A stretch of 64,000 bases of DNA, taken from NCBI RefSeq assembly GCF_027000115.1, contig NZ_JALTON010000018.1, positions 1 to 64,000 on the forward strand. The letters are read 5' to 3'. The position numbers were made by a program, and so were the translations under genes. This DNA is from Thiohalobacter sp. GTDB taxonomy: Bacteria > Pseudomonadota > Gammaproteobacteria > Thiohalobacterales > Thiohalobacteraceae. The first letter of the stretch is position 1. Each line of letters starts with the position of its first letter. The notes under the pieces are model-generated. The model worked only from the letters and a program-made list of their open reading frames with translations. It ran no database searches and was not told the origin of the DNA. Of the stretch, positions 1-64,000 are shown one piece after another.

Positions 1-11
1 CAGTTGGCAGG

Positions 12-95
12 GGGCGTGGGGGAGGCTGGGCGCCAGAATCCGGTATCCGGAATTCAGGCACCGGAACCGGGCTCACGCCCCACGCCTCACCCCCC
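12..95. repeat. Intergenic degenerate-word repeat element upstream of the lipid A acyltransferase gene
   Basis: The block before the acyltransferase gene contains a GCGTGGGG word (14-21) and its inverse CCCCACGC (78-85), flanking a GAATCC/ATCCGGAATTC-type segment at about 36-58. These are the same words seen in the elements near 9.63, 25.3 and 47.4 kb. No open frame with a family match lies here. The upstream boundary may lie outside the window. Confidence 0.4.
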
Positions 96-114
96 ACTGC
101 TACAATCCCCGCCC

Positions 115-1041
115 ATGTCCGCCGTCGCTCTCCCCTCCGATCGCAGCCGCTTCGCCCCCCGCTACTGGCCTACCTGGGCTGGGCTGGGGCTGGGCCGGAT
201 CGTTGCCGGCCTGCCCTACCCCTTGCAGATGGGGATCGGGCGCGCGCTCGGCAGAATGGCCTTCCACCTGGCCCGCGAGCGCAGGCACATCGCCACGACT
301 AACCTGGCGCTGTGCTTTCCCGACCGCGATGCGGCCGAACGCGAACGCCTGCTGCGCGCCCACTTCGAATCACTGGGCATGGGGGTGGTGGAGACGGCCA
401 TGAGCTGGTGGACACCGGCCGCGAGGCTGTCGCGACTGGCACGGGTCGAGGGCCTGGAACACCTGCAGCACGCGCTCGAACGCGGGAAGGGCGTCATCCT
501 GCTCAGCGCCCATTTCACCACCCTGGAAATCGCCGGTCGTCTGCTGGCCCTGCAGGCGCCCTTCCATGTGCTCTATCGCCCGCACAAGAACCCCGCCTTC
601 GAGGCCGTCATGCGCAAGGCAAGAGAGCTGCACTTCGAAAAAGCCATCCGCCGCGACGACATGCGCGGTTTCCTGCGCAGCCTCAAGGGCAACATGCCGG
701 TCTGGTACGCACCCGACCAGAACTATGGCCGCGAACACAGCATCTTCGTCACCTTCTTCGGCGTGCCCGCCAGCACCATCACTGCCACCCATCGGCTGGC
801 ACGGATCAGCGGCGCGCCCGTGGTACCCTTCTTTCCCGAACGCCTGCCGGACGATGCCGGCTACCGGCTGCGCATCCTGCCGGCGCTGGAGAGCTTCCCC
901 GGCGACAACGAAGCCACCGACACCCAGCGCATCAACGACCTGATCGAGACCGAGGTGCGACGCATTCCGGAGCAGTACCTTTGGGTACACCGGCGATTCA
1001 AGACCCGGCCCGGGAAACTGCCCAGTCCGTACAAGACATGA
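115..1041 (+). CDS. lpxL: Late lipid A biosynthesis acyltransferase (LpxL/HtrB family)
   Basis: A 308-residue inner-membrane acyltransferase of the LpxL/LpxM/LpxP family, which adds a secondary acyl chain from acyl-ACP to the Kdo2-lipid A precursor. A hydrophobic N-terminal stretch (about 18-50) is followed by the catalytic HX4E dyad, His133-Glu138 in HFTTLE. Further along are the family block WYAPDQNYG and the C-terminal QYLWVHRRFKTRP signature. Start: the frame is open upstream into a repeat element, but the first ATG preceding the conserved region is at 115. The stop overlaps the next start as ATGA, so the two genes are translationally coupled. Which acyl position is modified (L versus M or P type) cannot be decided from sequence alone. 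Confidence 0.88.
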   Translation: MSAVALPSDRSRFAPRYWPTWAGLGLGRIVAGLPYPLQMGIGRALGRMAFHLARERRHIATTNLALCFPDRDAAERERLLRAHFESLGMGVVETAMSWWTPAARLSRLARVEGLEHLQHALERGKGVILLSAHFTTLEIAGRLLALQAPFHVLYRPHKNPAFEAVMRKARELHFEKAIRRDDMRGFLRSLKGNMPVWYAPDQNYGREHSIFVTFFGVPASTITATHRLARISGAPVVPFFPERLPDDAGYRLRILPALESFPGDNEATDTQRINDLIETEVRRIPEQYLWVHRRFKTRPGKLPSPYKT

Positions 1042-1940
1042 GCCGAAGCATCCTCGTTGTCACGCTCAGCAACATCGGCGACGCCATCATGACTACGCCG
1101 GTCCTTGAGCGCCTCCACCAGCTTTATCCCGAGGCCTCTGTCGATCTGGTTGCCGATCCCCGCTCCAGTGCGCTGTTCGAGCACTGCCCCTACCGGGGGC
1201 ACATCTTCCTGAAGGAGAAAAGGCTCGGCTGGCGCGGCACGCTGGCGCTGGTTCGGAGATTGCGCAAGAGACGCTATGACCTGGTGGTGGATCTCCGCAC
1301 CGACGGCCTCGCCCTGCTGTTGCGTTCCCGAAAGCGGTTGCTCAAGTGGGGAAGAAAGCCCCTCGGCCCGCATGCCGTGGAAGACCTGATTTCGATACTC
1401 CGTCCGATCGACCCCGAGGGGCGCATTCCCCCCGCGCGGGTATGGCCGGGCCCCGAGGGCGAGGCCCGCGCATCGCGGCTGCTCGAGGGAAGCCGGGGCT
1501 CACGCTGGCTGGCACTGGCCCCCGGCGCCAACTGGGAACCCAAGATCTGGCCTGCGGACCGGTTCGCGCAACTTGCCAATGCCCTGCGTCGGCACTGGGA
1601 TGACTGCATCCTGCTGGGAGGCGACGGGGACCAGGCGCGCTGTCAGGCGGTGGCCAAGGCCATCGAGGGCCCCACCCGGAATCTCTGCGGCAAAACCGAC
1701 CTGCCGACAGCCGCAGCCGTCGCGAGCCGCTGCGTGTTACTGGTGGGTAACGACTCGGGCCCTGGACATCTTGCCGCCGCGGCCGGCACCCCGACCCTGA
1801 CCCTGTTCGGCCCCGGGCAGCCGACGCGGTATCACCCATGGGGACAACGGAGCCGCTGGATAGCCGCACCGGACCGACGACTGGAGTCGCTGACGGTGGA
1901 ACAGGTATTGGTGGAGGCCGAGGCCGCTCTGAGCTCATGA
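1038..1940 (+). CDS. Glycosyltransferase family 9 (heptosyltransferase-like)
   Basis: A 300-residue GT-B enzyme of family GT9 (ADP-heptose:LPS heptosyltransferases such as WaaC, WaaF and WaaQ), expected to build the LPS inner core at the cytoplasmic membrane face. The N-terminal SILVVTLSNIGDAIMTTP motif and the C-terminal nucleotide-sugar block GNDSGPGHLAAAAGTP, followed by LFGP, are clear. It overlaps the acyltransferase upstream by 4 bases and the GT4 gene downstream by 4 bases, so the three genes form one coupled operon. Donor and acceptor cannot be assigned; a heptose donor is the family default. Confidence 0.82.
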   Translation: MSRSILVVTLSNIGDAIMTTPVLERLHQLYPEASVDLVADPRSSALFEHCPYRGHIFLKEKRLGWRGTLALVRRLRKRRYDLVVDLRTDGLALLLRSRKRLLKWGRKPLGPHAVEDLISILRPIDPEGRIPPARVWPGPEGEARASRLLEGSRGSRWLALAPGANWEPKIWPADRFAQLANALRRHWDDCILLGGDGDQARCQAVAKAIEGPTRNLCGKTDLPTAAAVASRCVLLVGNDSGPGHLAAAAGTPTLTLFGPGQPTRYHPWGQRSRWIAAPDRRLESLTVEQVLVEAEAALSS

Positions 1941-3019
1941 CAGACAGCATCCAGATACTCGGCAGCCGGCACGGCGGTGGCGCCGAACGGTTCTTCGTCC
2001 GGCTGGTCACCGCGCTCAATGCACGGGGACATCGCGCCCTGGCGGTCGTACCGCCCGAGAGCTGGGCGGCGCGAAAACTGCCGGACGAAGTGCCGAAACA
2101 GCATCTACGGATGCGGAGCATCTGGGACGTCGCCGCCCGACTCGGTATCAGGAAAATCGTCCGCCGCGAGCGCCCGCCGATCGTGCAGACCTGGCTTGGT
2201 CGCGCCACGCGCCTCACCCGGCTGCCGGCCAACGGCAGCCCGGTCCACGTCACCCGGCTGGGCGGCTACTACAAGCTCAATGGTTACCGGCATGCGCATG
2301 CCTGGGTCGGCAACACGCGGGGGATCCGAGACTACCTGTTGCAGGCCGGACTGCCGGAAACACGCATTTTCCACATCGGCAACTTCATCGAGCTTCCGCC
2401 GGCCCTGCCCGTCTCCGAATGCATGGCCTTCCGCGCCCGGCACGACATACCGTGCGATGCATGGCTGCTGCTTTCCATCGGACGCCTGCATCCCTGCAAG
2501 GGCTTTGCCGATCTGATCGACGCCCTCTCGGCGTTGCCCACGCAGCACCAGGGCCGCCCGCTGCATCTGGCCATCGCCGGAGACGGCCCCTTGCGCGAGG
2601 CGCTGCACGCCCATGCCGCAGCGTCACCCGCGGCCTCCAGAATCCACTGGCTCGGCTGGATCGATCAACCCAACCTGGCGCTGCAGGCCGCCGATCTCTT
2701 CGTCTGCCCCTCGCGGGAGGAGGCGCTGGGGAACGTCATCCTGGAGGCCTGGGCGAACCGGGTACCGGCCGTCGCCACCCGCACTGCCGGTGCGACGGAG
2801 CTGATCGAACCGGGCGTCTCGGGCCTGCTCTGCGACATCGGCGCGCCGAGCGATCTGGCAGGCAAACTCGGAGAAGCGCTGGCCATGACCGAAGGCGAAC
2901 GCGATGCCATGATCGCCGCCGGCCGCAGGCGCATCATCGAGGCGCATTCCGAGGAGGCCATCGTCAATGCCTATCTGGATCTGTATCGAAAATTGAGCAG
3001 CAGTCCGGATCCTTCCTGA
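1937..3019 (+). CDS. Glycosyltransferase family 4 (LPS core type)
   Basis: A 360-residue GT-B retaining glycosyltransferase. The N-terminal GGGAERFFVRLV region matches the acceptor-side glycine-rich loop of WaaG/WcaL-type enzymes. SIGRLHPCKGFADLI and the EX7E motif in EEALGNVILE mark the GT4 donor domain. It is the last gene of the plus-strand LPS operon and starts in an ATGA overlap. Its 3' end runs 56 bases into the 3' end of the convergent GT9 gene, an unusually deep coding overlap. Substrate unknown; a core hexose transfer is likely from context. Confidence 0.82.
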   Translation: MTDSIQILGSRHGGGAERFFVRLVTALNARGHRALAVVPPESWAARKLPDEVPKQHLRMRSIWDVAARLGIRKIVRRERPPIVQTWLGRATRLTRLPANGSPVHVTRLGGYYKLNGYRHAHAWVGNTRGIRDYLLQAGLPETRIFHIGNFIELPPALPVSECMAFRARHDIPCDAWLLLSIGRLHPCKGFADLIDALSALPTQHQGRPLHLAIAGDGPLREALHAHAAASPAASRIHWLGWIDQPNLALQAADLFVCPSREEALGNVILEAWANRVPAVATRTAGATELIEPGVSGLLCDIGAPSDLAGKLGEALAMTEGERDAMIAAGRRRIIEAHSEEAIVNAYLDLYRKLSSSPDPS

Positions 3020-3995
3020 TCCGGTCGAACACCTCATCGACCGAAATATCATTCAGGCAAAGGTGGCCCCGCCGGGCAGGACAGGTTCCCAGGTAACAGG
3101 GACTGCAGTCGACCTTATGAACCAGCACCCGGGCCTCCTGCCCCAGGGCATGGTGACGCCGCCAGTCGGTCGGCCCGAACAGGCTGAACACGGGAATCCC
3201 CGCGGTGGACATCACATGCATCGGTCCCGAATCGCCGGTGACCGCAAAGGCCGCCAGGCGGGACAGGGCCGCAAGTTCGATGACGCTGAGCGCATCGCTT
3301 GCATCGGTGCCCACCACGGAGGCCAGCCGCGCATTCAGCGCCCGCTCCGGTCCGCCACCTACCCAGACCACGTCGATGCCCGCCGCATCGAGGCGTCGAC
3401 CCAGCGCGGCAAAGTTTTCTTCGGGCCAGCGCTTGGAAACCCAATTGGCGCTGGAGCCGGCATGCAACAGGGCCAGCGGGCGTCCACCCAGGCCCCGCGC
3501 CGCCAGCCACTGCCGACCGGCTGCCTCGGCGGCCGCATCCAGCCACAGGCGTGGGCGGGGATCCACCTGCGGGATGCCGGCGCTGGCAAGCAGCGCCGCG
3601 AGGCGCACGAAGATGTGCGCGGAACGATCGTCCTCGCGGGGACGCACATTGTAGATGCCGCCGGGCGACCGCCCTACACGCCGCGCCGCACCGCTCAGCG
3701 CCACCATCAAGGCACTGCGATCCGAGTTCTGGAGATCATAGATGCTGTGGAATCGGTGGCGGCGAATCCATGCCAGCGACGCGCTCATGGCACGAACACC
3801 CTTGCGCGGAAAGGCCACCACCCGCAACCGCGGATGGCCGGCAAAAAGCGGCGCGAACGCGGGTGCGGTGAGCAGGAATATTTCCTCCTCAAGGTGGTGC
3901 CGAACAATCGCCTCGATGAAGGGGGTACTGACAATGACATCTCCCAGCGCACCAAGCTTGATGATCAGTATCCCCCGGTGGCCCCGGCGGCTCAC
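2964..3995 (-). CDS. Glycosyltransferase family 9 (heptosyltransferase-like)
   Basis: A second GT9 enzyme, about 343 residues from this start. The N-terminal ILIIKLGALGDVIVSTPFIEA and the C-terminal GDSGPMHVMSTAGIPVFSLFGP motifs, with the usual histidine of the DSGPMH block, are both present. I chose a GTG at 3995 because GAGGCG lies just upstream; a TTG at 4016 would add seven residues and also has a GGGAG nearby. It is convergent with and overlaps the GT4 gene, and follows the O-antigen ligase gene by about 40 bases. Probable role: addition of heptose or a related sugar to LPS. Confidence 0.8.
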   Translation of the reverse strand: MSRRGHRGILIIKLGALGDVIVSTPFIEAIVRHHLEEEIFLLTAPAFAPLFAGHPRLRVVAFPRKGVRAMSASLAWIRRHRFHSIYDLQNSDRSALMVALSGAARRVGRSPGGIYNVRPREDDRSAHIFVRLAALLASAGIPQVDPRPRLWLDAAAEAAGRQWLAARGLGGRPLALLHAGSSANWVSKRWPEENFAALGRRLDAAGIDVVWVGGGPERALNARLASVVGTDASDALSVIELAALSRLAAFAVTGDSGPMHVMSTAGIPVFSLFGPTDWRRHHALGQEARVLVHKVDCSPCYLGTCPARRGHLCLNDISVDEVFDRIRKDPDCCSIFDTDPDRH

Positions 3996-4035
3996 GGATC
4001 GCCTCGCGCCATGCAATCATCTCCCGGCGGATGTC

Positions 4036-5256
4036 TCATTCGCCACCCGCCGTCGCGACGCCGCGGCCCCGCGCCACCCCGAGCCGTGTCTCCAGGCAGA
4101 GATATTCCAGCGCACCCAGCAGGACAAACATGTAAAGGCTCAGTTGTCTGGAGGCATAGGAAAAGCTGAACAAGGCGGCCACCAGCAGCGCGGCCACCGC
4201 CGCAAGCAGGGCCGCCGCCAGCCTGCGTTGGCGCTCGTTACCGAAACGCACGGCGCGCAAGCCATGGACGATGCCGACACCGACAAAGCCGAGCAATGAC
4301 AACAGCCCGAACCAGCCTGTCTCATACCATGCGTCCATGAGAAAATTGTGCAGATGGCCCACCGCATGGCCGGGCTCAACCTCCAGCGCCTCGCGAGAAT
4401 AGCCGATCTGCCCCATCCCCACCCCGAAGGCAAGCGACTCGGGCGGGTGTGCAACCGCCTGGCGCCAGATTTGCGTCCGGCCACTGGTGAACCGGTCCAG
4501 GGTCACCCACCCGTCGCCCCCGTCGCCCAGGTGCAACGCACGGAAAAAGCCCTGCCCGGACAGGACGACGCCCGCTAGCACCACGGCACCCGCAACCATC
4601 ACCGCCCGTCCCGACCGCCAGCGCATGCCGAGCATCAGGTACACCACGCTCATCACCCCGAGCGCCGCCAGCGCCGCACGCCCCTGCGAAAACACGATAT
4701 AGCCAAGCACCAGCAAGAACAGGGTGACCTGTGCCACCCGGCGCAACCCCGCCCGGGGCAGGGACGCGAGCCACAGCAGCACCAGGGGCGTCAGGAAGGG
4801 CAGATTGTCCTCCTTCATGTGCTGGGTGGGCTGGAAACCGGGCTCCGCCATCTGCAATGGCAACAGGAGATAAAGCAACAGCACAAGGGCGAGTCCCGAG
4901 GCACCCCAGACCGCCAACAGGCGAGAGCCCGCCTCGGGGACACGCTGCAACGCCATCAGGGTCAGCGGGAAGGCCAGGGTGTGCAGCGCATAGACCAGCC
5001 AGTTCTTGAAACTGTCCGCTCTGTCCGGCGCCTGGAGAACGCTTGCCAGGAATGCAACCAGCAGAAGGCCATAGGCAGCCGCGGACACCCGGCTCCATCG
5101 CGGGGGGTGGCGCAGCAGCACAAGCAGCCCCCAGAGCACATAGATCCCCGCCAGACTGTTGAACAACCCGCGCCCGCCGACCTGGGCCAGCGGGAACAGG
5201 GCAGGCATCAGCCAGCCGTGTTTCAGAAACTGCCTGTCCAGTGCGTTCATCAACAT
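4036..5256 (-). CDS. O-antigen ligase/polymerase family membrane protein
   Basis: About 406 residues, almost entirely hydrophobic with roughly ten or more predicted transmembrane segments. A large loop near the C-terminal third carries HLHNFLMDAWYETG, the characteristic H-x-H-N...W-x-x-G block of Wzy_C proteins (WaaL ligases and Wzy polymerases). WaaL attaches O-polysaccharide to lipid A-core on the periplasmic face; Wzy polymerises it. Sequence alone does not separate the two. The two in-frame ATGs at 5256 and 5250 straddle the upstream GT9 stop codon (TGATG arrangement), so translation is coupled. Sitting among core glycosyltransferases favours a ligase. Confidence 0.78.
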   Translation of the reverse strand: MLMNALDRQFLKHGWLMPALFPLAQVGGRGLFNSLAGIYVLWGLLVLLRHPPRWSRVSAAAYGLLLVAFLASVLQAPDRADSFKNWLVYALHTLAFPLTLMALQRVPEAGSRLLAVWGASGLALVLLLYLLLPLQMAEPGFQPTQHMKEDNLPFLTPLVLLWLASLPRAGLRRVAQVTLFLLVLGYIVFSQGRAALAALGVMSVVYLMLGMRWRSGRAVMVAGAVVLAGVVLSGQGFFRALHLGDGGDGWVTLDRFTSGRTQIWRQAVAHPPESLAFGVGMGQIGYSREALEVEPGHAVGHLHNFLMDAWYETGWFGLLSLLGFVGVGIVHGLRAVRFGNERQRRLAAALLAAVAALLVAALFSFSYASRQLSLYMFVLLGALEYLCLETRLGVARGRGVATAGGE

Positions 5257-6251
5257 TCCGTTTTCCCCAACGTCTTCACCACGGCCGCCGCGACCCGCGC
5301 CACCCCGATGCCCGCCATGCCCGCTTCTCCGTCGCCCTGCTCCGGCAGCACGCACTGGATCCTGGCGGAGTGCGTCAGAGGCGGTGAAGCACCGAAAAGC
5401 CCGATCGCCGGGGTCCCGACCGCGGCCGCCAGGTTGAGCACACCGGTATCGTTGCCCACATAGACGTCACACGCGGCGAGCAAGGCCGCGACTTCGTCTA
5501 TGGACCTGTCGGTAACCCGGACGAGACGTTCCCGTGGGTTACCGGAGGCGGCGACGATCTCGCCGGCAAGACCCGATTCGTTCGTCCCTCCCACCAGGAA
5601 CAGGGTACCGGGCAGATGCCCGGCGAGGCGGGCAAACCGCGCGGCACCCCACTGCTTGTCCGGCTCGCTGCTGCCGATACCCAGGGCGATCCAGGGCCTC
5701 GCCAGTCCGGAAAGCGCCGCCTGCATTCTTGCCTCCAAGGCATCCGCCACCGGCAATACGGGTTCGCTTTCCGACTGCGGCAACCCCTTCGCCGCGAGCA
5801 ACAGACGCGCCTTTTCGATCGGATGTCGCCGGCGGTCACCCGCGCCGAGTCCGGGTTCGCTCAGCCACAACCGCTGCATGCCGAAGCCGAAACCGACGCG
5901 CCTGGGGATGCCGGCCAGCCAGCAGGCAAGCGCATAACGCGCGCTTTGGTGAAACAGCCAGACTTCGTCGAAACTGCGCCGGCGAAGATCCCCGGCCAGC
6001 CGCCACAGGCCGCCGAGTCCTCCGTGACGCCCTTGCCGATCGAGCCACAGCACTTCTCCGATGGCCGGGTCCGCCGCCAGGAGCCGGTCTGCCAGGCTGC
6101 GCCGCTTGGTCAGCAGGGACACCTGACCACCCCGGGCCCGGCCCGCCACCGCGTGAATGGCCGGCAAATGCCAGACCATGTCTCCGATCCCCGGCAGCGG
6201 CTGGATCAACAACACCCGGGGCAAGGCCGGGCCGTCACCCCCTGCGCTCAT
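5250..6251 (-). CDS. Glycosyltransferase family 9, variant donor-site motif
   Basis: A 333-residue GT9 protein starting at the ATG preceding LPRVLLIQPLPGIGDMVWHLP, the family N-terminal block. The C-terminal block reads GNDTGVLNLAAAVGTP: the histidine usual in this position (DTGxxHLAAA) is asparagine, unlike the GT9 protein at 1038-1940. The frame overlaps the GT4 gene upstream by 17 bases and the ligase gene downstream by up to 7 bases. The family usually handles ADP-heptose; the asparagine substitution could mean altered donor preference or reduced activity. Confident as to family, not as to substrate. Confidence 0.78.
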   Translation of the reverse strand: MSAGGDGPALPRVLLIQPLPGIGDMVWHLPAIHAVAGRARGGQVSLLTKRRSLADRLLAADPAIGEVLWLDRQGRHGGLGGLWRLAGDLRRRSFDEVWLFHQSARYALACWLAGIPRRVGFGFGMQRLWLSEPGLGAGDRRRHPIEKARLLLAAKGLPQSESEPVLPVADALEARMQAALSGLARPWIALGIGSSEPDKQWGAARFARLAGHLPGTLFLVGGTNESGLAGEIVAASGNPRERLVRVTDRSIDEVAALLAACDVYVGNDTGVLNLAAAVGTPAIGLFGASPPLTHSARIQCVLPEQGDGEAGMAGIGVARVAAAVVKTLGKTEC

Positions 6252-7377
6252 GCCGCCCCCCCGTGTCATCCTCGCCGTGCCCGACAAGTTCAGCATACAG
6301 TTTGAGGGTATCCGCGACCATGCGCGCAAGGGTGAAGGGATGGTCCCGGGGTACGGGTTCCGGCCTCAGCAACAGCTCGGAGACCCGCTTCTCTGCTGCC
6401 GCCAGATCTCCCGCTGCCACCTTGCCGACCGGATAGAGTTTCTCGAGCACCTCTCCGACGCCTCCCTCTGCATAGCCTACGACGGGAACGCCCAGACTCA
6501 GTGCCTCAAGCACTGTCCGCCCGAAGGACTCCGGCCGCCGGGAGAGGGACAGCACCAGATCGGAAGCGGCGTAGATTTCGCGCACGTCACCGCGCTGCCC
6601 GAGAAAGCTGACGCGATCCTCGAGGCCAAGATCAACGACCCGCTGGCGCAATGCCCTGGCATAGGCCGCACGACCGGGTTCCTCGCCACCCACGATCAAG
6701 CCATGCACATTCAGCCCTGTCGCGCGCAGCCGGGAAATCAGCTCGATGAAATCCTCATGCCCCTTCAGGCGGCTCAGACGCCCCACCATGCTCAGGACAT
6801 GGCGTTCGAGCAGGTGAGGCGCATCCCGGTACCATGCCTCGGGCGGTCTGTAACCGTAGGGAAATGCTCGAGGGTCGACACCCCGGGGTATGACGCGCAG
6901 TCGCGCGGAATCGACCCCGGGGTAGTTGTTCAGCACATAGTCGCGCGCCGTCTCGGACACACAGATCACGCGCTCCCCCCGCGTCATCACCCCACTGTAG
7001 CGATTGACCGAATACAGGCCGTGCACCGTGGTGATGAAACGTGGGCGGACGCGGGGATCCATGCCCCGCCAGGCGAGCCAGGCGATCCAGGCCGGCATCC
7101 GCGACCGTACATGCAGGATATCCACCCGCTGCTCCGCCAGAAATCGCCGCAACCTCGGCACCAGGCGCAGGCTCCACGGCGACTTGCGGCCGACCGACCA
7201 CGGGTAATGCTCGCTGCCCTCCTCGACCAGCCGCTTGACCAGCCGCCCGCCCCCCGACATCACCAGCGAACGGTGGCCGGCCTGCACCAGGGCATGGGCC
7301 ATCTCCAGGGTCCCTCGCTCCACACCGCCCGACTCCAGCGCCGGCAGCATCTGCAGTACCCTGAAGGGGCGGCTCAT
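6235..7377 (-). CDS. Glycosyltransferase family 4
   Basis: A 380-residue GT-B enzyme. The start MSRPFRVLQMLPALESGGVERGTLEMA is typical of bacterial GT4 enzymes acting on LPS core (GGVERG acceptor loop). The donor domain has MVGRLSRLKGHEDFI and the EX7E motif in ESFGRTVLEALSLGVPVV. It overlaps the ELM1-like gene upstream by 4 bases and the GT9 gene downstream by 17, so at least four LPS genes are coupled on this strand. Sugar donor unknown. Confidence 0.82.
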   Translation of the reverse strand: MSRPFRVLQMLPALESGGVERGTLEMAHALVQAGHRSLVMSGGGRLVKRLVEEGSEHYPWSVGRKSPWSLRLVPRLRRFLAEQRVDILHVRSRMPAWIAWLAWRGMDPRVRPRFITTVHGLYSVNRYSGVMTRGERVICVSETARDYVLNNYPGVDSARLRVIPRGVDPRAFPYGYRPPEAWYRDAPHLLERHVLSMVGRLSRLKGHEDFIELISRLRATGLNVHGLIVGGEEPGRAAYARALRQRVVDLGLEDRVSFLGQRGDVREIYAASDLVLSLSRRPESFGRTVLEALSLGVPVVGYAEGGVGEVLEKLYPVGKVAAGDLAAAEKRVSELLLRPEPVPRDHPFTLARMVADTLKLYAELVGHGEDDTGGRHERRG

Positions 7378-8306
7378 GCCCGCAGCTCCGGCCAGCGCGC
7401 CAACACCGCATCCGCCACCCGGCCCGCCTCGTCCAGCGGCTCGGCGGGCAACCGCAGGGGCGCGCCGGCCTGCCAGGCTGCGAAGGGGGTAACCAGGCCG
7501 TCGGCGACCAGCCGGTCCAGGCCGCGCACCAGCCGCCCCTGGCGGCGCCGCGGCAGGGACAGCAGGCCGACGGCGGCGCCGGCGCTGAGCGCCTCGTGGA
7601 TCATGGAGACGCTGTCCTCGGTCACCCACACCTCCGTCGCCGCCGCCAGCTGCTCCGGCAGCCAACCGGGCGCCGTATCCTGCCAGTGCACGCGACGCAC
7701 GGCGTCCGGCAGCGGCAGTTCATCCAGATACCCCGCGGGCGTGCGCCGGGAATCGGCAACCGTCCAGTCCCGTGCCGGCGTGGCCGCGGTGACGGCGGCA
7801 ATCTGCTCCGCCAGTGCCGCACCATCCCAGCCGTGATGCGCCGAGGGTCCGCCGACCAGGATCAGGCCCTGGCGCGGGTCCTTGACCGGTGCCGGCCGCA
7901 CCCGGTTGAGCACCCCGCGCGTCACCAGCACCTCGCCCGACGGCAGCGGATCGTGGCCCGGTACCACGCACAGGTCAAACCAGCGACCGGGCAGGGAGGG
8001 GCGCATCAGCACCAGTGCCCGGCCGCCGACGGCGCGGCGCAGAGCCAGCAGGCCGAGATGGGTGGCGTGACCGGCGCCGACCAGCAGGTCGGGCCGCGGC
8101 AGGGCGGCCAGTCGCGCAGGCAGACGACCCCACAATGCAGGAATCAGTTCGGAAAGGGACAGCGGCCGGGTGTCGTGCGCCGAGACCGGCGCGCGGCGGC
8201 CAAGGGCCTCGACCAGTCCGGCGCTCTGGTTCTCGTGCCCCGGCTTGCCGTCGATGATGCGCCAGACGATCAAGGGCAGAGGGAAGATGCAAGAGACAAG
8301 ATGCAA
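7374..8306 (-). CDS. ELM1/GtrOC1-like protein (DUF1022 family), putative glycosyltransferase
   Basis: Up to 310 residues. The N-terminal IVWRIIDGKPGHENQS block and the central LVGGPSAHHGWD and VWVTEDSVSMIHEALSAG blocks are those of the bacterial relatives of plant ELM1. Such genes commonly neighbour LPS genes and are thought to be GT-B-like, though biochemical evidence is thin. There is no ATG: the frame opens with TTG at 8306 inside an intergenic repeat, and a TTG at 8273, next to the conserved region, is an equally plausible start. If the distal TTG is used, the first eight or so residues are repeat-derived. It overlaps the downstream GT4 by 4 bases. Confidence 0.7.
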   Translation of the reverse strand: MHLVSCIFPLPLIVWRIIDGKPGHENQSAGLVEALGRRAPVSAHDTRPLSLSELIPALWGRLPARLAALPRPDLLVGAGHATHLGLLALRRAVGGRALVLMRPSLPGRWFDLCVVPGHDPLPSGEVLVTRGVLNRVRPAPVKDPRQGLILVGGPSAHHGWDGAALAEQIAAVTAATPARDWTVADSRRTPAGYLDELPLPDAVRRVHWQDTAPGWLPEQLAAATEVWVTEDSVSMIHEALSAGAAVGLLSLPRRRQGRLVRGLDRLVADGLVTPFAAWQAGAPLRLPAEPLDEAGRVADAVLARWPELRA

Positions 8307-8360
8307 GCAGGGGCGCGCCCGGTCCCTTGCGACCTGTATCTTGTATCCCGCATCTTGTTT
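8285..8360. repeat. Inverted degenerate-word element (CTTGTATC/CAAGATGC family)
   Basis: The left arm (about 8285-8307) carries tandem ATGCAAGAGACAAG-like words. The right arm (about 8326-8360) carries the complementary CTTGTATCTTG- and CATCTTG-like words, with a short GC-rich centre. The left arm overlaps the possible start of the ELM1-like gene and the right arm abuts the stop codon of the zinc-finger gene. The same word family recurs near 30.84-30.96 kb. Confidence 0.6.
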
Positions 8361-8576
8361 CTACCTCTTCAGAACATACTCGGCGCCGCAATAGGGACAC
8401 TTGGCATGGCCCGTCTCCTCGATGGGCAGGAAGACGCGCGGGTGCATGTTCCACAGCTCGGTGTCGGACAGCGGACAGTGCAGTGGCAGATCGGCCGCGG
8501 TCACCTCGTAGACATTGTCGGCGTTGGGGGTGCGGGTGGCACCGGCCGAAGGGTTCGCTGTGTCGGGATTAGGCAT
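8361..8576 (-). CDS. Zinc-finger (zf-CHCC) domain protein
   Basis: A 71-residue protein. The C-terminal half, LHCPLSDTELWNMHPRVFLP followed by CPYCGAEYVL, has the Cys, His and Cys-x2-Cys ligands of the zf-CHCC domain known from mitochondrial complex I subunit NDUFS6 and many small proteobacterial proteins. It probably binds one zinc ion; cellular role unknown. The ATG at 8576 is preceded by GGAG at good spacing. The gene sits between ilvE and the LPS glycosyltransferases. Confidence 0.8.
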   Translation of the reverse strand: MPNPDTANPSAGATRTPNADNVYEVTAADLPLHCPLSDTELWNMHPRVFLPIEETGHAKCPYCGAEYVLKR

Positions 8577-8624
8577 GATTGTCTCCGAGAGTGGGAAAGC
8601 CGGAATCCGTTTGCGCACTTCCCT

Positions 8625-8682
8625 GATGGGCACGCTTCGCTTTGCCCATCCTACCTTATTTCTGACTCCTGACTTCTGACGC
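8625..8682. repeat. Interspersed palindrome (GATGGGCA...TGCCCATC) plus TTCTGAC-type tandem words
   Basis: GATGGGCA at 8625-8632 and its inverse at 8643-8650 flank a GC-rich loop. I recognise this as a widespread interspersed proteobacterial palindrome of the type TGGGCA-CGCTTCGCT-TTGCCCA. Immediately after it come TTTCTGACTCCTGACTTCTGAC words, which encode the last residues and the stop codon of the branched-chain aminotransferase. Confidence 0.6.
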
Positions 8683-9612
8683 CTCCCCCTGCCTCACCGG
8701 CGTCAGCCACTCGGGATGCACCTGGTGCCGGCCGTGGACCACGTCGAAATAGAGCTTCTGCAGCATTTCGGTCACGGGCCCGCGGGTGCCGCTGCCGATG
8801 GGCCGGTTGTCCACCTCGCGGATGGGCGTGACCTCGGCGGCGGTGCCGGTGAAGAAGGCCTCGTCGGCGATGTAGACCTCGTCGCGGGTGATGCGCTTCT
8901 CGCGCACTTCCAGCCCCTGCTCGGCGGCCAGGCGCAGGATGGTGTCGCGGGTGATGCCTTCCAGCGCGGAGGTCAGGTCCGGGGTATAGAGAATGCCGTC
9001 GCGCACGATGAAGATGTTCTCGCCACTGCCCTCGGCCACGAAGCCGTCGACATCCAGCAGCAGGGCCTCGTCATAGCCATCGCGCAGGGCCTCGTTAAGC
9101 GCCAGCATGGAGTTCATGTAGTTGCCGTTGGCCTTGGCGCGGCACATGGTGATGTTTACATGGTGGCGGGCGAACGAGGAGGTCTTGATGCGGATGCCGT
9201 TGCGCATGTTCTCCTCGCCCAGGTACGCACCCCACTCCCAGGCGGCGACGATGACGTGCACCTTCAGATTGTCCGCGCGCAGGCCCATGCCCTCGGAGCC
9301 GTAGAAGGCCATGGGACGGATGTAGGCGGAGGCCAGGCCGTTCTCGCGCACGACGGCAAGCTGCGCCTCGTTCAGCGTCCCGGCATCGTACGGCATGGGC
9401 ATGTTGAGAATGCGCGCCGAATTGAACAACCGCCGGGTATGATCCTCCAGCCGGAAGATGGCCGTACCGCGCTCGCCCTGGTAGGCGCGCACGCCCTCGA
9501 ACACGCCCATGCCGTAGTGCAGGGTGTGGGTCAGCACATGGGTGGTGGCCTCGCGCCAGGGAACCAGTTCCCCGTCATACCAGATGACGCCGTCTCGATC
9601 GGCCATGGACAT
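8656..9612 (-). CDS. ilvE: Branched-chain amino acid aminotransferase
   Basis: A class IV PLP aminotransferase that interconverts valine, leucine and isoleucine with their 2-oxo acids. The start region MADRDGVIWYDGELVPW, HTLHYGMGVFEGVRAY, the PLP lysine in CRAKANGNYMNSML and the DVDGFVAEGSGENIF block are all typical. The open frame continues far upstream, but homologues begin here; ATGs at 9612 and 9606 are both possible, the first having GAGG upstream. The product is about 318 residues, roughly ten longer than usual; the extra tail (GEASEVRSQK) is encoded by the TTCTGAC repeat at 8660-8682. Separated from glnE by another repeat. Confidence 0.93.
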   Translation of the reverse strand: MSMADRDGVIWYDGELVPWREATTHVLTHTLHYGMGVFEGVRAYQGERGTAIFRLEDHTRRLFNSARILNMPMPYDAGTLNEAQLAVVRENGLASAYIRPMAFYGSEGMGLRADNLKVHVIVAAWEWGAYLGEENMRNGIRIKTSSFARHHVNITMCRAKANGNYMNSMLALNEALRDGYDEALLLDVDGFVAEGSGENIFIVRDGILYTPDLTSALEGITRDTILRLAAEQGLEVREKRITRDEVYIADEAFFTGTAAEVTPIREVDNRPIGSGTRGPVTEMLQKLYFDVVHGRHQVHPEWLTPVRQGEASEVRSQK

Positions 9613-9629
9613 GATCAGCAATCCTCGAT

Positions 9630-9700
9630 GTCTGTTGTCCCGGATTCCGGATTCCGAGTCCTGAATCCTGTCTTCTGAATTCTGAATCCCGCATCCCGGG
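9630..9700. repeat. Tandem GGATTCC/TTCTGAATCC-word element
   Basis: The whole glnE-ilvE spacer is made of degenerate tandem words: GGATTCCGGATTCCG, then TCCTGAATCC, then TTCTGAATTCTGAATCC. Because GGATTCC and GAATTC are near-palindromic, the stretch can fold back on itself. Same word family as the stretches near 8.66 and 47.49 kb. Confidence 0.6.
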
Positions 9701-9707
9701 CTGCCGG

Positions 9708-12608
9708 CTACGCACTTCCGCTTCCGATCAGCCGTTCCCACACCGCCCGCACCCGCTTGCGCTCGGCACGGAACTCGCTGTCGGGCACCCGGGCCGGCTG
9801 TTCCTGCAGGGTCAGCTGGTGCAGGCGGCGGCGGTAGGCACGATAGGCGTCGGCCAGGGCCCCGGCATCCGCGGGCGCAATCAGCCCGTGGGCGGCAAGC
9901 CCCTCGAGCAGGCGGATGTTGTCGCTGAATCGCACCAGATCGGGGTGATCGTGGGCCCAGCGCAGGATACTGTATTGCACCACAAATTCGATATCCGCGA
10001 TACCTCCGGCCCCCTGCTTGAGATCGAACCGACCGGGGCCGGCGCGATCCAGCTCGGCACGCATGCGGGCCCGCATGTCCCGCACCTCGGCCGCCAGCCG
10101 GACCGGATCGCGCGGCTGGCACAGGACCTCGCGGCGGATCTGTGCAAAGGCCGCCACCGCCGATGCGTCGCCGGCCACCGGGCGGGCACGGACCAGGGCC
10201 TGGTGCTCCCAGGTCCAGGCCTCCTCGCGCTGGTAGTCGGCGAAGGCGTCCAGCGCCGTCACCAGCAGCCCCGAGGCCCCGCGCGGGCGCAGCCGCATGT
10301 CGACCTCGTAGAGGTCGCCGGCCGGCGTGGCCGTGCTCAGCATGTGAATGATGCGCTGGCCCAGCCGGGCGAAAAACACCGGCGCATCCAGCGGCCTCGG
10401 CCCGCGGGTACGCGCCGTGTCCGGTACCGGCTCGTGCAGAAACACCAGATCCAGGTCCGAGCCGTAGCCCAGCTCTATGCCCCCCAGCTTGCCGTAACCG
10501 ACGATCACGAAGCCCGCCGGCCGCGCCCTGGCGCCCGCACCGAGCATGGGCTCGCCATGGCGGGCGGCGAGGTGGGTCCGCGCCAGCGCCAGCACCCGGA
10601 TCAGCACCACCTCGGCGATGTCGGTCAGATGGTCGCTGACCACCATCAGCGGCGTGGCGCCCACCACGTCGGCTGCGGCCACCCGCAGCACCGCGGCCTG
10701 CCTGAAGGTCCGCAGCACGTCCATCTGCTGTTCCAGATCCTCGGCCCCGATGCCCGCCAGCCGCTCGTCCAGCTCGCGCTCCAGTTCCTCGCGTGAGGGC
10801 GGGCGATACAGGGTGCGCGGGTCCAGCAGTTCGTCGAGCAAGATGGGATGGCGGGCCAGCTCGGCGGCGATCCAGGGACTGGCCGAGCACAGGCGCACCA
10901 GTTGCGACAGCGCCATGGGATGCTCGACCAGCAGGGCGAGATAGGCGCTGCGCCCGCTGATGGCCTCGACCAGGCGCAGCACCCGCGGCAGGGTCTCGTC
11001 GGGGTGCGGGGCGTCGCCGACCGCCGCGATCAGCAGCGGCATCAGCCGCTCCAGCCGTCCCCGCCCGCGTGCCCCCAGTTTCGGCGCCATCGCCAGTCGC
11101 GACTGCTCCAGCAGCCGCAGCGCCTCGTCGGGCCGGGCGAAGCCTTCGCGGCCCAGAACGGACGCCGCCTCGGTACGTTCCAGGGTACCCTCCCAGACGC
11201 CGGCGAGCGGGCCGACCGATTCGGGCGCCGTTTCCTCGGACTGGGGCGCGCTGAACACCTGCTCGAACTGGCCCTGTACGAATCGGCGGTGGCGGTCGAG
11301 TTCCGCCTGGAAGCTTGGCCAGTCGGCGAAGCCCATACTCCAGGCCAGCCGCAGCCGCCCCTCTTCGTCCTCGGGCAGGCTGTGGCGCTGCTCGTCGGCC
11401 CATTCCTGGAGGTGGTTCTCCGTCTGGCGCAGGAAGCGGTAGGCGCTGGCCAGCCGGCGCGCCGCATAGGCCGGCAGCAGCTCCAGTTCGGCGAGGCGTT
11501 CGAGCACCGTCAACAACTGACGCACCCGCAGCCGGGGCTCGCGCCCCCCGCGCACCAGCTGGAAGGCCTGGGCGATGAACTCGATTTCGCGGATGCCGCC
11601 GGGACCCAGCTTGACGTTGGCGTCCATGCCGCGCCGGCGCACCTCGCGGCTGATCATGGCCTTCATCTCGCGCAACTGCTCGAACACGCCGAAATCCAGA
11701 TAGCGGCGATAGACGAAGGGCGCGAGCAGCGCCATCAGCTCGGCATTGGCCTCCGGGTCACCCGCCACCGGGCGCGCCTTGATCATGGCATAGCGCTCCC
11801 ACTCGCGGCCCTGGGACTGGTAGTAGTCCTCGAGCATGGCGAAGTCCATCACCAGCGGGCCGCTGTCGCCGAAGGGGCGCAGGCGCATGTCCACCCGGTA
11901 GACGAAGCCCTCGGCGGTGCTGTCGCCGAGGGCATGGATCAGCTGCTGTCCCAGGCGGGTGAAGAATTCCTCGTGGGTCAGCCCCCGACGCCCCAGGATG
12001 CCGGGCTCGGGGTAGGCGAAGATGAGATCGATGTCCGAGGAAAAATTGAGTTCTCGGGCACCCAGCTTGCCCATGCCGAGCACCGACAGCCGCTGCACCC
12101 GGCCCTCGCCGTCGCGCGGCGTGCCCAGATCGCGACACTGCCACTCGAACAGCCGTTCCAGGGTGACCGAGATGCAGGCGTCGGCCAGATCGGACAGGTC
12201 GCGCAGCACCTCGTCGACGGGCGCCCAGCCCGCCAGGTCGCGCCAGGCGATGCGCACCATCTCGTAGCGGCGCAGCCGGCGCAGCGCCGCCCCCAGCTCG
12301 CGCGGATCGCCCACCTCGGCGAGCGCCCCGGCGACGCGCCCGGGGTACTCATCGGCGGCGTAGTCGCCGAGCAGGTCACCGGAATCGAGCAGGCGCTGGA
12401 GCAGGTCGGGTTCGCGGCGCAGGCTGGTGGCCACGAACTCGCTGGCGGCGAACACCCGGCCCAGCACTCCCAGGAATTCGCGATGGTCGGGCACGCGTGC
12501 ACCCGCCTCCGCCGCGGCCTCGCGAAAGGCCTGCCAGCGGAATGCGGTCCCGGCGCGCAGCGCCTCGGGCACCGCCGAGGCAGGATCGAATTCTGTGAGG
12601 CTGTTCAC
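9708..12608 (-). CDS. glnE: Bifunctional glutamine synthetase adenylyltransferase/adenylyl-removing enzyme
   Basis: A 966-residue GlnE, which adenylylates and deadenylylates glutamine synthetase in response to PII signalling. Two nucleotidyltransferase domains are visible. The N-terminal one (deadenylylase) contains LGMGKLGARELNFSSDIDLIF; the C-terminal one (adenylylase) contains VGYGKLGGIELGYGSDLDLVF. Each is followed by a DxRLRP block, and helical linkers carry the GIREIEF and GIADIEF motifs. Length matches the family. The start is a GTG with AGGAG about 13 bases upstream. It is divergent from the PilT-family ATPase gene. Confidence 0.95.
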   Translation of the reverse strand: MNSLTEFDPASAVPEALRAGTAFRWQAFREAAAEAGARVPDHREFLGVLGRVFAASEFVATSLRREPDLLQRLLDSGDLLGDYAADEYPGRVAGALAEVGDPRELGAALRRLRRYEMVRIAWRDLAGWAPVDEVLRDLSDLADACISVTLERLFEWQCRDLGTPRDGEGRVQRLSVLGMGKLGARELNFSSDIDLIFAYPEPGILGRRGLTHEEFFTRLGQQLIHALGDSTAEGFVYRVDMRLRPFGDSGPLVMDFAMLEDYYQSQGREWERYAMIKARPVAGDPEANAELMALLAPFVYRRYLDFGVFEQLREMKAMISREVRRRGMDANVKLGPGGIREIEFIAQAFQLVRGGREPRLRVRQLLTVLERLAELELLPAYAARRLASAYRFLRQTENHLQEWADEQRHSLPEDEEGRLRLAWSMGFADWPSFQAELDRHRRFVQGQFEQVFSAPQSEETAPESVGPLAGVWEGTLERTEAASVLGREGFARPDEALRLLEQSRLAMAPKLGARGRGRLERLMPLLIAAVGDAPHPDETLPRVLRLVEAISGRSAYLALLVEHPMALSQLVRLCSASPWIAAELARHPILLDELLDPRTLYRPPSREELERELDERLAGIGAEDLEQQMDVLRTFRQAAVLRVAAADVVGATPLMVVSDHLTDIAEVVLIRVLALARTHLAARHGEPMLGAGARARPAGFVIVGYGKLGGIELGYGSDLDLVFLHEPVPDTARTRGPRPLDAPVFFARLGQRIIHMLSTATPAGDLYEVDMRLRPRGASGLLVTALDAFADYQREEAWTWEHQALVRARPVAGDASAVAAFAQIRREVLCQPRDPVRLAAEVRDMRARMRAELDRAGPGRFDLKQGAGGIADIEFVVQYSILRWAHDHPDLVRFSDNIRLLEGLAAHGLIAPADAGALADAYRAYRRRLHQLTLQEQPARVPDSEFRAERKRVRAVWERLIGSGSA

Positions 12609-12722
12609 AATTTGCGCCTGACTCCTTTCGTCTCAGGAGCTTACCGCGTTTGCGACGCCCGGAACAGGCGCCGGCCCGTTCAAGTCGCCCGCCCGTTCGC
12701 CGACATGCTGGAAGACCGCTCG

Positions 12723-12762
12723 GGCCCGCCGCGCGCTGCCGCATGCCCGCGCGCGGCGGGCC
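12723..12762. repeat. Strong GC hairpin in the leader of the PilU-like ATPase gene
   Basis: A 14-bp perfect inverted repeat (12723-12736 with 12749-12762) with a 12-nt loop, ending 25 bases before the ATPase start codon. No T-tract follows in either direction, so it is not a classical intrinsic terminator. It would form a very stable structure in the 5' leader of the plus-strand mRNA, or it could be a binding site. Confidence 0.5.
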
Positions 12763-12787
12763 TCAACAACAGCAATCGGGGACGGAG

Positions 12788-13954
12788 ATGGAATTCAAAG
12801 ACTATCTGAAGATCATGGTCATGAAGGATGCCTCGGACCTCTATCTGAGCACCGGGGCACCGCCGGCGTGCAAGTTCCATGGCCAGCTGAAGGTCATCGA
12901 AAAGGCCACCATGACGCCCGAGCGCATCAAGGAGATCGCCTATTCGCTCATGGACGAGGAACAGATCCGCCAGTTCGAGCAGAAACCGGAAATGAACCTG
13001 GCCATCTCCGAACACAATGTCGGCCGTTTCCGCGTCAACATCTTCAAGCAGCGCAATTCCATCGGCATGGTGGTGCGCAACATCAAGACCCGGATTCCGA
13101 AGTGGCAGGATCTGGGCCTGCCGCCGGTGCTGACCGAGGTCATCATGGCCAAGCGCGGCCTGGTGCTGTTCGTCGGCGCCACCGGATCGGGCAAGTCCAC
13201 CTCGCTGGCGGCGCTGATCGACTACCGCAACCAGAACTCGGCCGGCCACATCATCACCATCGAGGATCCGATCGAGTTCGTGCACTCGCACAAGAAATCC
13301 ATCATCAACCAGCGCGAGGTCGGACTGGACACCGACTGCTATGCCGATGCCCTCAAGAACACCCTGCGCCAGGCCCCGGACGTGATCCTGATCGGCGAGA
13401 TCCGCGACCGCGAGACCATGGAGCACGCCATCACCTTCGCCGAAACCGGCCACCTCGCCATTTCCACCCTGCATGCCAACAACGCCAACCAGGCGCTGGA
13501 CCGCATCATCAATTTCTTCCCGGAGGACCGGCGCCAGCAGTTGCTGCTGGACCTGTCGCTGAACCTGCGCGCCTTCGTCTCCCAGCGTCTGGTACCCACC
13601 ACCGACGGCAAGCGCACCGCTGCGGTCGAGGTGCTGCTGGGCACGCCGCTGGTGCAGGATCTCATCCATCGCGGCGAGATCCACCAGATCAAGGAGGTCA
13701 TGGAGAAGTCCGAGAATCTCGGCATGCAGACCTTCGACAGCGCCCTGTACCGGCTGTACATGGACGGCCGCATCAGCCTGGAGGAGGCCCTGCGCAACGC
13801 CGACTCGCCGAACAACCTGCGCCTGCGCATCAATCTGTCCGAGGAGGACGCCGAAGCAAAACTCGCCGCCACGGCCGCCGGCCTCTCCCTGGCCGAGGAC
13901 GAGGACAACGGCCCGCAGATCGCGGCCACGGGGACGCTGTCTCTGGCAGAGTAG
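12788..13954 (+). CDS. PilT/PilU-family twitching ATPase (third paralogue)
   Basis: A 388-residue hexameric secretion-type ATPase. Walker A is GATGSGKSTS, the Asp box is IIIEDPIEFVH-like (ITIEDPIEFVHSH), Walker B is LIGEIRDRETM and the His box is ISTLHANNANQ. The start MEFKDYLKIMVMKDASDLYL and the RIINFFPEDRR block resemble PilU more than PilT. Such proteins assist or power type IV pilus retraction. It is distinct from the pilU and pilT genes at 55.5-57.8 kb and carries a longer acidic C-terminus (about 355-388). No pilus gene is adjacent; the next gene is an ECF sigma factor. The ATG at 12788 follows GGGGACGGAG. Confidence 0.88.
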   Translation: MEFKDYLKIMVMKDASDLYLSTGAPPACKFHGQLKVIEKATMTPERIKEIAYSLMDEEQIRQFEQKPEMNLAISEHNVGRFRVNIFKQRNSIGMVVRNIKTRIPKWQDLGLPPVLTEVIMAKRGLVLFVGATGSGKSTSLAALIDYRNQNSAGHIITIEDPIEFVHSHKKSIINQREVGLDTDCYADALKNTLRQAPDVILIGEIRDRETMEHAITFAETGHLAISTLHANNANQALDRIINFFPEDRRQQLLLDLSLNLRAFVSQRLVPTTDGKRTAAVEVLLGTPLVQDLIHRGEIHQIKEVMEKSENLGMQTFDSALYRLYMDGRISLEEALRNADSPNNLRLRINLSEEDAEAKLAATAAGLSLAEDEDNGPQIAATGTLSLAE

Positions 13955-13973
13955 CGGCCGGCGCCCCGCCCAT

Positions 13974-14001
13974 AAAAAAACCCCGGCCGGAGTGGCCGGG
14001 G
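13974..14001 (-). terminator. Intrinsic terminator-like hairpin, minus-strand orientation
   Basis: CCCCGGCC (13981-13988) pairs with GGCCGGGG (13994-14001). The A7 tract at 13974-13980 makes this a hairpin followed by U7 when read on the minus strand. No minus-strand gene feeds into it. It may protect the ATPase gene from antisense transcription or end an unannotated minus-strand RNA; for the plus strand it lacks a U-tract. Confidence 0.55.
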
Positions 14002-14235
14002 CAAGCCTCACAGGGGTGGAGGAGTACATACCCTGTCAGTCACGCGGGATCGGGACGCCTGCCAGGAAGCCCGACTCCCTGTGCTTCCGCTGTACTTCCA
14101 TGGACGAGGCCTTTTCACGATTTATTCCCTCGCCTGCCGCACCACCCCACCGCCACGGCACCCTGTGGAATAATGTCCCCACGGCGCCCGTCTATTTCGC
14201 AGCGAGACGCCGAACCCTGGGCCATACGGGTAACG

Positions 14236-14805
14236 ATGATGAAACTGGTGAATTTCTTCTGCCGGAGCCAGGAGTTCCGGAAGCGCCTCGAGGGCAACCG
14301 GGACCGCCTGTACCGGATCGCGTACTCCTGGTGCCACGATGCTGCCCTGGCGGATGACCTTACCCAGGAAGCCATTGAAAAGGCCTTGAAGAAGAGCGGC
14401 CAGCTGCGCGATCCCGGGGCCCTGGACACCTGGCTGTTCAGCATCCTCAACAACTGCTGGCGGGATCACTTCCGGCGCTCGAAGGATACTGTCGATATCG
14501 ACGAGATCCCCTTCACCAGTGATTCCACGCCGGAAGAGGAAGGCCACAAGCACCAGGTGGTCACGGCCGTCCGTGAGGCGATCGCCACCCTGCCCAACGG
14601 TCAGCGCCAGGTCCTGACCCTGGTCGATCTGGAGGGCTGCTCCTACATCGAGGTCGCCAACATTCTCGGCGTCCCGGTCGGCACTGTCATGAGCCGCCTG
14701 TGCCGGGCCCGCCGCGCCCTCAAGGCGCGACTCATCGACTCCGAACTGGCGCCCGGGACAAGCGTAACCGAGCCGCAGAACCATCGGATCCGGAGGATCA
14801 AGTGA
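14236..14805 (+). CDS. ECF-type RNA polymerase sigma factor
   Basis: A 189-residue sigma-70 family protein with only regions 2 and 4. Region 2 (about 20-80) contains NRDRLYRIAYSWCHDAALADDLTQEA and a DTWLFSILNNCWRD stretch. Region 4 (about 115-170) contains LPNGQRQVLTLVDLEGCSYIEVA, followed by a GVPVGTVMSRLCRARRAL recognition helix. It would direct polymerase to an ECF promoter set when released by its partner. Its TGA overlaps the next ATG (TGATG), so it is translationally coupled to the anti-sigma gene. The start is the first of two tandem ATGs before KLVNFF. It is unclear which promoter drives the pair. Confidence 0.9.
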   Translation: MMKLVNFFCRSQEFRKRLEGNRDRLYRIAYSWCHDAALADDLTQEAIEKALKKSGQLRDPGALDTWLFSILNNCWRDHFRRSKDTVDIDEIPFTSDSTPEEEGHKHQVVTAVREAIATLPNGQRQVLTLVDLEGCSYIEVANILGVPVGTVMSRLCRARRALKARLIDSELAPGTSVTEPQNHRIRRIK

Positions 14806-15569
14806 TGACGCTCGATCGAAGCATCTCGGAAGAGCATCTCAACGCCTTCGTCGACAACCAGCTCGACGCAGACGAAAAGAGCCGTATTCTCGGCGCCATC
14901 AACAGCGACGAGGACCTCAGCCGCCGGGCCTGCGAGGTGCGGCGCCTGCGCGAGCTGGTCCAGCATGCCTACGATTACCCCCCCCGACCGGCCCGCGAGC
15001 ACCTGGCGACCCGGCGGGCGAACCCCTGGATCCAGGGCGTCGCCGCCATGCTGCTGCTGGCGCTGGGTGCCCTGATCGGGTGGGTGGGCCATGGCCAGCG
15101 GACACCCGAGGCGGCACTGCAGACCCAGGCCATGTACCTGGACGAGGAAAAGGCCTTCCAGACCGCCAGCATCGCCGAGGCGCCGGTGGCCCGGAACGGT
15201 CGCAAGATCCTGCTGCATCTCAGCAGCGGCGATCCGCAGAAGATCGAGGAGGCCCTCAACACCGCCGAGGGCCTGCTGCGCACCTACCGCGCCAAGCACC
15301 TGCCGGTCGAGGTGGAGCTGGTGGCCAACGCCGGCGGCCTGAACCTGCTGCGTGCCGACGTCTCGCCCTTCGCCGACCGGGTGCGTACCCTGCAGGAGGA
15401 ATTCGAGAACATCACCTTCCTCGCCTGCCAGACGGCCATGAACCGTCTGCTCCAGCGCGAGCACATGGACAACCTGCCGCCACTGCTGCCGGAGGCGCTG
15501 ATCACGCCCAACGCCCTCGAGGAGATTCTCACCCGCCTCCAGGAAGGGTGGGTCTATGTGAGCGTCTGA
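14805..15569 (+). CDS. Membrane anti-sigma factor with C-terminal DsrE-like domain
   Basis: A 254-residue protein in three parts. Residues 1-70 resemble anti-sigma N-terminal domains (HLNAFVDNQLDADE, followed by a charged helical region) but lack the zinc-binding Cys/His set of ZAS domains. Residues about 75-95 form one transmembrane helix (WIQGVAAMLLLALGALIGWVG). Residues about 132-253 look like a DsrE/YchN-type domain: KILLHLSSGDP, VEVELVANAGGLNLLRAD, ITFLACQTAM with Cys208, and a final LQEGWVYVSV strand. DsrE-fold proteins carry or sense sulfur in many bacteria. With a single pass and a cytoplasmic N-terminus, the DsrE-like half would be periplasmic. Role inferred: it sequesters the coupled ECF sigma factor until a signal reaches the C-terminal domain. 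Confidence 0.78.
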   Translation: MTLDRSISEEHLNAFVDNQLDADEKSRILGAINSDEDLSRRACEVRRLRELVQHAYDYPPRPAREHLATRRANPWIQGVAAMLLLALGALIGWVGHGQRTPEAALQTQAMYLDEEKAFQTASIAEAPVARNGRKILLHLSSGDPQKIEEALNTAEGLLRTYRAKHLPVEVELVANAGGLNLLRADVSPFADRVRTLQEEFENITFLACQTAMNRLLQREHMDNLPPLLPEALITPNALEEILTRLQEGWVYVSV

Positions 15570-15675
15570 GCCGTCTCGTGGCTCGGACGTTCCGGGGCGC
15601 CAAGCATCCAGCGCCCTCTTCGGCCGACTGGCCCGGCCCGCGTCGGATAACGCGAATTGATGCAACCCCAAATAC

Positions 15676-15704
15676 TTGATCTTTTCACTCAGGATCTATA
15701 TATT
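15676..15704 (+). promoter_or_regulatory. Sigma-70-like promoter of the SOR-like gene
   Basis: TTGATC (15676-15681), a 17-bp spacer and TATATT (15699-15704) lie in a distinctly AT-rich stretch, about 42 bases before the start codon. Spacing is optimal and both hexamers are near consensus. An ECF-type promoter could also exist in this gap but I cannot identify one. Confidence 0.6.
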
Positions 15705-15745
15705 AGAATCCACTTATAACCTTATACAGGATTCAGGAGGTCGAC

Positions 15746-16198
15746 ATGAGTGGACTGATCGCCAATTTCCCCGCTGACGGCGTGGTAACCGTCAATCGCG
15801 TGATTCTGAAGCCGGAGTACACGGTGGATGATCTTCAGGAGCGCGTGGCCCTGTTGTGTGAAAACGTCAAGACCTACCATTCCGACACGGGTTTCGTGGG
15901 CGGCTTCGTGTGCCTGAACAGCGGTGCTGTATCCAACGAGGGCTCGACCGTGGGCCAGGCCGTGGAAAGCCCGCTGAAGGGCAAGGAAGCGCTGATCGTG
16001 ACCTTCTGGAACAGCTTCGAGGATCACGAGGCGTCTCACCGCAGCGAAACCTTCCAGCCGCTGTTCCGGAAGGTGCTGGAGCTGTGCGAGAACGGCAACG
16101 AGGAAATTGCCTACGAAATGCTGTGGTCGGGCAAGGCCTATGACCCCGAGGCCGCAAAGGCCGCGCGCGAGGCCAAGGAGAAGTACGCCGCCGCCTGA
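15746..16198 (+). CDS. Short SOR-like (sulfur oxygenase reductase) ferredoxin-fold protein
   Basis: A 150-residue soluble protein with no signal peptide. I compared it from memory with archaeal SOR (308 residues). Cys38 followed by a His45...GFVGGF segment corresponds to catalytic Cys31 and its GFVGF neighbour. TFWNSFEDHEASH matches the TFWxxWxDHExxH segment, giving His94 and His98. Glu124 in AYEMLW matches the third iron ligand. Spacings are close (56 against 55 and 26 against 24 residues). So the mononuclear iron site and active cysteine of the SOR N-terminal half appear retained in a half-length protein of the dimeric alpha/beta-barrel (ABM) superfamily. An AGGAGG five bases before the ATG suggests strong translation. 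A plain antibiotic-biosynthesis-monooxygenase-like protein is the alternative. Confidence 0.6.
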   Translation: MSGLIANFPADGVVTVNRVILKPEYTVDDLQERVALLCENVKTYHSDTGFVGGFVCLNSGAVSNEGSTVGQAVESPLKGKEALIVTFWNSFEDHEASHRSETFQPLFRKVLELCENGNEEIAYEMLWSGKAYDPEAAKAAREAKEKYAAA

Positions 16199-16216
16199 TT
16201 CACTGGCACAGCAAAA

Positions 16217-16251
16217 GAAAGGGCGGGCCCTGCAAGGGGTCCGCCCTTTTT
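16217..16251 (+). terminator. Rho-independent terminator after the SOR-like gene
   Basis: AAAGGGCGG-type arm (from 16217) pairs with CCGCCCTTT (to about 16249) around a GCCCTGCAAGGGGT loop, followed by a T-run. Correct position 19 bases after the stop codon. The A-rich 5' flank may make it weakly bidirectional for the convergent radical SAM gene. Confidence 0.85.
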
Positions 16252-16281
16252 CATTGGCCGTCCCTGGTGCAGTATGCGGGT

Positions 16282-17937
16282 TCAGGCCCCGGCCGCCGTC
16301 CAGGCCCTGACGCCGTCGGTGGCCCGCCGGCCGGGACCACCGCGACGTTCGGCGGCTGTGCGCCGCTCGTCGCCCTGCGGCACCATCGCCGCCAGCTGCC
16401 GCCGGTCGCCGCAACGGCGGCGATCGCTGCGCCGGCGCCGTTCCTGCGGTGCCTCATGGAAGCGGAACGGCACCGACTGGGCCGCACCCAGCCGGGTCAT
16501 GATGAAGGGCACCGGAAACACCTCGATGTATTCCTCGGGCAAGGCGGTCAGCCGCGCCTTGAAGGCATCGGGCGCGAACAGCATGGGGATGATGTTGTTG
16601 TAGTAGGCGGCCTTCGGCGTCATGCGCAACAGGTCGCCGTCCCAGCCGACGAAATCCAGCTCGGCCAAGGCCCGGATCAGGTGGCCATACACCTCGGCGA
16701 TGTCCACGCCATACTTGAAGGCCAGCTCGTTGCGGCTGACGCAGGTAAAGCGCAGCTTGCTCGTCAGTTCGCGGCAGAAGTCCAGCTCCGGGTCCAGTCG
16801 GTCGATGGTCGCCACCGGGATGCGGCCGGCATCGATCGCCTCGTAGTAGGACTTGAGGCTGCCGATATTCTGATAGGGCGTGGCGGGCGCGTAACCCTGG
16901 GCGTTGAGCCCCAGACCCAGCAGCGGCAGGTTGTCCCAGCGCCGGACCTGATGGGTATAGGCCGCGCGTTCGGGGTCGATGAACACGTTCTGCAGCACCG
17001 GCTCGAAGCCGTGCCCGGCCAGCAGCCGCTCGGCCCGCGCGAACTGGCGGATCTTGTACTCGTAGAGTTCATCCTTCGGCGGTTCGAAGTTCTGCTTGGT
17101 CTGGCTGCGCTGCTTGTCCAGGGCATAGATGGACACGCTGGGCACACCCAGCGCCACGAACCGCTCCAGGGTATCGGTGAGCGCGGCCTCGTCCTCGCCA
17201 TCGAAGCCGTACATGGTATCGACGTTGACGTTGCCGATGATCTCCACGGCATCGGCCAGCTCGCGTTCGGCCTCGGCCACGGAGTAGTGCCGGTTGAGTC
17301 CGGCCAGCAGCCGCTCGTCCAGGGTCTGGATGCCGTAGCTCAGGCGATTCACGCCCCAGCCGCGCAGGCGCTCCAGCTTCTCGCGCCCAAGCGTGCCGGG
17401 CGCGGCCTCGATGGTGATCTCGGCGTCGGGCGCCAGATCGAAGCGCTCGTGCAGGGCAGTGAAGATACGTTCCAGCAGGGCATCGTCGAGAAAGGTCGGG
17501 GTGCCACCACCGAAGTAGATGGACTCGCAGGTCTGGCCTGCCATCACCTCGCGGTACATCTCCATCTCGCGCAGCAGATAGCCGACATATTCCGCGGCCC
17601 GGTCGATGCCCTTGCCGGGCAACACGGCGTAGTAGCAGAACTTGCACAGAGTCTTGCAGAAGGGGCTGTGCAGGTAGATGGCGTAGCGGTCGGGAATGAT
17701 GGAGGTGCCGCTGAACAGCTCGGCGGCTGTTTCCGGTGCCGCCGACTTGCCCAGCAGCGGCGGCGGAAAGCTCCAGTCGAAGCAGGGGAAGAAATCGTTC
17801 TGGATCCTGAGCAGGGGGGTGAGGCGCTCCTTCAGCGTCTCCAGGTCGGCGCGCAACAGCCCTCCGCTCTCCGCCCCGACCTCATGGGCGCCAATGTATC
17901 TCGACTTCTTGTTGAAACAATCGCTGTAGTGCTGCAT
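16282..17937 (-). CDS. HemN-family radical SAM protein (coproporphyrinogen III dehydrogenase-like)
   Basis: A 551-residue protein. The radical SAM cluster motif CX3CX2C (Cys94, Cys98, Cys101 in FCKTLCKFCYY) is followed by ESIYFGGGTPTFLDD, TIEAAPGTL and GVNRLSYGIQTLDERLL blocks of the HemN/HemW family. The C-terminal HemN domain region reads KLRFTCVSRNELAFKYGVD. The last 45 or so residues are an arginine-rich tail (RRRRSDRRR, ERRTAAERRGG, GRRATDG). The start ATG at 17937 has AGGAGG at ideal spacing. Oxygen-independent coproporphyrinogen oxidase activity is possible, but family members also include heme chaperones and heme-degrading enzymes. Transcribed convergently with the SOR-like gene. Confidence 0.8.
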   Translation of the reverse strand: MQHYSDCFNKKSRYIGAHEVGAESGGLLRADLETLKERLTPLLRIQNDFFPCFDWSFPPPLLGKSAAPETAAELFSGTSIIPDRYAIYLHSPFCKTLCKFCYYAVLPGKGIDRAAEYVGYLLREMEMYREVMAGQTCESIYFGGGTPTFLDDALLERIFTALHERFDLAPDAEITIEAAPGTLGREKLERLRGWGVNRLSYGIQTLDERLLAGLNRHYSVAEAERELADAVEIIGNVNVDTMYGFDGEDEAALTDTLERFVALGVPSVSIYALDKQRSQTKQNFEPPKDELYEYKIRQFARAERLLAGHGFEPVLQNVFIDPERAAYTHQVRRWDNLPLLGLGLNAQGYAPATPYQNIGSLKSYYEAIDAGRIPVATIDRLDPELDFCRELTSKLRFTCVSRNELAFKYGVDIAEVYGHLIRALAELDFVGWDGDLLRMTPKAAYYNNIIPMLFAPDAFKARLTALPEEYIEVFPVPFIMTRLGAAQSVPFRFHEAPQERRRRSDRRRCGDRRQLAAMVPQGDERRTAAERRGGPGRRATDGVRAWTAAGA

Positions 17938-17980
17938 ACATCCTCCTTGGTGCTTCCAGCCTCGGTGATCATCATGCGGG

Positions 17981-18547
17981 CTACCGCGCTCGCCACACGG
18001 CCAGCGGCTGCACCAGCGGCGGCTGGCCGTTGTCGTAGACCCATGAATCGACCACGAACTGCCGGCCACTCCCACGCTCCTGTATCTGGGCCGCCCAGTG
18101 CTGGTCGAACAGCAGTGGCGCCCGATAGGCAGGCGCCACGACACGATGCCAGGTCAGCCATCCGGCGGCCTCGAAGGCACGCAGGAAGGCCGTGGTGTTG
18201 GTCGATTCGTCGATGCAGTCCAGCCGCCCGGGGCGCTCGGCATCGAAGGGATTGCCGCCCCGGTCCCGGCCCAGCGGGGTGCGCCGGCCGGCAATCATTT
18301 CCATGTAGGCGATGGCGACGCGGATACGCTCGCGCTCGGCCGCCGCGCTGGCCGTCGGCGGGCGGAACAGATCGGCGAGCACGGCCCACTGGGCCGGCCC
18401 GGGGCGGAAGTCGGCGCGCCGGGCGCATCCGTAGTCGAAGCACAGGGAGAACCGAGGCGGTTCGGCGGCACTCGCCACCGTGGCCAGCGACAGCCCGATA
18501 CCGGCCAGCCATGCCGCCCAATGGGTCGAGCTGCCTCTTGCGCCCAT
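17981..18547 (-). CDS. Conserved exported protein of unknown function
   Basis: 188 residues with a cleavable signal peptide (hydrophobic core WAAWLAGIGLSLATVASA, likely cut before AEPPR). The mature part has FDYGCARRADF, DCIDESTNTTAFLRAFEAAGWL, FDQHWAAQI and FVVDSWVYDNGQPPLVQPL blocks. I recognise these from hypothetical proteins widespread in beta- and gammaproteobacteria, without a known function. The conserved Asp, Cys, Ser and Thr cluster could be catalytic, but no family assignment is safe. The start is the ATG immediately before the signal peptide; the gene ends 43 bases before the HemN-like gene and is probably co-transcribed with it. Confidence 0.75.
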   Translation of the reverse strand: MGARGSSTHWAAWLAGIGLSLATVASAAEPPRFSLCFDYGCARRADFRPGPAQWAVLADLFRPPTASAAAERERIRVAIAYMEMIAGRRTPLGRDRGGNPFDAERPGRLDCIDESTNTTAFLRAFEAAGWLTWHRVVAPAYRAPLLFDQHWAAQIQERGSGRQFVVDSWVYDNGQPPLVQPLAVWRAR

Positions 18548-18913
18548 GGAATCAGACAGCCCGACACGGAAGGCTGTCTGCGAGGACTTCGGGCGAGGTC
18601 GCGCGCACCTCGTCACTGGCGGTGTCGTCCATGGCGCCAACCCTCTGCAGCAAAAGCCCCCCTCGCCCTATTAGAACCTGGATCCGAAATCTGGCCGCAG
18701 CCCACCCTGCTGCCCGCGGGCAAGGTCACAAGAAGTGTAGACGGCACCCTGGATTCTTCAAGTATTTCTGACAGATGGCAGGTATTCGTGCGACTTCCCG
18801 GATCTGCGCGGCGGACGGAGGTACGCGATCTAGAAATGCGTGTTTCTTGTCCGGGATCAAGGTGGTCCTGCCCAAGAACGGGTTCAATGGCAGAAATCGA
18901 CGGAGGCCCCGCC
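18548..18913. other. Divergent intergenic region with no recognised gene
   Basis: 366 bases separating the exported protein gene (minus) from the DUF6455 gene (plus). No frame here has a family match. The AT-richer part around 18730-18780 is the likely promoter zone, but I see no confident hexamer pair. Confidence 0.4.
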
Positions 18914-19303
18914 ATGACCGAACTGCTCAACCTGGCCGCCCTGGCACTGCTCGCACTACTGCTGACCGCGTTCGCGGTGCTGCTGTTCGTTGCCATCATC
19001 TTCAATGCCCGCGCCGGCGAACGCTACCGCCAGCGGCTGGCGCAACGCCTGGACAACCTGCGCCTGGGCCGCATGCTGGGTCTGCTTGGCATCGATGCCA
19101 ACGCCTACCTGCACGAACAACGGGTGCTGGACATCCATCACCACATGAACCGCTGTGAGCACTGCGCCCGCACCGACAGCTGCGACCAACGGTTGGCACG
19201 CGGGCAGGTATCCCCGGACGATCTCGACTTCTGCGACAACGAGGCCACGCTCAGGGCGCTCGCGGAGGCGCAGACGCACAGGGAGAAGGCGGCACCCGAG
19301 TGA
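18914..19303 (+). CDS. DUF6455-like membrane-anchored Cys-rich protein
   Basis: 129 residues: an N-terminal transmembrane helix (LLNLAALALLALLLTAFAVL, about 3-30), a basic juxtamembrane stretch, then a C-terminal domain with CEHCARTDSC and a later Cys in DFCDNEATL. This spacing of cysteines is like DUF6455 proteins, which have no established biochemical role. The cysteines could bind metal or form disulfides depending on topology. The ATG at 18914 directly precedes the transmembrane segment. Confidence 0.65.
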   Translation: MTELLNLAALALLALLLTAFAVLLFVAIIFNARAGERYRQRLAQRLDNLRLGRMLGLLGIDANAYLHEQRVLDIHHHMNRCEHCARTDSCDQRLARGQVSPDDLDFCDNEATLRALAEAQTHREKAAPE

Positions 19304-19313
19304 GCGGCCGGGC

Positions 19314-19562
19314 TCAGGCCAGCCATTCCATGAGATAGAAGATGTACTGCCCCTCGGAGGACTTGGAGGGGCCGACCACCTGCGCCGCATGGCGGTTGCG
19401 ATCCGGGTCGGCGGCCGCGATGGCCTCGGAGGCAGAATCGAACAGGGTGACACAACCGGCCGGGTAACGCTTGCGATTGCGACGCGGCGTCTGGATGACG
19501 GCAAAGCGAACGCCGGAAACCTCGGTTTCCGGATCCGGCGGCACGAATCCCTGCAGACTCAC
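19314..19562 (-). CDS. Small conserved hypothetical protein
   Basis: 82 residues from a GTG at 19562, which has GGAG nine bases upstream. Contains RFAVIQTPRRNRKRYPAGCVTLFDSASEAI and ends in GQYIFYLMEWLA. Soluble, no motif I can tie to a function. It is convergent with the DUF6455 gene (10-base gap) and divergent from the kinase gene. Confidence 0.55.
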   Translation of the reverse strand: MSLQGFVPPDPETEVSGVRFAVIQTPRRNRKRYPAGCVTLFDSASEAIAAADPDRNRHAAQVVGPSKSSEGQYIFYLMEWLA

Positions 19563-19644
19563 GATACGCTCTCCGGGGCGCGACGAGCCCCGATCATGGC
19601 GCGTTTGCCCCCGCCATGCAACGCGTCCATGCGACAATGGGCAC

Positions 19645-20628
19645 ATGGACGCCGAAACCCACCCCTACGCCCGCCTGCAACCGGACCTGATCCTCGACGC
19701 CGTGGAGCAGGCCGGGCACCGCAGCAGCGGCCATCTGCTGGCACTCAACAGCTACGAAAACCGGGTCTACCAGATCGGGCTCGAGGACGGCGGCTTCCTG
19801 GTGGCCAAGTTCTACCGGCCCGAACGCTGGAGCGATGACCAGATTCTCGAGGAACACGCATTTGCCACGGAACTGGCCGAACAGGAAATCCCGGTGGTCG
19901 CGCCGCTGGCCCATGATGGCCGGACCCTGCTCGAACACGCGGGCTTTCGCTACGCCCTGTACCCGCGCCAGGGCGGGCGCTGGCCCGATCTGGACGACCC
20001 GGACAAGCTGCAGTGGCTGGGGCGCTTCCTGGGACGCATCCACGCCGTGGGCAAGGCCCGGCCCTTTCGCTACCGGCCGGCGCTGACCCCCCGGAACCTC
20101 GGCCGCGAGTCGGTCGACTGGCTGCTGGCCAGCGGCCTGATACCGGCCCATGTGGAGACGGCCTACGCCACCCTCGCCGAGGATCTGCTGCAGCGCATCG
20201 ACGCGGCCTGGCAGCGGGCCGGCACGGTCGCCACCCTGCGCCTGCACGGCGACTGCCATCCCGGCAACATCCTCTGGACCGACGGCGGCCCGCACTTCGT
20301 CGACCTCGACGACTGTCGCATGGGACCCGCCATCCAGGACCTGTGGATGCTCGCCACCGGCGACCGCGCCGAGGCCAGCCGCGCCCTGTCGGAAGTGGTC
20401 GAGGGCTACGAGCTGTTCCGCGCCTTCGACCGGCGGGAACTGCTGCTGATCGAGGCCCTGCGCACCCTGCGCATGATCCACTACGCGGCCTGGCTGGGGC
20501 GACGCCGGGACGACCCTGCCTTCCGCCTTGCCTTTCCCTGGTTCCACACCGACCGCTACTGGGAAGAGCACATCCTGCAGCTGCGCGAACAGGCCGCAGC
20601 CCTGGACGAACCGCCGCTGGTCATCTGA
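19645..20628 (+). CDS. srkA: Stress response serine/threonine kinase SrkA/YihE-like
   Basis: A 327-residue aminoglycoside phosphotransferase-fold kinase. NSYENRVYQIGLEDG near the N-terminus and the catalytic-loop/metal pair LHGDCHPGNILW and FVDLDDCRMGPA are the YihE signature, as is IQDLWML. SrkA protects stressed E. coli cells; the physiological substrate is uncertain. The ATG at 19645 precedes the conserved DAETHPYARLQPDLILDA region. The downstream small gene starts two bases after this stop. Confidence 0.9.
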   Translation: MDAETHPYARLQPDLILDAVEQAGHRSSGHLLALNSYENRVYQIGLEDGGFLVAKFYRPERWSDDQILEEHAFATELAEQEIPVVAPLAHDGRTLLEHAGFRYALYPRQGGRWPDLDDPDKLQWLGRFLGRIHAVGKARPFRYRPALTPRNLGRESVDWLLASGLIPAHVETAYATLAEDLLQRIDAAWQRAGTVATLRLHGDCHPGNILWTDGGPHFVDLDDCRMGPAIQDLWMLATGDRAEASRALSEVVEGYELFRAFDRRELLLIEALRTLRMIHYAAWLGRRRDDPAFRLAFPWFHTDRYWEEHILQLREQAAALDEPPLVI

Positions 20629-20629
20629 G

Positions 20630-20974
20630 ATGCCGCTTGCCCAACTACTCGACCGTCTGATCGAACTACTGGAGGCCCACCGGAGTCCACGCCTCGACTG
20701 GCTGCGCGAGACGGCCGCACTGCTCGACCGCGACCCCGAGGCCTTCTGGGCACGCCTGAACTCTGCAGCCTTCTGGGGCGGCGCCCACTCGATCGCCAAC
20801 GAGGCCCTGGCCGACAACCCGGGGCTGGACCCGCTACTGTGGCAGATGCAGATTCGCGAGTTCCGCGAGCTGATGCTGGAGCTGGCCGAAATCCAGCGCA
20901 GCCGCGGCGACAGCTACCCTGACATCGAATTCTGGATCGCGGCCTACGACAACTGGAACCAGGCGGGGATCTGA
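20630..20974 (+). CDS. Small conserved hypothetical protein downstream of srkA
   Basis: 114 residues, acidic and helical, starting two bases after the srkA stop (TGAGATG), so almost certainly co-translated. Blocks include FWARLNSAAFWGGAHSIANEAL and a C-terminal DIEFWIAAYDNWNQAGI. No recognised domain, signal peptide or membrane segment. The location suggests a partner or accessory of the kinase, but this is only context. Confidence 0.65.
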   Translation: MPLAQLLDRLIELLEAHRSPRLDWLRETAALLDRDPEAFWARLNSAAFWGGAHSIANEALADNPGLDPLLWQMQIREFRELMLELAEIQRSRGDSYPDIEFWIAAYDNWNQAGI

Positions 20975-21002
20975 ACTCAACTGCCTGCGCCGAGCGGGAG
21001 GA

Positions 21003-21082
21003 GCGCCGAGGATGCCGAGTCGCCGAGTTCGCAGATCGGGTCTTACCAAGACCCTTCCGTGCTTTCAGCGGATTCCGTGGCG
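21003..21082. repeat. Degenerate-word element with CCGTG...TTTCAG...GGATTCCGTGGC arm
   Basis: The left part (21003-21027) has tandem GCCGAG words. A GGGTCTT/AAGACCC hairpin sits at 21038-21054. The right arm (about 21057-21081) differs from the right arm of the element at 32.58 kb at only two of 25 positions, showing that this is a repeated sequence within the window. Confidence 0.6.
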
Positions 21083-21105
21083 CTCTTGCTCGTTATAGGC
21101 AACCG

Positions 21106-21312
21106 TCAACCGGCTACGCGATGCAGGCTGCGCTCCCAGTCCGGGTTGGGCGCATCGCGCCGCAGCCAACGGCTGCGGCCGACCTCGTTCTCGTACCAGC
21201 CGCTGTCGTGGCGATTGGGCTCGGCCTCGTAGGCCCACCAGCTGCCATCGGCATCCTGGGCGACCCAGGCCGCCCATTCGGGCAATGGGTCGAAGGCGGG
21301 TATTCTTTTCAT
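21106..21312 (-). CDS. Small tryptophan-rich hypothetical protein
   Basis: 68 residues starting MKRIPAFDPLPEWAAWVAQD and rich in Trp, Asp and Arg (SWWAYEAEPNRHDSGWY, GRSRWLRRD). No function recognised. It lies 21 bases beyond the terminator of the fba operon on the same strand, so it either has its own promoter or is expressed by read-through. Codon use looks like its neighbours. Reality as a gene is moderately supported. Confidence 0.55.
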   Translation of the reverse strand: MKRIPAFDPLPEWAAWVAQDADGSWWAYEAEPNRHDSGWYENEVGRSRWLRRDAPNPDWERSLHRVAG

Positions 21313-21332
21313 GCCGGCCACCCCCAGACGAA

Positions 21333-21356
21333 GAAAGGCGGCCGAAGCCGCCTTTC
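21333..21356 (-). terminator. UUCG-loop terminator of the tkt-gap-pgk-pyk-fba operon
   Basis: A 10-bp stem GAAAGGCGGC/GCCGCCTTTC closes a UUCG tetraloop in the minus-strand RNA and runs into a UUCUUCGU stretch. It lies 20 bases after the fba stop. The U-rich tail is imperfect, but the stem and the super-stable loop make a convincing terminator. Confidence 0.8.
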
Positions 21357-21375
21357 CTGAAGCACACAACCCGAT

Positions 21376-22440
21376 TCAGTTGACGCGCGGATCCAGCTCG
21401 CCGGAGGCGTAGCGGGCGGTCATCTTCTCCAGATCGATGGGCTTGATCTTGGACGCATTGCCGGCCGTGCCGAAGGCCTCGTAGCGTGCCTTGCAGATGT
21501 CCTTCATGGCCTTGGTGGAAGCCGTCAGCCACTTTCGCGGATCGAACTCCTTGGGGTTCTCGGCCAGGAACTTGCGCACCGCGCCGGTGGACGCCATGCG
21601 CAGGTCGGTGTCGATGTTGACCTTGCGCACGCCGTGCTTGATGCCCTCGACGATCTCCTCGACCGGCACACCATAGGTCTGGCCCATGTCGCCGCCGTAG
21701 TTGTTGATGATCTCCAGCCACTCCTGCGGCACGGAAGAAGAGCCATGCATCACCAGATGGGTATCGGGGATGCGGGCATGGATCTCCTTCACGCGCTCGA
21801 TGGCCAGGATGTCGCCGGTCGGCGGGCGGGTGAACTTGTAGGCACCGTGGGAGGTACCAATGGCAATGGCCAGGGCATCCACGCCTGTTTCCTTGACGAA
21901 CTGGGCGGCTTCTTCGGGATCGGTCAGCAGCTGCGAGTGATCGAGCTGCTCGTCGGAACCGTGACCGTCCTCTTCGCCCATCATGCCGGTTTCCAGGGAA
22001 CCCAGGCAGCCCAGCTCGCCTTCGACGGAGACGCCGCCGGCGTGTGCCATCTCGACCACGCGGCGTGTGACCTCGACGTTGTATTCATAGGTGGAAGGCG
22101 TCTTCATGTCTTCCATCAGCGAGCCGTCCATCATTACCGAGGTGAAGCCGAGCTGGATGGAACGCAGGCATACGGCCGGGGAAGCGCCATGGTCCTGGTG
22201 CACCACGATCGGGATATCCGGATGCTGCTCGGCGGCGGCCTGCATCAGGTGACGCAGGAAGGGCGCGCCGGCGTACTTGCGGGCACCGGCAGAGGCCTGG
22301 ACGATGACCGGGCTGTCGGTCTCGGCAGCGGCCTCCATGATGGCATGCATCTGTTCCATGTTGTTCACGTTGAATGCGGGCACGCCGTAGCCGTGTTCGG
22401 CGGCGTGATCCAGCAGCTGACGCAGGGAAATCAGGGCCAT
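21376..22440 (-). CDS. fba: Class II fructose-bisphosphate aldolase
   Basis: A 354-residue zinc-dependent aldolase of the Calvin-cycle/CbbA type, interconverting fructose-1,6-bisphosphate and dihydroxyacetone phosphate plus glyceraldehyde-3-phosphate. Visible are the N-terminal [19 protein letters not shown], the VHQDHGAS metal/substrate block, [35 protein letters not shown] and [10 protein letters not shown]. The ATG at 22440 is preceded by AAGGAG. Last gene of the operon, followed by the UUCG terminator. Confidence 0.95.
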
Positions 22441-22544
22441 GATGCTCTCCTTGAAATGTTGTCGTTGCGAATGGGTTTCAGGGTCCGGCATCCGGAACAG
22501 TGCCCGGGCCGGCCGTCCAGTATCCAAGCCGTGTCGGCGACCGT

Positions 22545-23993
22545 TCAGCCACCTTCGCGCAGTTCGTGCTCGCCGACGCGCAGAATCTTCATGGCGTTGG
22601 TGCCGCCCAGCACGCCTGCCAGGTCCCCCTTGGTGATGATCACCAGGTCGCCATCGCGCACGGCGCCGCGCCGCACCAATTCGTCGATCGCCTCCTTGTT
22701 GACCTCGGCATGGTCGGTGGAGGTGACATCGAAGCTGACCGGGTAGACGCCGCGGTAAAGGGTTACTTTTCTACGCGTCTCGACGTGGCGGGTCAAGGCA
22801 TAGATGGGTATGCCGGAACTCACGCGGGACATCCACAAGGGCGTCGCGCCGGACTCGGTCAGGGCAGCAATCGCCTTTACGCCCAGATGGTTGGCCGTGT
22901 ACATGGCCGCCTTGGCGATGGCCTCGTCGATGCGCTCGAAGCGGACCCGCTGGCGCCGCTCGGTGGCCATGGCGATGCGCTGGCGCTCCGCGCCCTTGCA
23001 GATGCGGTCCATGGCGGATACCGACTTGGCGGGGTACTTGCCGGCAGCGGTCTCGGCCGACAGCATCACCGCATCGGTACCGTCGATGACGGCATTGGCC
23101 ACGTCGAAAACCTCGGCCCGGGTGGGGATGGGGCTCTCGATCATGGATTGCATCATCTGGGTGGCGGTGATCACCACCCGGTCCATGGTGCGCGCGATCT
23201 GGATGATGCGCTTCTGCACCGCCGGCAGCTCGGCGTCACCGATCTCCACGCCCAGATCACCGCGGGCAATCATCACCGCGTCGGAAGCCTCTATGATGCC
23301 CTCGAGGTTCTGCATGGCCTCGGCGCGCTCGATCTTGGCGACCACGCCACCGTGACCGCCGGCCTGGCGCAACAGGGTGCGGGCCTCCTCCACGTCCTCC
23401 GCGCTACGCGGGAAGGACACCGCCAGATAGTCGGCCTGCATCTCGGCCGCGACCCTGATGTCGGCACGGTCCTTGTCGGTCAGGGCCTTGGCCGACAGGC
23501 CGCCCCCCTGGCGATTGATGCCCTTGCTGTTGGACAGCTCGCCACCGACCACCACGCGGCAGTCGACCTCGGTCGCGGTCACGTCCTCGACCCAGAGCAC
23601 CACCTGACCGTCGTCGAGCAGCAGGGTGTCGCCCCGGCTGACGTCCTCGGGCAACTGCTTGTAGGTGATGCCGACACGTTCCGCAGTACCCTCGTCGGGA
23701 CTGAGGGTGACGTCGAGCACGAAGCGCGCGCCCTCCTCGAGGACGACCTTGCCCTCGCGAAAACGCTCGATACGGATCTTGGGACCCTGCAGGTCGAACA
23801 GCACGCCGACCTGGCGGCCATGGGCCCGGGCCCGGTTGCGCACCGTCTCGCAACGCTTGCGGTGCTCGTCGTGGCTGCCGTGGGAAAAGTTGAGGCGCAC
23901 GACATCGACGCCCGCCTGGATGAGTTCGTCCAGCGCCTTGGGATCGTCGGTTGCCGGTCCCAGGGTGGCGATGATCTTGGTTCTTCTCAGCAT
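22545..23993 (-). CDS. pyk: Pyruvate kinase
   Basis: A 482-residue pyruvate kinase, converting phosphoenolpyruvate and ADP to pyruvate and [32 protein letters not shown], the active-site [11 protein letters not shown] and [12 protein letters not shown], and [27 protein letters not shown] are all present. Its place between pgk and fba is the order used by many autotrophic gammaproteobacteria. The start ATG directly precedes the conserved N-terminus; about 57 bases separate it from pgk, with an 8-bp stem (24011-24018/24032-24039) in the gap. Confidence 0.95.
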
Positions 23994-24010
23994 GTATGGT
24001 CCGCGGGAAG

Positions 24011-24039
24011 GCCGGCGGACGGGAATCGCGCCCGCCGGC
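24011..24039. repeat. Inverted repeat between pgk and pyk
   Basis: GCCGGCGG at 24011-24018 pairs with CCGCCGGC at 24032-24039 across a 13-base loop. It lies wholly in the pgk-pyk spacer and would form a stem in the polycistronic mRNA. Confidence 0.5.
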
Positions 24040-24050
24040 GACTTCGTTGT

Positions 24051-25241
24051 CTACTGTTTCGTCTGCTCGGCGCGTTCTTCGAGCATGGCCACGGCCGGCA
24101 GCTTCTTGCCCTCCAGGAACTCGAGGAAGGCGCCACCGCCGGTGGAAATGTAGGAGATCCGGTCGGCCAGCCCGTACTTGTCCACCGCCGCCAGGGTATC
24201 GCCGCCACCGGCAATGGAAAAGGCGGAGGACTCGGCAATGGCCAGCCCCAGGGTCTTGGTGCCCTCGCCGAACTGGTCGAACTCGAACACGCCGACAGGG
24301 CCGTTCCAGACGATGGTTCCGGCCTTCTTCATCATGTCGGCAAAGCGGGCCGCAGTCTCCGGACCGATATCGAAAATCATGTCGTCCTCGGCCACGTCCT
24401 CGACCTTCTTCACGGTCGCCTCGGCCGTCTCCGAGAATTCCTTGCCGACGACCACGTCTGTCGGCACCGGTATCTCGCCGCCCTTGGCTGCGGCGGCCTC
24501 CATCAGGCGCTTGGCCTCCGGAATGAGATCGGCCTCATAGAGCGACTTGCCGACCGGATGACCGGCCGCGGCGATGAAGGTGTTGGCGATGCCGCCACCC
24601 GGGATGAGCTGATCGACCACCTTGGACAGCGAATCCAGCACGGTGAGCTTGGTGGACACCTTGGAGCCGCCGACGATGGCGACCATGGGACGCGCCGGCT
24701 CGTGCAGCGCCTTGCCCAGCGCCTCCAGCTCGGCGGCCAGCAGCGGACCGGCACAGGCAACCGGGGCGAACAGGCCCACGCCGTGGGTCGAGGCCTGGGC
24801 ACGGTGGGCGGTGCCGAAGGCGTCCATCACATAGATGTCGCACAGCGCCGCGTATTTTTTCGCCAGTGCCTCGTCGTTCTTCTTCTCGCCCTTGTTGAAG
24901 CGGACGTTCTCGAGCATCACCACTTCGCCGTCGGCGAGCTCGGGGGCCTTTTCCAGATAGTCCTTGATCAGGCGCACTTCCTTGCCCAGCAGGCCGGACA
25001 GGTGCTCGGCCACCGGCGCCATGGAGAACTGCTCGTCATACTCGCCCTCGGTGGGACGGCCCAGGTGGGACATGAGCATCACCTTCGCCCCGGCCTTCAT
25101 GGCGTGCTCGATGGTCGGCAGGGACGCGCGGATGCGCTTGTCGGAGGTCACCTTGCCGTCCTTGACCGGGACGTTCAGATCCTCGCGGATCAGCACGCGC
25201 TTGCCGGCCAGATCGAGGTCGGTCATCTTGATCACGGACAT
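24051..25241 (-). CDS. pgk: Phosphoglycerate kinase
   Basis: A 396-residue monomeric kinase interconverting 1,3-bisphosphoglycerate/ADP and 3-phosphoglycerate/[52 protein letters not shown] and [10 protein letters not shown] are the diagnostic blocks. Length and start are as usual for the family. It serves both glycolysis and the Calvin cycle; the flanking gap and fba make the latter plausible in this organism. Confidence 0.96.
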
Positions 25242-25280
25242 CTGTCAGACTCCTTGGATTTCCAGGCTTGAAAACGATCT

Positions 25281-25300
25281 GCCAAGGCCCGGGCCTTGGC
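25281..25300. repeat. 20-bp perfect palindrome between gap and pgk
   Basis: The sequence of 25281-25300 equals its own reverse complement with no spacer (arms GCCAAGGCCC and GGGCCTTGGC). It sits 40 bases upstream of the pgk start codon. It could be a dimeric regulator site or form an intercistronic hairpin. Confidence 0.6.
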
Positions 25301-25322
25301 GGATGGTTCTCGCTCAAAGGCA

Positions 25323-25389
25323 GTGAGGCGTGAGGCGAAGGAGCAGGATCAAACCCCTTCCTGCACCGAACGCCTCACCCCTCACTCAC
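25323..25389. repeat. Inverted GGCGTGAGG/CCTCACGCC-word element
   Basis: The left arm GTGAGGCGTGAGGCG (25323-25337) is answered by CGCCTCACCCCTCACTCAC (25371-25389). It fills the spacer immediately 3' of gap. The same words occur singly near 47.44 kb and near the left edge of the window. Confidence 0.6.
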
Positions 25390-25393
25390 AGCC

Positions 25394-26431
<1,038 letters not shown>

Positions 26432-26440
26432 TCAGAAACG

Positions 26441-26469
26441 ACGGCCGGGGCAACGCTGGCCCCGGCCGT
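26441..26469. repeat. Inverted repeat between tkt and gap
   Basis: An 11-bp perfect stem (26441-26451 with 26459-26469) and a 7-base loop occupy the tkt-gap spacer. There is no clear U-tract on the minus strand. It is likely an mRNA processing/stability hairpin or an attenuating site inside the operon. Confidence 0.6.
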
Positions 26470-26480
26470 GTATTCGAGGG

Positions 26481-28475
26481 TCAGAACAGGGATTCGACCG
26501 TGTTCACCACATTGTCCACGGTGAAGCCGAATTCCTTGAACAGCTCGCCGGCGGGCGCGGACTCGCCGAAGCGATCCAGACCCACCACCGCGCCGTTCAG
26601 GCCCGTGTACTTGCGCCAGTAGTCGGTGACGCCGGCCTCGACGGCGACGCGACGGGTGCAGGCCGCGGGCAGGACGGATTCGCGATAGTCGGCATCCTGG
26701 GCATCGAACACATCGGTCGACGGCATGGATACCACGCGCACCTTGCGGCCCTTGCCGGCCAGCGCCTCGGCGGCCTTCACCGCCAGATCCACTTCGGAGC
26801 CGGTGGCGATGATGATGGCCTCGGGCTCGCCCTCGCAGTCGCGCAACACATAGCCACCCCGGGCGATGTTGGCGATCTGCCCGGCATCCCGGGTCATGTG
26901 CGGCAGACCCTGACGCGAGAACACCAGGCTGGTGGGGCCCTCCTTGCGCTCCACGGCCGCCTTCCAGGCCACGGCGGTCTCCACCGTGTCACAGGGCCGC
27001 CACAGCGACATGTTGGGCATCAGCCGCAGGGTGGCGATCTGCTCCACCGGCTGGTGGGTGGGACCGTCCTCGCCAAGGCCGATGGAATCGTGAGTGTAGA
27101 CGAAGATGTTGCGAATCTTCATCAGCGCCGCCATGCGCAGGGCATTGCGGGCGTACTCGGAGAACATCAGGAAGGTGCCGCCGAAGGGCACGAAACCGCC
27201 GTGCAGCGAGATGCCGTTCATCATCGCGGACATGCCGAACTCGCGCACGCCATAGGACAGGTAGTTGCCGTCGGTCACGGTGCGCGTGATCTGCTTCGAC
27301 TCGCTCCAGCTGGTGAGGTTGGAGGGGGTCAGGTCGGCGGACCCGCCCAGGAACTCGGGCAGCGCCTTGGCATAGGCCTCGATGGTGTTCTGCGAGGCCT
27401 TGCGGGTCGCGGGGCTCTCGGCCTTCTCGTCACAGGCCTTGATGAAGTCGCTGGTGATCTGCTCCCAGTTGCCGGGCAGCTCGCCCTTCATGCGGCGCTC
27501 GAATTCGGCGGCCAGGTCGGGGAAGGCGGCCTTGTAGGCAGCAAACTTCTCGTTCCAGGCGGCTTCGGCCTTGGCGCCGACCTCGCGGGCGTCCCAGGCG
27601 GAGTAGATCTCGTCCGGAATCTCGAACGGCGGGTACTTCCAGCCCAGGTTCTCGCGGGTGGCCTTGATCTCGTCCTCGCCCAGCGGCGCACCGTGGCAGT
27701 CGTGGCTGCCGCAGAGGTTGGGCGCGCCATAGCCGATCACCGTCCTGCAGCAGATCAGCGAAGGCTTGTCGTTGACCGACTTGGCCTCGTGAATGGCCTT
27801 GCTGATGGCATCGGGATCATGGCCGTCGACATCGCGTACCACGTGCCAGCCGTAGGCCTCGAAGCGCTTGGCGGTATCGTCGGTAAACCAGTTCTCGACA
27901 TGGCCGTCGATGGAGATGCCGTTGTCGTCCCAGAAGGCGATCAGCTTGCCCAGGCCCAGAGTCCCGGCCAGCGAGCAGGCCTCGTGGGAGATGCCTTCCA
28001 TCATGCAGCCGTCGCCGAGGAACACATAGGTGTAGTGATCGACGATGTGGTGGCCTTCGCGGTTGAACTGGCCGGCCAGGGTGCGTTCGGCCAGCGCCAT
28101 GCCCACGGCATTGGTGATGCCCTGGCCCAGCGGGCCGGTGGTGGTCTCGACGCCGGGGGTGTAACCGTACTCGGGGTGTCCGGGGGTCTTGGAGTGCAGC
28201 TGACGGAAGTTCTTGATCTCTTCCATCGGCAGGTCGTAGCCGGTGAGATGCAGGAGGGAGTAGATCAGCATCGAGCCATGGCCGTTGGACAGCACGAAGC
28301 GGTCGCGATCCCACCAGTCAGGGTTGGCCGGGTTGTGCTTGAGGAAGTCGTTCCACAGCACTTCGGCGATGTCCGCCATGCCCATCGGGGCGCCGGGATG
28401 GCCCGATTTGGCCTTCTGGACCGCATCCATGCTGAGCGCACGGATGGCGTTGGCAAGTTCTCTGCGCGAAGGCAT
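26481..28475 (-). CDS. tkt: Transketolase
   Basis: A 664-residue thiamine diphosphate enzyme of the Calvin and pentose phosphate cycles. Present are [23 protein letters not shown], the ThDP motif [31 protein letters not shown], and the C-terminal [21 protein letters not shown]. First gene of the minus-strand operon tkt-gap-pgk-pyk-fba. Upstream lies a 389-base gap that should hold the promoter. Confidence 0.96.
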
Positions 28476-28864
28476 CAGTCTCTCCTGTTTAACGCTTGTG
28501 AATCCGGCTGGCCCGACAGGCTCGCGGCGTCGACGGCCGCGCGGCCTGGACTCTCGCTCGTGTCTGGCCAGGCTGCATTGTCGATAGCGTGGGTCCCTGC
28601 CGCCGGCCCGGAAACCGGCCCGGGGAAATCAATTCGATTGTTTCAGATGCGCCATCTGTGCCGCGCTCGGGGCACGGCCACCCGCCACCGGGACGGGTCG
28701 AGCGGCGTATTTTCCCCCAGAAGCCCATGAGGGGCAATAGCGCCCTCCCGAGCGGATTTTATGACCCCATCAGCCTGCAAGGGCCAGAAAGAGACAGCAA
28801 GGTTCGCCCGGGCAATACCCCGTACGTCAACGACTTGGCGCGCACTGCCGGATGGCAATCCGGC
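28476..28864. other. Leader region of the tkt operon, no gene seen
   Basis: 389 bases between tkt and the redoxin gene, both on the minus strand. A 7-bp stem (28847-28853/28858-28864) follows the redoxin stop codon without a U-tract. A direct repeat of CCGGCCCGG lies around 28605-28625. I find no convincing promoter hexamers or CbbR-type site by eye. Confidence 0.4.
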
Positions 28865-29431
28865 TCAGCCAGCCGCCTCCGACTTCCATTTTATGGAACA
28901 GCCGATGCTCGGAATCTGTTCGCTCGGTCCGCGCCCGGTCTCGGCCACCTGCTTCATGGCCTCGTAGAGATCGCGGCGCACATCGGGTGGCGCGGCCTCC
29001 TTGCGCGAGGCGTCGAGACGGCCGCGATACTGCAGTTCCAGGTCGGCGTTGTAGCCGAAGAAGTCGGGCGTACAGACCGCGCCATAGGCCTTCGCCACGT
29101 CCTGGGTCTCGTCGAGCAGATAGGGGAAGGGGAAGTCGTACTCGGCGGCCACGCGCTGCATGTTGTCGAAGGAATCCTCCGGATAGTCGGCGGGATCATT
29201 GGACATGATGGCCACGCAGCCGATGCCCAGCGCCTGCAGATCGCGCGCATCGCGCACGATGCGATCACGCACCGCCTTGACGTAGGGACAGTGGTTGCAG
29301 ATGAACATGACCAGCAGCCCGCGCTCGCCGCGACACTGGTCGCGGGTCCAGACCCGGCCGTCGACGCCGGGCAGCGAAAAGTCGGGGGCGGGACGCCCGA
29401 AGTCGCATACGGGGGTTTCCAGACTGACCAT
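28865..29431 (-). CDS. Thioredoxin-like redoxin family protein
   Basis: 188 residues from an ATG with AAGGAGG upstream. The N-terminus [17 protein letters not shown] and the active-site region [17 protein letters not shown] show an AhpC/TSA-redoxin fold with a CxxC pair (Cys45, Cys48). The family includes peroxiredoxin-like and thiol-disulfide proteins; no signal peptide is seen, so cytoplasmic. The C-terminus ends with [11 protein letters not shown], as in other CNHCPYV redoxins. Divergent from metK. Partner unknown. Confidence 0.82.
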
Positions 29432-29587
29432 GGCAGGCCTCCTTGGGTGAAACGGGGCCATCATGATAGTCATCGCGCACCCGCCTGTCCCGGCTCGCAT
29501 TGGCGTGCACATGGCGCTAAACTGCCCGCGGCACGGCCCGCCGGGACGCGGGGAACCGACCCGAACCGACTGTCGAAGACGACAATC

Positions 29588-30757
<1,170 letters not shown>

Positions 30758-30835
30758 ACGGGCATCGCCACTGAACCCACGACGGCATCCACCGCAAGGG
30801 GCCGCCCAGGGCTCGCGCGATGCGCCCTGCGGGGC

Positions 30836-30960
30836 AGATACAAGAGACAGGACAGCAAGATACAAGTGACCCGGAGCCGGTCATTCACCCTTCTGCGGCC
30901 AGGCAGCGCCAGCAACCAGGATGTTCCTTGTGCCTTGCCTCTTGTATCTTGTATCTTGTA
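30836..30960. repeat. Inverted degenerate-word element (CAAGATACAAG/CTTGTATCTTG family)
   Basis: The left arm (30836-30866) carries AGATACAAGAGACAG and AGATACAAG words. The right arm (30926-30960) carries CTTGCCTCTTGTATCTTGTATCTTG. The arms are inverse complements and could base-pair across about 60 bases. It lies between metK and the SAH riboswitch. Same family as the element at 8.3 kb. Confidence 0.65.
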
Positions 30961-30980
30961 CCCCGGTTTCCCACCGTACT

Positions 30981-31051
30981 TCCGAGGAGCGCTGCAGCGG
31001 GATGACTCGTCAGGCTCGGAACGTGCGCATCAGATGAACAACGGCGCTCAT
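30981..31051 (+). promoter_or_regulatory. S-adenosylhomocysteine (SAH) riboswitch
   Basis: The leader of ahcY has the conserved SAH aptamer blocks in order: CCGAGGAGCGCTGC (from 30982), then CAGGCTCGG (from 31011) closing the P1-type helix with CCGAG, and finally AACGGCGCTC (about 31040-31049) pairing back to GAGCGCT. This is the known arrangement of the ahcY-associated SAH riboswitch in proteobacteria, which turns expression on when SAH accumulates. It ends about 22 bases before the start codon, so control is probably by exposing the ribosome-binding site. Confidence 0.88.
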
Positions 31052-31073
31052 CTTGCTCATTCAGGAGATGAAC

Positions 31074-32486
31074 ATGAATGCCGTTCCCGAGAACTTCACC
31101 GACTTCCGCGTCGCCGACCTCTCCCTGGCTGACTGGGGCCGCAAGGAGATCGCCATTGCCGAGACCGAGATGCCCGGCCTGATGGCGCTGCGCGAGAAAT
31201 ACGGCGAAAGCAAGCCGCTCAAGGGCGCCCGCATCGCCGGTTCCCTGCACATGACCATCCAGACCGCCGTGCTGATCGAGACCCTGGTGGAACTCGGCGC
31301 CGAGGTGCGCTGGGCCTCCTGCAACATCTTCTCCACCCAGGACCACGCGGCCTCGGCCATCGCCGCCGACGGCATCCCGGTGTTCGCCTACAAGGGCGAA
31401 AGCCTGGAGGAATACTGGCAGTTCACCCACCGCATCATGGAATGGAGCGACGGCGGCACGCCGAACATGATCCTGGACGACGGTGGCGACGCCACCCTGC
31501 TGCTGCACCTCGGCACCCGGGCCGAATCCGACCCTTCGGTGCTGGACAACCCGACCAGCGAGGAAGAAGAAGTCCTTTACGCCGCCATCAAGGCGCGCCT
31601 GGCCGAAAGCCCGAACTGGTACTCCAGCATCATCAAGAACATCAAGGGCGTCACCGAGGAAACCACCACCGGCGTGCATCGTCTGTACCAGATGGAGGAA
31701 CGTGGCGAGCTGGCCTTCCCGGCCATCAATGTCAACGACTCGGTCACCAAGTCCAAGTTCGACAACCTCTACGGCTGCCGCGAGTCTCTGGTGGACGGCA
31801 TCAAGCGCGCCACCGATGTCATGATCGCGGGCAAGATCTGCGTGGTGCTCGGCTATGGCGACGTCGGCAAGGGCTGTGCCCAGTCGCTGCGCGGCCTGGG
31901 CGCCACCGTCTGGGTCACCGAGATCGACCCCATCTGCGCCCTGCAGGCAGCGATGGAAGGCTACCGCGTGGTGACCATGGAGGAGGCCGCGCCCGTGGCC
32001 GACATCTTCGTCACTGCCACCGGCAACTTCCATGTCATCACCCATGACCACATGGCCGCGATGAAGGACGAGGCCATCGTCTGCAACATCGGCCACTTCG
32101 ACAACGAAATCGACGTGGCCAGCCTGGAGAAGTACGAGTGGGAGGAGATCAAGCCCCAGGTCGATCACGTCATCTTCCCCGACGGCAAGAAGATCATCCT
32201 GCTGGCCAAGGGACGGCTGGTGAACCTGGGTTGCGCCACCGGGCACCCGAGCTTCGTCATGTCCAACTCCTTCACCAACCAGGTGCTGGCCCAGATGGAG
32301 CTGTTCAACCACCCGGACCAGTACGAGAAGAAGGTCTATGTGCTGCCCAAGAAGCTGGACGAGGAAGTGGCGCGGCTGCACCTGGAGAAGATCGGCGTCC
32401 ATCTGACGCAGCTCACCCAGGAACAGGCCGACTACATCGGCGTGCCCGTGGAAGGCCCCTACAAACCCGATCATTATCGTTACTGA
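31074..32486 (+). CDS. ahcY: Adenosylhomocysteinase (S-adenosylhomocysteine hydrolase)
   Basis: A 470-residue NAD-dependent hydrolase splitting SAH to adenosine and homocysteine. [41 protein letters not shown], the NAD-binding [18 protein letters not shown] and the C-terminal KPDHYRY are diagnostic. Of three near ATGs, 31074 is chosen because AGGAG sits six bases before it. Directly downstream of the SAH riboswitch. Confidence 0.96.
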
Positions 32487-32493
32487 GAGATAG

Positions 32494-32603
32494 CCGCGGA
32501 AACCACGGAAACCACGGAAACATGCCCATGTTCACTGCGGCGCACGTGCTCCACGCGGCGCTGTAGAACCTGACATTTTCCGTGGTTTCAGTGGATTCCG
32601 TGG
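32494..32603. repeat. Inverted CCGTGGTTTC-word element upstream of metF
   Basis: The left arm (32494-32521) has three GGAAACCAC words. The right arm (32576-32603) has CCGTGGTTTC and GGATTCCGTGG words in inverse orientation. The right arm nearly matches that of the element at 21.06-21.08 kb. It ends 15 bases before the metF start codon. Confidence 0.65.
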
Positions 32604-32618
32604 CCATCATTCCGGATC

Positions 32619-33464
32619 ATGGAATCACAGAAAAAATTCCCGCGCACCTTCAGCTGCGAGTTCTTCCCGCCCAAGACACCGGAGGGCGCGGAAAAGCTGG
32701 CGCGTGTGCGCGAAGCGCTCACCGCGGGCATGCAGCCCGCGTTCTTTTCGGTGACCTTCGGCGCCGGCGGCAGCACCCAGCAGGGCACGCTGGACACGGT
32801 GCTCGCCATCCAGGCCGCCGGCCAGGAGGCAGCTCCCCACCTGTCCTGCATCGGCTCGACCCGCGACAGCGTCCGCGCGCTGCTGGAACGCTATCGCGCC
32901 GCCGGGGTCCGGCGCATCGTCGCCCTGCGCGGCGACATGCCCTCGGGCATGCGCGAGGCCGGCGAGTTCCGTCACGCCAACGAACTGGTGGCCTTCATCC
33001 GCGAAGTCACCGGCGACCACTTCCATATCGAGGTCGCCGCCTATCCGGAGTTCCATCCCCAGGCGCCAAATGCCTTCCGCGACCTGGAAAACTTCCGCCG
33101 CAAGGTGCAGGCCGGCGCCGACAGCGCCATCACCCAGTACTTCTATTCGCTGGAGGCCTACCTGCATTTCGTGGACGACTGCGAGGGCATGGGGCTGGAC
33201 CTGCCCATCGTGCCCGGCATCATGCCCATCACCAACCACACCCAGCTCGCACGCTTCTCCGATGCCTGCGGCGCAGAGATTCCGCGCTGGATCCGCAAGC
33301 GGCTCGAGGCCTACGGCGACGACCGCGCCGCCATCCAGGCATTTGGCGAGGCGGTGGTCAGCGATCTCTGTCGTGACCTGCTCGAGGCCGGCGCGCCCGG
33401 CCTGCACTTCTACACCATGAACCGGGCCGAGCCGACGCTGGCCATCTGGCGCAACCTCGCCTGA
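32619..33464 (+). CDS. metF: Methylenetetrahydrofolate reductase
   Basis: A 281-residue flavin-dependent TIM barrel of bacterial MetF type, reducing methylene-THF to methyl-THF for methionine synthesis. FSCEFFPPKTPEG, SVTFGAGGST, ALRGDMPSG, ITQYFYS, PGIMPITN and GAPGLHFYTMNRAE are present. ATG at 32619; the usual strong Shine-Dalgarno is absent because the leader is repeat-derived (only GGAT is near). Follows ahcY on the same strand, consistent with methyl-cycle function. Confidence 0.95.
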   Translation: MESQKKFPRTFSCEFFPPKTPEGAEKLARVREALTAGMQPAFFSVTFGAGGSTQQGTLDTVLAIQAAGQEAAPHLSCIGSTRDSVRALLERYRAAGVRRIVALRGDMPSGMREAGEFRHANELVAFIREVTGDHFHIEVAAYPEFHPQAPNAFRDLENFRRKVQAGADSAITQYFYSLEAYLHFVDDCEGMGLDLPIVPGIMPITNHTQLARFSDACGAEIPRWIRKRLEAYGDDRAAIQAFGEAVVSDLCRDLLEAGAPGLHFYTMNRAEPTLAIWRNLA

Positions 33465-33468
33465 ACCC

Positions 33469-34203
33469 GTGCGCCTGACCCGGCTGTTCGTACCCTTCCC
33501 GCTCGCCGGCCAGGACGAGGTGGAACTCGACGAGCGCTGCCGCCAGCATGCCGTGCAGGTGCTGCGCCTGCGCGCCGGCGACCCACTGCTGTTGTTCGAC
33601 GGCCAGGGCGGCGAATACCGTGCGGAGCTGATCGCAGCCAGCCGCAGGACAGCGCGCGCCCGGCTGCTCGAATTTGTCGATCGTGACCTGGAGTCGCCAC
33701 TGGCGATCACCCTGTGCCAGGGCATCGCCCGCGGCGAGCGCATGGACTGGGTACTGCAGAAGGCAACGGAACTCGGCGTGGCCCGGGTGGTGCCGGTGAT
33801 CTGCGAACGGACCCAGGTACGGCTCGATACCGAACGCCGCGAACGGCGCATGCGCCACTGGCAGGGCATCCTGATCCATGCCGCCGAGCAGTCGGGGCGC
33901 ACCCGCATCCCCGAACTCCGTCCACCGCTGCCCTTGCCGGAACTGCTGGCCGAACCATTCGATGGCCTGTCGCTGATTCTGGATCCGCGCGCCCGGACGC
34001 GCCTGGCGCAACTGGAAGCGCCGGACTCGGCGCGGGTCGGCGTACTGATCGGACCGGAGGGCGGCCTGAGCGAGAACGAGCGGGAGGCGGCGGGGGCGGC
34101 CGGCTATCGTGGGATGGTGCTGGGGCCGCGCATCCTGCGCACGGAAACGGCGGCGGTGGCAGCGCTCACGGCGCTGCAGTTGACCTGGGGCGATCTGGGC
34201 TGA
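33469..34203 (+). CDS. rsmE: 16S rRNA m3U1498 methyltransferase
   Basis: A 244-residue SPOUT-class methyltransferase. The N-terminal RNA-binding part (LTRLFVPFPL, HAVQVLRLRAGD) is followed by the knot, with ATELGVARVVPVICERTQ, LIGPEGGLSENER and LGPRILRTETAAVAAL. GTG start at 33469, four bases after metF, so likely coupled. Convergent with the CheW-like gene. Confidence 0.93.
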   Translation: MRLTRLFVPFPLAGQDEVELDERCRQHAVQVLRLRAGDPLLLFDGQGGEYRAELIAASRRTARARLLEFVDRDLESPLAITLCQGIARGERMDWVLQKATELGVARVVPVICERTQVRLDTERRERRMRHWQGILIHAAEQSGRTRIPELRPPLPLPELLAEPFDGLSLILDPRARTRLAQLEAPDSARVGVLIGPEGGLSENEREAAGAAGYRGMVLGPRILRTETAAVAALTALQLTWGDLG

Positions 34204-34219
34204 ATCCGTGCCAGGTCGC

Positions 34220-34687
34220 TCAGGCGGCCTGTTTCCAGTAGCCGGTCACCAGCCCTTCGAGGCGCTTGAGGTCGGGAATGACGGCAGGCATCCCGTTGAC
34301 CTGAACCCGGGCCAGTTCGCCGGTGGCGGGTTCCAGCGCACCGGCCGACTGCACATCGTCCGCGCCGACCCGGAGCAGGCGCGGAATGCCGGCGGTGACC
34401 AGGGCATAGAAGGGGACCCGCCGATCGCCGGTAACGGTGTTCAGCACCGCGATACGGGCCTGGGCCGACAGGGCCGGCACCGGCTCTCCGCGGAGCGCTT
34501 CAAATGAAATCAGGGGGATACGATGGCCGCGCCAGTCCATGACGCCCAGCACCCAGTCCGGTGCGTCGCTCACCGGGGCGGGTTCGGAATAGCCCACCAC
34601 CTCGGCTACCGCCACGTTCGGGACCAGCAGCGTACTGCCGGCCAGCGGAACCATCAGGCTGCGCACCTTGTCCTGGATCACGTTCAT
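34220..34687 (-). CDS. chpC: CheW-like chemosensory protein (ChpC)
   Basis: A 155-residue CheW-domain protein: LMVPLAGSTLLVPNVAVAEVVGY, DWVLGVMDWRGHRIPLISFE and a VDDVQSAG-type C-terminal part. Last gene of the Pil-Chp cluster, after chpB, as in Pseudomonas aeruginosa, where ChpC links additional receptors to ChpA. A single domain with no enzymatic motif. Confidence 0.82.
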   Translation of the reverse strand: MNVIQDKVRSLMVPLAGSTLLVPNVAVAEVVGYSEPAPVSDAPDWVLGVMDWRGHRIPLISFEALRGEPVPALSAQARIAVLNTVTGDRRVPFYALVTAGIPRLLRVGADDVQSAGALEPATGELARVQVNGMPAVIPDLKRLEGLVTGYWKQAA

Positions 34688-34708
34688 GCCCCCTCTCCTT
34701 GCACCGGC

Positions 34709-35701
34709 CTATCCGGATAATACGCCCGCTTCCGAAGTCAATTCAACAACTTGCCTGGCGAGATCCATGGGGTCTCCACTGCCCGCGACGTCCACCCTGG
34801 CGCGTGCGGCATCCGGCATGCTGCTGATAACACAGCTATCGGCATTCTGAACCAGAACTGTACCCCCCCGGCGGACCACCTCCTCGCAGCCCAGCGCCCC
34901 GTCCTCGCCCATGCCGCTGAAGATGACGGCCCCGACCCTTGGGCCGTAGGCCCCCGCCGCCTGCTCCAGCACGTCATCGATGCAGGGCCGGTAGGCCCCC
35001 GGGATGTCCTCGTCGCGCAGCTCGATGACCCCGGCATCGGTAAAGGTCAGGCGCCGGTCGCTGGGGGTGACCAGCACCTCGCCGGCCAGCGGCCGCTGCC
35101 CCTGCTGCGCCGGCGCGACGCGCAGGGCGCACACCCGCCCGAGCTGTTCAGCCAGCAGGGGCACGAAGCTCTTGCCGATGTGCTGGGCAAGCACGAAGGC
35201 CGCCGGTATGTCCGCCGGCAGGGCACCGAGAAAGGCCTTCACCGCCTGGGGCCCGCCCAGCGAGGCGCCGAGTACCCACAGCCGACGCGGCGGTGCGCCG
35301 CCGGCCTCGCCCTCCACCACACGCAGCGCCGGCCGCGCCACGGGTTCCGGATCGGCCACGGCGGAGGCCGGCCGCCCGGCCAGCTCGCGCAGCTTGGCGA
35401 CCAGGGTTGAACCCCAGCCCTCTCCGCCCGGTCCGCCGCCCTCGTTGAACAGGATGGGCACCGGGCTGGATTCGATGAGCTGTTCGAAGCGATCGATCAG
35501 CCCCACGGCGTCCTCGTCGAGGTTCACCAGTGCAACGTCGGCAGCAGTCAGCCGGGCCGCGGGATCGGCAAGCTCGCCGATGGAGGTCTCCAACACCACG
35601 GCCAGGCCGCTGTCCTCCAGCAGCCGGCGGAGTTGCCGGCTGCGGCGGCCGCTCTCGGCAATCAGGGCGACACGCAGGGCCGGCAGGCCGGCATCAGCCA
35701 T
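34709..35701 (-). CDS. chpB: CheB-type methylesterase (ChpB)
   Basis: 330 residues. The N-terminal third is receiver-like (VALIAESGRRSRQLRRLLEDSGL) but lacks an obvious full acidic pocket. The C-terminal CheB catalytic domain has LWVLGASLGGPQAVKAFL with the Ser nucleophile (GAS), VLAQHIGKSF with the His, and AVIFSGMGEDGALG with the Asp. It would demethylate PilJ, opposing PilK. Overlaps the chpA stop by 8 bases. Confidence 0.87.
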   Translation of the reverse strand: MADAGLPALRVALIAESGRRSRQLRRLLEDSGLAVVLETSIGELADPAARLTAADVALVNLDEDAVGLIDRFEQLIESSPVPILFNEGGGPGGEGWGSTLVAKLRELAGRPASAVADPEPVARPALRVVEGEAGGAPPRRLWVLGASLGGPQAVKAFLGALPADIPAAFVLAQHIGKSFVPLLAEQLGRVCALRVAPAQQGQRPLAGEVLVTPSDRRLTFTDAGVIELRDEDIPGAYRPCIDDVLEQAAGAYGPRVGAVIFSGMGEDGALGCEEVVRRGGTVLVQNADSCVISSMPDAARARVDVAGSGDPMDLARQVVELTSEAGVLSG

Positions 35702-38700
35702 GCTGCTTGCGGGCTGCGATCAGCTCGGCAATGTTGTCGAGCAGATCGGATTCCTGGTAGGGCTTGCCCAGGTAGCGGTCGACGCCGATCTCCATGGCAC
35801 GGTTGCGATGCTTCTCGCCGGTGCGCGAGGTGATCATGATGATGGGGATGTCGCGCAGTCGAGGCTCGTTGCGTATGTGGGTCGCCAGCTCGAAACCATC
35901 CATGCGCGGCATCTCGATATCCAGCAGCATGACATCGGGGATATGCTCCTGCAGCTGGGCCACGGCATCGACACCATCCTTGGCGGTGATGACCTGCATG
36001 TCATTGCGTTCCAGCAGGCGCGTGGTCACCTTGCGCACGGTGATGGAGTCGTCGACCACCATGACCAGAGGCTGGGTGCGCTCCGGCTCGGCCGCGGGCG
36101 GCGCCTCGGCGCGGGCGACATTCAGCACCACGCCGCCGCGAACCAGCCCGGCCAGATCGAGGATCAGTACCACGCGGCCGTCGCCGAGGATGGTCGCCCC
36201 GGAAATGCCACGTACGGTCGATATCTGCGGGCCTACCGACTTCACCACGGTTTCACGGCTGCCCAGCAGGGCTTCGACCTGCAACGCCATGTGGTGATCA
36301 CCGGCACGCACCAGCAGCACCGGCAGCCGCTTGGGTGCGCCGCTGCCCAGGACAGCGCGGCCCTGGCCCAGCATCTCGCCGAGATGGCGAACCTCGTATT
36401 CATGGCCAGCGTACTCGAAGCGCCGCTCGGGATCGGCGTAGAAACCTTCCAGCTCCTCCTGGCTCATGCGTACCACGCCCTCGATGCCGGTGAGCGGAAT
36501 CGCGTAGATGTCCTCGTGCACCTGCACCAGAAGCGCCTGGTTGATGGCGAGGGTGAAGGGTAGACGGACAGTGAAGCGCGTACCCTGACCCGCCGTGGAA
36601 TCGATGTGCAACGAGCCACCGAGCTGCTTGACCTCGCTGTTGACCACGTCCATGCCCACGCCGCGGCCAGCGATCTGGCTGACCTCCTCGGCGGTACTGA
36701 AACCGGTCTCCAGCACGAACTGCATGATCTCGTTGTCGGTGAACGCGGCATCATCCTCGAGCAGGCCACGCTCGCGCGCCTTGCGGCGGATGGCCTCCAG
36801 GTTGAGTCCGGCGCCGTCATCGGACAGGGTGATGACCACATCCGAGCCTTCGCGCTTGAGCGCCACCGTGATGGTACCGGTGGGTCGCTTGCCCCTGGCC
36901 TTCCGTTCCTCGGGCGACTCGATGCCATGGGCGACGGCATTGCGCAGCATGTGCTCGATGGGCGCGATGATGCGGTCGATGACCGTGCGGTCCATCTCGC
37001 CCTCGGCGCCCTCGATCACCAGCTCGGCGCGCTTGCCCAGTTCCTGGCAGGCCTGGCGCACGATACGTCGCATGCGCGGCGCGAGTCCGGAGAAGGGCAC
37101 CATGCGGGTCCGCATCAGGCCTTCCTGCAGCTCGGTATTGACCCGTGCCTGCTGCACCAGCAGGGTCTCGGACTCGCGGGTGATGTTCTCCAGCAGATTC
37201 TGGATGGAGACCAGGTCGCCGATACTCTCCATCATGGCCCGCGAGAGGGTCTGCAGGGTGGAGTAGCGGTCCATCTCCAGCGGATCGAAGTCCTCCTGGT
37301 CCGAGCCGTCGATGCCTTCGCGCTCGTAGCGGTACAGGACCTGTGCCTCGGTCTCGATCTCCATCTTGCGCAGCTGTTCACGCAGACGATCGACCGTCTG
37401 TCCTAGCTCGGACAGGTTGAAGCGGTAGGAACCGACCTGCTGCTCCAGCCGGGCGCGATAGATGCTGATCTCGCCCGCATAGTTGACCATGTCGTCGAGC
37501 AGGTCGGCACGCACGCGCACCAGCTCCTGCTTTTCCTTTTCGGCCGGCGCGGCACGCTCCTCGCGCGGCACCTCGGGTACGGCAGCGGCGGCGACCGCGG
37601 CCTCCAGCTCCGAGACTTCCTCCGCCGCCGGTTCCGTGGTGCTTGCCGGAACCCGCGGCGTCTCGCCGCGACGCAGCGCCTCGATCTGCTCGATCAGGTC
37701 CTGTGCCGGGGGCACGGGCTGTCGCGCCTTGACCGCCTCCACCTGGTGAACCAGTCGGTCGTGGGCGGCATGCAACAGATCGAACAGGCCCTGGCTCGGC
37801 TGGACCTGGCCCTCGTCGGCCGCGATCAGCAGGGATTCCAGATGATGGGAGAGGTCACCGATCTCGGTGAGATCGCTCATGCGCGCGCCACCCTTGAGGG
37901 TATGCAGATCGCGCTGCAGGGCCGCCATGAGGTCACGGTCGTCCGGCGCATCCATCCAGGCCTGCAAGGTCGCCTCGCTGGACTCGAGGATCTCGTCGCC
38001 TTCCTCGAGAAAGACCTCGATGAGTTCCTCGTCGGGGCCCTCGTCGCCGGCATCCGCTTCGGCTTCGGATTCTGCCTCGAGCTCGACCGGCTCGGCCTCC
38101 GGTTCGATGGCCTCGGCGCCGGCGTCCTCGCCCCCCGGCTCGACGGGCTCGGCCTGGATCTCGACGACCTCGGTCTCGGCTCCGGCCATCTCCATCTCGA
38201 CCGGCACATCGTCCAGTTCGACGGTCTCTACCGTCATCCCGTCCTCGTCGCGGGTGACGGCCTCGGGTTCGATTTCCACCGGCTCGGACAGCTCCGGCAT
38301 CGCCCCCGTCTCCGGCAGGTCTGCCCCGGCATCGACAGGCCCCGCTTCCACCTCGACGAGCGGTTCACCGGGCGGCGTCTCCTCGACAACGGCTTCGGAC
38401 AGCTCGATCTCCCCGGCCGGCAGGGACTCGAGCAGGTCCGGCGTGCGCACCAGTCCGGCGATGCGGGTGATCAGCGGCTGCACATCCGGCAGCTCGGGTG
38501 CGACCCCGGCATACAGCGGCAGGATGGCCTCGACCTGTTCAACGAGCTGGGCCAGCGCCCGGTGACCATCGGCCGGCATGTACAGGCGCTCGGCGTTCAG
38601 CGCCTTGGCATAGCGTTCGAACTCGGCGGCGATGTCGGCGATGGCCGTCGCGCCCGCCATGTGGGCACTGCCATGCAGGGTGTGCAGGGCACGGATCAGG

Positions 38701-41411
38701 GCCTCGTCGACCTCGCCGCGTCCGGCATCGTTGCGGGCCAGCCAGTCACGAATCGCCGCCAGGTGTTCCGCGGACTCACGGCTGAAGATGTCATAGAGCA
38801 CCGGGTCGATGGCCGGCTCGGCGGCTTCGGCAGCAGTGCCGGCCTCCTCGGCACGCAGCGGGATGACCTCGGCGGGTACCGGTTCGGCAGTCCTGAGATC
38901 GTCGAAGCTGATGGTCTCGCCCCGCGCATAGGCCTCGGCCCTGGCCATCAGGCCCATGATGTCGCTGGTGGGACGACGCCGGCTCTGCAACTGCTCGACC
39001 AGTTGCGGCAGCGCCTCGTTGGCCAGCTCGAGCAGACGGCACAGGCTGTCGTTGCGCTCGACCGTGCCATCGATGACCCGGTTGAGCATGTTCTCGAAGG
39101 CCCAGGCAAATTCACCAATGAGCATGGCGCCAACCAGCCGTCCACTGCCCTTGAGGGTATGGAAGGAACGGCGCATGCTGGTGAGCGCCTCCTGGTCCTC
39201 GGCATTGGCCACCCAGGCCGGCAGGGTCTCGCCGATGTTGGCGACCTCTTCCTGAGCCTCCTCGAGGAAAATCTCCAGGATTTCCTCGTCGACCTCGCCG
39301 CCGTCCAGCACCGGGAACGGATAGTCTTCCTCCGGCGTTTCGGCAACAGCCTCGGTCTCGGGGAGTTCGATTGGCGCTTCCGTCTCGTCGACGGCCTGGA
39401 TCTCGACCTCCTCGACCTCGAACTCGCCGAGATCCTCGATGGCGGCCTCCCCGGGTTCGGGCAGTTCTGCCTCGAACTCGCCGAGGTCCTCGACCACCAG
39501 CTCGCCCCGTGGTTCGACTTCGCCCGTGTCCTCGGCCTCGGCGGGGATTTCGAACTCGCCCGGGTCGATGGCCTCCAGCTCCGGCCCGCCGTCCTCCTCG
39601 GGCAGTTCCAGAGTCTCCATCTCGATGGCCGGCATTGCCTCGCCGCCGGTCTCTTCGCCCTCGACGGACGCATGCCCGGCAACCTCCGCAGAGGCGGCAT
39701 CGGCCTCGTCGGCCGGGCCAGCCGCGGCTACCCCAAGGGCATCGAGACTGTTCTGGACCACGTCAAGGATGTCGCCACCCAGCACCTTGCTTTCGCGCAG
39801 GTTCTCCAGGTAGTACTCGATACCCGAAATGGCATCTGCCAGATGATCCAGGGCTTCCTGTTCGGGCACGGCCCGCGGCTCGATGACCCTGTTGGCAACG
39901 AAATCCGTGACTGCATCCAGCTGACCGGCGGCGCGGGTCTCGTTCAGCAGCAACAAGCCGCCCTTGATCTGGTGGAACCACTGCGGAACCATCTCCAGCG
40001 GCGACAGATCCTGCGGATTGCCGATGAAGCTGACGATGGCCTCCTTGGCACGGGCGATGTCACGGATGGCCTCGTCGGCGACCACGGCGCGCACCTGATT
40101 GAATTCGGCGTCCGGCACCTGATCCGCAGCGACAGAGGACTCTTCCGCGAGCTCTGACTCCTCCAGGGCACCGCTCTGAATGCCATCCAGGGCGGATTCC
40201 ACGGCCAGCAGCGCACCGGCGATGCCCATCAACCGGTCTTCCTCGGGCTCGCAGCGCCCCGCGACCATGTCCGCGGCCAGGGCGGCCTGTTCCTGCACCT
40301 TCTTGCGCAGCGCGCCCAGCCCCAGCATGCCCAGGGTGTCGCCGATGCGCTCGAGCATCTCCGCAGCCGGACCCAGGTCGGCAACCGCCTTCCGGCCACC
40401 GCGCATGAACAGATCCAGGGTGTCCTTGACGTGGGCCATGTCCTCCTTGATGGCGGCGGAGACCGTGGCCATGAGTTCCTGGTTGTGGCCGGACAGGCTC
40501 TGTTCTGCGGCACTGATCTCGTCCTGATCGGGCAACAGGGCGTCGAGACCGAACGTATCCTTGACCCGGTCGACTTCGGGCGCGCCGCGGCTGGCGCGGG
40601 CAACATAGAACAGCAGGTTCTTGAGCAGATCGGCAGGCACGGCATCGGCCAGCGCAGCCTCGCCCTGGTCGATCAGCGCCTTGATCTGGCGGTCCACCTG
40701 GCCCAGCAACAGCTTGCTGGCCATGCTCGCATCCAGCAGGTCCTCGCGCAGGGCCTCGACCACGGCCCCGGCCACCCACCACAGGCGACGCAGCTCGTGA
40801 CGACTGGACGCATCGCGCAGCACAGCCAGCACCTCGGCCATGGCGGACAGGCTGCCGGACACGTCCTGCTCGCGGAACCAGCCCAGCAGGCCGACCTGAT
40901 ACTGGTGACGACGTGCGCGCGCCACTGCCTGCACATCCTCGCCCACCGCAGGTCCGGCCACGGACTCGGGCAGTGGCCGGGCGATGTCAGGTGTAAAAAG
41001 CGCGTTCTCGGACAGCAGGCTCTCGCCGCGGATGGCCCGCAGGTCGTTGAGCAGCGGCAACAGCACCAGCGGCACGTCCCGGTGGCCCGCCGACAGCCGG
41101 TCCAGATAGTCCGGCAGCTGGAGCACACCGCGCATGATCAGCTCATAGGCTTCCTGCTTCTGAGACACCTTGCCGTCGAGCAGTGCCAGGGCGAGCTTTT
41201 CCATTTCCTCGGCCAGCATGCTGGCGCCATAAAGCTCGACCATCTGCAGGGTGCCGTAGACCTGATGCAGGTGTACGCTGCAGAACTGCAGCTGCGCGGC
41301 GTCGTCGGGATTCTCGACGTAGGCCTCCAGCGCCTGGCGCGCCTGCTTGAGCGTCTCATCCAGTTCCTGCTTGACCCAGTTCAGGGTGCTGTGATCGATC
41401 ACTGAGTTCAT
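35694..41411 (-). CDS. chpA: ChpA-type hybrid chemosensory histidine kinase
   Basis: A 1905-residue multi-Hpt CheA homologue of the twitching chemosensory system. Histidine-phosphotransfer-like sites are visible at about His480 (FHQIKGG), His751 (FHTLKGSGRL), His910 (LHTLHGSAHM) and His1170 (LHTLKGGARM), separated by long Glu/Pro-rich acidic linkers. Then come the CheA dimerisation region, the HATPase (HMLRNAVAHG, SDDGAGLNLE), a CheW-like domain, and a C-terminal receiver with phospho-acceptor about Asp1831 (LLDIEMPRMDG). The Pseudomonas protein is longer, with more Hpt/Spt/Tpt modules, so this is a shorter variant. It phosphorylates PilG and PilH. Overlaps pilK and chpB at both ends. Confidence 0.92.
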   Translation of the reverse strand: MNSVIDHSTLNWVKQELDETLKQARQALEAYVENPDDAAQLQFCSVHLHQVYGTLQMVELYGASMLAEEMEKLALALLDGKVSQKQEAYELIMRGVLQLPDYLDRLSAGHRDVPLVLLPLLNDLRAIRGESLLSENALFTPDIARPLPESVAGPAVGEDVQAVARARRHQYQVGLLGWFREQDVSGSLSAMAEVLAVLRDASSRHELRRLWWVAGAVVEALREDLLDASMASKLLLGQVDRQIKALIDQGEAALADAVPADLLKNLLFYVARASRGAPEVDRVKDTFGLDALLPDQDEISAAEQSLSGHNQELMATVSAAIKEDMAHVKDTLDLFMRGGRKAVADLGPAAEMLERIGDTLGMLGLGALRKKVQEQAALAADMVAGRCEPEEDRLMGIAGALLAVESALDGIQSGALEESELAEESSVAADQVPDAEFNQVRAVVADEAIRDIARAKEAIVSFIGNPQDLSPLEMVPQWFHQIKGGLLLLNETRAAGQLDAVTDFVANRVIEPRAVPEQEALDHLADAISGIEYYLENLRESKVLGGDILDVVQNSLDALGVAAAGPADEADAASAEVAGHASVEGEETGGEAMPAIEMETLELPEEDGGPELEAIDPGEFEIPAEAEDTGEVEPRGELVVEDLGEFEAELPEPGEAAIEDLGEFEVEEVEIQAVDETEAPIELPETEAVAETPEEDYPFPVLDGGEVDEEILEIFLEEAQEEVANIGETLPAWVANAEDQEALTSMRRSFHTLKGSGRLVGAMLIGEFAWAFENMLNRVIDGTVERNDSLCRLLELANEALPQLVEQLQSRRRPTSDIMGLMARAEAYARGETISFDDLRTAEPVPAEVIPLRAEEAGTAAEAAEPAIDPVLYDIFSRESAEHLAAIRDWLARNDAGRGEVDEALIRALHTLHGSAHMAGATAIADIAAEFERYAKALNAERLYMPADGHRALAQLVEQVEAILPLYAGVAPELPDVQPLITRIAGLVRTPDLLESLPAGEIELSEAVVEETPPGEPLVEVEAGPVDAGADLPETGAMPELSEPVEIEPEAVTRDEDGMTVETVELDDVPVEMEMAGAETEVVEIQAEPVEPGGEDAGAEAIEPEAEPVELEAESEAEADAGDEGPDEELIEVFLEEGDEILESSEATLQAWMDAPDDRDLMAALQRDLHTLKGGARMSDLTEIGDLSHHLESLLIAADEGQVQPSQGLFDLLHAAHDRLVHQVEAVKARQPVPPAQDLIEQIEALRRGETPRVPASTTEPAAEEVSELEAAVAAAAVPEVPREERAAPAEKEKQELVRVRADLLDDMVNYAGEISIYRARLEQQVGSYRFNLSELGQTVDRLREQLRKMEIETEAQVLYRYEREGIDGSDQEDFDPLEMDRYSTLQTLSRAMMESIGDLVSIQNLLENITRESETLLVQQARVNTELQEGLMRTRMVPFSGLAPRMRRIVRQACQELGKRAELVIEGAEGEMDRTVIDRIIAPIEHMLRNAVAHGIESPEERKARGKRPTGTITVALKREGSDVVITLSDDGAGLNLEAIRRKARERGLLEDDAAFTDNEIMQFVLETGFSTAEEVSQIAGRGVGMDVVNSEVKQLGGSLHIDSTAGQGTRFTVRLPFTLAINQALLVQVHEDIYAIPLTGIEGVVRMSQEELEGFYADPERRFEYAGHEYEVRHLGEMLGQGRAVLGSGAPKRLPVLLVRAGDHHMALQVEALLGSRETVVKSVGPQISTVRGISGATILGDGRVVLILDLAGLVRGGVVLNVARAEAPPAAEPERTQPLVMVVDDSITVRKVTTRLLERNDMQVITAKDGVDAVAQLQEHIPDVMLLDIEMPRMDGFELATHIRNEPRLRDIPIIMITSRTGEKHRNRAMEIGVDRYLGKPYQESDLLDNIAELIAARKQHG

Positions 41412-42337
41412 CCTAGTCCCTTTGCATCACCGACCGCCGGCAGGCGCCGGTAGGCCAGCGTGCCCTCGTAGCGGATTCGTTCCATCTGCGGATGGCGCCA
41501 CAGCGGCATGTCCCCGGGTCCCAGCAGCAGCACACCCCCCGGGCGCAGCCGCTCTGCGAGCTGTGCAAGAATCTCCGCGCGCCGCGGACGATCGAAATAG
41601 ATCAGGACATTCTGACAGTAGACGAGATCCAGACCCTGCCAGGGGCACTCCGCAAGGTCAGCCAGGTTCTGCGGCGTGAAGCACACTCGGCTGCGCACCT
41701 CCGAAAGCACCTCGAAGCCCTGCGCATCGCAGCGAAGATAATGCCGGTAGCCCTGCGGAATGCCTCCCAGGCGACGCAGCGGGTAGCGACCGCAGCGGGC
41801 CTGCGCCAGCGCCGGCAGGCTGACATCGGTCGCCCAGATGGCGAAGCGGGCCGGCGAGGCCGCCCGGGCAAAGGCCGCATCGCAGAGCATGGCCAGCGAA
41901 TAGGGTTCCTCGCCCGTCGCACAGCCAACGCTCCATGCCTGGAAGCAGTCGCCTTCACCGGCTTCCGCAAGAAATGCGGGCAACAGCTGCTCGCCGATCA
42001 GCGCGAAGGATGGCTCGTGCCGGAAGAAGCTGGTCTCGTGTACCGTCAGCCGGTCGACCAGGATGGACCACTCGGCCAGACCGCCCTTGCCGCGCGCGAG
42101 CAGGTCGTAATAGCCCTGCGGATCGTGGCAGCCGATCTCCTGCATGCGCCTGCGCAGCCCGGAAGCGAGAAAGGACTGCCTCTCTTCCGGGACGCGGATG
42201 CCGATGCGGGATTCCAGCAGCCGGTTCCAGCGCCGGAGCTGGTCCTGGTCCAGCTCCGGCAACCGGTTTTCCGGGGGGGCGGGTATGGCTGCAGTGGCCG
42301 GCATGGCCGTCATCATCCTGTCGTCCGTGTCACTCAC
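41408..42337 (-). CDS. pilK: CheR-type methyltransferase (PilK)
   Basis: A 309-residue SAM-dependent chemoreceptor methyltransferase. The SAM site [31 protein letters not shown], and the later [21 protein letters not shown] are CheR hallmarks. It should methylate PilJ. The GTG at 42337 overlaps the pilJ stop as GTGA; an ATG at 42316 is an alternative. Confidence 0.9.
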
Positions 42338-44355
42338 TCAGGCAGCTTGAAGCCGGCCACCGACTTGCGCAGATCGTTGGCCAGTTCCGTCAGGTTGCCG
42401 ATGGAGGCCGCCGTCTCGTTGGTGCCGGCATTGGTCTGCGTGGTGATTTCCTGAATGACGTTCATGGTCTGGGTGATGTTGGCTGCCGCCTTGGACTGCT
42501 GTGCCGCGGAACTGGAGATATTCTCGATCAGTTCCGCAAGGTGCGTGGACACACTCACGATCTCTTCCAGCGCCTCGCCCGCATCCTCGGCCAGACGCGC
42601 ACCATTGACCACACCGGCGGTGCTCTGCTCCATGGAGATCACCGCCTCGTTGGTATCGGTCTGGATGGTCTTCACCAGGGCCTCGATCTGCTTGGTCGCG
42701 TTCGAGGAACGCTCGGCCAGTCGCTGCACTTCGTCCGCCACCACCGCGAAGCCGCGGCCGGCCTCGCCGGCCATGGCCGCCTGGATGGCGGCGTTCAGGG
42801 CCAGAATGTTGGTCTGCTCGGCGATATCGTTGATGAGTTCCACGATGTCGCCGATCTCCTGCGAGCTTTCGCCGAGGCGCTTGATGCGCTTGGAAGTCTC
42901 CTGGATGTGTTCGCGGATGGCATCCATGCCCTCGATGGTGCGGCGCACCGTCTTGCCGCCCTTGTTGGCGATTTCCACCGATTTCTGTGCCAGATCCGCC
43001 GTTTCCTTGGAGTTCTCGGACACCTCGTTGATGGAAATGGCCATCTCGTTGATGGCGGTTACCGCCGAGGTGATCTCCTGCGCCTGGTGCTCACTCGCGT
43101 CAGCGAGGTTCATGGCGGTCTTCCGGGTCTGCTCGGCAGCGCCACTCACCTGCTCAGACGTGGTGTTGATGGTGGTGACCACGTCACGCAGGGCGTCGAT
43201 GGTGAAGTTGATGGAGTCCGCAATGGCACCGGTAAAGTCCTCGGTTACCGTCGCGTACCGGGTCAGGTCGCCATCGGCCAGATTACCCATTTCGTCGAGC
43301 AGTCGCAGGATGGCCTCCTGGTTCTTCTTGTTGGCCTCTTCCGCGAGCCGGCTGCGGCGATCGGCGTCGGACTTCAGGGTCCAGCCCAGCATGATCAGGA
43401 AGATCAGGGCAATGGCGCCGAAGCCATAGGCGTGGGCTTCCTGCACCAGCCGCTGCTGGGGCGCCAGCGCCAGGGCATTCTGCAGCTGCAGGCTGGCCGC
43501 GAACAGTTCATCCGACAGGCCGGCCGCCTCGCTGGCCGCATGCTGCACCGCCAGCAGCTCCTCGCTGCTGTCCAGCATCTCTTCCACATAGTCGCTCACG
43601 ACCTTGAACAGCATGGAGCCATCGAACAGCTTGGCCTGAACCTCCTCGTTCTCGATCATCGGCATGACGCTGTTGCCACGGACCATGCCTTCCATCACCG
43701 TGCCGTACTCTTCGACGTCGTCGGCGAAGGCCTCGGCATCCGCCTCGGATGCACGACCGGTGAGCACGTTGCCGACGTTGGCGGCGATACGCTGGGCCAG
43801 CATGAGCTGGCGGCTGGCACGCCGAATCACGTCACGGCTGGCTCCGGTCTTGACCAGGATATCCACGACCGCCTCGTCATTCTCCTGCAAGCGTGCCATG
43901 TGATCCTGGATGGCCGCGACGGCCTCCTTGGAGAACATCACCACTTCCTTGCCGGCGAGCACAGCATCGACCTGGCCGGCGAATTTCGCCCAGGTCTGCT
44001 CGACCTTGACCAGCTCCTCATGGCCAAGGTCCTCCTCTTCGATGGGCGGAAGGCCGGTGGCCACGTTGCCGTTTCTCAGATAGCCAAGTGTCTCGCTGAA
44101 ACGATCGCGATACCGGACCACCTGGTCAAAGGCATCTTCGCTGCCGTCGGCGGCATTGAGCGCGTACTTGGCGATCCGCTGCGAGAGCACCTGCTGCTCG
44201 CTGGTATAGCCGATCCGCTCCTTGTCGTAGGCCGCCTCCTGATTGACGTACCACAGGATGCCGAAGGTCGCGATCAGCGAGATCACCAGGCCACCGATGA
44301 GGTAACCCAGTCGCTTGCCGGCGCCCTGTTTGGACGATGCGTTTGCTGTGCTCAT
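42334..44355 (-). CDS. pilJ: Twitching motility methyl-accepting chemotaxis protein
   Basis: A 673-residue receptor: one transmembrane helix near 17-37, a periplasmic PilJ-type sensor part with [12 protein letters not shown] and [15 protein letters not shown] repeats, a second helix near 310-330 ([13 protein letters not shown]), HAMP, and the MCP hairpin tip [31 protein letters not shown]. It feeds pilus-derived signals to ChpA through PilI. ATG at 44355. Confidence 0.94.
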
Positions 44356-44412
44356 TACTAGTCTCCTGACCCTTTCACTTCCCCAAATGCGACAGTGCGT
44401 GCAGACCGTGGC

Positions 44413-44952
44413 CTACACGGCTGCCTGCAGGAACTGCGGTGTCTCGGCAAGCCGATGCATGCTGAACACACCCCAGAGCTCATCCCCCGAACGAAAACTG
44501 CTTTCCAGATACGGCCTCAGCGCCGGATCCTCTGTGGGCAGCTCATCGGTGGCTTCCTCGGGCAGAAAGTGCTTCAAACCCAGCACCTCGTCCACGATCA
44601 GCCCCGAGAAGACGCCCTTGTGATTGATGACCAGCACCCGGGAACGGCGCCCGGATACCGTGTTGCGCCCATGCAGGTAGCCACCCAGATCCATGATGGG
44701 CAACAGGTTGCCACGGACGTTGGCGATCCCCCGCACCCAGTCGCGTGCACCCGGCACCTTAGACAGGCCGGGATAGGTGAGGATTTCCACCACCTCGCCC
44801 AGCGGCGCCACCAGCCGGTGTTCGCCGAGCCGGAAACCGATGCCGACCCAGTCCTCCTTGATCTCGACCTGGCTGGGCAGTGGATGCGCATTGCGACGAC
44901 ACAAGGCTTCCAGCTCGCGCAGGATCTCGACCGGGTTGCTTGCCTGATTCAT
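44413..44952 (-). CDS. pilI: CheW-like adaptor PilI
   Basis: A 179-residue CheW-domain protein: GIGFRLGEHRLVAPLGEVVEIL, VRGIANVRGNLLPIMDLGGYL, and LIVDEVLGLKHF. In the Pil-Chp system PilI couples the PilJ receptor to the kinase ChpA. It lies between pilH and pilJ in the standard order, with short spacers on both sides. Confidence 0.92.
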   Translation of the reverse strand: MNQASNPVEILRELEALCRRNAHPLPSQVEIKEDWVGIGFRLGEHRLVAPLGEVVEILTYPGLSKVPGARDWVRGIANVRGNLLPIMDLGGYLHGRNTVSGRRSRVLVINHKGVFSGLIVDEVLGLKHFLPEEATDELPTEDPALRPYLESSFRSGDELWGVFSMHRLAETPQFLQAAV

Positions 44953-44984
44953 GTCATGCAGTCCCTGTTGCCCGCGATGCCTTC

Positions 44985-45350
44985 TCAGGCGCCCAGTGCC
45001 GCCTGGATCTTGCCGAGCAGATCGGCTTCCTGGACCGGCTTGGTGATGTAGTCCTTCGCGCCCTGGCGCATGCCCCAGACGCGGTCGGTTTCCTGATCCT
45101 TGGTGGTGCAGATGATCACCGGGATATCGGCCGTGTCGGCGTTCTTGGTGAGTTGGCGAGTGGCCTGGAATCCGTTCAGGCCGGGCATGACCACATCCAT
45201 CAGGACCAGGTCGGGCTTCTCGGCCTTGGCGGTTTCCACGCCTTCCTCGCCGCTGCTGGCGGTAATGATTTCATGCCCGTTCTTCTCCAGCATGCTCTTC
45301 AGCACATGCATTTCCGTTGGAGAATCATCGACAATCAGAATTCGAGCCAT
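44985..45350 (-). CDS. pilH: Twitching motility response regulator PilH
   Basis: A 121-residue stand-alone receiver. ILIVDDSPTEMHVLKSMLEKNG, phospho-acceptor Asp in LVLMDVVMPGLNGFQATR, and KDYITKPVQEADLL with the conserved Lys. No output domain. In Pseudomonas, PilH is linked to pilus retraction and acts as a phosphate sink. ATG at 45350. Confidence 0.93.
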   Translation of the reverse strand: MARILIVDDSPTEMHVLKSMLEKNGHEIITASSGEEGVETAKAEKPDLVLMDVVMPGLNGFQATRQLTKNADTADIPVIICTTKDQETDRVWGMRQGAKDYITKPVQEADLLGKIQAALGA

Positions 45351-45491
45351 GTGTAGCCTCCTTGAGTCATCCAGCCCGGGCCGCCACATCCGGACATGCC
45401 CTGCCACCATGTATCGCCCGCAACTGCGGAAAATTTAAGCGTATCGACCAACAGACGCCGAGACGGGCGGACGCCCGCCGGCCCGGTGCCT

Positions 45492-45893
45492 TTAATCGCG
45501 ATGCACGTGTTCGCGAATGGCACCGAGCAGTTCCTCCTTGGAAAACGGCTTGGTGAGATATTGTTCAGAGCCGACGATGCGCCCGCGTGCGCGGTCGAAC
45601 AGGCCGTCCTTGCTCGAAAGCATGATCACCGGCGTGTTGCGGAAAACCTGGTTGTGCTTGATCAGGGCGCAGGTCTGATAGCCGTCGAGACGCGGCATCA
45701 TGATGTCGACGAAGATGATATCCGGCTTGTGATCGGCGATCTTGGCGAGTGCCTCGAAGCCATCGGTAGCGGTAACCACGTCGCAGCCGGCCTTTTTCAG
45801 AAGCGTTTCTGCGGTGCGGCGGATGGTCTTGCTGTCATCGATGACCATCACGCGGAGTCCCTCGAGTGTGTCCTGTTTTACGGCGGTTTCCAC
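45492..45893 (-). CDS. pilG: Twitching motility response regulator PilG
   Basis: About 133 residues. The receiver begins LRVMVIDDSKTIRRTAETLLKKAGCDVVTA and contains IIFVDIMMPRLDGYQTCALIK and EQYLTKPFSKEELLGAI; this is very close to Pseudomonas PilG, which promotes pilus extension. A GTG at 45893 with GGGGGA just before it is preferred; a TTG at 45905 would add four residues. First gene of the minus-strand Pil-Chp operon. Confidence 0.92.
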   Translation of the reverse strand: METAVKQDTLEGLRVMVIDDSKTIRRTAETLLKKAGCDVVTATDGFEALAKIADHKPDIIFVDIMMPRLDGYQTCALIKHNQVFRNTPVIMLSSKDGLFDRARGRIVGSEQYLTKPFSKEELLGAIREHVHRD

Positions 45894-45955
45894 GGTGTCC
45901 CCCAATGGATTCGTTCCCTGTTTGTTCCCTTGACCCCGTTGTTCCGGGCTCAGCG

Positions 45956-45968
45956 GCTAACAGTTAGC
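45956..45968. repeat. 13-bp palindrome between pilG and gshA
   Basis: GCTAAC-A-GTTAGC, a perfect inverted repeat with a one-base centre, lies in the 250-base divergent region about 63 bases upstream of the pilG start and about 175 bases before gshA. Shape and position fit a dimeric regulator site. No known consensus is claimed. Confidence 0.4.
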
Positions 45969-46143
45969 ACAAAACTTCTTGTAAATCCATTACCTGCGGT
46001 TTCCCTGCCCCAGGCGCATGTGCCGTGCAACCGGCCCGCGCTACGCCCGTCGTGCAGTCGGATCGATACCCCAAGCAGCGGAATTCCTTTACTATTACCG
46101 CTCCTGTCGTACCCCTGTTAACGGTCACCGCAGTCCAAACTTT

Positions 46144-47436
46144 ATGCCGACCCAAGCGCTCGCCGCCGTTCCCCATCTCACCACGGCCCTCACCGGTCCG
46201 CTGCAGACCCTCGAGACCCTGCTGCTCGAAAACCAGAGCCGGATCGAGAGCTGGCTGCGCCAGGAGTGGCTGAAGACGCCGGCCCCGGTGTACTGCTCGG
46301 TGGATCTGCGCAACAGCGGCTTCAAGCTCGCCCCGGTTGATACCAACCTGTTCCCGGCGGGTTTCAACAATCTCAGTCCCGGCTTTCTGCCTCTGTGCAT
46401 CCAGGCCATGCAGACCAAGCTGGAGCAGACATGCAAGACTGCGGCCAACGTTCTGATCATCCCCGAGGACCACACCCGCAACCTCTTTTATATGGAGAGC
46501 CTGGCGACCCTGCGCGATATCGTCGACAGGGCCGGGTACCGGGTGCGAATCGGGTCGCTGCGCCCCGATCTTGACGGGCTCGAGGTCATCGACCTGCCTT
46601 CCGGGAGGCAGGTGCGCCTGGAACCCGTCATCCGCGAGGGCCGGCGGGTGCGCCTGGACGGTTTCGATCCCTGCGTCGTCCTGCTGAACAACGACCTGAT
46701 GGGCGGCACACCCGCCATCCTCAAGGACATCGAGCAGCCGATTACGCCGCCACCGGGACTTGGCTGGTCGAATCGCCTGAAATCGGCTCATTTCGGTCAC
46801 TATCACGAGGTCGCGACCGAATTCGCGCGCCTGATCGACATCGATCCCTGGTGCATCAATCCGCTGTTTCGCAACTGCGGCAAGCTGGATTTCAAGAAGC
46901 GCGAGGGCGAGGCCTGCCTGGAGAAAAACGTCCGCAGCCTGCTCGAGGACATCCAGAAAAAGTATGACGAGTACGGCATCGACAAACCGCCCTTCGTGGT
47001 CATGAAGGCGGACGCCGGCACCTACGGCATGGGCATTCTCACGCTCACCAGCGCCGAGGACGTGCTGACCCTCAATCGCAAGCAACGTACCAAGATGGCC
47101 TCGATGAAGGGTGGCACCACCGTATCCCGCGTGCTGCTGCAGGAAGGCGTGTACACTTTCGAGACTATCGGCGAGGACGAGGCCGTGGCGGAGCCGGTGG
47201 TGTACATGATCGATCACTTCGTGGTCGGCGGCTTCTACCGGGTGCACACCGACCGCGGCCCGAACGAGAACCTCAACGCGCCGGGCATGCACTTCGAGCC
47301 GCTGGCCTTCGTCGAACCCTGCAACACCCCCGACCGCAGCCGCGAACCCGATGCGGAGCCCAACCGCTTCTACGCCTACGGCGTCATCGCCCGCCTCGCA
47401 CTGCTGGCCGCGGCCCGCGAGTTGGCGGAGCATTGA
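46144..47436 (+). CDS. gshA: Glutamate-cysteine ligase (ferrooxidans-type GshA)
   Basis: A 430-residue enzyme matching the GshA family first described from Acidithiobacillus ferrooxidans (ATP-grasp-like, unrelated in sequence to E. coli GshA). Blocks include VYCSVDLRNSGFKLAPVDTN, FPAGFNNLSPGF, LLNNDLMGGTP, PWCINPLFRNCGKLDF and FVVMKADAGTYGMGI. It makes gamma-glutamylcysteine, first step of glutathione synthesis. The ATG at 46144 precedes the conserved region. Followed by gshB after a repeat. Confidence 0.9.
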   Translation: MPTQALAAVPHLTTALTGPLQTLETLLLENQSRIESWLRQEWLKTPAPVYCSVDLRNSGFKLAPVDTNLFPAGFNNLSPGFLPLCIQAMQTKLEQTCKTAANVLIIPEDHTRNLFYMESLATLRDIVDRAGYRVRIGSLRPDLDGLEVIDLPSGRQVRLEPVIREGRRVRLDGFDPCVVLLNNDLMGGTPAILKDIEQPITPPPGLGWSNRLKSAHFGHYHEVATEFARLIDIDPWCINPLFRNCGKLDFKKREGEACLEKNVRSLLEDIQKKYDEYGIDKPPFVVMKADAGTYGMGILTLTSAEDVLTLNRKQRTKMASMKGGTTVSRVLLQEGVYTFETIGEDEAVAEPVVYMIDHFVVGGFYRVHTDRGPNENLNAPGMHFEPLAFVEPCNTPDRSREPDAEPNRFYAYGVIARLALLAAARELAEH

Positions 47437-47511
47437 GGCGTGAGGCGAAAAGTGTAATGCAGTATTTTCCTGCCAGGTCCAATCCCCGGATTCTGATTTC
47501 TGACTCCTGAC
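47435..47511. repeat. Mixed degenerate-word element between gshA and gshB
   Basis: The left end has GAGGCGTGAGGCG (47435-47447), beginning at the gshA stop codon; the right end has GGATTCTGATTTCTGACTCC words (from 47488). It therefore joins words of two families seen separately elsewhere in the window. No pairing between the two ends is obvious. Confidence 0.5.
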
Positions 47512-47541
47512 CCCCGAACCCCAACCCACCGGACCCTGCCC

Positions 47542-48495
47542 ATGACCCTGCGACTCGGCATCCTGATGGACCCCATCGGGCACATCAAGATCCACAAGGA
47601 CAGCAGCTTCGCCATGCTGCTGGCGGCGCAGCGACGCGGCTGGCGGCTGGGCTACATGGAACAGGGCGACCTGTTCCTGCGCGGCGGCCGCGCCTACGCC
47701 CACCTGTGCCCGCTGACGGTTCGCGACGACCCGCACCACTGGCATGAACTGGGCGAACCCGCGCTGACCCCGCTGGACCACCTGGACGTGATCCTGATGC
47801 GCAAGGACCCGCCGGTGGACATGGAGTACATGGCCACCACCTACATCCTCGAACGCGCCGAGGCCGAGGGCGTGCGGGTGGTCAACCGGCCGGCCAGCCT
47901 GCGCGACATCAACGAAAAGCTGTTCACCGCCTGGTTCGAGCACTGCTGCCCGCCGACCCTCGTCAGCCGCAACGCCACCGACCTGCGTGCCTTTCTCGAC
48001 GAACAGGGCGACATCATCCTCAAGCCGCTGTATGGCATGGGCGGCGCCTCGATCTTCCGCGTCGGGCGCGAGGACCCGAACGTCAGTGTCATCATCGAGA
48101 CCCTCACCGACCACGGCCGCCGCTATACCATGGCCCAGGCCTTCATCCCCGAGATCACTGCCGGCGACAAGCGCATTCTGCTGGTCGATGGCGAACCCGT
48201 GCCCTATGCCCTGGCCCGCATCCCGGCGCCGGGCGAGACCCGCGGCAATCTGGCCGCCGGCGGCCGCGGCGAGGGCGTGCCGCTCTCGGCGCGAGACCGC
48301 TGGATCGCCGAGCAGGTCGGCCCCGAGCTGCGCCGGCGCGGGGTGCTGTTCGCGGGTCTGGACGTGATCGGCGACTGGCTGACCGAGATCAACGTCACCA
48401 GCCCCACCTGCATCCGCGAACTCGACCGCATCTATGGCCTGGACATCGCCGGTGACCTGATGGACCGCATCGCGGCGGGACTCGATGCGCGCTGA
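47542..48495 (+). CDS. gshB: Glutathione synthase
   Basis: A 317-residue ATP-grasp ligase adding glycine to gamma-glutamylcysteine. The N-terminal LGILMDPIGHIKIHKDSSFAML, VILMRKDPPVDMEYMATTYIL, LKPLYGMGGASIFRV, RRRGVLFAGLDVIGDWLTEINVTSPTC are diagnostic for GshB. Its last 11 bases overlap the apbE start. Confidence 0.96.
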   Translation: MTLRLGILMDPIGHIKIHKDSSFAMLLAAQRRGWRLGYMEQGDLFLRGGRAYAHLCPLTVRDDPHHWHELGEPALTPLDHLDVILMRKDPPVDMEYMATTYILERAEAEGVRVVNRPASLRDINEKLFTAWFEHCCPPTLVSRNATDLRAFLDEQGDIILKPLYGMGGASIFRVGREDPNVSVIIETLTDHGRRYTMAQAFIPEITAGDKRILLVDGEPVPYALARIPAPGETRGNLAAGGRGEGVPLSARDRWIAEQVGPELRRRGVLFAGLDVIGDWLTEINVTSPTCIRELDRIYGLDIAGDLMDRIAAGLDAR

Positions 48496-49543
48496 GACCG
48501 CCACCGGCGCCCTGCTCATCCTCGCCCTGCTGCTGGGTGCCTGCACAGCACCCGAGCCACAGGTGGCGCGACGCGACTTCTTCGCCATGGGCACCCTGGT
48601 CTCGGTCAGCCTGGCCGGGCTGCCGGCGGAACGGGCCGAGGCCCTGTTCGATGCCGTCGAGGCCGATTTCGCCGAACGCCACCGGCAGTGGCATGCCTGG
48701 GAGGAAAGCCCGCTGGTGCGGCTGAACCGCGCCCTGCCCTCCGGCGACTGGGTGCCGCTGGACCCCGTGCTGACCCCACTGATGGCGCCCGCCATCCGCC
48801 TGTCGGTACAGAGCGAACACCTGTTCAATCCCGCCATCGGCCGGCTGATCGCCCTCTGGGGATTTCACAACGAGGCGTTCGAGCCGAAGCTGCCGGACCC
48901 CGACGCCATCCGCGAGCTGGTGGCCGCCGATCCCCGCATGACCGACCTGGAACTCGACGGCGAGCGGGTGCGCAGCCGCAACCCCGCGGTCCAGCTCGAC
49001 TTCGGCGGCTTCGCCAAGGGCTATACCCTGGACGAGGTCATCGAGGCGCTGCGCCGCGAGGGTGCCGCGCATGCGGTGGTCAATGCCGGCGGCGACCTGC
49101 GCGCCATCGGCCGTCACGGCGACCGTCCCTGGCGCATCGGCATCCGCCACCCGCGCGCCGACCGGGTGCTGGGCATGATCGAGGTCAGCGGCGACGAGAG
49201 CGTGTTCACCTCCGGCGACTACGAGCGTGGTTTCGAGATCGACGGCCGGCGCTATCACCACATCATCGACCCACGCACCGGCTGGCCGGCCACCGGCAGC
49301 CAGTCCGTCACCGTGCTGCACCGCTCGGCGGCCGTCGCCGACGCCGCCGCCACGGCCCTGTTCGTGGCCGGCCCCCGCGACTGGCGGCGCATCGCCCGCC
49401 GCATGGGCATCGAGGCCGTGCTGCTGATCGACGCCGAGGGCCGCGCCCACCTGACCCCGGCCATGGCGGCCCGGGTGCGGTTCGCGGAACCTCCGCCGCC
49501 GAGCATCGTCGAAGCCCTCGATGAGACGCCGCGCGCGCAATGA
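48485..49543 (+). CDS. apbE: FAD:protein FMN transferase (ApbE) lipoprotein
   Basis: 352 residues. A lipoprotein signal peptide ends in LLLGAC, so it is anchored outside the inner membrane. The ApbE domain shows FFAMGTLVSVSLAG, LDFGGFAKGYTLD, VNAGGDLRAIG and YHHIIDPRTGWPA, including the Mg-binding Asp region. It covalently attaches FMN to Rnf/Nqr-type subunits or other exported flavoproteins; no such target is in the window. ATG at 48485 inside the end of gshB. Confidence 0.93.
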   Translation: MRAETATGALLILALLLGACTAPEPQVARRDFFAMGTLVSVSLAGLPAERAEALFDAVEADFAERHRQWHAWEESPLVRLNRALPSGDWVPLDPVLTPLMAPAIRLSVQSEHLFNPAIGRLIALWGFHNEAFEPKLPDPDAIRELVAADPRMTDLELDGERVRSRNPAVQLDFGGFAKGYTLDEVIEALRREGAAHAVVNAGGDLRAIGRHGDRPWRIGIRHPRADRVLGMIEVSGDESVFTSGDYERGFEIDGRRYHHIIDPRTGWPATGSQSVTVLHRSAAVADAAATALFVAGPRDWRRIARRMGIEAVLLIDAEGRAHLTPAMAARVRFAEPPPPSIVEALDETPRAQ

Positions 49544-49591
49544 AGCCGTCGGGGCTATCATGAGGTACGAACGCCAGGAAGCCGAACCCGG

Positions 49592-50419
49592 ATGACCCTC
49601 TACCAGGAGAACAACGAGGCCCTCGTCGTCAGCCTGTTGCTGGCGCTGGCGCTGCACGCCCTCATCATCCTCGGCGTGGCCTTCGAACCGGAGGATGGCA
49701 AGCGCAATCCGCCGGTGCCGACGCTCGACATCGCACTCGTGCCCCGCACCAATACCGAGACGCCCGACCAGGCCGAATACCTGGCCGCCCACAGCCAGAG
49801 CGGTGCGGGCAACACCCGCGAGCGGGTCGAGGCGCAGATGGCCCAGGAGGCCCGCGTCCGCAACGCACCGCCGCCGGAACCGGCACCGCCCGAGCCGGAA
49901 GTGCTCACCCGGACCCGATCGGACACCCGGATCGAGGTTGCCGACCTGAACACCGCGCCCGCCAGGCCCACGCCGACCGCGGCGGAACTGATCGAACGCA
50001 GCATGGAGCTGGTCACCCTCGACGAACAGATCCGCCAGTCCATGCAGGCCTATGCCGAGCGTCCGCGCCAGACCTTCATCTCCGCGGCCACCCGCGAGTT
50101 CAAGTACGCCAACTATATGAACGACTGGGTGAACAAGGTGGAACGGGTCGGCAACCTCAACTACCCCGACGAGGCCCGCCGCCGCGGCCTCAGCGGCAGC
50201 CTGCTGCTTGACGTGGCGCTCAATCCAGACGGCAGCATCCACAGCATCACCGTCCTGCGTCCCTCCGGACACAAGGTGCTGGACGATGCCGCCATCAACA
50301 TCGTGCGCCTGGCCGCACCTTTCCCGCCGCTGCCCGACGACATTCGCCGGGATACCGACATCCTGCACATCACCCGCACCTGGGAATTCCTCAGCAGCGG
50401 CCTGTCCACCCGCCGCTGA
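49592..50419 (+). CDS. TonB-family energy transducer
   Basis: A 275-residue protein with one N-terminal transmembrane helix (about 11-30, ALVVSLLLALALHALIILG), a proline/glutamate-rich periplasmic linker (PPPEPAPPEPE) and a C-terminal TonB domain (LNYPDEARRRGLSGSLLLDVALNPDGSI). It would energise outer-membrane transporters through ExbBD, not present here. Less proline-rich than enterobacterial TonB and placed downstream of glutathione genes, as in several gammaproteobacteria. Confidence 0.85.
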   Translation: MTLYQENNEALVVSLLLALALHALIILGVAFEPEDGKRNPPVPTLDIALVPRTNTETPDQAEYLAAHSQSGAGNTRERVEAQMAQEARVRNAPPPEPAPPEPEVLTRTRSDTRIEVADLNTAPARPTPTAAELIERSMELVTLDEQIRQSMQAYAERPRQTFISAATREFKYANYMNDWVNKVERVGNLNYPDEARRRGLSGSLLLDVALNPDGSIHSITVLRPSGHKVLDDAAINIVRLAAPFPPLPDDIRRDTDILHITRTWEFLSSGLSTRR

Positions 50420-50464
50420 ACCCGCAATGCCCGGGCTTGCGGCCGTCCGCCCGCTTGCCGGATA

Positions 50465-50795
50465 CTAGCCCGAAAGTTGCACGAAGCCGCTGGGAACTGG
50501 AAACAGGCTCATGGGTACAAAGAACGTCTTTCGTATATCAGCAGGCAGCAGCTTGTTGCCAGACCGCTCTGCCGGCGTCTGCACGTCTGGCGCGCCCGAT
50601 CGCACCGCTTTTATTCTGGGCATCCTGCCCTCCACCCCTCCGGGGCCAAGGGCGCGAGGCGCCCTTGTTCAAAATCGCTCCCGGCGATTTTGTCACTCGA
50701 ACCGTAGCGAAAGCTACGCTTCTCGCTCCAAAGCGGCACGCTCGAACACGCCAGACGCACATCCATCCGGCAGCTTCGTGCAACTTTCGGGCTAG
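50465..50795. repeat. 331-bp element with terminal inverted repeats and internal hairpins
   Basis: The ends CTAGCCCGAAAGTTGCACG... (50465-50486) and 50774-50795 are 22-bp perfect inverted repeats. Inside are a nested 9-bp inverted pair (50584-50592/50749-50757), a 9-bp stem CAAGGGCGC/GCGCCCTTG (50647-50667), AAAATCG/CGATTTT (50671-50691), and a CGTAGC-GAAA-GCTACG hairpin with a GNRA loop (50703-50718). No transposase or credible gene is inside. It resembles a non-autonomous MITE-like or intergenic structured element, and ends five bases before the algH start. It fills nearly all of the 381-base gap after tonB. Confidence 0.75.
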
Positions 50796-50800
50796 GCGCC

Positions 50801-51364
50801 ATGGACCCGGGCCAGTCGCTGCGCAACCACTTCCTCATCGCCATGCCCACGCTGGCGGACCCGAACTTCTTTCACACCGTCACCTACATCTGTGAACACG
50901 ACGAGGAAGGTGCCATGGGCATCGTGGTCAACCGGCTCACCGACATGAGCCTGGGCGATATCTTCGCCCACATGCACATCGAGGCCCGCACGCCCGACGT
51001 CCCCGACCTGCCGGTGTTCCAGGGTGGCCCGGTGCAGCCCGAGCGCGGCTTCGTGCTGCACCAGCCGCTGGGCGACTGGGAGGCCACGCTCAGGGTGACC
51101 GAGGACATCGGACTCACCGCGTCCCAGGACATCCTCGAGGCCATGGCCGCCGGTCACGGCCCCTATCGCGCCCTGATCGCGCTCGGCTACGCCGGCTGGG
51201 GCGCCGGCCAGCTGGAGCAGGAGATGGCCGACAACGCCTGGCTGTCCGGTCCGGCCGACCCCACCATCCTGTTCGAGACGCCGGTCAAGGACCGCTGGGA
51301 GGCCGCGGCCCGGCTGATCGGGGTTGATGTGAACCTCATCTCGGGCGACACCGGGCATGCCTGA
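50801..51364 (+). CDS. algH: YqgE/AlgH family protein (UPF0301)
   Basis: A 187-residue member of the YqgE/AlgH family: [54 protein letters not shown], and [20 protein letters not shown]. Function is not settled; it is almost always next to ruvX. Start ATG at 50801, with the ribosome-binding region formed by the end of the inverted-repeat element. Overlaps ruvX by 8 bases. Confidence 0.93.
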
Positions 51365-51791
51365 CCCGGCGGCGCACCCGCCCCGCACCCTGCTCGGCTT
51401 CGATTTCGGTACCCGTCGCATCGGGGTGGCGGTGGGCCAGGCGGTCACCGGCACCGCGCGCCCGCTGGTCACCCTCGATTGTCGCGACGGGGCCCCCGAC
51501 TGGGCTGCCATCGGCGCCCTGCTCGAGCAGTGGCAGCCGGACGCCCTGGTCGTCGGCCTGCCGCTGCTGGCCGACGGTTCCGAGGGCGAGACCTGCGAGG
51601 CCGCGCGGCGTTTCGCCAGACGCCTCGCCGGCAGGTATCATCTGCCCGTGCATCTTCAGGACGAACGACTCAGCTCCGCCGCCGCCGAGGCGGGCGGGGC
51701 GCGCGGCCGCGATATCGATGCCGAGGCGGCTGCACTCATTCTGGGCGACTGGCTGGCCCGACCCGACGAAGGAAACCCGCCGCATGACTGA
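51357..51791 (+). CDS. ruvX: Holliday junction resolvase-like protein RuvX/YqgF
   Basis: A 144-residue RNase H-fold protein: [43 protein letters not shown] and [13 protein letters not shown], containing the catalytic acidic residues of YqgF. The family acts in pre-16S rRNA 5' end processing and has been proposed as a resolvase. Overlaps algH and pyrR at both ends. Confidence 0.93.
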
Positions 51792-52290
51792 CAGCAACGA
51801 GGTCACCATCCTCATCGACAAGATGGCCGCCGACCTGCGCGCGCTGCTCGCCGAACGCGGGCTGGACGACTACGCCATGGTCGGCATCCACACCGGCGGC
51901 GTCTGGGTCGCCGAGCGCCTGCACCGCATCCTGGGTGTCCCACAGCCGCTCGGCAGCCTGGACATCTCCTTCTACCGCGACGACTTCACCCGCATCGGCA
52001 TGAATCCGCAGGTCCGCCCCTCGGAACTGCCGTTCTCGGTGGACGACCGCCACATCGTCCTGGTCGATGACGTGCTGCACACCGGGCGCACCATACGCGC
52101 CGCCATGAACGAGATCTTCGACTACGGCCGCCCGGCCTCCATCCTGCTCGCGGTACTGGTCGAGCGCAGCGGCCGCGAGCTGCCCATCGAGGCCAACGTG
52201 GTCGGCCGCCACATGGAGCTGCGGGCGCAGGAGCACGTCAAGCTCACCGGGCCCGAGCCGCTGCTGCTGGAGGTCCAGACACAGCCATGA
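51784..52290 (+). CDS. pyrR: PyrR bifunctional pyrimidine regulator/uracil phosphoribosyltransferase
   Basis: A 168-residue PRTase-fold protein: [29 protein letters not shown], and the PRPP loop [17 protein letters not shown]. In Gram-positive bacteria PyrR binds pyr mRNA; in Pseudomonas-type operons it also regulates pyr genes. No clear attenuator is seen in this tightly packed operon, so its regulatory target here is unknown. Overlaps pyrB by 4 bases. Confidence 0.92.
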
Positions 52291-53273
52291 GTCGCAACCT
52301 GCAGCTCGACGACCAGGGCCGACTGCGCCACTTCCTCACCATCGAGGGCCTGAACCGCCAGATCCTGACCGAGATCCTGGATACCGCCGAGTCCTTTTCC
52401 GGGGTCGCGGAACAACAGGTGAAGAAAGTGCCGCTGCTGCGCGGCAAGACCATTGTCAATCTCTTTTTCGAGGCCAGCACCCGCACCCGCACCACCTTTG
52501 AACTGGCCGCCAAGCGCCTGTCCGCCGACGTGCTCAACATCAACGTCAATGCCTCCTCGGCGGTCAAGGGCGAGACCCTGCTCGATACCCTGCGCAACCT
52601 GGAGGCCATGCACGTGGACATGTTCGTGGTGCGCCATGCCGACTCCGGCGCCGCCCATTTCATCGCCCGCCACGTGGCCCCGCACGTGAGCGTGCTCAAT
52701 GCCGGCGACGGCCGCCATGCCCACCCCACCCAGGCCATGCTGGACATGTTCACCATCCGCCGCGCCAAGGGCCCGGACTTCGGCCGCCTGCGGGTGGCCA
52801 TCGTCGGCGACATCCTGCATTCGCGCGTGGCCCGCTCGCAGATCCACGCCCTGAACCTGCTCAACACCGGCGAGGTGCGCATCGTCGCGCCGCGCACCCT
52901 GATCCCGGCCGAGGCCGAGAGCCTCGGTGTGCAGGTACATCACCGGCTGGAGGACGGCATCCGCGATGCCGACGTGATCATCATGCTGCGGCTGCAGCGC
53001 GAACGCATGCAGGGCGCGCTGCTGCCCAGCGAGCATGAATATTTCCGGCTGTTCGGCCTCACCGAGCAGCGCCTGGCACTGGCACGGCCCGATGTCACCG
53101 TGATGCACCCCGGCCCCATCAATCGCGGCGTGGAAATGGAATCGCGGGTCGCCGACGGGGTGCATTCGGTGATCCTGGATCAGGTCACTCATGGCATCGC
53201 CGTGCGCATGGCGGTGATGTCGCTGGCCATGGGCCGGCAACCTGCCGAACCGGCACGGGAGGTACCACAGTGA
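52287..53273 (+). CDS. pyrB: Aspartate carbamoyltransferase catalytic subunit
   Basis: A 328-residue ATCase of the Pseudomonas class, condensing carbamoyl phosphate and aspartate. The carbamoyl-phosphate loop [39 protein letters not shown] and [10 protein letters not shown] are intact. In this class the enzyme forms a dodecamer with the non-catalytic PyrC' encoded just downstream (GTGA overlap). ATG start. Confidence 0.96.
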
Positions 53274-54580
53274 GCAGCGACCGCATCTCCATCCACGGCG
53301 GCCGGCTGTTCGATCCTGCCGGCCGGCTGGACCAGGAAGCAGCGCTCCACATCGCCGACGGCCGCATCGTCGGCATCGGCCGGACGCCGGACGGCTTCCG
53401 CGCCGACCGGGTACTGGACGCCGGCGGCTGCCTGGTCACCCCCGGGCTGGTGGACATGGCCGCGCGCCTGCGCGAGCCCGGACTGGAGCACAAGGCGACC
53501 ATCGAGAGCGAGACCCGCGCAGCCGCCGCCGCCGGCATCACCACCCTGTGCGTGCCGCCCGACACCCAGCCGGTACTGGACACACCGGCGGTCGCCGAGC
53601 TGATTCGCCGCCGCGCGGATGCCGCGGCCCAGGCCCGCGTGGTCTGCATCGGCGCCCTCACCCAGGGGCTGGGCGGCGAACAGCTGAGCGAAATGGCCGC
53701 GCTGCGCGACGCCGGCTGCTGCGGCGTGACCAACCTGTTCCACCCCCTGTCCAACACGCTGGTCCAGCGCCGCGCGCTGGAGTATGCGGCCACCTTCGAC
53801 CTCACCGTGTTCCTGCATCCCGAGGATCACTGGCTGGCGACCGGCGGCTGCGCCCACGAGGGCGCGGTGGCCACCCGGCTGGGCCTGCCCGGCATACCGG
53901 CAGCCGCCGAAACCGCAGCGGTCGCGCGTGATCTGGCCCTGATCGAACAGACCGGCGTGCGTGCCCACTTCTGCCGCCTGTCCACGGCCCGCGCGGTACA
54001 GATGATCGCCCGCGCCCGCTACGACGGCCTGCCCGTCACCGCCGACGTCGCCGCGCCCTACCTGTTCTTCACCGAACTGGACCTGGCCGACTTCGACAGC
54101 CGCTACCACGTGCATCCACCCTTCCGCACCCAGCGCGACCGCGAGGGCCTGCGCGCCGGGCTGGCCCGCGGCGCCATTGACGCCCTGTGTTCCGATCACC
54201 AGCCGCACGAGGCCGACGCCAAGATCGATCCCTTCCCTGCCACCGAGCCGGGCATCTCCGGCATCGACACCCTGCCGGGGCTGGGCCTGAAGCTGGTCGA
54301 CGAAGGCCTGCTCGATCTCGCCGACCTGATCGAGCGCCTCACCGCCGGCCCGGCGCGCGTACTCGGCCTTGAGGGCCTGGGAATCGGCCGGCTGGTGGAG
54401 GGCGGCGTCGCGGACGTGGCGGTGCTGGAACCCGATATCCCGTGGCAAGTCGACGAGAAGACCCTGCTCAGTGCGGGCAAGAACACCCCGCTGATCGGCT
54501 GGGAACTGCGTGGACGGGCACGCTACACCCTGGTCGAGGGCCGGCTGGTGCACTCGGCCACGGGCGACCCCGGGCGCTGA
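53270..54580 (+). CDS. pyrC': Non-catalytic dihydroorotase homologue PyrC'
   Basis: A 436-residue amidohydrolase-fold protein of the dihydroorotase family. The metal HxH motif that should read D-P-H-x-H-L-R is D62-M-A64-A-R66-L-R here, so both zinc-binding histidines are replaced. Other blocks ([28 protein letters not shown]) remain. This is the pattern of the pseudo-dihydroorotase that scaffolds Pseudomonas ATCase, so an active PyrC should be encoded elsewhere. GTG start overlapping the pyrB stop. Confidence 0.88.
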
Positions 54581-54626
54581 CTCGCCGCCCTTGCGGGGGC
54601 GACCGCGCCGCGCGCTTTCCCTGCGT

Positions 54627-54632
54627 TATAAT
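54627..54632 (+). promoter_or_regulatory. Possible -10 element (TATAAT) upstream of the PyrK-like gene
   Basis: A consensus TATAAT hexamer is present 26 bases before the start codon at 54659, which would give a leader of about 20 bases. No good -35 hexamer lies 16-18 bases upstream, so an activator or read-through from the pyr operon may be needed. Confidence 0.35.
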
Positions 54633-54658
54633 GCCCGCTCGCCAACCGGATACCCCGC

Positions 54659-55540
54659 ATGACCTTCAGCCACCCCGACCATCGCGGCACCATCCATGTC
54701 GAGGATGCGCCCATTCTCGATCACCAGCCGCATCCGGCGGGGCAGTGGATCCTGCGGGTGGCGGCGCCGCGCTGTGCGGCACGAGCGGAACCCGGCAGCT
54801 TCGCCCATCTGCGGGTGAGCCCGGAGCGTCCGATGCGCCGGCCGCTGTCGATCATGCGTACAGACCCCGAGGCCGGCTGGGTGGAATTCCTCTACAAGGT
54901 GGTCGGCGAGGGTACCCGGCTGCTGTCCGAGTGCCGGCCGGGCGAGTCGATCAGCCTGCTGGGCCCGATCGGCAACCCCTTCCGCCCCGACCCGGAGCGG
55001 CCGCGGACGCTGTTGCTCGGCGGTGGCGTGGGCATCCCGCCCATGGTCTTTCTGGCCGACCGCCTGCGGCGCGCGACCGGATTCCGTCCCTTCGTGATCA
55101 TGGGCTCGGAAGTCCCCTTCCCCTTCCATGCCCGCCCCTCCACCCTGCGCGTGCCGGGCATGCCCGATGGGGTCATCGCGGCCATGCCGCTGATGGAGGA
55201 CTGGGGCATCCCCAGCCGGCTGGCCAGCCTCAAGGGCTATCCGGGCTGTTTCGAGGGCTACATGACCGAGCTGGCCCGCGCCTGGCTGGCCGCACTGGAC
55301 GACCGCCATCGCGCGGAAGTGGAGATCTTCGCCTGCGGCCCGCACCCGATGCTGGAGGCCACCGCCCGGCTGGCCGCCGAATACAAACTGCCCTGCCAGG
55401 TGTCGCTGGAGGCGTTCATGGCCTGCGCGGTGGGTGGCTGCGCCGGCTGCACCGTGCCGGTGAACACGCCGGAAGGACCGGCGATGAAGCGGGTGTGCGT
55501 GGACGGTCCCGTGTTCGACGCCCGCGCCGTGTTCGGCTGA
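54659..55540 (+). CDS. PyrK-like FAD/2Fe-2S electron-transfer protein
   Basis: A 293-residue ferredoxin reductase-type protein. FAD-binding RRPLSIMRTD, LLGPIGNPF, NAD-binding LLLGGGVGIPPMVF, CGPHPML, and a C-terminal CX4CX2C...C cluster (CAVGGCAGC...KRVC) are all present. This is the arrangement of PyrK, the electron-transfer subunit of class 1B dihydroorotate dehydrogenase. It follows pyrB-pyrC', supporting a pyrimidine role, but no pyrD is in the window and most gammaproteobacteria use a quinone-linked PyrD. It may serve another partner. Confidence 0.8.
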   Translation: MTFSHPDHRGTIHVEDAPILDHQPHPAGQWILRVAAPRCAARAEPGSFAHLRVSPERPMRRPLSIMRTDPEAGWVEFLYKVVGEGTRLLSECRPGESISLLGPIGNPFRPDPERPRTLLLGGGVGIPPMVFLADRLRRATGFRPFVIMGSEVPFPFHARPSTLRVPGMPDGVIAAMPLMEDWGIPSRLASLKGYPGCFEGYMTELARAWLAALDDRHRAEVEIFACGPHPMLEATARLAAEYKLPCQVSLEAFMACAVGGCAGCTVPVNTPEGPAMKRVCVDGPVFDARAVFG

Positions 55541-55544
55541 ACGC

Positions 55545-56699
55545 CTATTTCGGAGCCTTGCGCGAAGCGACCTTGTATTGATCGCTCGGGTCCTGCAGGG
55601 CCAGGCCCTCGATGGCGTCGGCGAGCTGAGAGGGGTCTTCCTCGTCGAGCTTGATCATCAATCGCACCTCGTTGGGCGAATCGGCGTGATGCAGCGCATC
55701 CTCGTGGCTGATCTCGCCGGCCTTGTACAGCTCGTACAGGGCCTGGTCGAAGGTCTTCATGCCCTGCTGGTTGGAACGCCGCATCAGATCCTTGAGCTTG
55801 TGAATCTCGCCGTTGCGGATGTACTCGGCGGCCAGCGGGGTGTTGATCAGTACCTCCACCGCCGCACGCCGGCCACGGCCATCCCTCGTCGGTATCAGCT
55901 GCTGGGCGACGATGGCCTTGAGGTTCAGCGACAGGTCCATCAGCAACTGACTGCGCCGGTCCTCCGGGAAGAAGTTGATGATGCGGTCCAGCGCCTGGTT
56001 GGCATTGTTGGCATGCAGGGTGGACAGGCACAGGTGGCCGGTCTCGGCAAAGGCGATGGCATAGTCCATGGTCTCACGGGTACGGATCTCGCCGATCAGG
56101 ATGACGTCCGGCGCCTGGCGCAGGGTGTTCTTGAGACCGACCTCGTAGGACTCGGTATCCAGCCCCACCTCGCGCTGGGTGATGATGCAACTGCCATGCT
56201 GGTGGATGAACTCGATGGGATCCTCCAGCGTGACGATATGCCCCTCCCCGTTCTGGTTGCGATAGCCGATCATGCTGGCCAGCGAGGTGGACTTGCCGGT
56301 GCCGGTGGCACCGACAAAGATCACCAGACCACGCTTGGTCATGGCCAGGTTCTTGATGATGGGCGGCAGGTGCAGGGACTCGATGGTGGGAATGCGGGTC
56401 TCGATGCGGCGCAGCACCATGCCGGCATGGTTGCGCTGATAGAAGGCCGATACCCGGAAGCGCCCCAGCCCCGAGGCGCTGATGGCAAAGTTGCATTCGT
56501 GAGTCTGGTCGAACGCCTCCCGCTGGGTGGGCGTCATGGCGCTGTAGACCATTTCCCGCGCATCCTCCGGCGAGAAGGGGTCCTGCGATACCGCCCTGAT
56601 CTTGCCGTTGACCTTGATGCTGGGCGGCATCCCCGCGGTGATGAACAGGTCGGACGCCTTCTTCTCCACCACCAGCCTGAGCAGCTCTTGCAGATCCAT
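55545..56699 (-). CDS. pilU: Type IV pilus retraction ATPase PilU
   Basis: A 384-residue PilT-family ATPase. MDLQELLRLVVEKKASDLFI start, Walker A VGATGTGKSTS, LEDPIEFIHQH, LIGEIRTRETM and LSTLHANNANQ. PilU-like C-terminal extension (acidic, ending QYKVASRKAPK). It lies immediately after pilT on the same strand, as usual; PilU assists PilT-dependent retraction. Convergent with the PyrK-like gene, only 4 bases apart. Confidence 0.94.
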   Translation of the reverse strand: MDLQELLRLVVEKKASDLFITAGMPPSIKVNGKIRAVSQDPFSPEDAREMVYSAMTPTQREAFDQTHECNFAISASGLGRFRVSAFYQRNHAGMVLRRIETRIPTIESLHLPPIIKNLAMTKRGLVIFVGATGTGKSTSLASMIGYRNQNGEGHIVTLEDPIEFIHQHGSCIITQREVGLDTESYEVGLKNTLRQAPDVILIGEIRTRETMDYAIAFAETGHLCLSTLHANNANQALDRIINFFPEDRRSQLLMDLSLNLKAIVAQQLIPTRDGRGRRAAVEVLINTPLAAEYIRNGEIHKLKDLMRRSNQQGMKTFDQALYELYKAGEISHEDALHHADSPNEVRLMIKLDEEDPSQLADAIEGLALQDPSDQYKVASRKAPK

Positions 56700-56741
56700 G
56701 ATTGCGACCCCTCCCTCGCGACCAGCGCCGCGGCGGACCTC

Positions 56742-57779
56742 TTAGCGGAACAGTTCCTTGTTGGCAGCCTTGGAGCGGGCGTCGACGCGGCTGACCAGTC
56801 CCTTCTGTACCAGGTCCTGAAGGTTCTGGTCCAGCGTCTGCATGCCCACCGCCTGGCCGGTCTGGATGGCCGAGTACATCTGGGCCACCTTGTCCTCGCG
56901 GATCAGGTTGCGGATGGCCGGCGTGCCGATCATGATCTCGTGCGCCGCGATCCGGCCGCCGCCGGTCTTCTTGAGCAGGGTCTGGGAGATGACCGCGCGC
57001 AGCGACTCCGACAGCATGGAACGCACCATCGACTTCTCCGCCGCCGGGAACACGTCGATGATGCGGTCGATGGTCTTGGCCGCGGAGCTGGTGTGCAGGG
57101 TGCCGAACACCAGGTGGCCGGTCTCGGCCGCGGTCAGTGCCAGGCGGATGGTCTCCAGGTCGCGCATTTCACCGACCAGGATGATGTCCGGGTCCTCGCG
57201 CAGCGCCGAGCGCAGGGCCTCGGCAAAGCCCAGGGTGTCGCGATGTACCTCGCGCTGGTTGACCAGACACTTCTTGGATTCGTGCACGAACTCGATCGGA
57301 TCCTCGATGGTGAGGATGTGCTCGAAACGGGTCTCGTTGACATGGTTCATCATTGCCGCCAGCGTGGTCGACTTGCCCGAGCCGGTGGGGCCGGTGACCA
57401 GCACGATGCCGCGTGGCTGGTCGGCGATTTCCTTGAACACCGCGGGCGCGCCCAGCTCCTCCAGGGTGAGCACCTTGGACGGGATGGTGCGGAACACGGC
57501 ACCGGCGCCGCGGTTGTGGTTGAAGGCATTGACACGGAAGCGGGCAAGACTTGGAATCTCGAACGAGAAGTCGGTCTCCAGGAACTCCTCGTAATCCTTG
57601 CGCTGCTTGTCGTTCATGATGTCGTAGACCAGCGCATGCACCTGCTTGTGGTCCAGCGCCGGCACGTTGATGCGGCGGATGTCGCCATCGACGCGGATCA
57701 TGGGCGGGAGGCCGGCGGAGAGGTGGAGGTCGGAGGCGTTGTTCTTGACACCAAAGGCGAGCAGTTCTGCGATATCCAT
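56742..57779 (-). CDS. pilT: Type IV pilus retraction ATPase PilT
   Basis: A 345-residue retraction motor ATPase: MDIAELLAFGVKNNASDLHLSAGLPPMIRVDG, Walker A TGPTGSGKSTT, TIEDPIEFVHES, LVGEMRDLETI, and the AIRNLIRE motif (APAIRNLIRE-type) known to be needed for retraction. Start at the ATG before MDIAE; the open frame extends upstream without homology. Divergent from yggS, with pilU 42 bases downstream. Confidence 0.96.
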   Translation of the reverse strand: MDIAELLAFGVKNNASDLHLSAGLPPMIRVDGDIRRINVPALDHKQVHALVYDIMNDKQRKDYEEFLETDFSFEIPSLARFRVNAFNHNRGAGAVFRTIPSKVLTLEELGAPAVFKEIADQPRGIVLVTGPTGSGKSTTLAAMMNHVNETRFEHILTIEDPIEFVHESKKCLVNQREVHRDTLGFAEALRSALREDPDIILVGEMRDLETIRLALTAAETGHLVFGTLHTSSAAKTIDRIIDVFPAAEKSMVRSMLSESLRAVISQTLLKKTGGGRIAAHEIMIGTPAIRNLIREDKVAQMYSAIQTGQAVGMQTLDQNLQDLVQKGLVSRVDARSKAANKELFR

Positions 57780-57892
57780 TCGGTTCCCCTGATAGACTGT
57801 TGCGCGGGCCGGCGACGCCCGGCCCTGTCCCTCTCCCTGTATCGTCCGCGGCGACGATCCCTTGACCGCGGCAACCGCGCGCGGATTCATTA

Positions 57893-57920
57893 TTGAACCG
57901 ATTGATTTGAAAGTATAGTC
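57893..57920 (+). promoter_or_regulatory. Promoter of yggS giving a leaderless or near-leaderless transcript
   Basis: TTGAAC (57893-57898), 16-bp spacer, TATAGT (57915-57920). The yggS ATG at 57926 is only five bases after the -10 hexamer, where transcription would start. No Shine-Dalgarno precedes the ATG. Together this suggests leaderless translation, if this promoter is the one used. Confidence 0.5.
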
Positions 57921-57925
57921 CGGCC

Positions 57926-58630
57926 ATGAGCGAACAGCGTCAACAACAGATCCAAACGCGCCTCGCGGCCCTGCGCGAGGACGTGCGCGAGTGGTGCCTG
58001 CAATACAGCCGCGACCCGGCCGGCGTCGCCATTCTGGCCGTGTCCAAGCGCTTTCCGGTGAGCGACATCCAGGCCGCGGCGGCGGCCGGGCAGCAGCGCT
58101 TCGGCGAATCCTACCTGAGCGAGGCCCTGGCCAAGCAGGAGGCGCTGGCCAGCCTGGGCCTGGAGTGGCATTTCATCGGTCCGCTGCAGTCCAACAAGAC
58201 CCGCCGCATCGCCGAACGCTTCGACTGGGTGCACGGCATCGACCGTATCAAGCTCGCCCGGCGCCTGAGCGAGCAACGCCCGGCGGGCCTGCGCCCGCTC
58301 AATATCTGCGTCCAGGTCAATGTCTCGGGCGAGACCACCAAGTCCGGCTGCGCGCCGGCCGCGACCGCCGAGCTTGCCCATGCCGTGGCCGAACTGCCCG
58401 GGCTGCGCCTTCGCGGGCTCATGACCCTGCCTGCCCGGACGCACGACTTCGGCGAGCAGCGCCGCGCCTTCGCCCGGCTGCGCGAACTCCAGGAAGCGCT
58501 GCAGGCAGAGGGACTGGCGCTGGACACCCTGTCCATGGGCATGTCCGGCGACATCGAGGCCGCCATCGCCGAGGGCAGCACCCTGCTGCGCATCGGCACC
58601 GGCATCTTCGGCCCGCGACCGGATCGCTGA
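57926..58630 (+). CDS. yggS: YggS-family PLP-binding protein
   Basis: A 234-residue PLP homeostasis protein. ILAVSKRFPVSDIQAA carries the PLP lysine; QRFGESYLSEAL, LEWHFIGPLQSNKTRRIAE and LSMGMSGDIEAAIAEGSTLLRIGTGIFG are typical. It maintains vitamin B6 pools, with no known reaction. The gene order yggS-proC-yggT-DUF167 is the conserved gammaproteobacterial cluster, next to pilT. Confidence 0.95.
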   Translation: MSEQRQQQIQTRLAALREDVREWCLQYSRDPAGVAILAVSKRFPVSDIQAAAAAGQQRFGESYLSEALAKQEALASLGLEWHFIGPLQSNKTRRIAERFDWVHGIDRIKLARRLSEQRPAGLRPLNICVQVNVSGETTKSGCAPAATAELAHAVAELPGLRLRGLMTLPARTHDFGEQRRAFARLRELQEALQAEGLALDTLSMGMSGDIEAAIAEGSTLLRIGTGIFGPRPDR

Positions 58631-58714
58631 ACCCCACCGGAACCGCAATTGCCCTTTCGCCAACGAATCGGGAGAATAGCCGGCATTCCCCCAGCCACCG
58701 CAAAAGGCCTGTTC

Positions 58715-59542
58715 ATGGACCAGCCCGAGCTGTGTTTCATCGGCGGCGGCAACATGGCTGCCAGCCTCATCGGCGGCCTGATCGCCGACGGCTACCCCGC
58801 CGACCGCATCCGGGTCGCGGACCCCGACCCCGCACGCCTCCAGGCCCTGGCACAGCGCTTCGGCGTGACCACCGAGGCCGACAATGCCAGGGCCTGCCGG
58901 GGCGCGGGCGTGGTAGTGCTGGCGGTGAAGCCGCAGGTCATGGGGGCAGTGGCCCGCGCCCTGGGCCCCGATCTGACACCGGACCGGCCGCTGGTCATCA
59001 GCATCGCCGCCGGCATCCGCACCGGGGACCTGGCGCGCTGGCTGGGCGCCGAGCTGCCGCTGGTGCGCTGCATGCCCAACACGCCGGCGCTGGTCCAGAG
59101 CGGGGCCACGGCCCTGTTCGCCACCGCCGCGACAAGCGAGGCCCAGCGCGAGCTGGCCGAGTCCATCCTGCGCGCCGTCGGCCTGACCCTGTGGCTGGAC
59201 GACGAGGCACTGATGGACGCGTTCACCGCCCTGTCCGGCAGCGGCCCGGCCTATTTTTTCCTGCTGATGGAGGCCATGGCCGCCGCCGGCGAGGAACTGG
59301 GGCTGGAGGCCGAGGCGGCGCGGCTGCTGACGCTGCAGACGGCCTTCGGCGCCGCCAAGATGGCGCTGGAGGCCGAGGAAGAACCGGCCGAACTGCGCCG
59401 GCGGGTGACCTCGCCCGGGGGCACCACCGAGCGCGCGCTGGCCGTCTTCGAATCGGGCGGCTTCCGCGAGCTGGTGGCGGCCGCGCTGCAGGCCGCGCGC
59501 GACCGCTCGCGGGAACTGGCCGAACAACTGGGAAGGGACTGA
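58715..59542 (+). CDS. proC: Pyrroline-5-carboxylate reductase
   Basis: A 275-residue NAD(P)H enzyme for the last step of proline synthesis. Rossmann motif CFIGGGNMAASLIGGLI, VVVLAVKPQVM, RCMPNTPALVQSGATALF, TALSGSGPAYFFLLMEAM and TSPGGTTERAL are all present. The ATG at 58715 directly precedes the conserved start. Three bases separate it from yggT. Confidence 0.96.
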   Translation: MDQPELCFIGGGNMAASLIGGLIADGYPADRIRVADPDPARLQALAQRFGVTTEADNARACRGAGVVVLAVKPQVMGAVARALGPDLTPDRPLVISIAAGIRTGDLARWLGAELPLVRCMPNTPALVQSGATALFATAATSEAQRELAESILRAVGLTLWLDDEALMDAFTALSGSGPAYFFLLMEAMAAAGEELGLEAEAARLLTLQTAFGAAKMALEAEEEPAELRRRVTSPGGTTERALAVFESGGFRELVAAALQAARDRSRELAEQLGRD

Positions 59543-59545
59543 TTC

Positions 59546-60109
59546 ATGGGTGCGGGCTATCTGACCAATCCACTGGAATTCATCATCGCCACCCTGTTCG
59601 GGCTGTATGTGCTGGCGATCATGCTGCGCTTCCTGTTCGCCTGGGTGGGCGCCGACTTCTACAACTCCATCAGCCAGTTCCTTGTCCGCATCACCAACCC
59701 GCCGCTGTTGCCGCTGCGCCGGGTCATACCCCCGATCGGGCGCATCGACACCGCAACCGTCGTGCTGATGCTGCTGGTGCAGATGGCCAGCGTGGCACTG
59801 ATCCTGCTGATCCGCGGCCTGCCGCTGAACCCGATCGTCCTGCTGCTGGTGAGCCTGCAGGAGCTGGTGGGGCTGGCCTTCAACGTATTCATCTTCTCCA
59901 TTCTCATCCAGGTGGTACTGAGCTGGGTGAATCCGCATGGCCACCATCCGGTGAACAGCCTGCTGCACGCCCTCAACGAGCCCATCCTGCGCCCGGCGCG
60001 GCGGCTGCTGCCGCCCGTCTCCGGCATCGACCTTTCCCCGCTTCTGGCCCTGCTCGCCCTGCAGGTACTCAAGATGCTGATTCTTCCATTGTTTTCTTTG
60101 CTATCCTGA
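59546..60109 (+). CDS. yggT: YggT family integral membrane protein
   Basis: 187 residues with about four to five transmembrane helices arranged as two YggT repeats. Each repeat has the motif F-L/V...ITNPPLLPLRRVIPP or LNEPILRPARRLLPP followed by a hydrophobic helix. Function not firmly known; homologues are linked to ion balance and membrane organisation. Conserved neighbour of proC. Confidence 0.9.
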   Translation: MGAGYLTNPLEFIIATLFGLYVLAIMLRFLFAWVGADFYNSISQFLVRITNPPLLPLRRVIPPIGRIDTATVVLMLLVQMASVALILLIRGLPLNPIVLLLVSLQELVGLAFNVFIFSILIQVVLSWVNPHGHHPVNSLLHALNEPILRPARRLLPPVSGIDLSPLLALLALQVLKMLILPLFSLLS

Positions 60110-60113
60110 AGCC

Positions 60114-60407
60114 GTGGGCAAGGGCTATCGCTGGGTCGGCGAGGATCTGGTGCTGGAACTGCACGTCCAGCCCGGGGCGCGGAGATCCGGATTTGCCGGC
60201 CTCCACGGCGACCGGCTGAAGCTGCGCATCCAGGCCCCGCCGGTCGAGGGCAAGGCCAATGTCGCCCTGCTGCGCTTCCTCGCCGAGGCCTGCGCTGTGC
60301 CGGTGTCCCGCGTCGCGCTCGAGCGCGGCAGCAGCGGGCGCCACAAGCGGGTGCGGGTGACCCGTCCCGAGCGCTGCCCGCCGGGCGTTTCGCTGCCGCC
60401 GGCGTGA
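60114..60407 (+). CDS. DUF167 family protein (YggU-like)
   Basis: A 97-residue protein: LELHVQPGARRSGFAGLHGDRLKLRIQAPPVEGKANVALLRFLAE and RVALERGSSGRHKRVRV. Short alpha/beta fold of unknown function, nearly always encoded after yggT. GTG start at 60114, five bases after the yggT stop. Confidence 0.92.
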   Translation: MGKGYRWVGEDLVLELHVQPGARRSGFAGLHGDRLKLRIQAPPVEGKANVALLRFLAEACAVPVSRVALERGSSGRHKRVRVTRPERCPPGVSLPPA

Positions 60408-60559
60408 GCCCCGTCACAGGCGCGACCCGGCGGCCCCAAGCACCTGTTTTTTCGGTTCAAGTTTTCATGCCCCCGGTCGCTAGGGGAGGCAAGGGAGCCG
60501 CCGGTCCGCGGGATCGGCGGGGCAGTGCATGCAGCAGAGGATCAACAGGAAGGCGACAG

Positions 60560-62539
60560 ATGTCGGAAGACCGGTTCGGCAAGCGGCTGGCGGCCTATGA
60601 CGCCTGGAAGTCGGATGTGCTCGCCACGCTCGTCGAGTTCCAGCAGTGGCTCGACGACCACGAACTCGACGAGGGCGAGAGCACCCTGCGCATCTGCGAA
60701 ACCATGGACGCGCTGCGACGCGACCGCATCAACCTGGCCTTCGTGGCGGAGTTCTCGCGCGGCAAGACCGAGCTCATCAACGCCATCTTCTTTGCCAACT
60801 ACGGCCGCCGCCTGCTGCCCTCCGATGCCGGCCGCACCACCATGTGCCCCAGCGAGTTGTTCTATGACCGCGAGGCCGACCAGTCCTACCTCCGCCTGCT
60901 GCCCATCGAGACCCGTCGCGAGGACAAGTCCCTCGCCGAGTACCGGCAGGAGCCCGTGCACTGGGTCAAGATGCCGCTGGAGGTCGACGACCCCGAGCAG
61001 ATGGCCGAGACCTTGCGCGAGGTGGTCAGAACCAAGCAGGTGCCACTGGCCGTGGCCCGCGCCCTCGGACTCTACGACGAGAACCAGGACCCGCAGTTCA
61101 AGAAGACCGGCCAGCATCCCCAGATGGTCGAGATCCCTATGTGGCGGCATGCCATGATCAGCTTCCCCCACCCGCTGCTCAAGCGCGGGCTGGTGATCCT
61201 GGACACGCCCGGACTGAACGCCCTGGGCAATGAACCCGAACTCACCGTCGGCATGCTGCCTTCGGCACAGGCCGTGCTGTTCGTGCTCGCCGCCGACACC
61301 GGCGTCACCCGTTCCGATCTGGAGATGTGGGAACACCACGTCCATGGCGCGGCCAACCAGCAGACCCACAAGCGTCACCTGCTGATCGCGCTGAACAAGA
61401 TCGACACCCTCTGGGATGACCTCAAGGACGATGCCTCGGTGGAGGCCAGCATCGAAAGCCAGGCCGGCAAGGTGGCCGAGATGCTGCACGTGTCCCGCGA
61501 GCAGGTGTTCCCGGTGTCGGCGCAGAAGGGCCTGGTCGCCAAGGTGCGCGACGATGACGCCCTGCTCGGTCGCAGCCGCCTGCCGCGGCTGGAGCGCTTC
61601 CTGTCCGAGCAGGTGATGCCCAACAAGCTCAACGTGCTGCGCGACCACATCATCCAGAACATCGGCGGCCTGCAGAACGAATTCGAAAGGGTACTCGAAA
61701 ACCGCCTCGGCCAGACCCAGCGCGAGCTGGAGAACCTGCGCTCCCTGCGCGGCAAGAATGCCGACGTGATCCAGCACCTGATGCAGAAGTCACGCGAGGA
61801 ACAGGCGGCCTACCTGCGCAACGTCGAGTCCTTCCAGTCCAGCCGCCGGGTGCTTGCCAGCCAGGCCCGCACCATGCTCGATGCCCTCAGCCTGGAGGCC
61901 TTCGACCGCCTGATCGAGCAGACCCGCAAGGACATGACGGGCGCCTGGACCACTGCCGGTCTCAAGCGCGGCATGCAGACCTTCTTCGAGGGCGCCAAGG
62001 ACACCATGGACCAGGTCTCCCAGGCGGCCGACGAGACCCGCCAGCTGATCCGCGCCACCTACCGCAAGTTCCACGAAGAGCACGGCCTGCCGGCCATCAC
62101 CCCCAAGGTGTTCTCGGTGGACAGCTACAACATGGACCTGCACCAGCTGGCACAGGACGCGGAGATGTTCCGCAACAGCCCCATCACCACCATGACCGAG
62201 CAGAGCTTCGTCATCAGGAAGTTCTTCATCTCGCTGGTGGCGCAGGCCCGCAGCATCTTCTTCCGCGCCAACCAGGATGCCGATGCCTGGCTCAAGGAGG
62301 TCATGAATCCGCTGGTCCAGCAGATCAAGGACCACAAGCGGGTCATGGAAAAGCGCCTCGACACCCTGCGCCGCATCAATGAATCCCGCGACACGCTGGA
62401 GAGCAAGATCGCCGAGCTCGAGGCCCAGCGCAAGGCGGTGGCCGAGGATCTGGCACGCATCCGCCAGTTGCGCGAGGTGCTCTCCAGGCCCCTGCCCGGC
62501 AACGGGTCCGCCGACAGCGACATCGCCGAGGCCGTCTGA
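60560..62539 (+). CDS. Dynamin-like large GTPase
   Basis: A 659-residue protein. The GTPase domain shows a P-loop AEFSRGKTELIN (about 63-75, with the first Gly replaced by Ala), G3 VILDTPGLNALG and G4 ALNKIDTLWDD. After it come long helical, coiled-coil-rich segments (about 330-470 and 600-650, with an ELEAQRKAVAEDLARIRQ stretch) typical of bacterial dynamin-like proteins. No transmembrane segment is obvious. Likely membrane- or nucleoid-associated; substrate unknown. ATG at 60560 with AGGAAGG upstream. Not in an operon with a partner DLP, so function is open. Confidence 0.82.
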   Translation: MSEDRFGKRLAAYDAWKSDVLATLVEFQQWLDDHELDEGESTLRICETMDALRRDRINLAFVAEFSRGKTELINAIFFANYGRRLLPSDAGRTTMCPSELFYDREADQSYLRLLPIETRREDKSLAEYRQEPVHWVKMPLEVDDPEQMAETLREVVRTKQVPLAVARALGLYDENQDPQFKKTGQHPQMVEIPMWRHAMISFPHPLLKRGLVILDTPGLNALGNEPELTVGMLPSAQAVLFVLAADTGVTRSDLEMWEHHVHGAANQQTHKRHLLIALNKIDTLWDDLKDDASVEASIESQAGKVAEMLHVSREQVFPVSAQKGLVAKVRDDDALLGRSRLPRLERFLSEQVMPNKLNVLRDHIIQNIGGLQNEFERVLENRLGQTQRELENLRSLRGKNADVIQHLMQKSREEQAAYLRNVESFQSSRRVLASQARTMLDALSLEAFDRLIEQTRKDMTGAWTTAGLKRGMQTFFEGAKDTMDQVSQAADETRQLIRATYRKFHEEHGLPAITPKVFSVDSYNMDLHQLAQDAEMFRNSPITTMTEQSFVIRKFFISLVAQARSIFFRANQDADAWLKEVMNPLVQQIKDHKRVMEKRLDTLRRINESRDTLESKIAELEAQRKAVAEDLARIRQLREVLSRPLPGNGSADSDIAEAV

Positions 62540-62633
62540 CCCCCAAGCCACGCCACCTTGAGGCGGCCGCCGGCCGTCCCCATGCTGTTCCCTGGTCTAT
62601 ACTCGAAGAAGAAACAACCAGAGGAGCAACGGC

Positions 62634-63086
62634 ATGATCCAGAAGAAGAACCTCCTGGCCTGGGCGGCTGGCCTGCTGCTGGCCGCGGTCGCCGGCCTCG
62701 CCAGCGCCGAAAACGTGCAGGACTTCGGCGAGTACGTGGTCCACTACAACGCCATCAACACCGACATGCTCTCGCCCCAGGTGGCACAGGAGTACGGCAT
62801 CAAGCGCTCCAAGAACCGGGGCATGCTCAACGTGGTGGTCCTGAAAAAGGTGCTGGGTGCCACCGGCCAGCCGGTGCACGCGAAGATCAGCGGCCACTCC
62901 ATGAGCCTCACCGGCAAGCAGCACAGGCTCGATTTCCGGGAAATTCAGGAGGGCAACGCCATCTATTCCATCGCCGAGTTCGCGGTGAACAACGAGGAAA
63001 CCCTCACCTTCACCGTGGAGGTCGTCCCCGAAGGCAGCGACGAACCGCTCACGGTCAAGTTCCGCAAGCAGTTCTTCACCCGTTGA
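62634..63086 (+). CDS. DUF4426 family exported protein
   Basis: A 150-residue protein with a signal peptide (KKNLLAWAAGLLLAAVAGLASA, cleaved before ENVQDFG). The mature DUF4426 domain has DFGEYVVHYNAINTDMLSPQVAQEYGIKRSKNRGMLNVVVLK and ends in FRKQFFTR. Periplasmic, function unknown. ATG with AGGAG upstream. Lies between the GTPase and a sensor gene. Confidence 0.9.
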   Translation: MIQKKNLLAWAAGLLLAAVAGLASAENVQDFGEYVVHYNAINTDMLSPQVAQEYGIKRSKNRGMLNVVVLKKVLGATGQPVHAKISGHSMSLTGKQHRLDFREIQEGNAIYSIAEFAVNNEETLTFTVEVVPEGSDEPLTVKFRKQFFTR

Positions 63087-63188
63087 CCGGAAGGCAGGAC
63101 CCCGTCCCGCCCGCCAGGGAATAGCGCGAGCGCTCGGCGCGTCAACAAGAGTTGATGCGGGCACGACGCCCCCAGGAGGAACCGGAGG

Positions 63189-64000
63189 ATGCGTCTGCGC
63201 CTGTCGACACGCCTGATCCTCGGCATCGTGCTCATCGAGGCCCTGATGCTGTCGCTGCTGGTGGGAAACAGTGTGCGCCTCATCAGCAGCTCGCACGGCG
63301 CCATCCTCGAACGCACCGTGCAGGAGGAGGCCCGACTGCTGGGCAATCTCCTCGCTCCCGGGCTCGCCTTTCACGACCGCGCCAGTCTGCAGGACGCACT
63401 GAACCTCATCGCCGACAGCCGTAACCTGGTCTATGCCGAGGTACTGGACCGCAAGGGGCGGCGCATGGCCGTGATGGGCGCCCCACCGACGCATTTCACC
63501 CCGGACGCCGACTACGCCAGCGCCACCATGGACGGGGTGTTCGACGTCGAGCAGCCGATCGCGCTCACCGGCCAGCGGCTGGGTACCCTGCACCTCGGCA
63601 TATCGCTGGCCGAGGTGCAGGCCATCACCCGCGAGACGCGGCTGCAGAATACCCTCATTGCACTCGCCGAGATCCTGCTCAGCATCCTCGCCACCGTCGC
63701 CCTGGCTCTGATGCTCACCCGCAGCCTGCGCAAGCTGGAACAGGGCGCGCATGCCTTGCGCGAGGGGCGGATCGAGCATCGCATCGATCTCGACAGCCGC
63801 GACGAGATCGGCGACGTCGCACGCGCCTTCAATGCCATGGCCGACCAGCTCCAGGCCACCCTGGACGAACTGCGCGCCGAGCACCGGCTGCTGGAACAGG
63901 AGACCGAACGGCTCGACACCCTGGTCAATGGCATACATGCCGTGATCTGGGAGGCCAGCGGGGAGGGACTGGATTTCGACTACGTCAGCGGCGAGGCCGA
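63189..64000 (+). CDS. HAMP/PAS-type membrane sensor protein, cut by window end
   Basis: The first 270 residues of a membrane sensor. One transmembrane helix (about 8-30), a periplasmic sensory part with LLAPGLAFHDRASLQDAL, a second helix (about 155-180, LIALAEILLSILATVALALML), a HAMP segment with DSRDEIGDVARAFNAMADQL, then a coiled coil and the beginning of a PAS-like domain. The output domain (kinase, GGDEF or EAL) lies beyond the window. ATG after GGAGG. Partial at the 3' end only because the window stops. Confidence 0.78.
   Translation, partial: MRLRLSTRLILGIVLIEALMLSLLVGNSVRLISSSHGAILERTVQEEARLLGNLLAPGLAFHDRASLQDALNLIADSRNLVYAEVLDRKGRRMAVMGAPPTHFTPDADYASATMDGVFDVEQPIALTGQRLGTLHLGISLAEVQAITRETRLQNTLIALAEILLSILATVALALMLTRSLRKLEQGAHALREGRIEHRIDLDSRDEIGDVARAFNAMADQLQATLDELRAEHRLLEQETERLDTLVNGIHAVIWEASGEGLDFDYVSGEA

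Follow-up and report, generated by a model that had tools for sequence, protein, structure and literature searches.

A conserved ECF sigma factor pair in Thiohalobacter with a predicted periplasmic DsrE-like domain on its anti-sigma factor, and an adjoining SOR-like gene apparently outside the module

DsrE-like proteins are known chiefly as cytoplasmic components of sulfur relay, and small RNAs are known outputs of RpoE envelope-stress regulons. In the RpoE–RseA and AlgU–MucA systems, the anti-sigma factor is anchored in the membrane by one helix, and its N-terminal part is a helical domain in the cytoplasm. ECF sigma factors connected with sulfur have also been described. In Sinorhizobium meliloti, RpoE1 and RpoE4 (ECF26) are sulfite-responsive, autoregulated and co-transcribed with an anti-sigma gene, and in response to sulfur compounds they control a small regulon including a secreted protein (PMC3511301). 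In Arcobacter, ECF sigma factors affect sox genes (PMC3445524). An earlier, sequence-only reading proposed a sulfur-responsive sigma module that was, to its knowledge, undescribed; sulfite-responsive ECF sigma factors are on record in S. meliloti (PMC3511301).

The window analysed here is a stretch of 64,000 nucleotides of Thiohalobacter sp. (contig NZ_JALTON010000018.1). As the sequence-only reading had it, the genes for an ECF sigma factor, an anti-sigma factor and a protein resembling sulfur oxygenase reductase (SOR) follow one another on the same strand; the genes upstream of the sigma gene are ilvE, glnE and a gene for a PilT/PilU-family ATPase. The features considered are as follows.

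13974-14097, minus strand: predicted sigma-dependent small RNA of about 120 nt (5' end approximate), promoter then terminator
13974-14002, minus strand: intrinsic terminator of the predicted small RNA
14005-14027, minus strand: conserved C/U-rich block of the predicted small RNA, GTACTCCTCCACCCCTGTGAGGC, possible seed
14102-14128, minus strand: divergent ECF-type promoter copy, GGAATAAATCGTGAAAAGGCCTCGTCC, one mismatch
14167-14194, plus strand: ECF-type promoter before the sigma gene, GGAATAA-N15-CGTCTA, exact motif
14236-14805, plus strand: ECF sigma factor gene, 189 aa, regions 2 and 4 (Pfam, NCBIfam)
14805-15569, plus strand: membrane-anchored anti-sigma factor gene, 254 aa
15198-15566, plus strand: DsrE-like domain (aa 132-254), predicted to be periplasmic; Cys208 (codon 15426-15428) and Trp249 are invariant
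15671-15706, plus strand: promoter of the SOR-like gene, TTGATC-N17-TATATT (promoter-like site 15676-15704), overlapped by an IscR type-1-like box at 15672-15696
15746-16198, plus strand: half-length SOR-like gene, 150 aa, outside the sigma module
16218-16253, plus strand: terminator-like hairpin after the SOR-like gene (site 16234-16248)
16282-17937, minus strand: gene for a HemN/HutW-like radical SAM protein, running towards the SOR-like gene; this convergent pair recurs in G003:C148 (L095)

Our main reading, to which a joint probability of roughly 0.8 is given, is that the sigma and anti-sigma genes form an autoregulated pair of the anatomy set out below and that the SOR-like gene stands apart from this pair.

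The sigma factor matched Sigma70_r2 (PF04542, 9.5e-15) and Sigma70_r4_2 (PF08281, 4.5e-17), both above the Pfam cut-off, and TIGR02937 of NCBIfam (7.6e-27). The presence of Sigma70 regions 2 and 4 only, the length of 189 aa against about 190 expected, the adjoining cognate anti-sigma gene and the autoregulatory promoter motif all agree with membership of the ECF group. The overlap claimed for the two genes amounts to one common base (TGA/ATG at 14803-14807). A total of 77 anti-sigma genes, 74 from a first set and three added by tblastn, were inspected together with their surroundings, and a sigma gene adjoined the anti-sigma gene at every one of these loci, in support of the functional pair that had been proposed. 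The orthologous pair is present in all 10 family relatives, usually with groEL after it, and a full-length anti-sigma homologue was found in 56 of the 274 genomes sampled across the class. On the anti-sigma tree the window falls in a clade of 13 members (99/99), nine of which are followed by groEL/groES; the remaining four are L075 and L076, which both stop at contig ends, L077, and the window itself. Since groEL neighbours dominate this clade, the SOR-like neighbour of the window pair is regarded as derived.

The promoter motif GGAATA-N14-18-CGTCT was detected upstream of 39 of the 74 homologous sigma genes; among other genes it preceded 4 of 1028 (Fisher 1.5e-46). In the 2.65-Mb window genome the exact motif gave three matches, one of them at 14167-14193, before the sigma gene, and the reversed control gave none; in the relatives the strict scan gave few matches outside the sigma loci, and several of these look coding. 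Judging from this distribution, the sigma factor appears to autoregulate its operon through the motif at 14167-14194. The motif is clean, and therefore the regulon should be predictable and testable.

At 33 of the 77 loci a DsrE-like gene lies divergent from the sigma gene, with a porin gene next in 30 of the 33; 13 of these 33 divergent genes carry the same promoter motif, and 32 of the 33 products have an N-terminal hydrophobic stretch, as predicted for secreted proteins. The window pair belongs to a different branch from these loci, the clade of 13 members. The window genome itself contains a second pair (G000:C39:92025-93958, L080), with a porin gene and the gene of a DsrE-like protein, predicted to be secreted, in divergent orientation to it. 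The motif GGAATAAAACCACCCGCCAGGTTCTCTA lies upstream of this divergent DsrE gene, and a looser form of the promoter motif picks up the site at C39:93420. Two sigma/DsrE-anti-sigma pairs stand in tandem at L200:5069-8023 and at L203, flanked on either side by a DsrE-like gene, and in another branch of 10 loci in all (L228, L233, L230, L211 and L242 belong to it) the DsrE-like gene is not divergent but lies behind the anti-sigma gene in the same orientation.

The anti-sigma factor consists, in this order, of a helical domain predicted to be cytoplasmic (aa 1-57), a membrane helix (aa 76-94) and a DsrE-like domain (about aa 130-254). In a structure model of low confidence (mean pLDDT 45), N-terminal helices were placed at residues 9-16, 22-34 and 36-57 (pLDDT about 57-74); profile comparison of the N-terminus with MucA/RseA gave a weak match (E 0.10-0.13), and zf-HC2 was matched in 16 of 20 family members, below the Pfam cut-off. 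The membrane helix has a hydropathy peak of 2.1, with four K/R residues before it and one after. By the positive-inside rule a single membrane helix with the N-terminus inside is predicted, and the DsrE-like domain is probably located outside the cytoplasm. A profile of 20 anti-sigma sequences matched the DsrE/DsrF-like structures of MTH1491 (PDB 1L1S; 1.4e-16, residues ~128-247) and ST0148 (PDB 2PD2; 1.1e-5), the match spanning the whole C-terminal domain. The DsrE family PF02635 was found by Pfam in three of the 20 homologues (best 7.9e-5) and gave no match at E 1 in the window anti-sigma factor alone; because of this silence of Pfam on the window protein itself the domain is named DsrE-like, and the DsrE assignment of the sequence-only reading is upheld in this form, by profile to 1L1S. 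Cys208 and Trp249 are invariant in all 77 anti-sigma homologues, and Cys43 is found in 59 of the 77.

With this domain order, the cytoplasmic helical domain would keep the sigma factor at the membrane, while the single membrane helix would put the DsrE-like domain, and with it the one invariant cysteine, on the periplasmic side. There the DsrE-like domain would be altered by a signal, for which a reactive sulfur species or some other modification of the Cys208 thiol is the most plausible candidate, and the sigma factor would be set free, whether through regulated proteolysis or through a change of conformation. Transcription by the freed sigma factor would then proceed from 14167-14194 for its own operon and from the divergent promoter, 14128-14102, for the small RNA of about 120 nt; in other lineages the divergent target would be the predicted-secreted DsrE-like protein, usually with the porin next. 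The chemistry of the fold together with the invariant cysteine makes a sulfur or thiol signal plausible, and a sulfur signal is proposed here tentatively, at somewhat less than even odds. Further doubt attaches to the wider proposal that these loci represent a class of Gammaproteobacterial ECF switches, in which a periplasmic DsrE-like domain would read reactive sulfur through one invariant cysteine and the divergent output would be a secreted DsrE-like protein or, in the family of the window, a sigma-dependent small RNA.

The serious rival to a sulfur signal is envelope stress or misfolding, the DsrE-like domain then being structural or protein-binding and its cysteine structural. The weak RseA/MucA-like N-terminus, the groEL/groES neighbours in the window lineage, and the small RNA and porin outputs, which resemble those of RpoE-type envelope-stress regulons, all point in this direction; the invariance of Cys208 throughout the 77 homologues, however, and the DsrE-like nature of the cognate secreted protein, which carries an FxAC-type motif matching that of the anti-sigma factor in 31 of 33 cases, argue for the chemistry of the fold. 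An envelope-stress signal is possible, and as an account of this anti-sigma factor it is held to be doubtful.

On the minus strand, the divergent promoter, the conserved C/U-rich block and the terminator occur in this order in seven family genomes, namely the window and those of L068, L069, L070, L071, L075 and L076, the last six having divergent sites equivalent to that of the window. The block has the form GTACTCCTCCACCCCTGTGAGG in the window and L068-L071, its core CTCCTCCACCCCTGTGAGG is common to all seven, and it sits immediately 5' of the terminator; the 5' half of the predicted RNA drifts while the block is conserved. With one mismatch allowed, the block is present in a single copy in the window genome, G001 and G004, and in none of 366 other genomes of the class sampled. 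The locus is absent from genus g3 (L072-L074), and the RNA gave no Rfam match at the gathering threshold. At L068:5203-6020 (G004) REP-like palindromic units, GTAGGAGCGGCCTCC-GGCCGCGAT, are repeated between the divergent promoters.

These features predict a sigma-dependent small RNA divergent from the sigma gene, an element absent from the sequence-only reading. By its composition the C/U-rich block could pair with Shine-Dalgarno-like sequences. A search with the block's complement revealed no target site that was both convincing and conserved; the sole such site common to six genomes was GGGGTGGAGCAGT, which presumably belongs to tRNA-fMet. The block lies right behind the PilT-family gene, and together with the terminator it might be a mere 3' element of this PilT/PilU-family gene with no small RNA at all. 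This reading is unlikely, as the T-run is found on the minus strand only, the same strand has a sigma-type motif some 100 nt upstream in the seven genomes, and conservation of the C/U-rich block ahead of the hairpin far exceeds that of its flank.

The protein encoded by the third gene resembles SOR only in part. It scored weakly against SOR in Pfam (E 0.0063; PF07682, 15.8 bits against a cut-off of 25) and in NCBIfam (NF047630, 18.2 against a cut-off of 400), and its length is 150 aa against about 310; because it falls short in both length and score it is termed SOR-like. The SOR-like profile matched the SOR structure 6m35 at 1.3e-5, and the alignment covers the N-terminal half of this enzyme, with three iron ligands kept (PDB 6m35; PMC7398979): His94, His98 and Glu120, which do not vary among 19 homologues, align with the SOR ligands His86, His90 and Glu114 (PMC7398979). 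It differs from SOR (PDB 6m35) in being half as long, in scoring below both cut-offs and in its cysteine, the invariant Cys38 aligning one position off the essential Cys31. A fold search with a single-sequence model (mean pLDDT 65) gave no informative match; SOR was absent among the matches listed, which is uninformative either way. Long-type homologues of the gene are 73-90% identical, and the window genome also holds a shorter paralogue (G000:C2:67778-68152, L062), which shares about 38% identity and retains the His/His/Glu positions.

A promoter and a terminator of its own had been claimed for the SOR-like gene, and both are present as a promoter-like site (15676-15704) and a terminator-like site (16234-16248). 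SOR-like genes commonly have TTGACT-type promoters overlapped by an IscR type-1-like box. By the type-1 consensus ATASYYGACTRWWWYAGTCRRSTAT (PMC6599224) and a threshold of 19 of 25 positions, a box of at least 19/25 was found in 29 of 44 SOR-like promoters, against 12 of 952 other genes; the box of the window matches at 18/25, or 72%, which is inside the 68-76% of Pseudomonas iscR sites (PMC6599224). A strict pattern built from SOR-like promoters also matches the iscR promoter in two relatives. This promoter type suggests that the SOR-like gene is tied to iron-sulfur status. In 13 of 44 loci the SOR-like gene directly follows a gene for a DegP-type protease, and in 12 of 44 an Hsp20 gene lies within the fetched stretch. 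Several Gammaproteobacteria carry the run Hsp20 - DnaJ - Hsp20 - DegP - SOR-like (L096:2044-6067; also L164, L103 and L187), inside which the SOR-like gene retains its own IscR-type promoter. The SOR-like family, with its iron ligands and IscR-type promoter, is a separate lead.

Conserved synteny of the three genes, a check set beforehand, failed: an SOR-like gene was found near one of the 77 anti-sigma genes, namely that of the window, and in family relatives with both genes the pair and the SOR-like gene are never syntenic. In G001, G004 and G006, whose assemblies comprise one or two contigs, hundreds of kb separate the two genes. Membership of the SOR-like gene in a sulfur module, as claimed earlier, fails also on promoters, the sigma motif being found in none of the 44 SOR-like promoters and an IscR-type box in its place, and the three-gene module was rejected on both counts. 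G003 shows the same convergent arrangement of the SOR-like and radical SAM genes, yet there the SOR-like gene is preceded by DegP; a rearrangement that cut the SOR-like gene off from DegP and joined it behind the anti-sigma gene would explain the window, and we infer that the adjacency there looks like such a local event. The anti-sigma genomes (56) and the SOR-like genomes (38) among the 274 share 22, with an odds ratio of 8.2 uncorrected for kinship; as this is above chance, a shared lifestyle or an indirect link is possible. That all three genes form one sulfur-responsive module, the sigma factor controlling the SOR-like gene, is very improbable, for although the genes adjoin on one strand, both families co-occur across the 274 genomes and read-through is possible because no plus-strand terminator was found between the anti-sigma and SOR-like genes, an SOR-like gene is missing near 76 of the 77 homologous pairs, its promoters lack the motif, it has its own sigma70-type promoter with the IscR-type box, and in relatives it often stands behind Hsp20/DnaJ/DegP genes.

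No description of a DsrE-type anti-sigma factor was found in the open-access literature, and an earlier one may exist in subscription papers or in supplements on ECF classification. If the sulfur reading is true, the pair offers a concrete candidate for periplasmic sensing of sulfur species, conserved across many Gammaproteobacteria; the basis of this candidate is the membrane anti-sigma factor with a predicted extracytoplasmic DsrE-like domain, accompanied elsewhere by a porin and by a DsrE-like protein that is predicted to be secreted. Unlike MTH1491 and ST0148, the DsrE-like domain of the window is part of a protein that also comprises an anti-sigma domain and a membrane helix, and it is predicted to be extracytoplasmic. 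The predicted membrane-anchored design resembles that of RseA and MucA, but in sequence the likeness is confined to the weak N-terminal match, and the outer position is taken by a DsrE-like domain that carries an invariant cysteine. With RpoE1 and RpoE4 of S. meliloti, whose target is the sulfite dehydrogenase gene sorT and for which no DsrE-type anti-sigma factor is described in the text available (PMC3511301), the window pair shares the plan of an ECF sigma factor that appears autoregulated beside its anti-sigma gene, and it differs from them in having a predicted small RNA as its divergent output.
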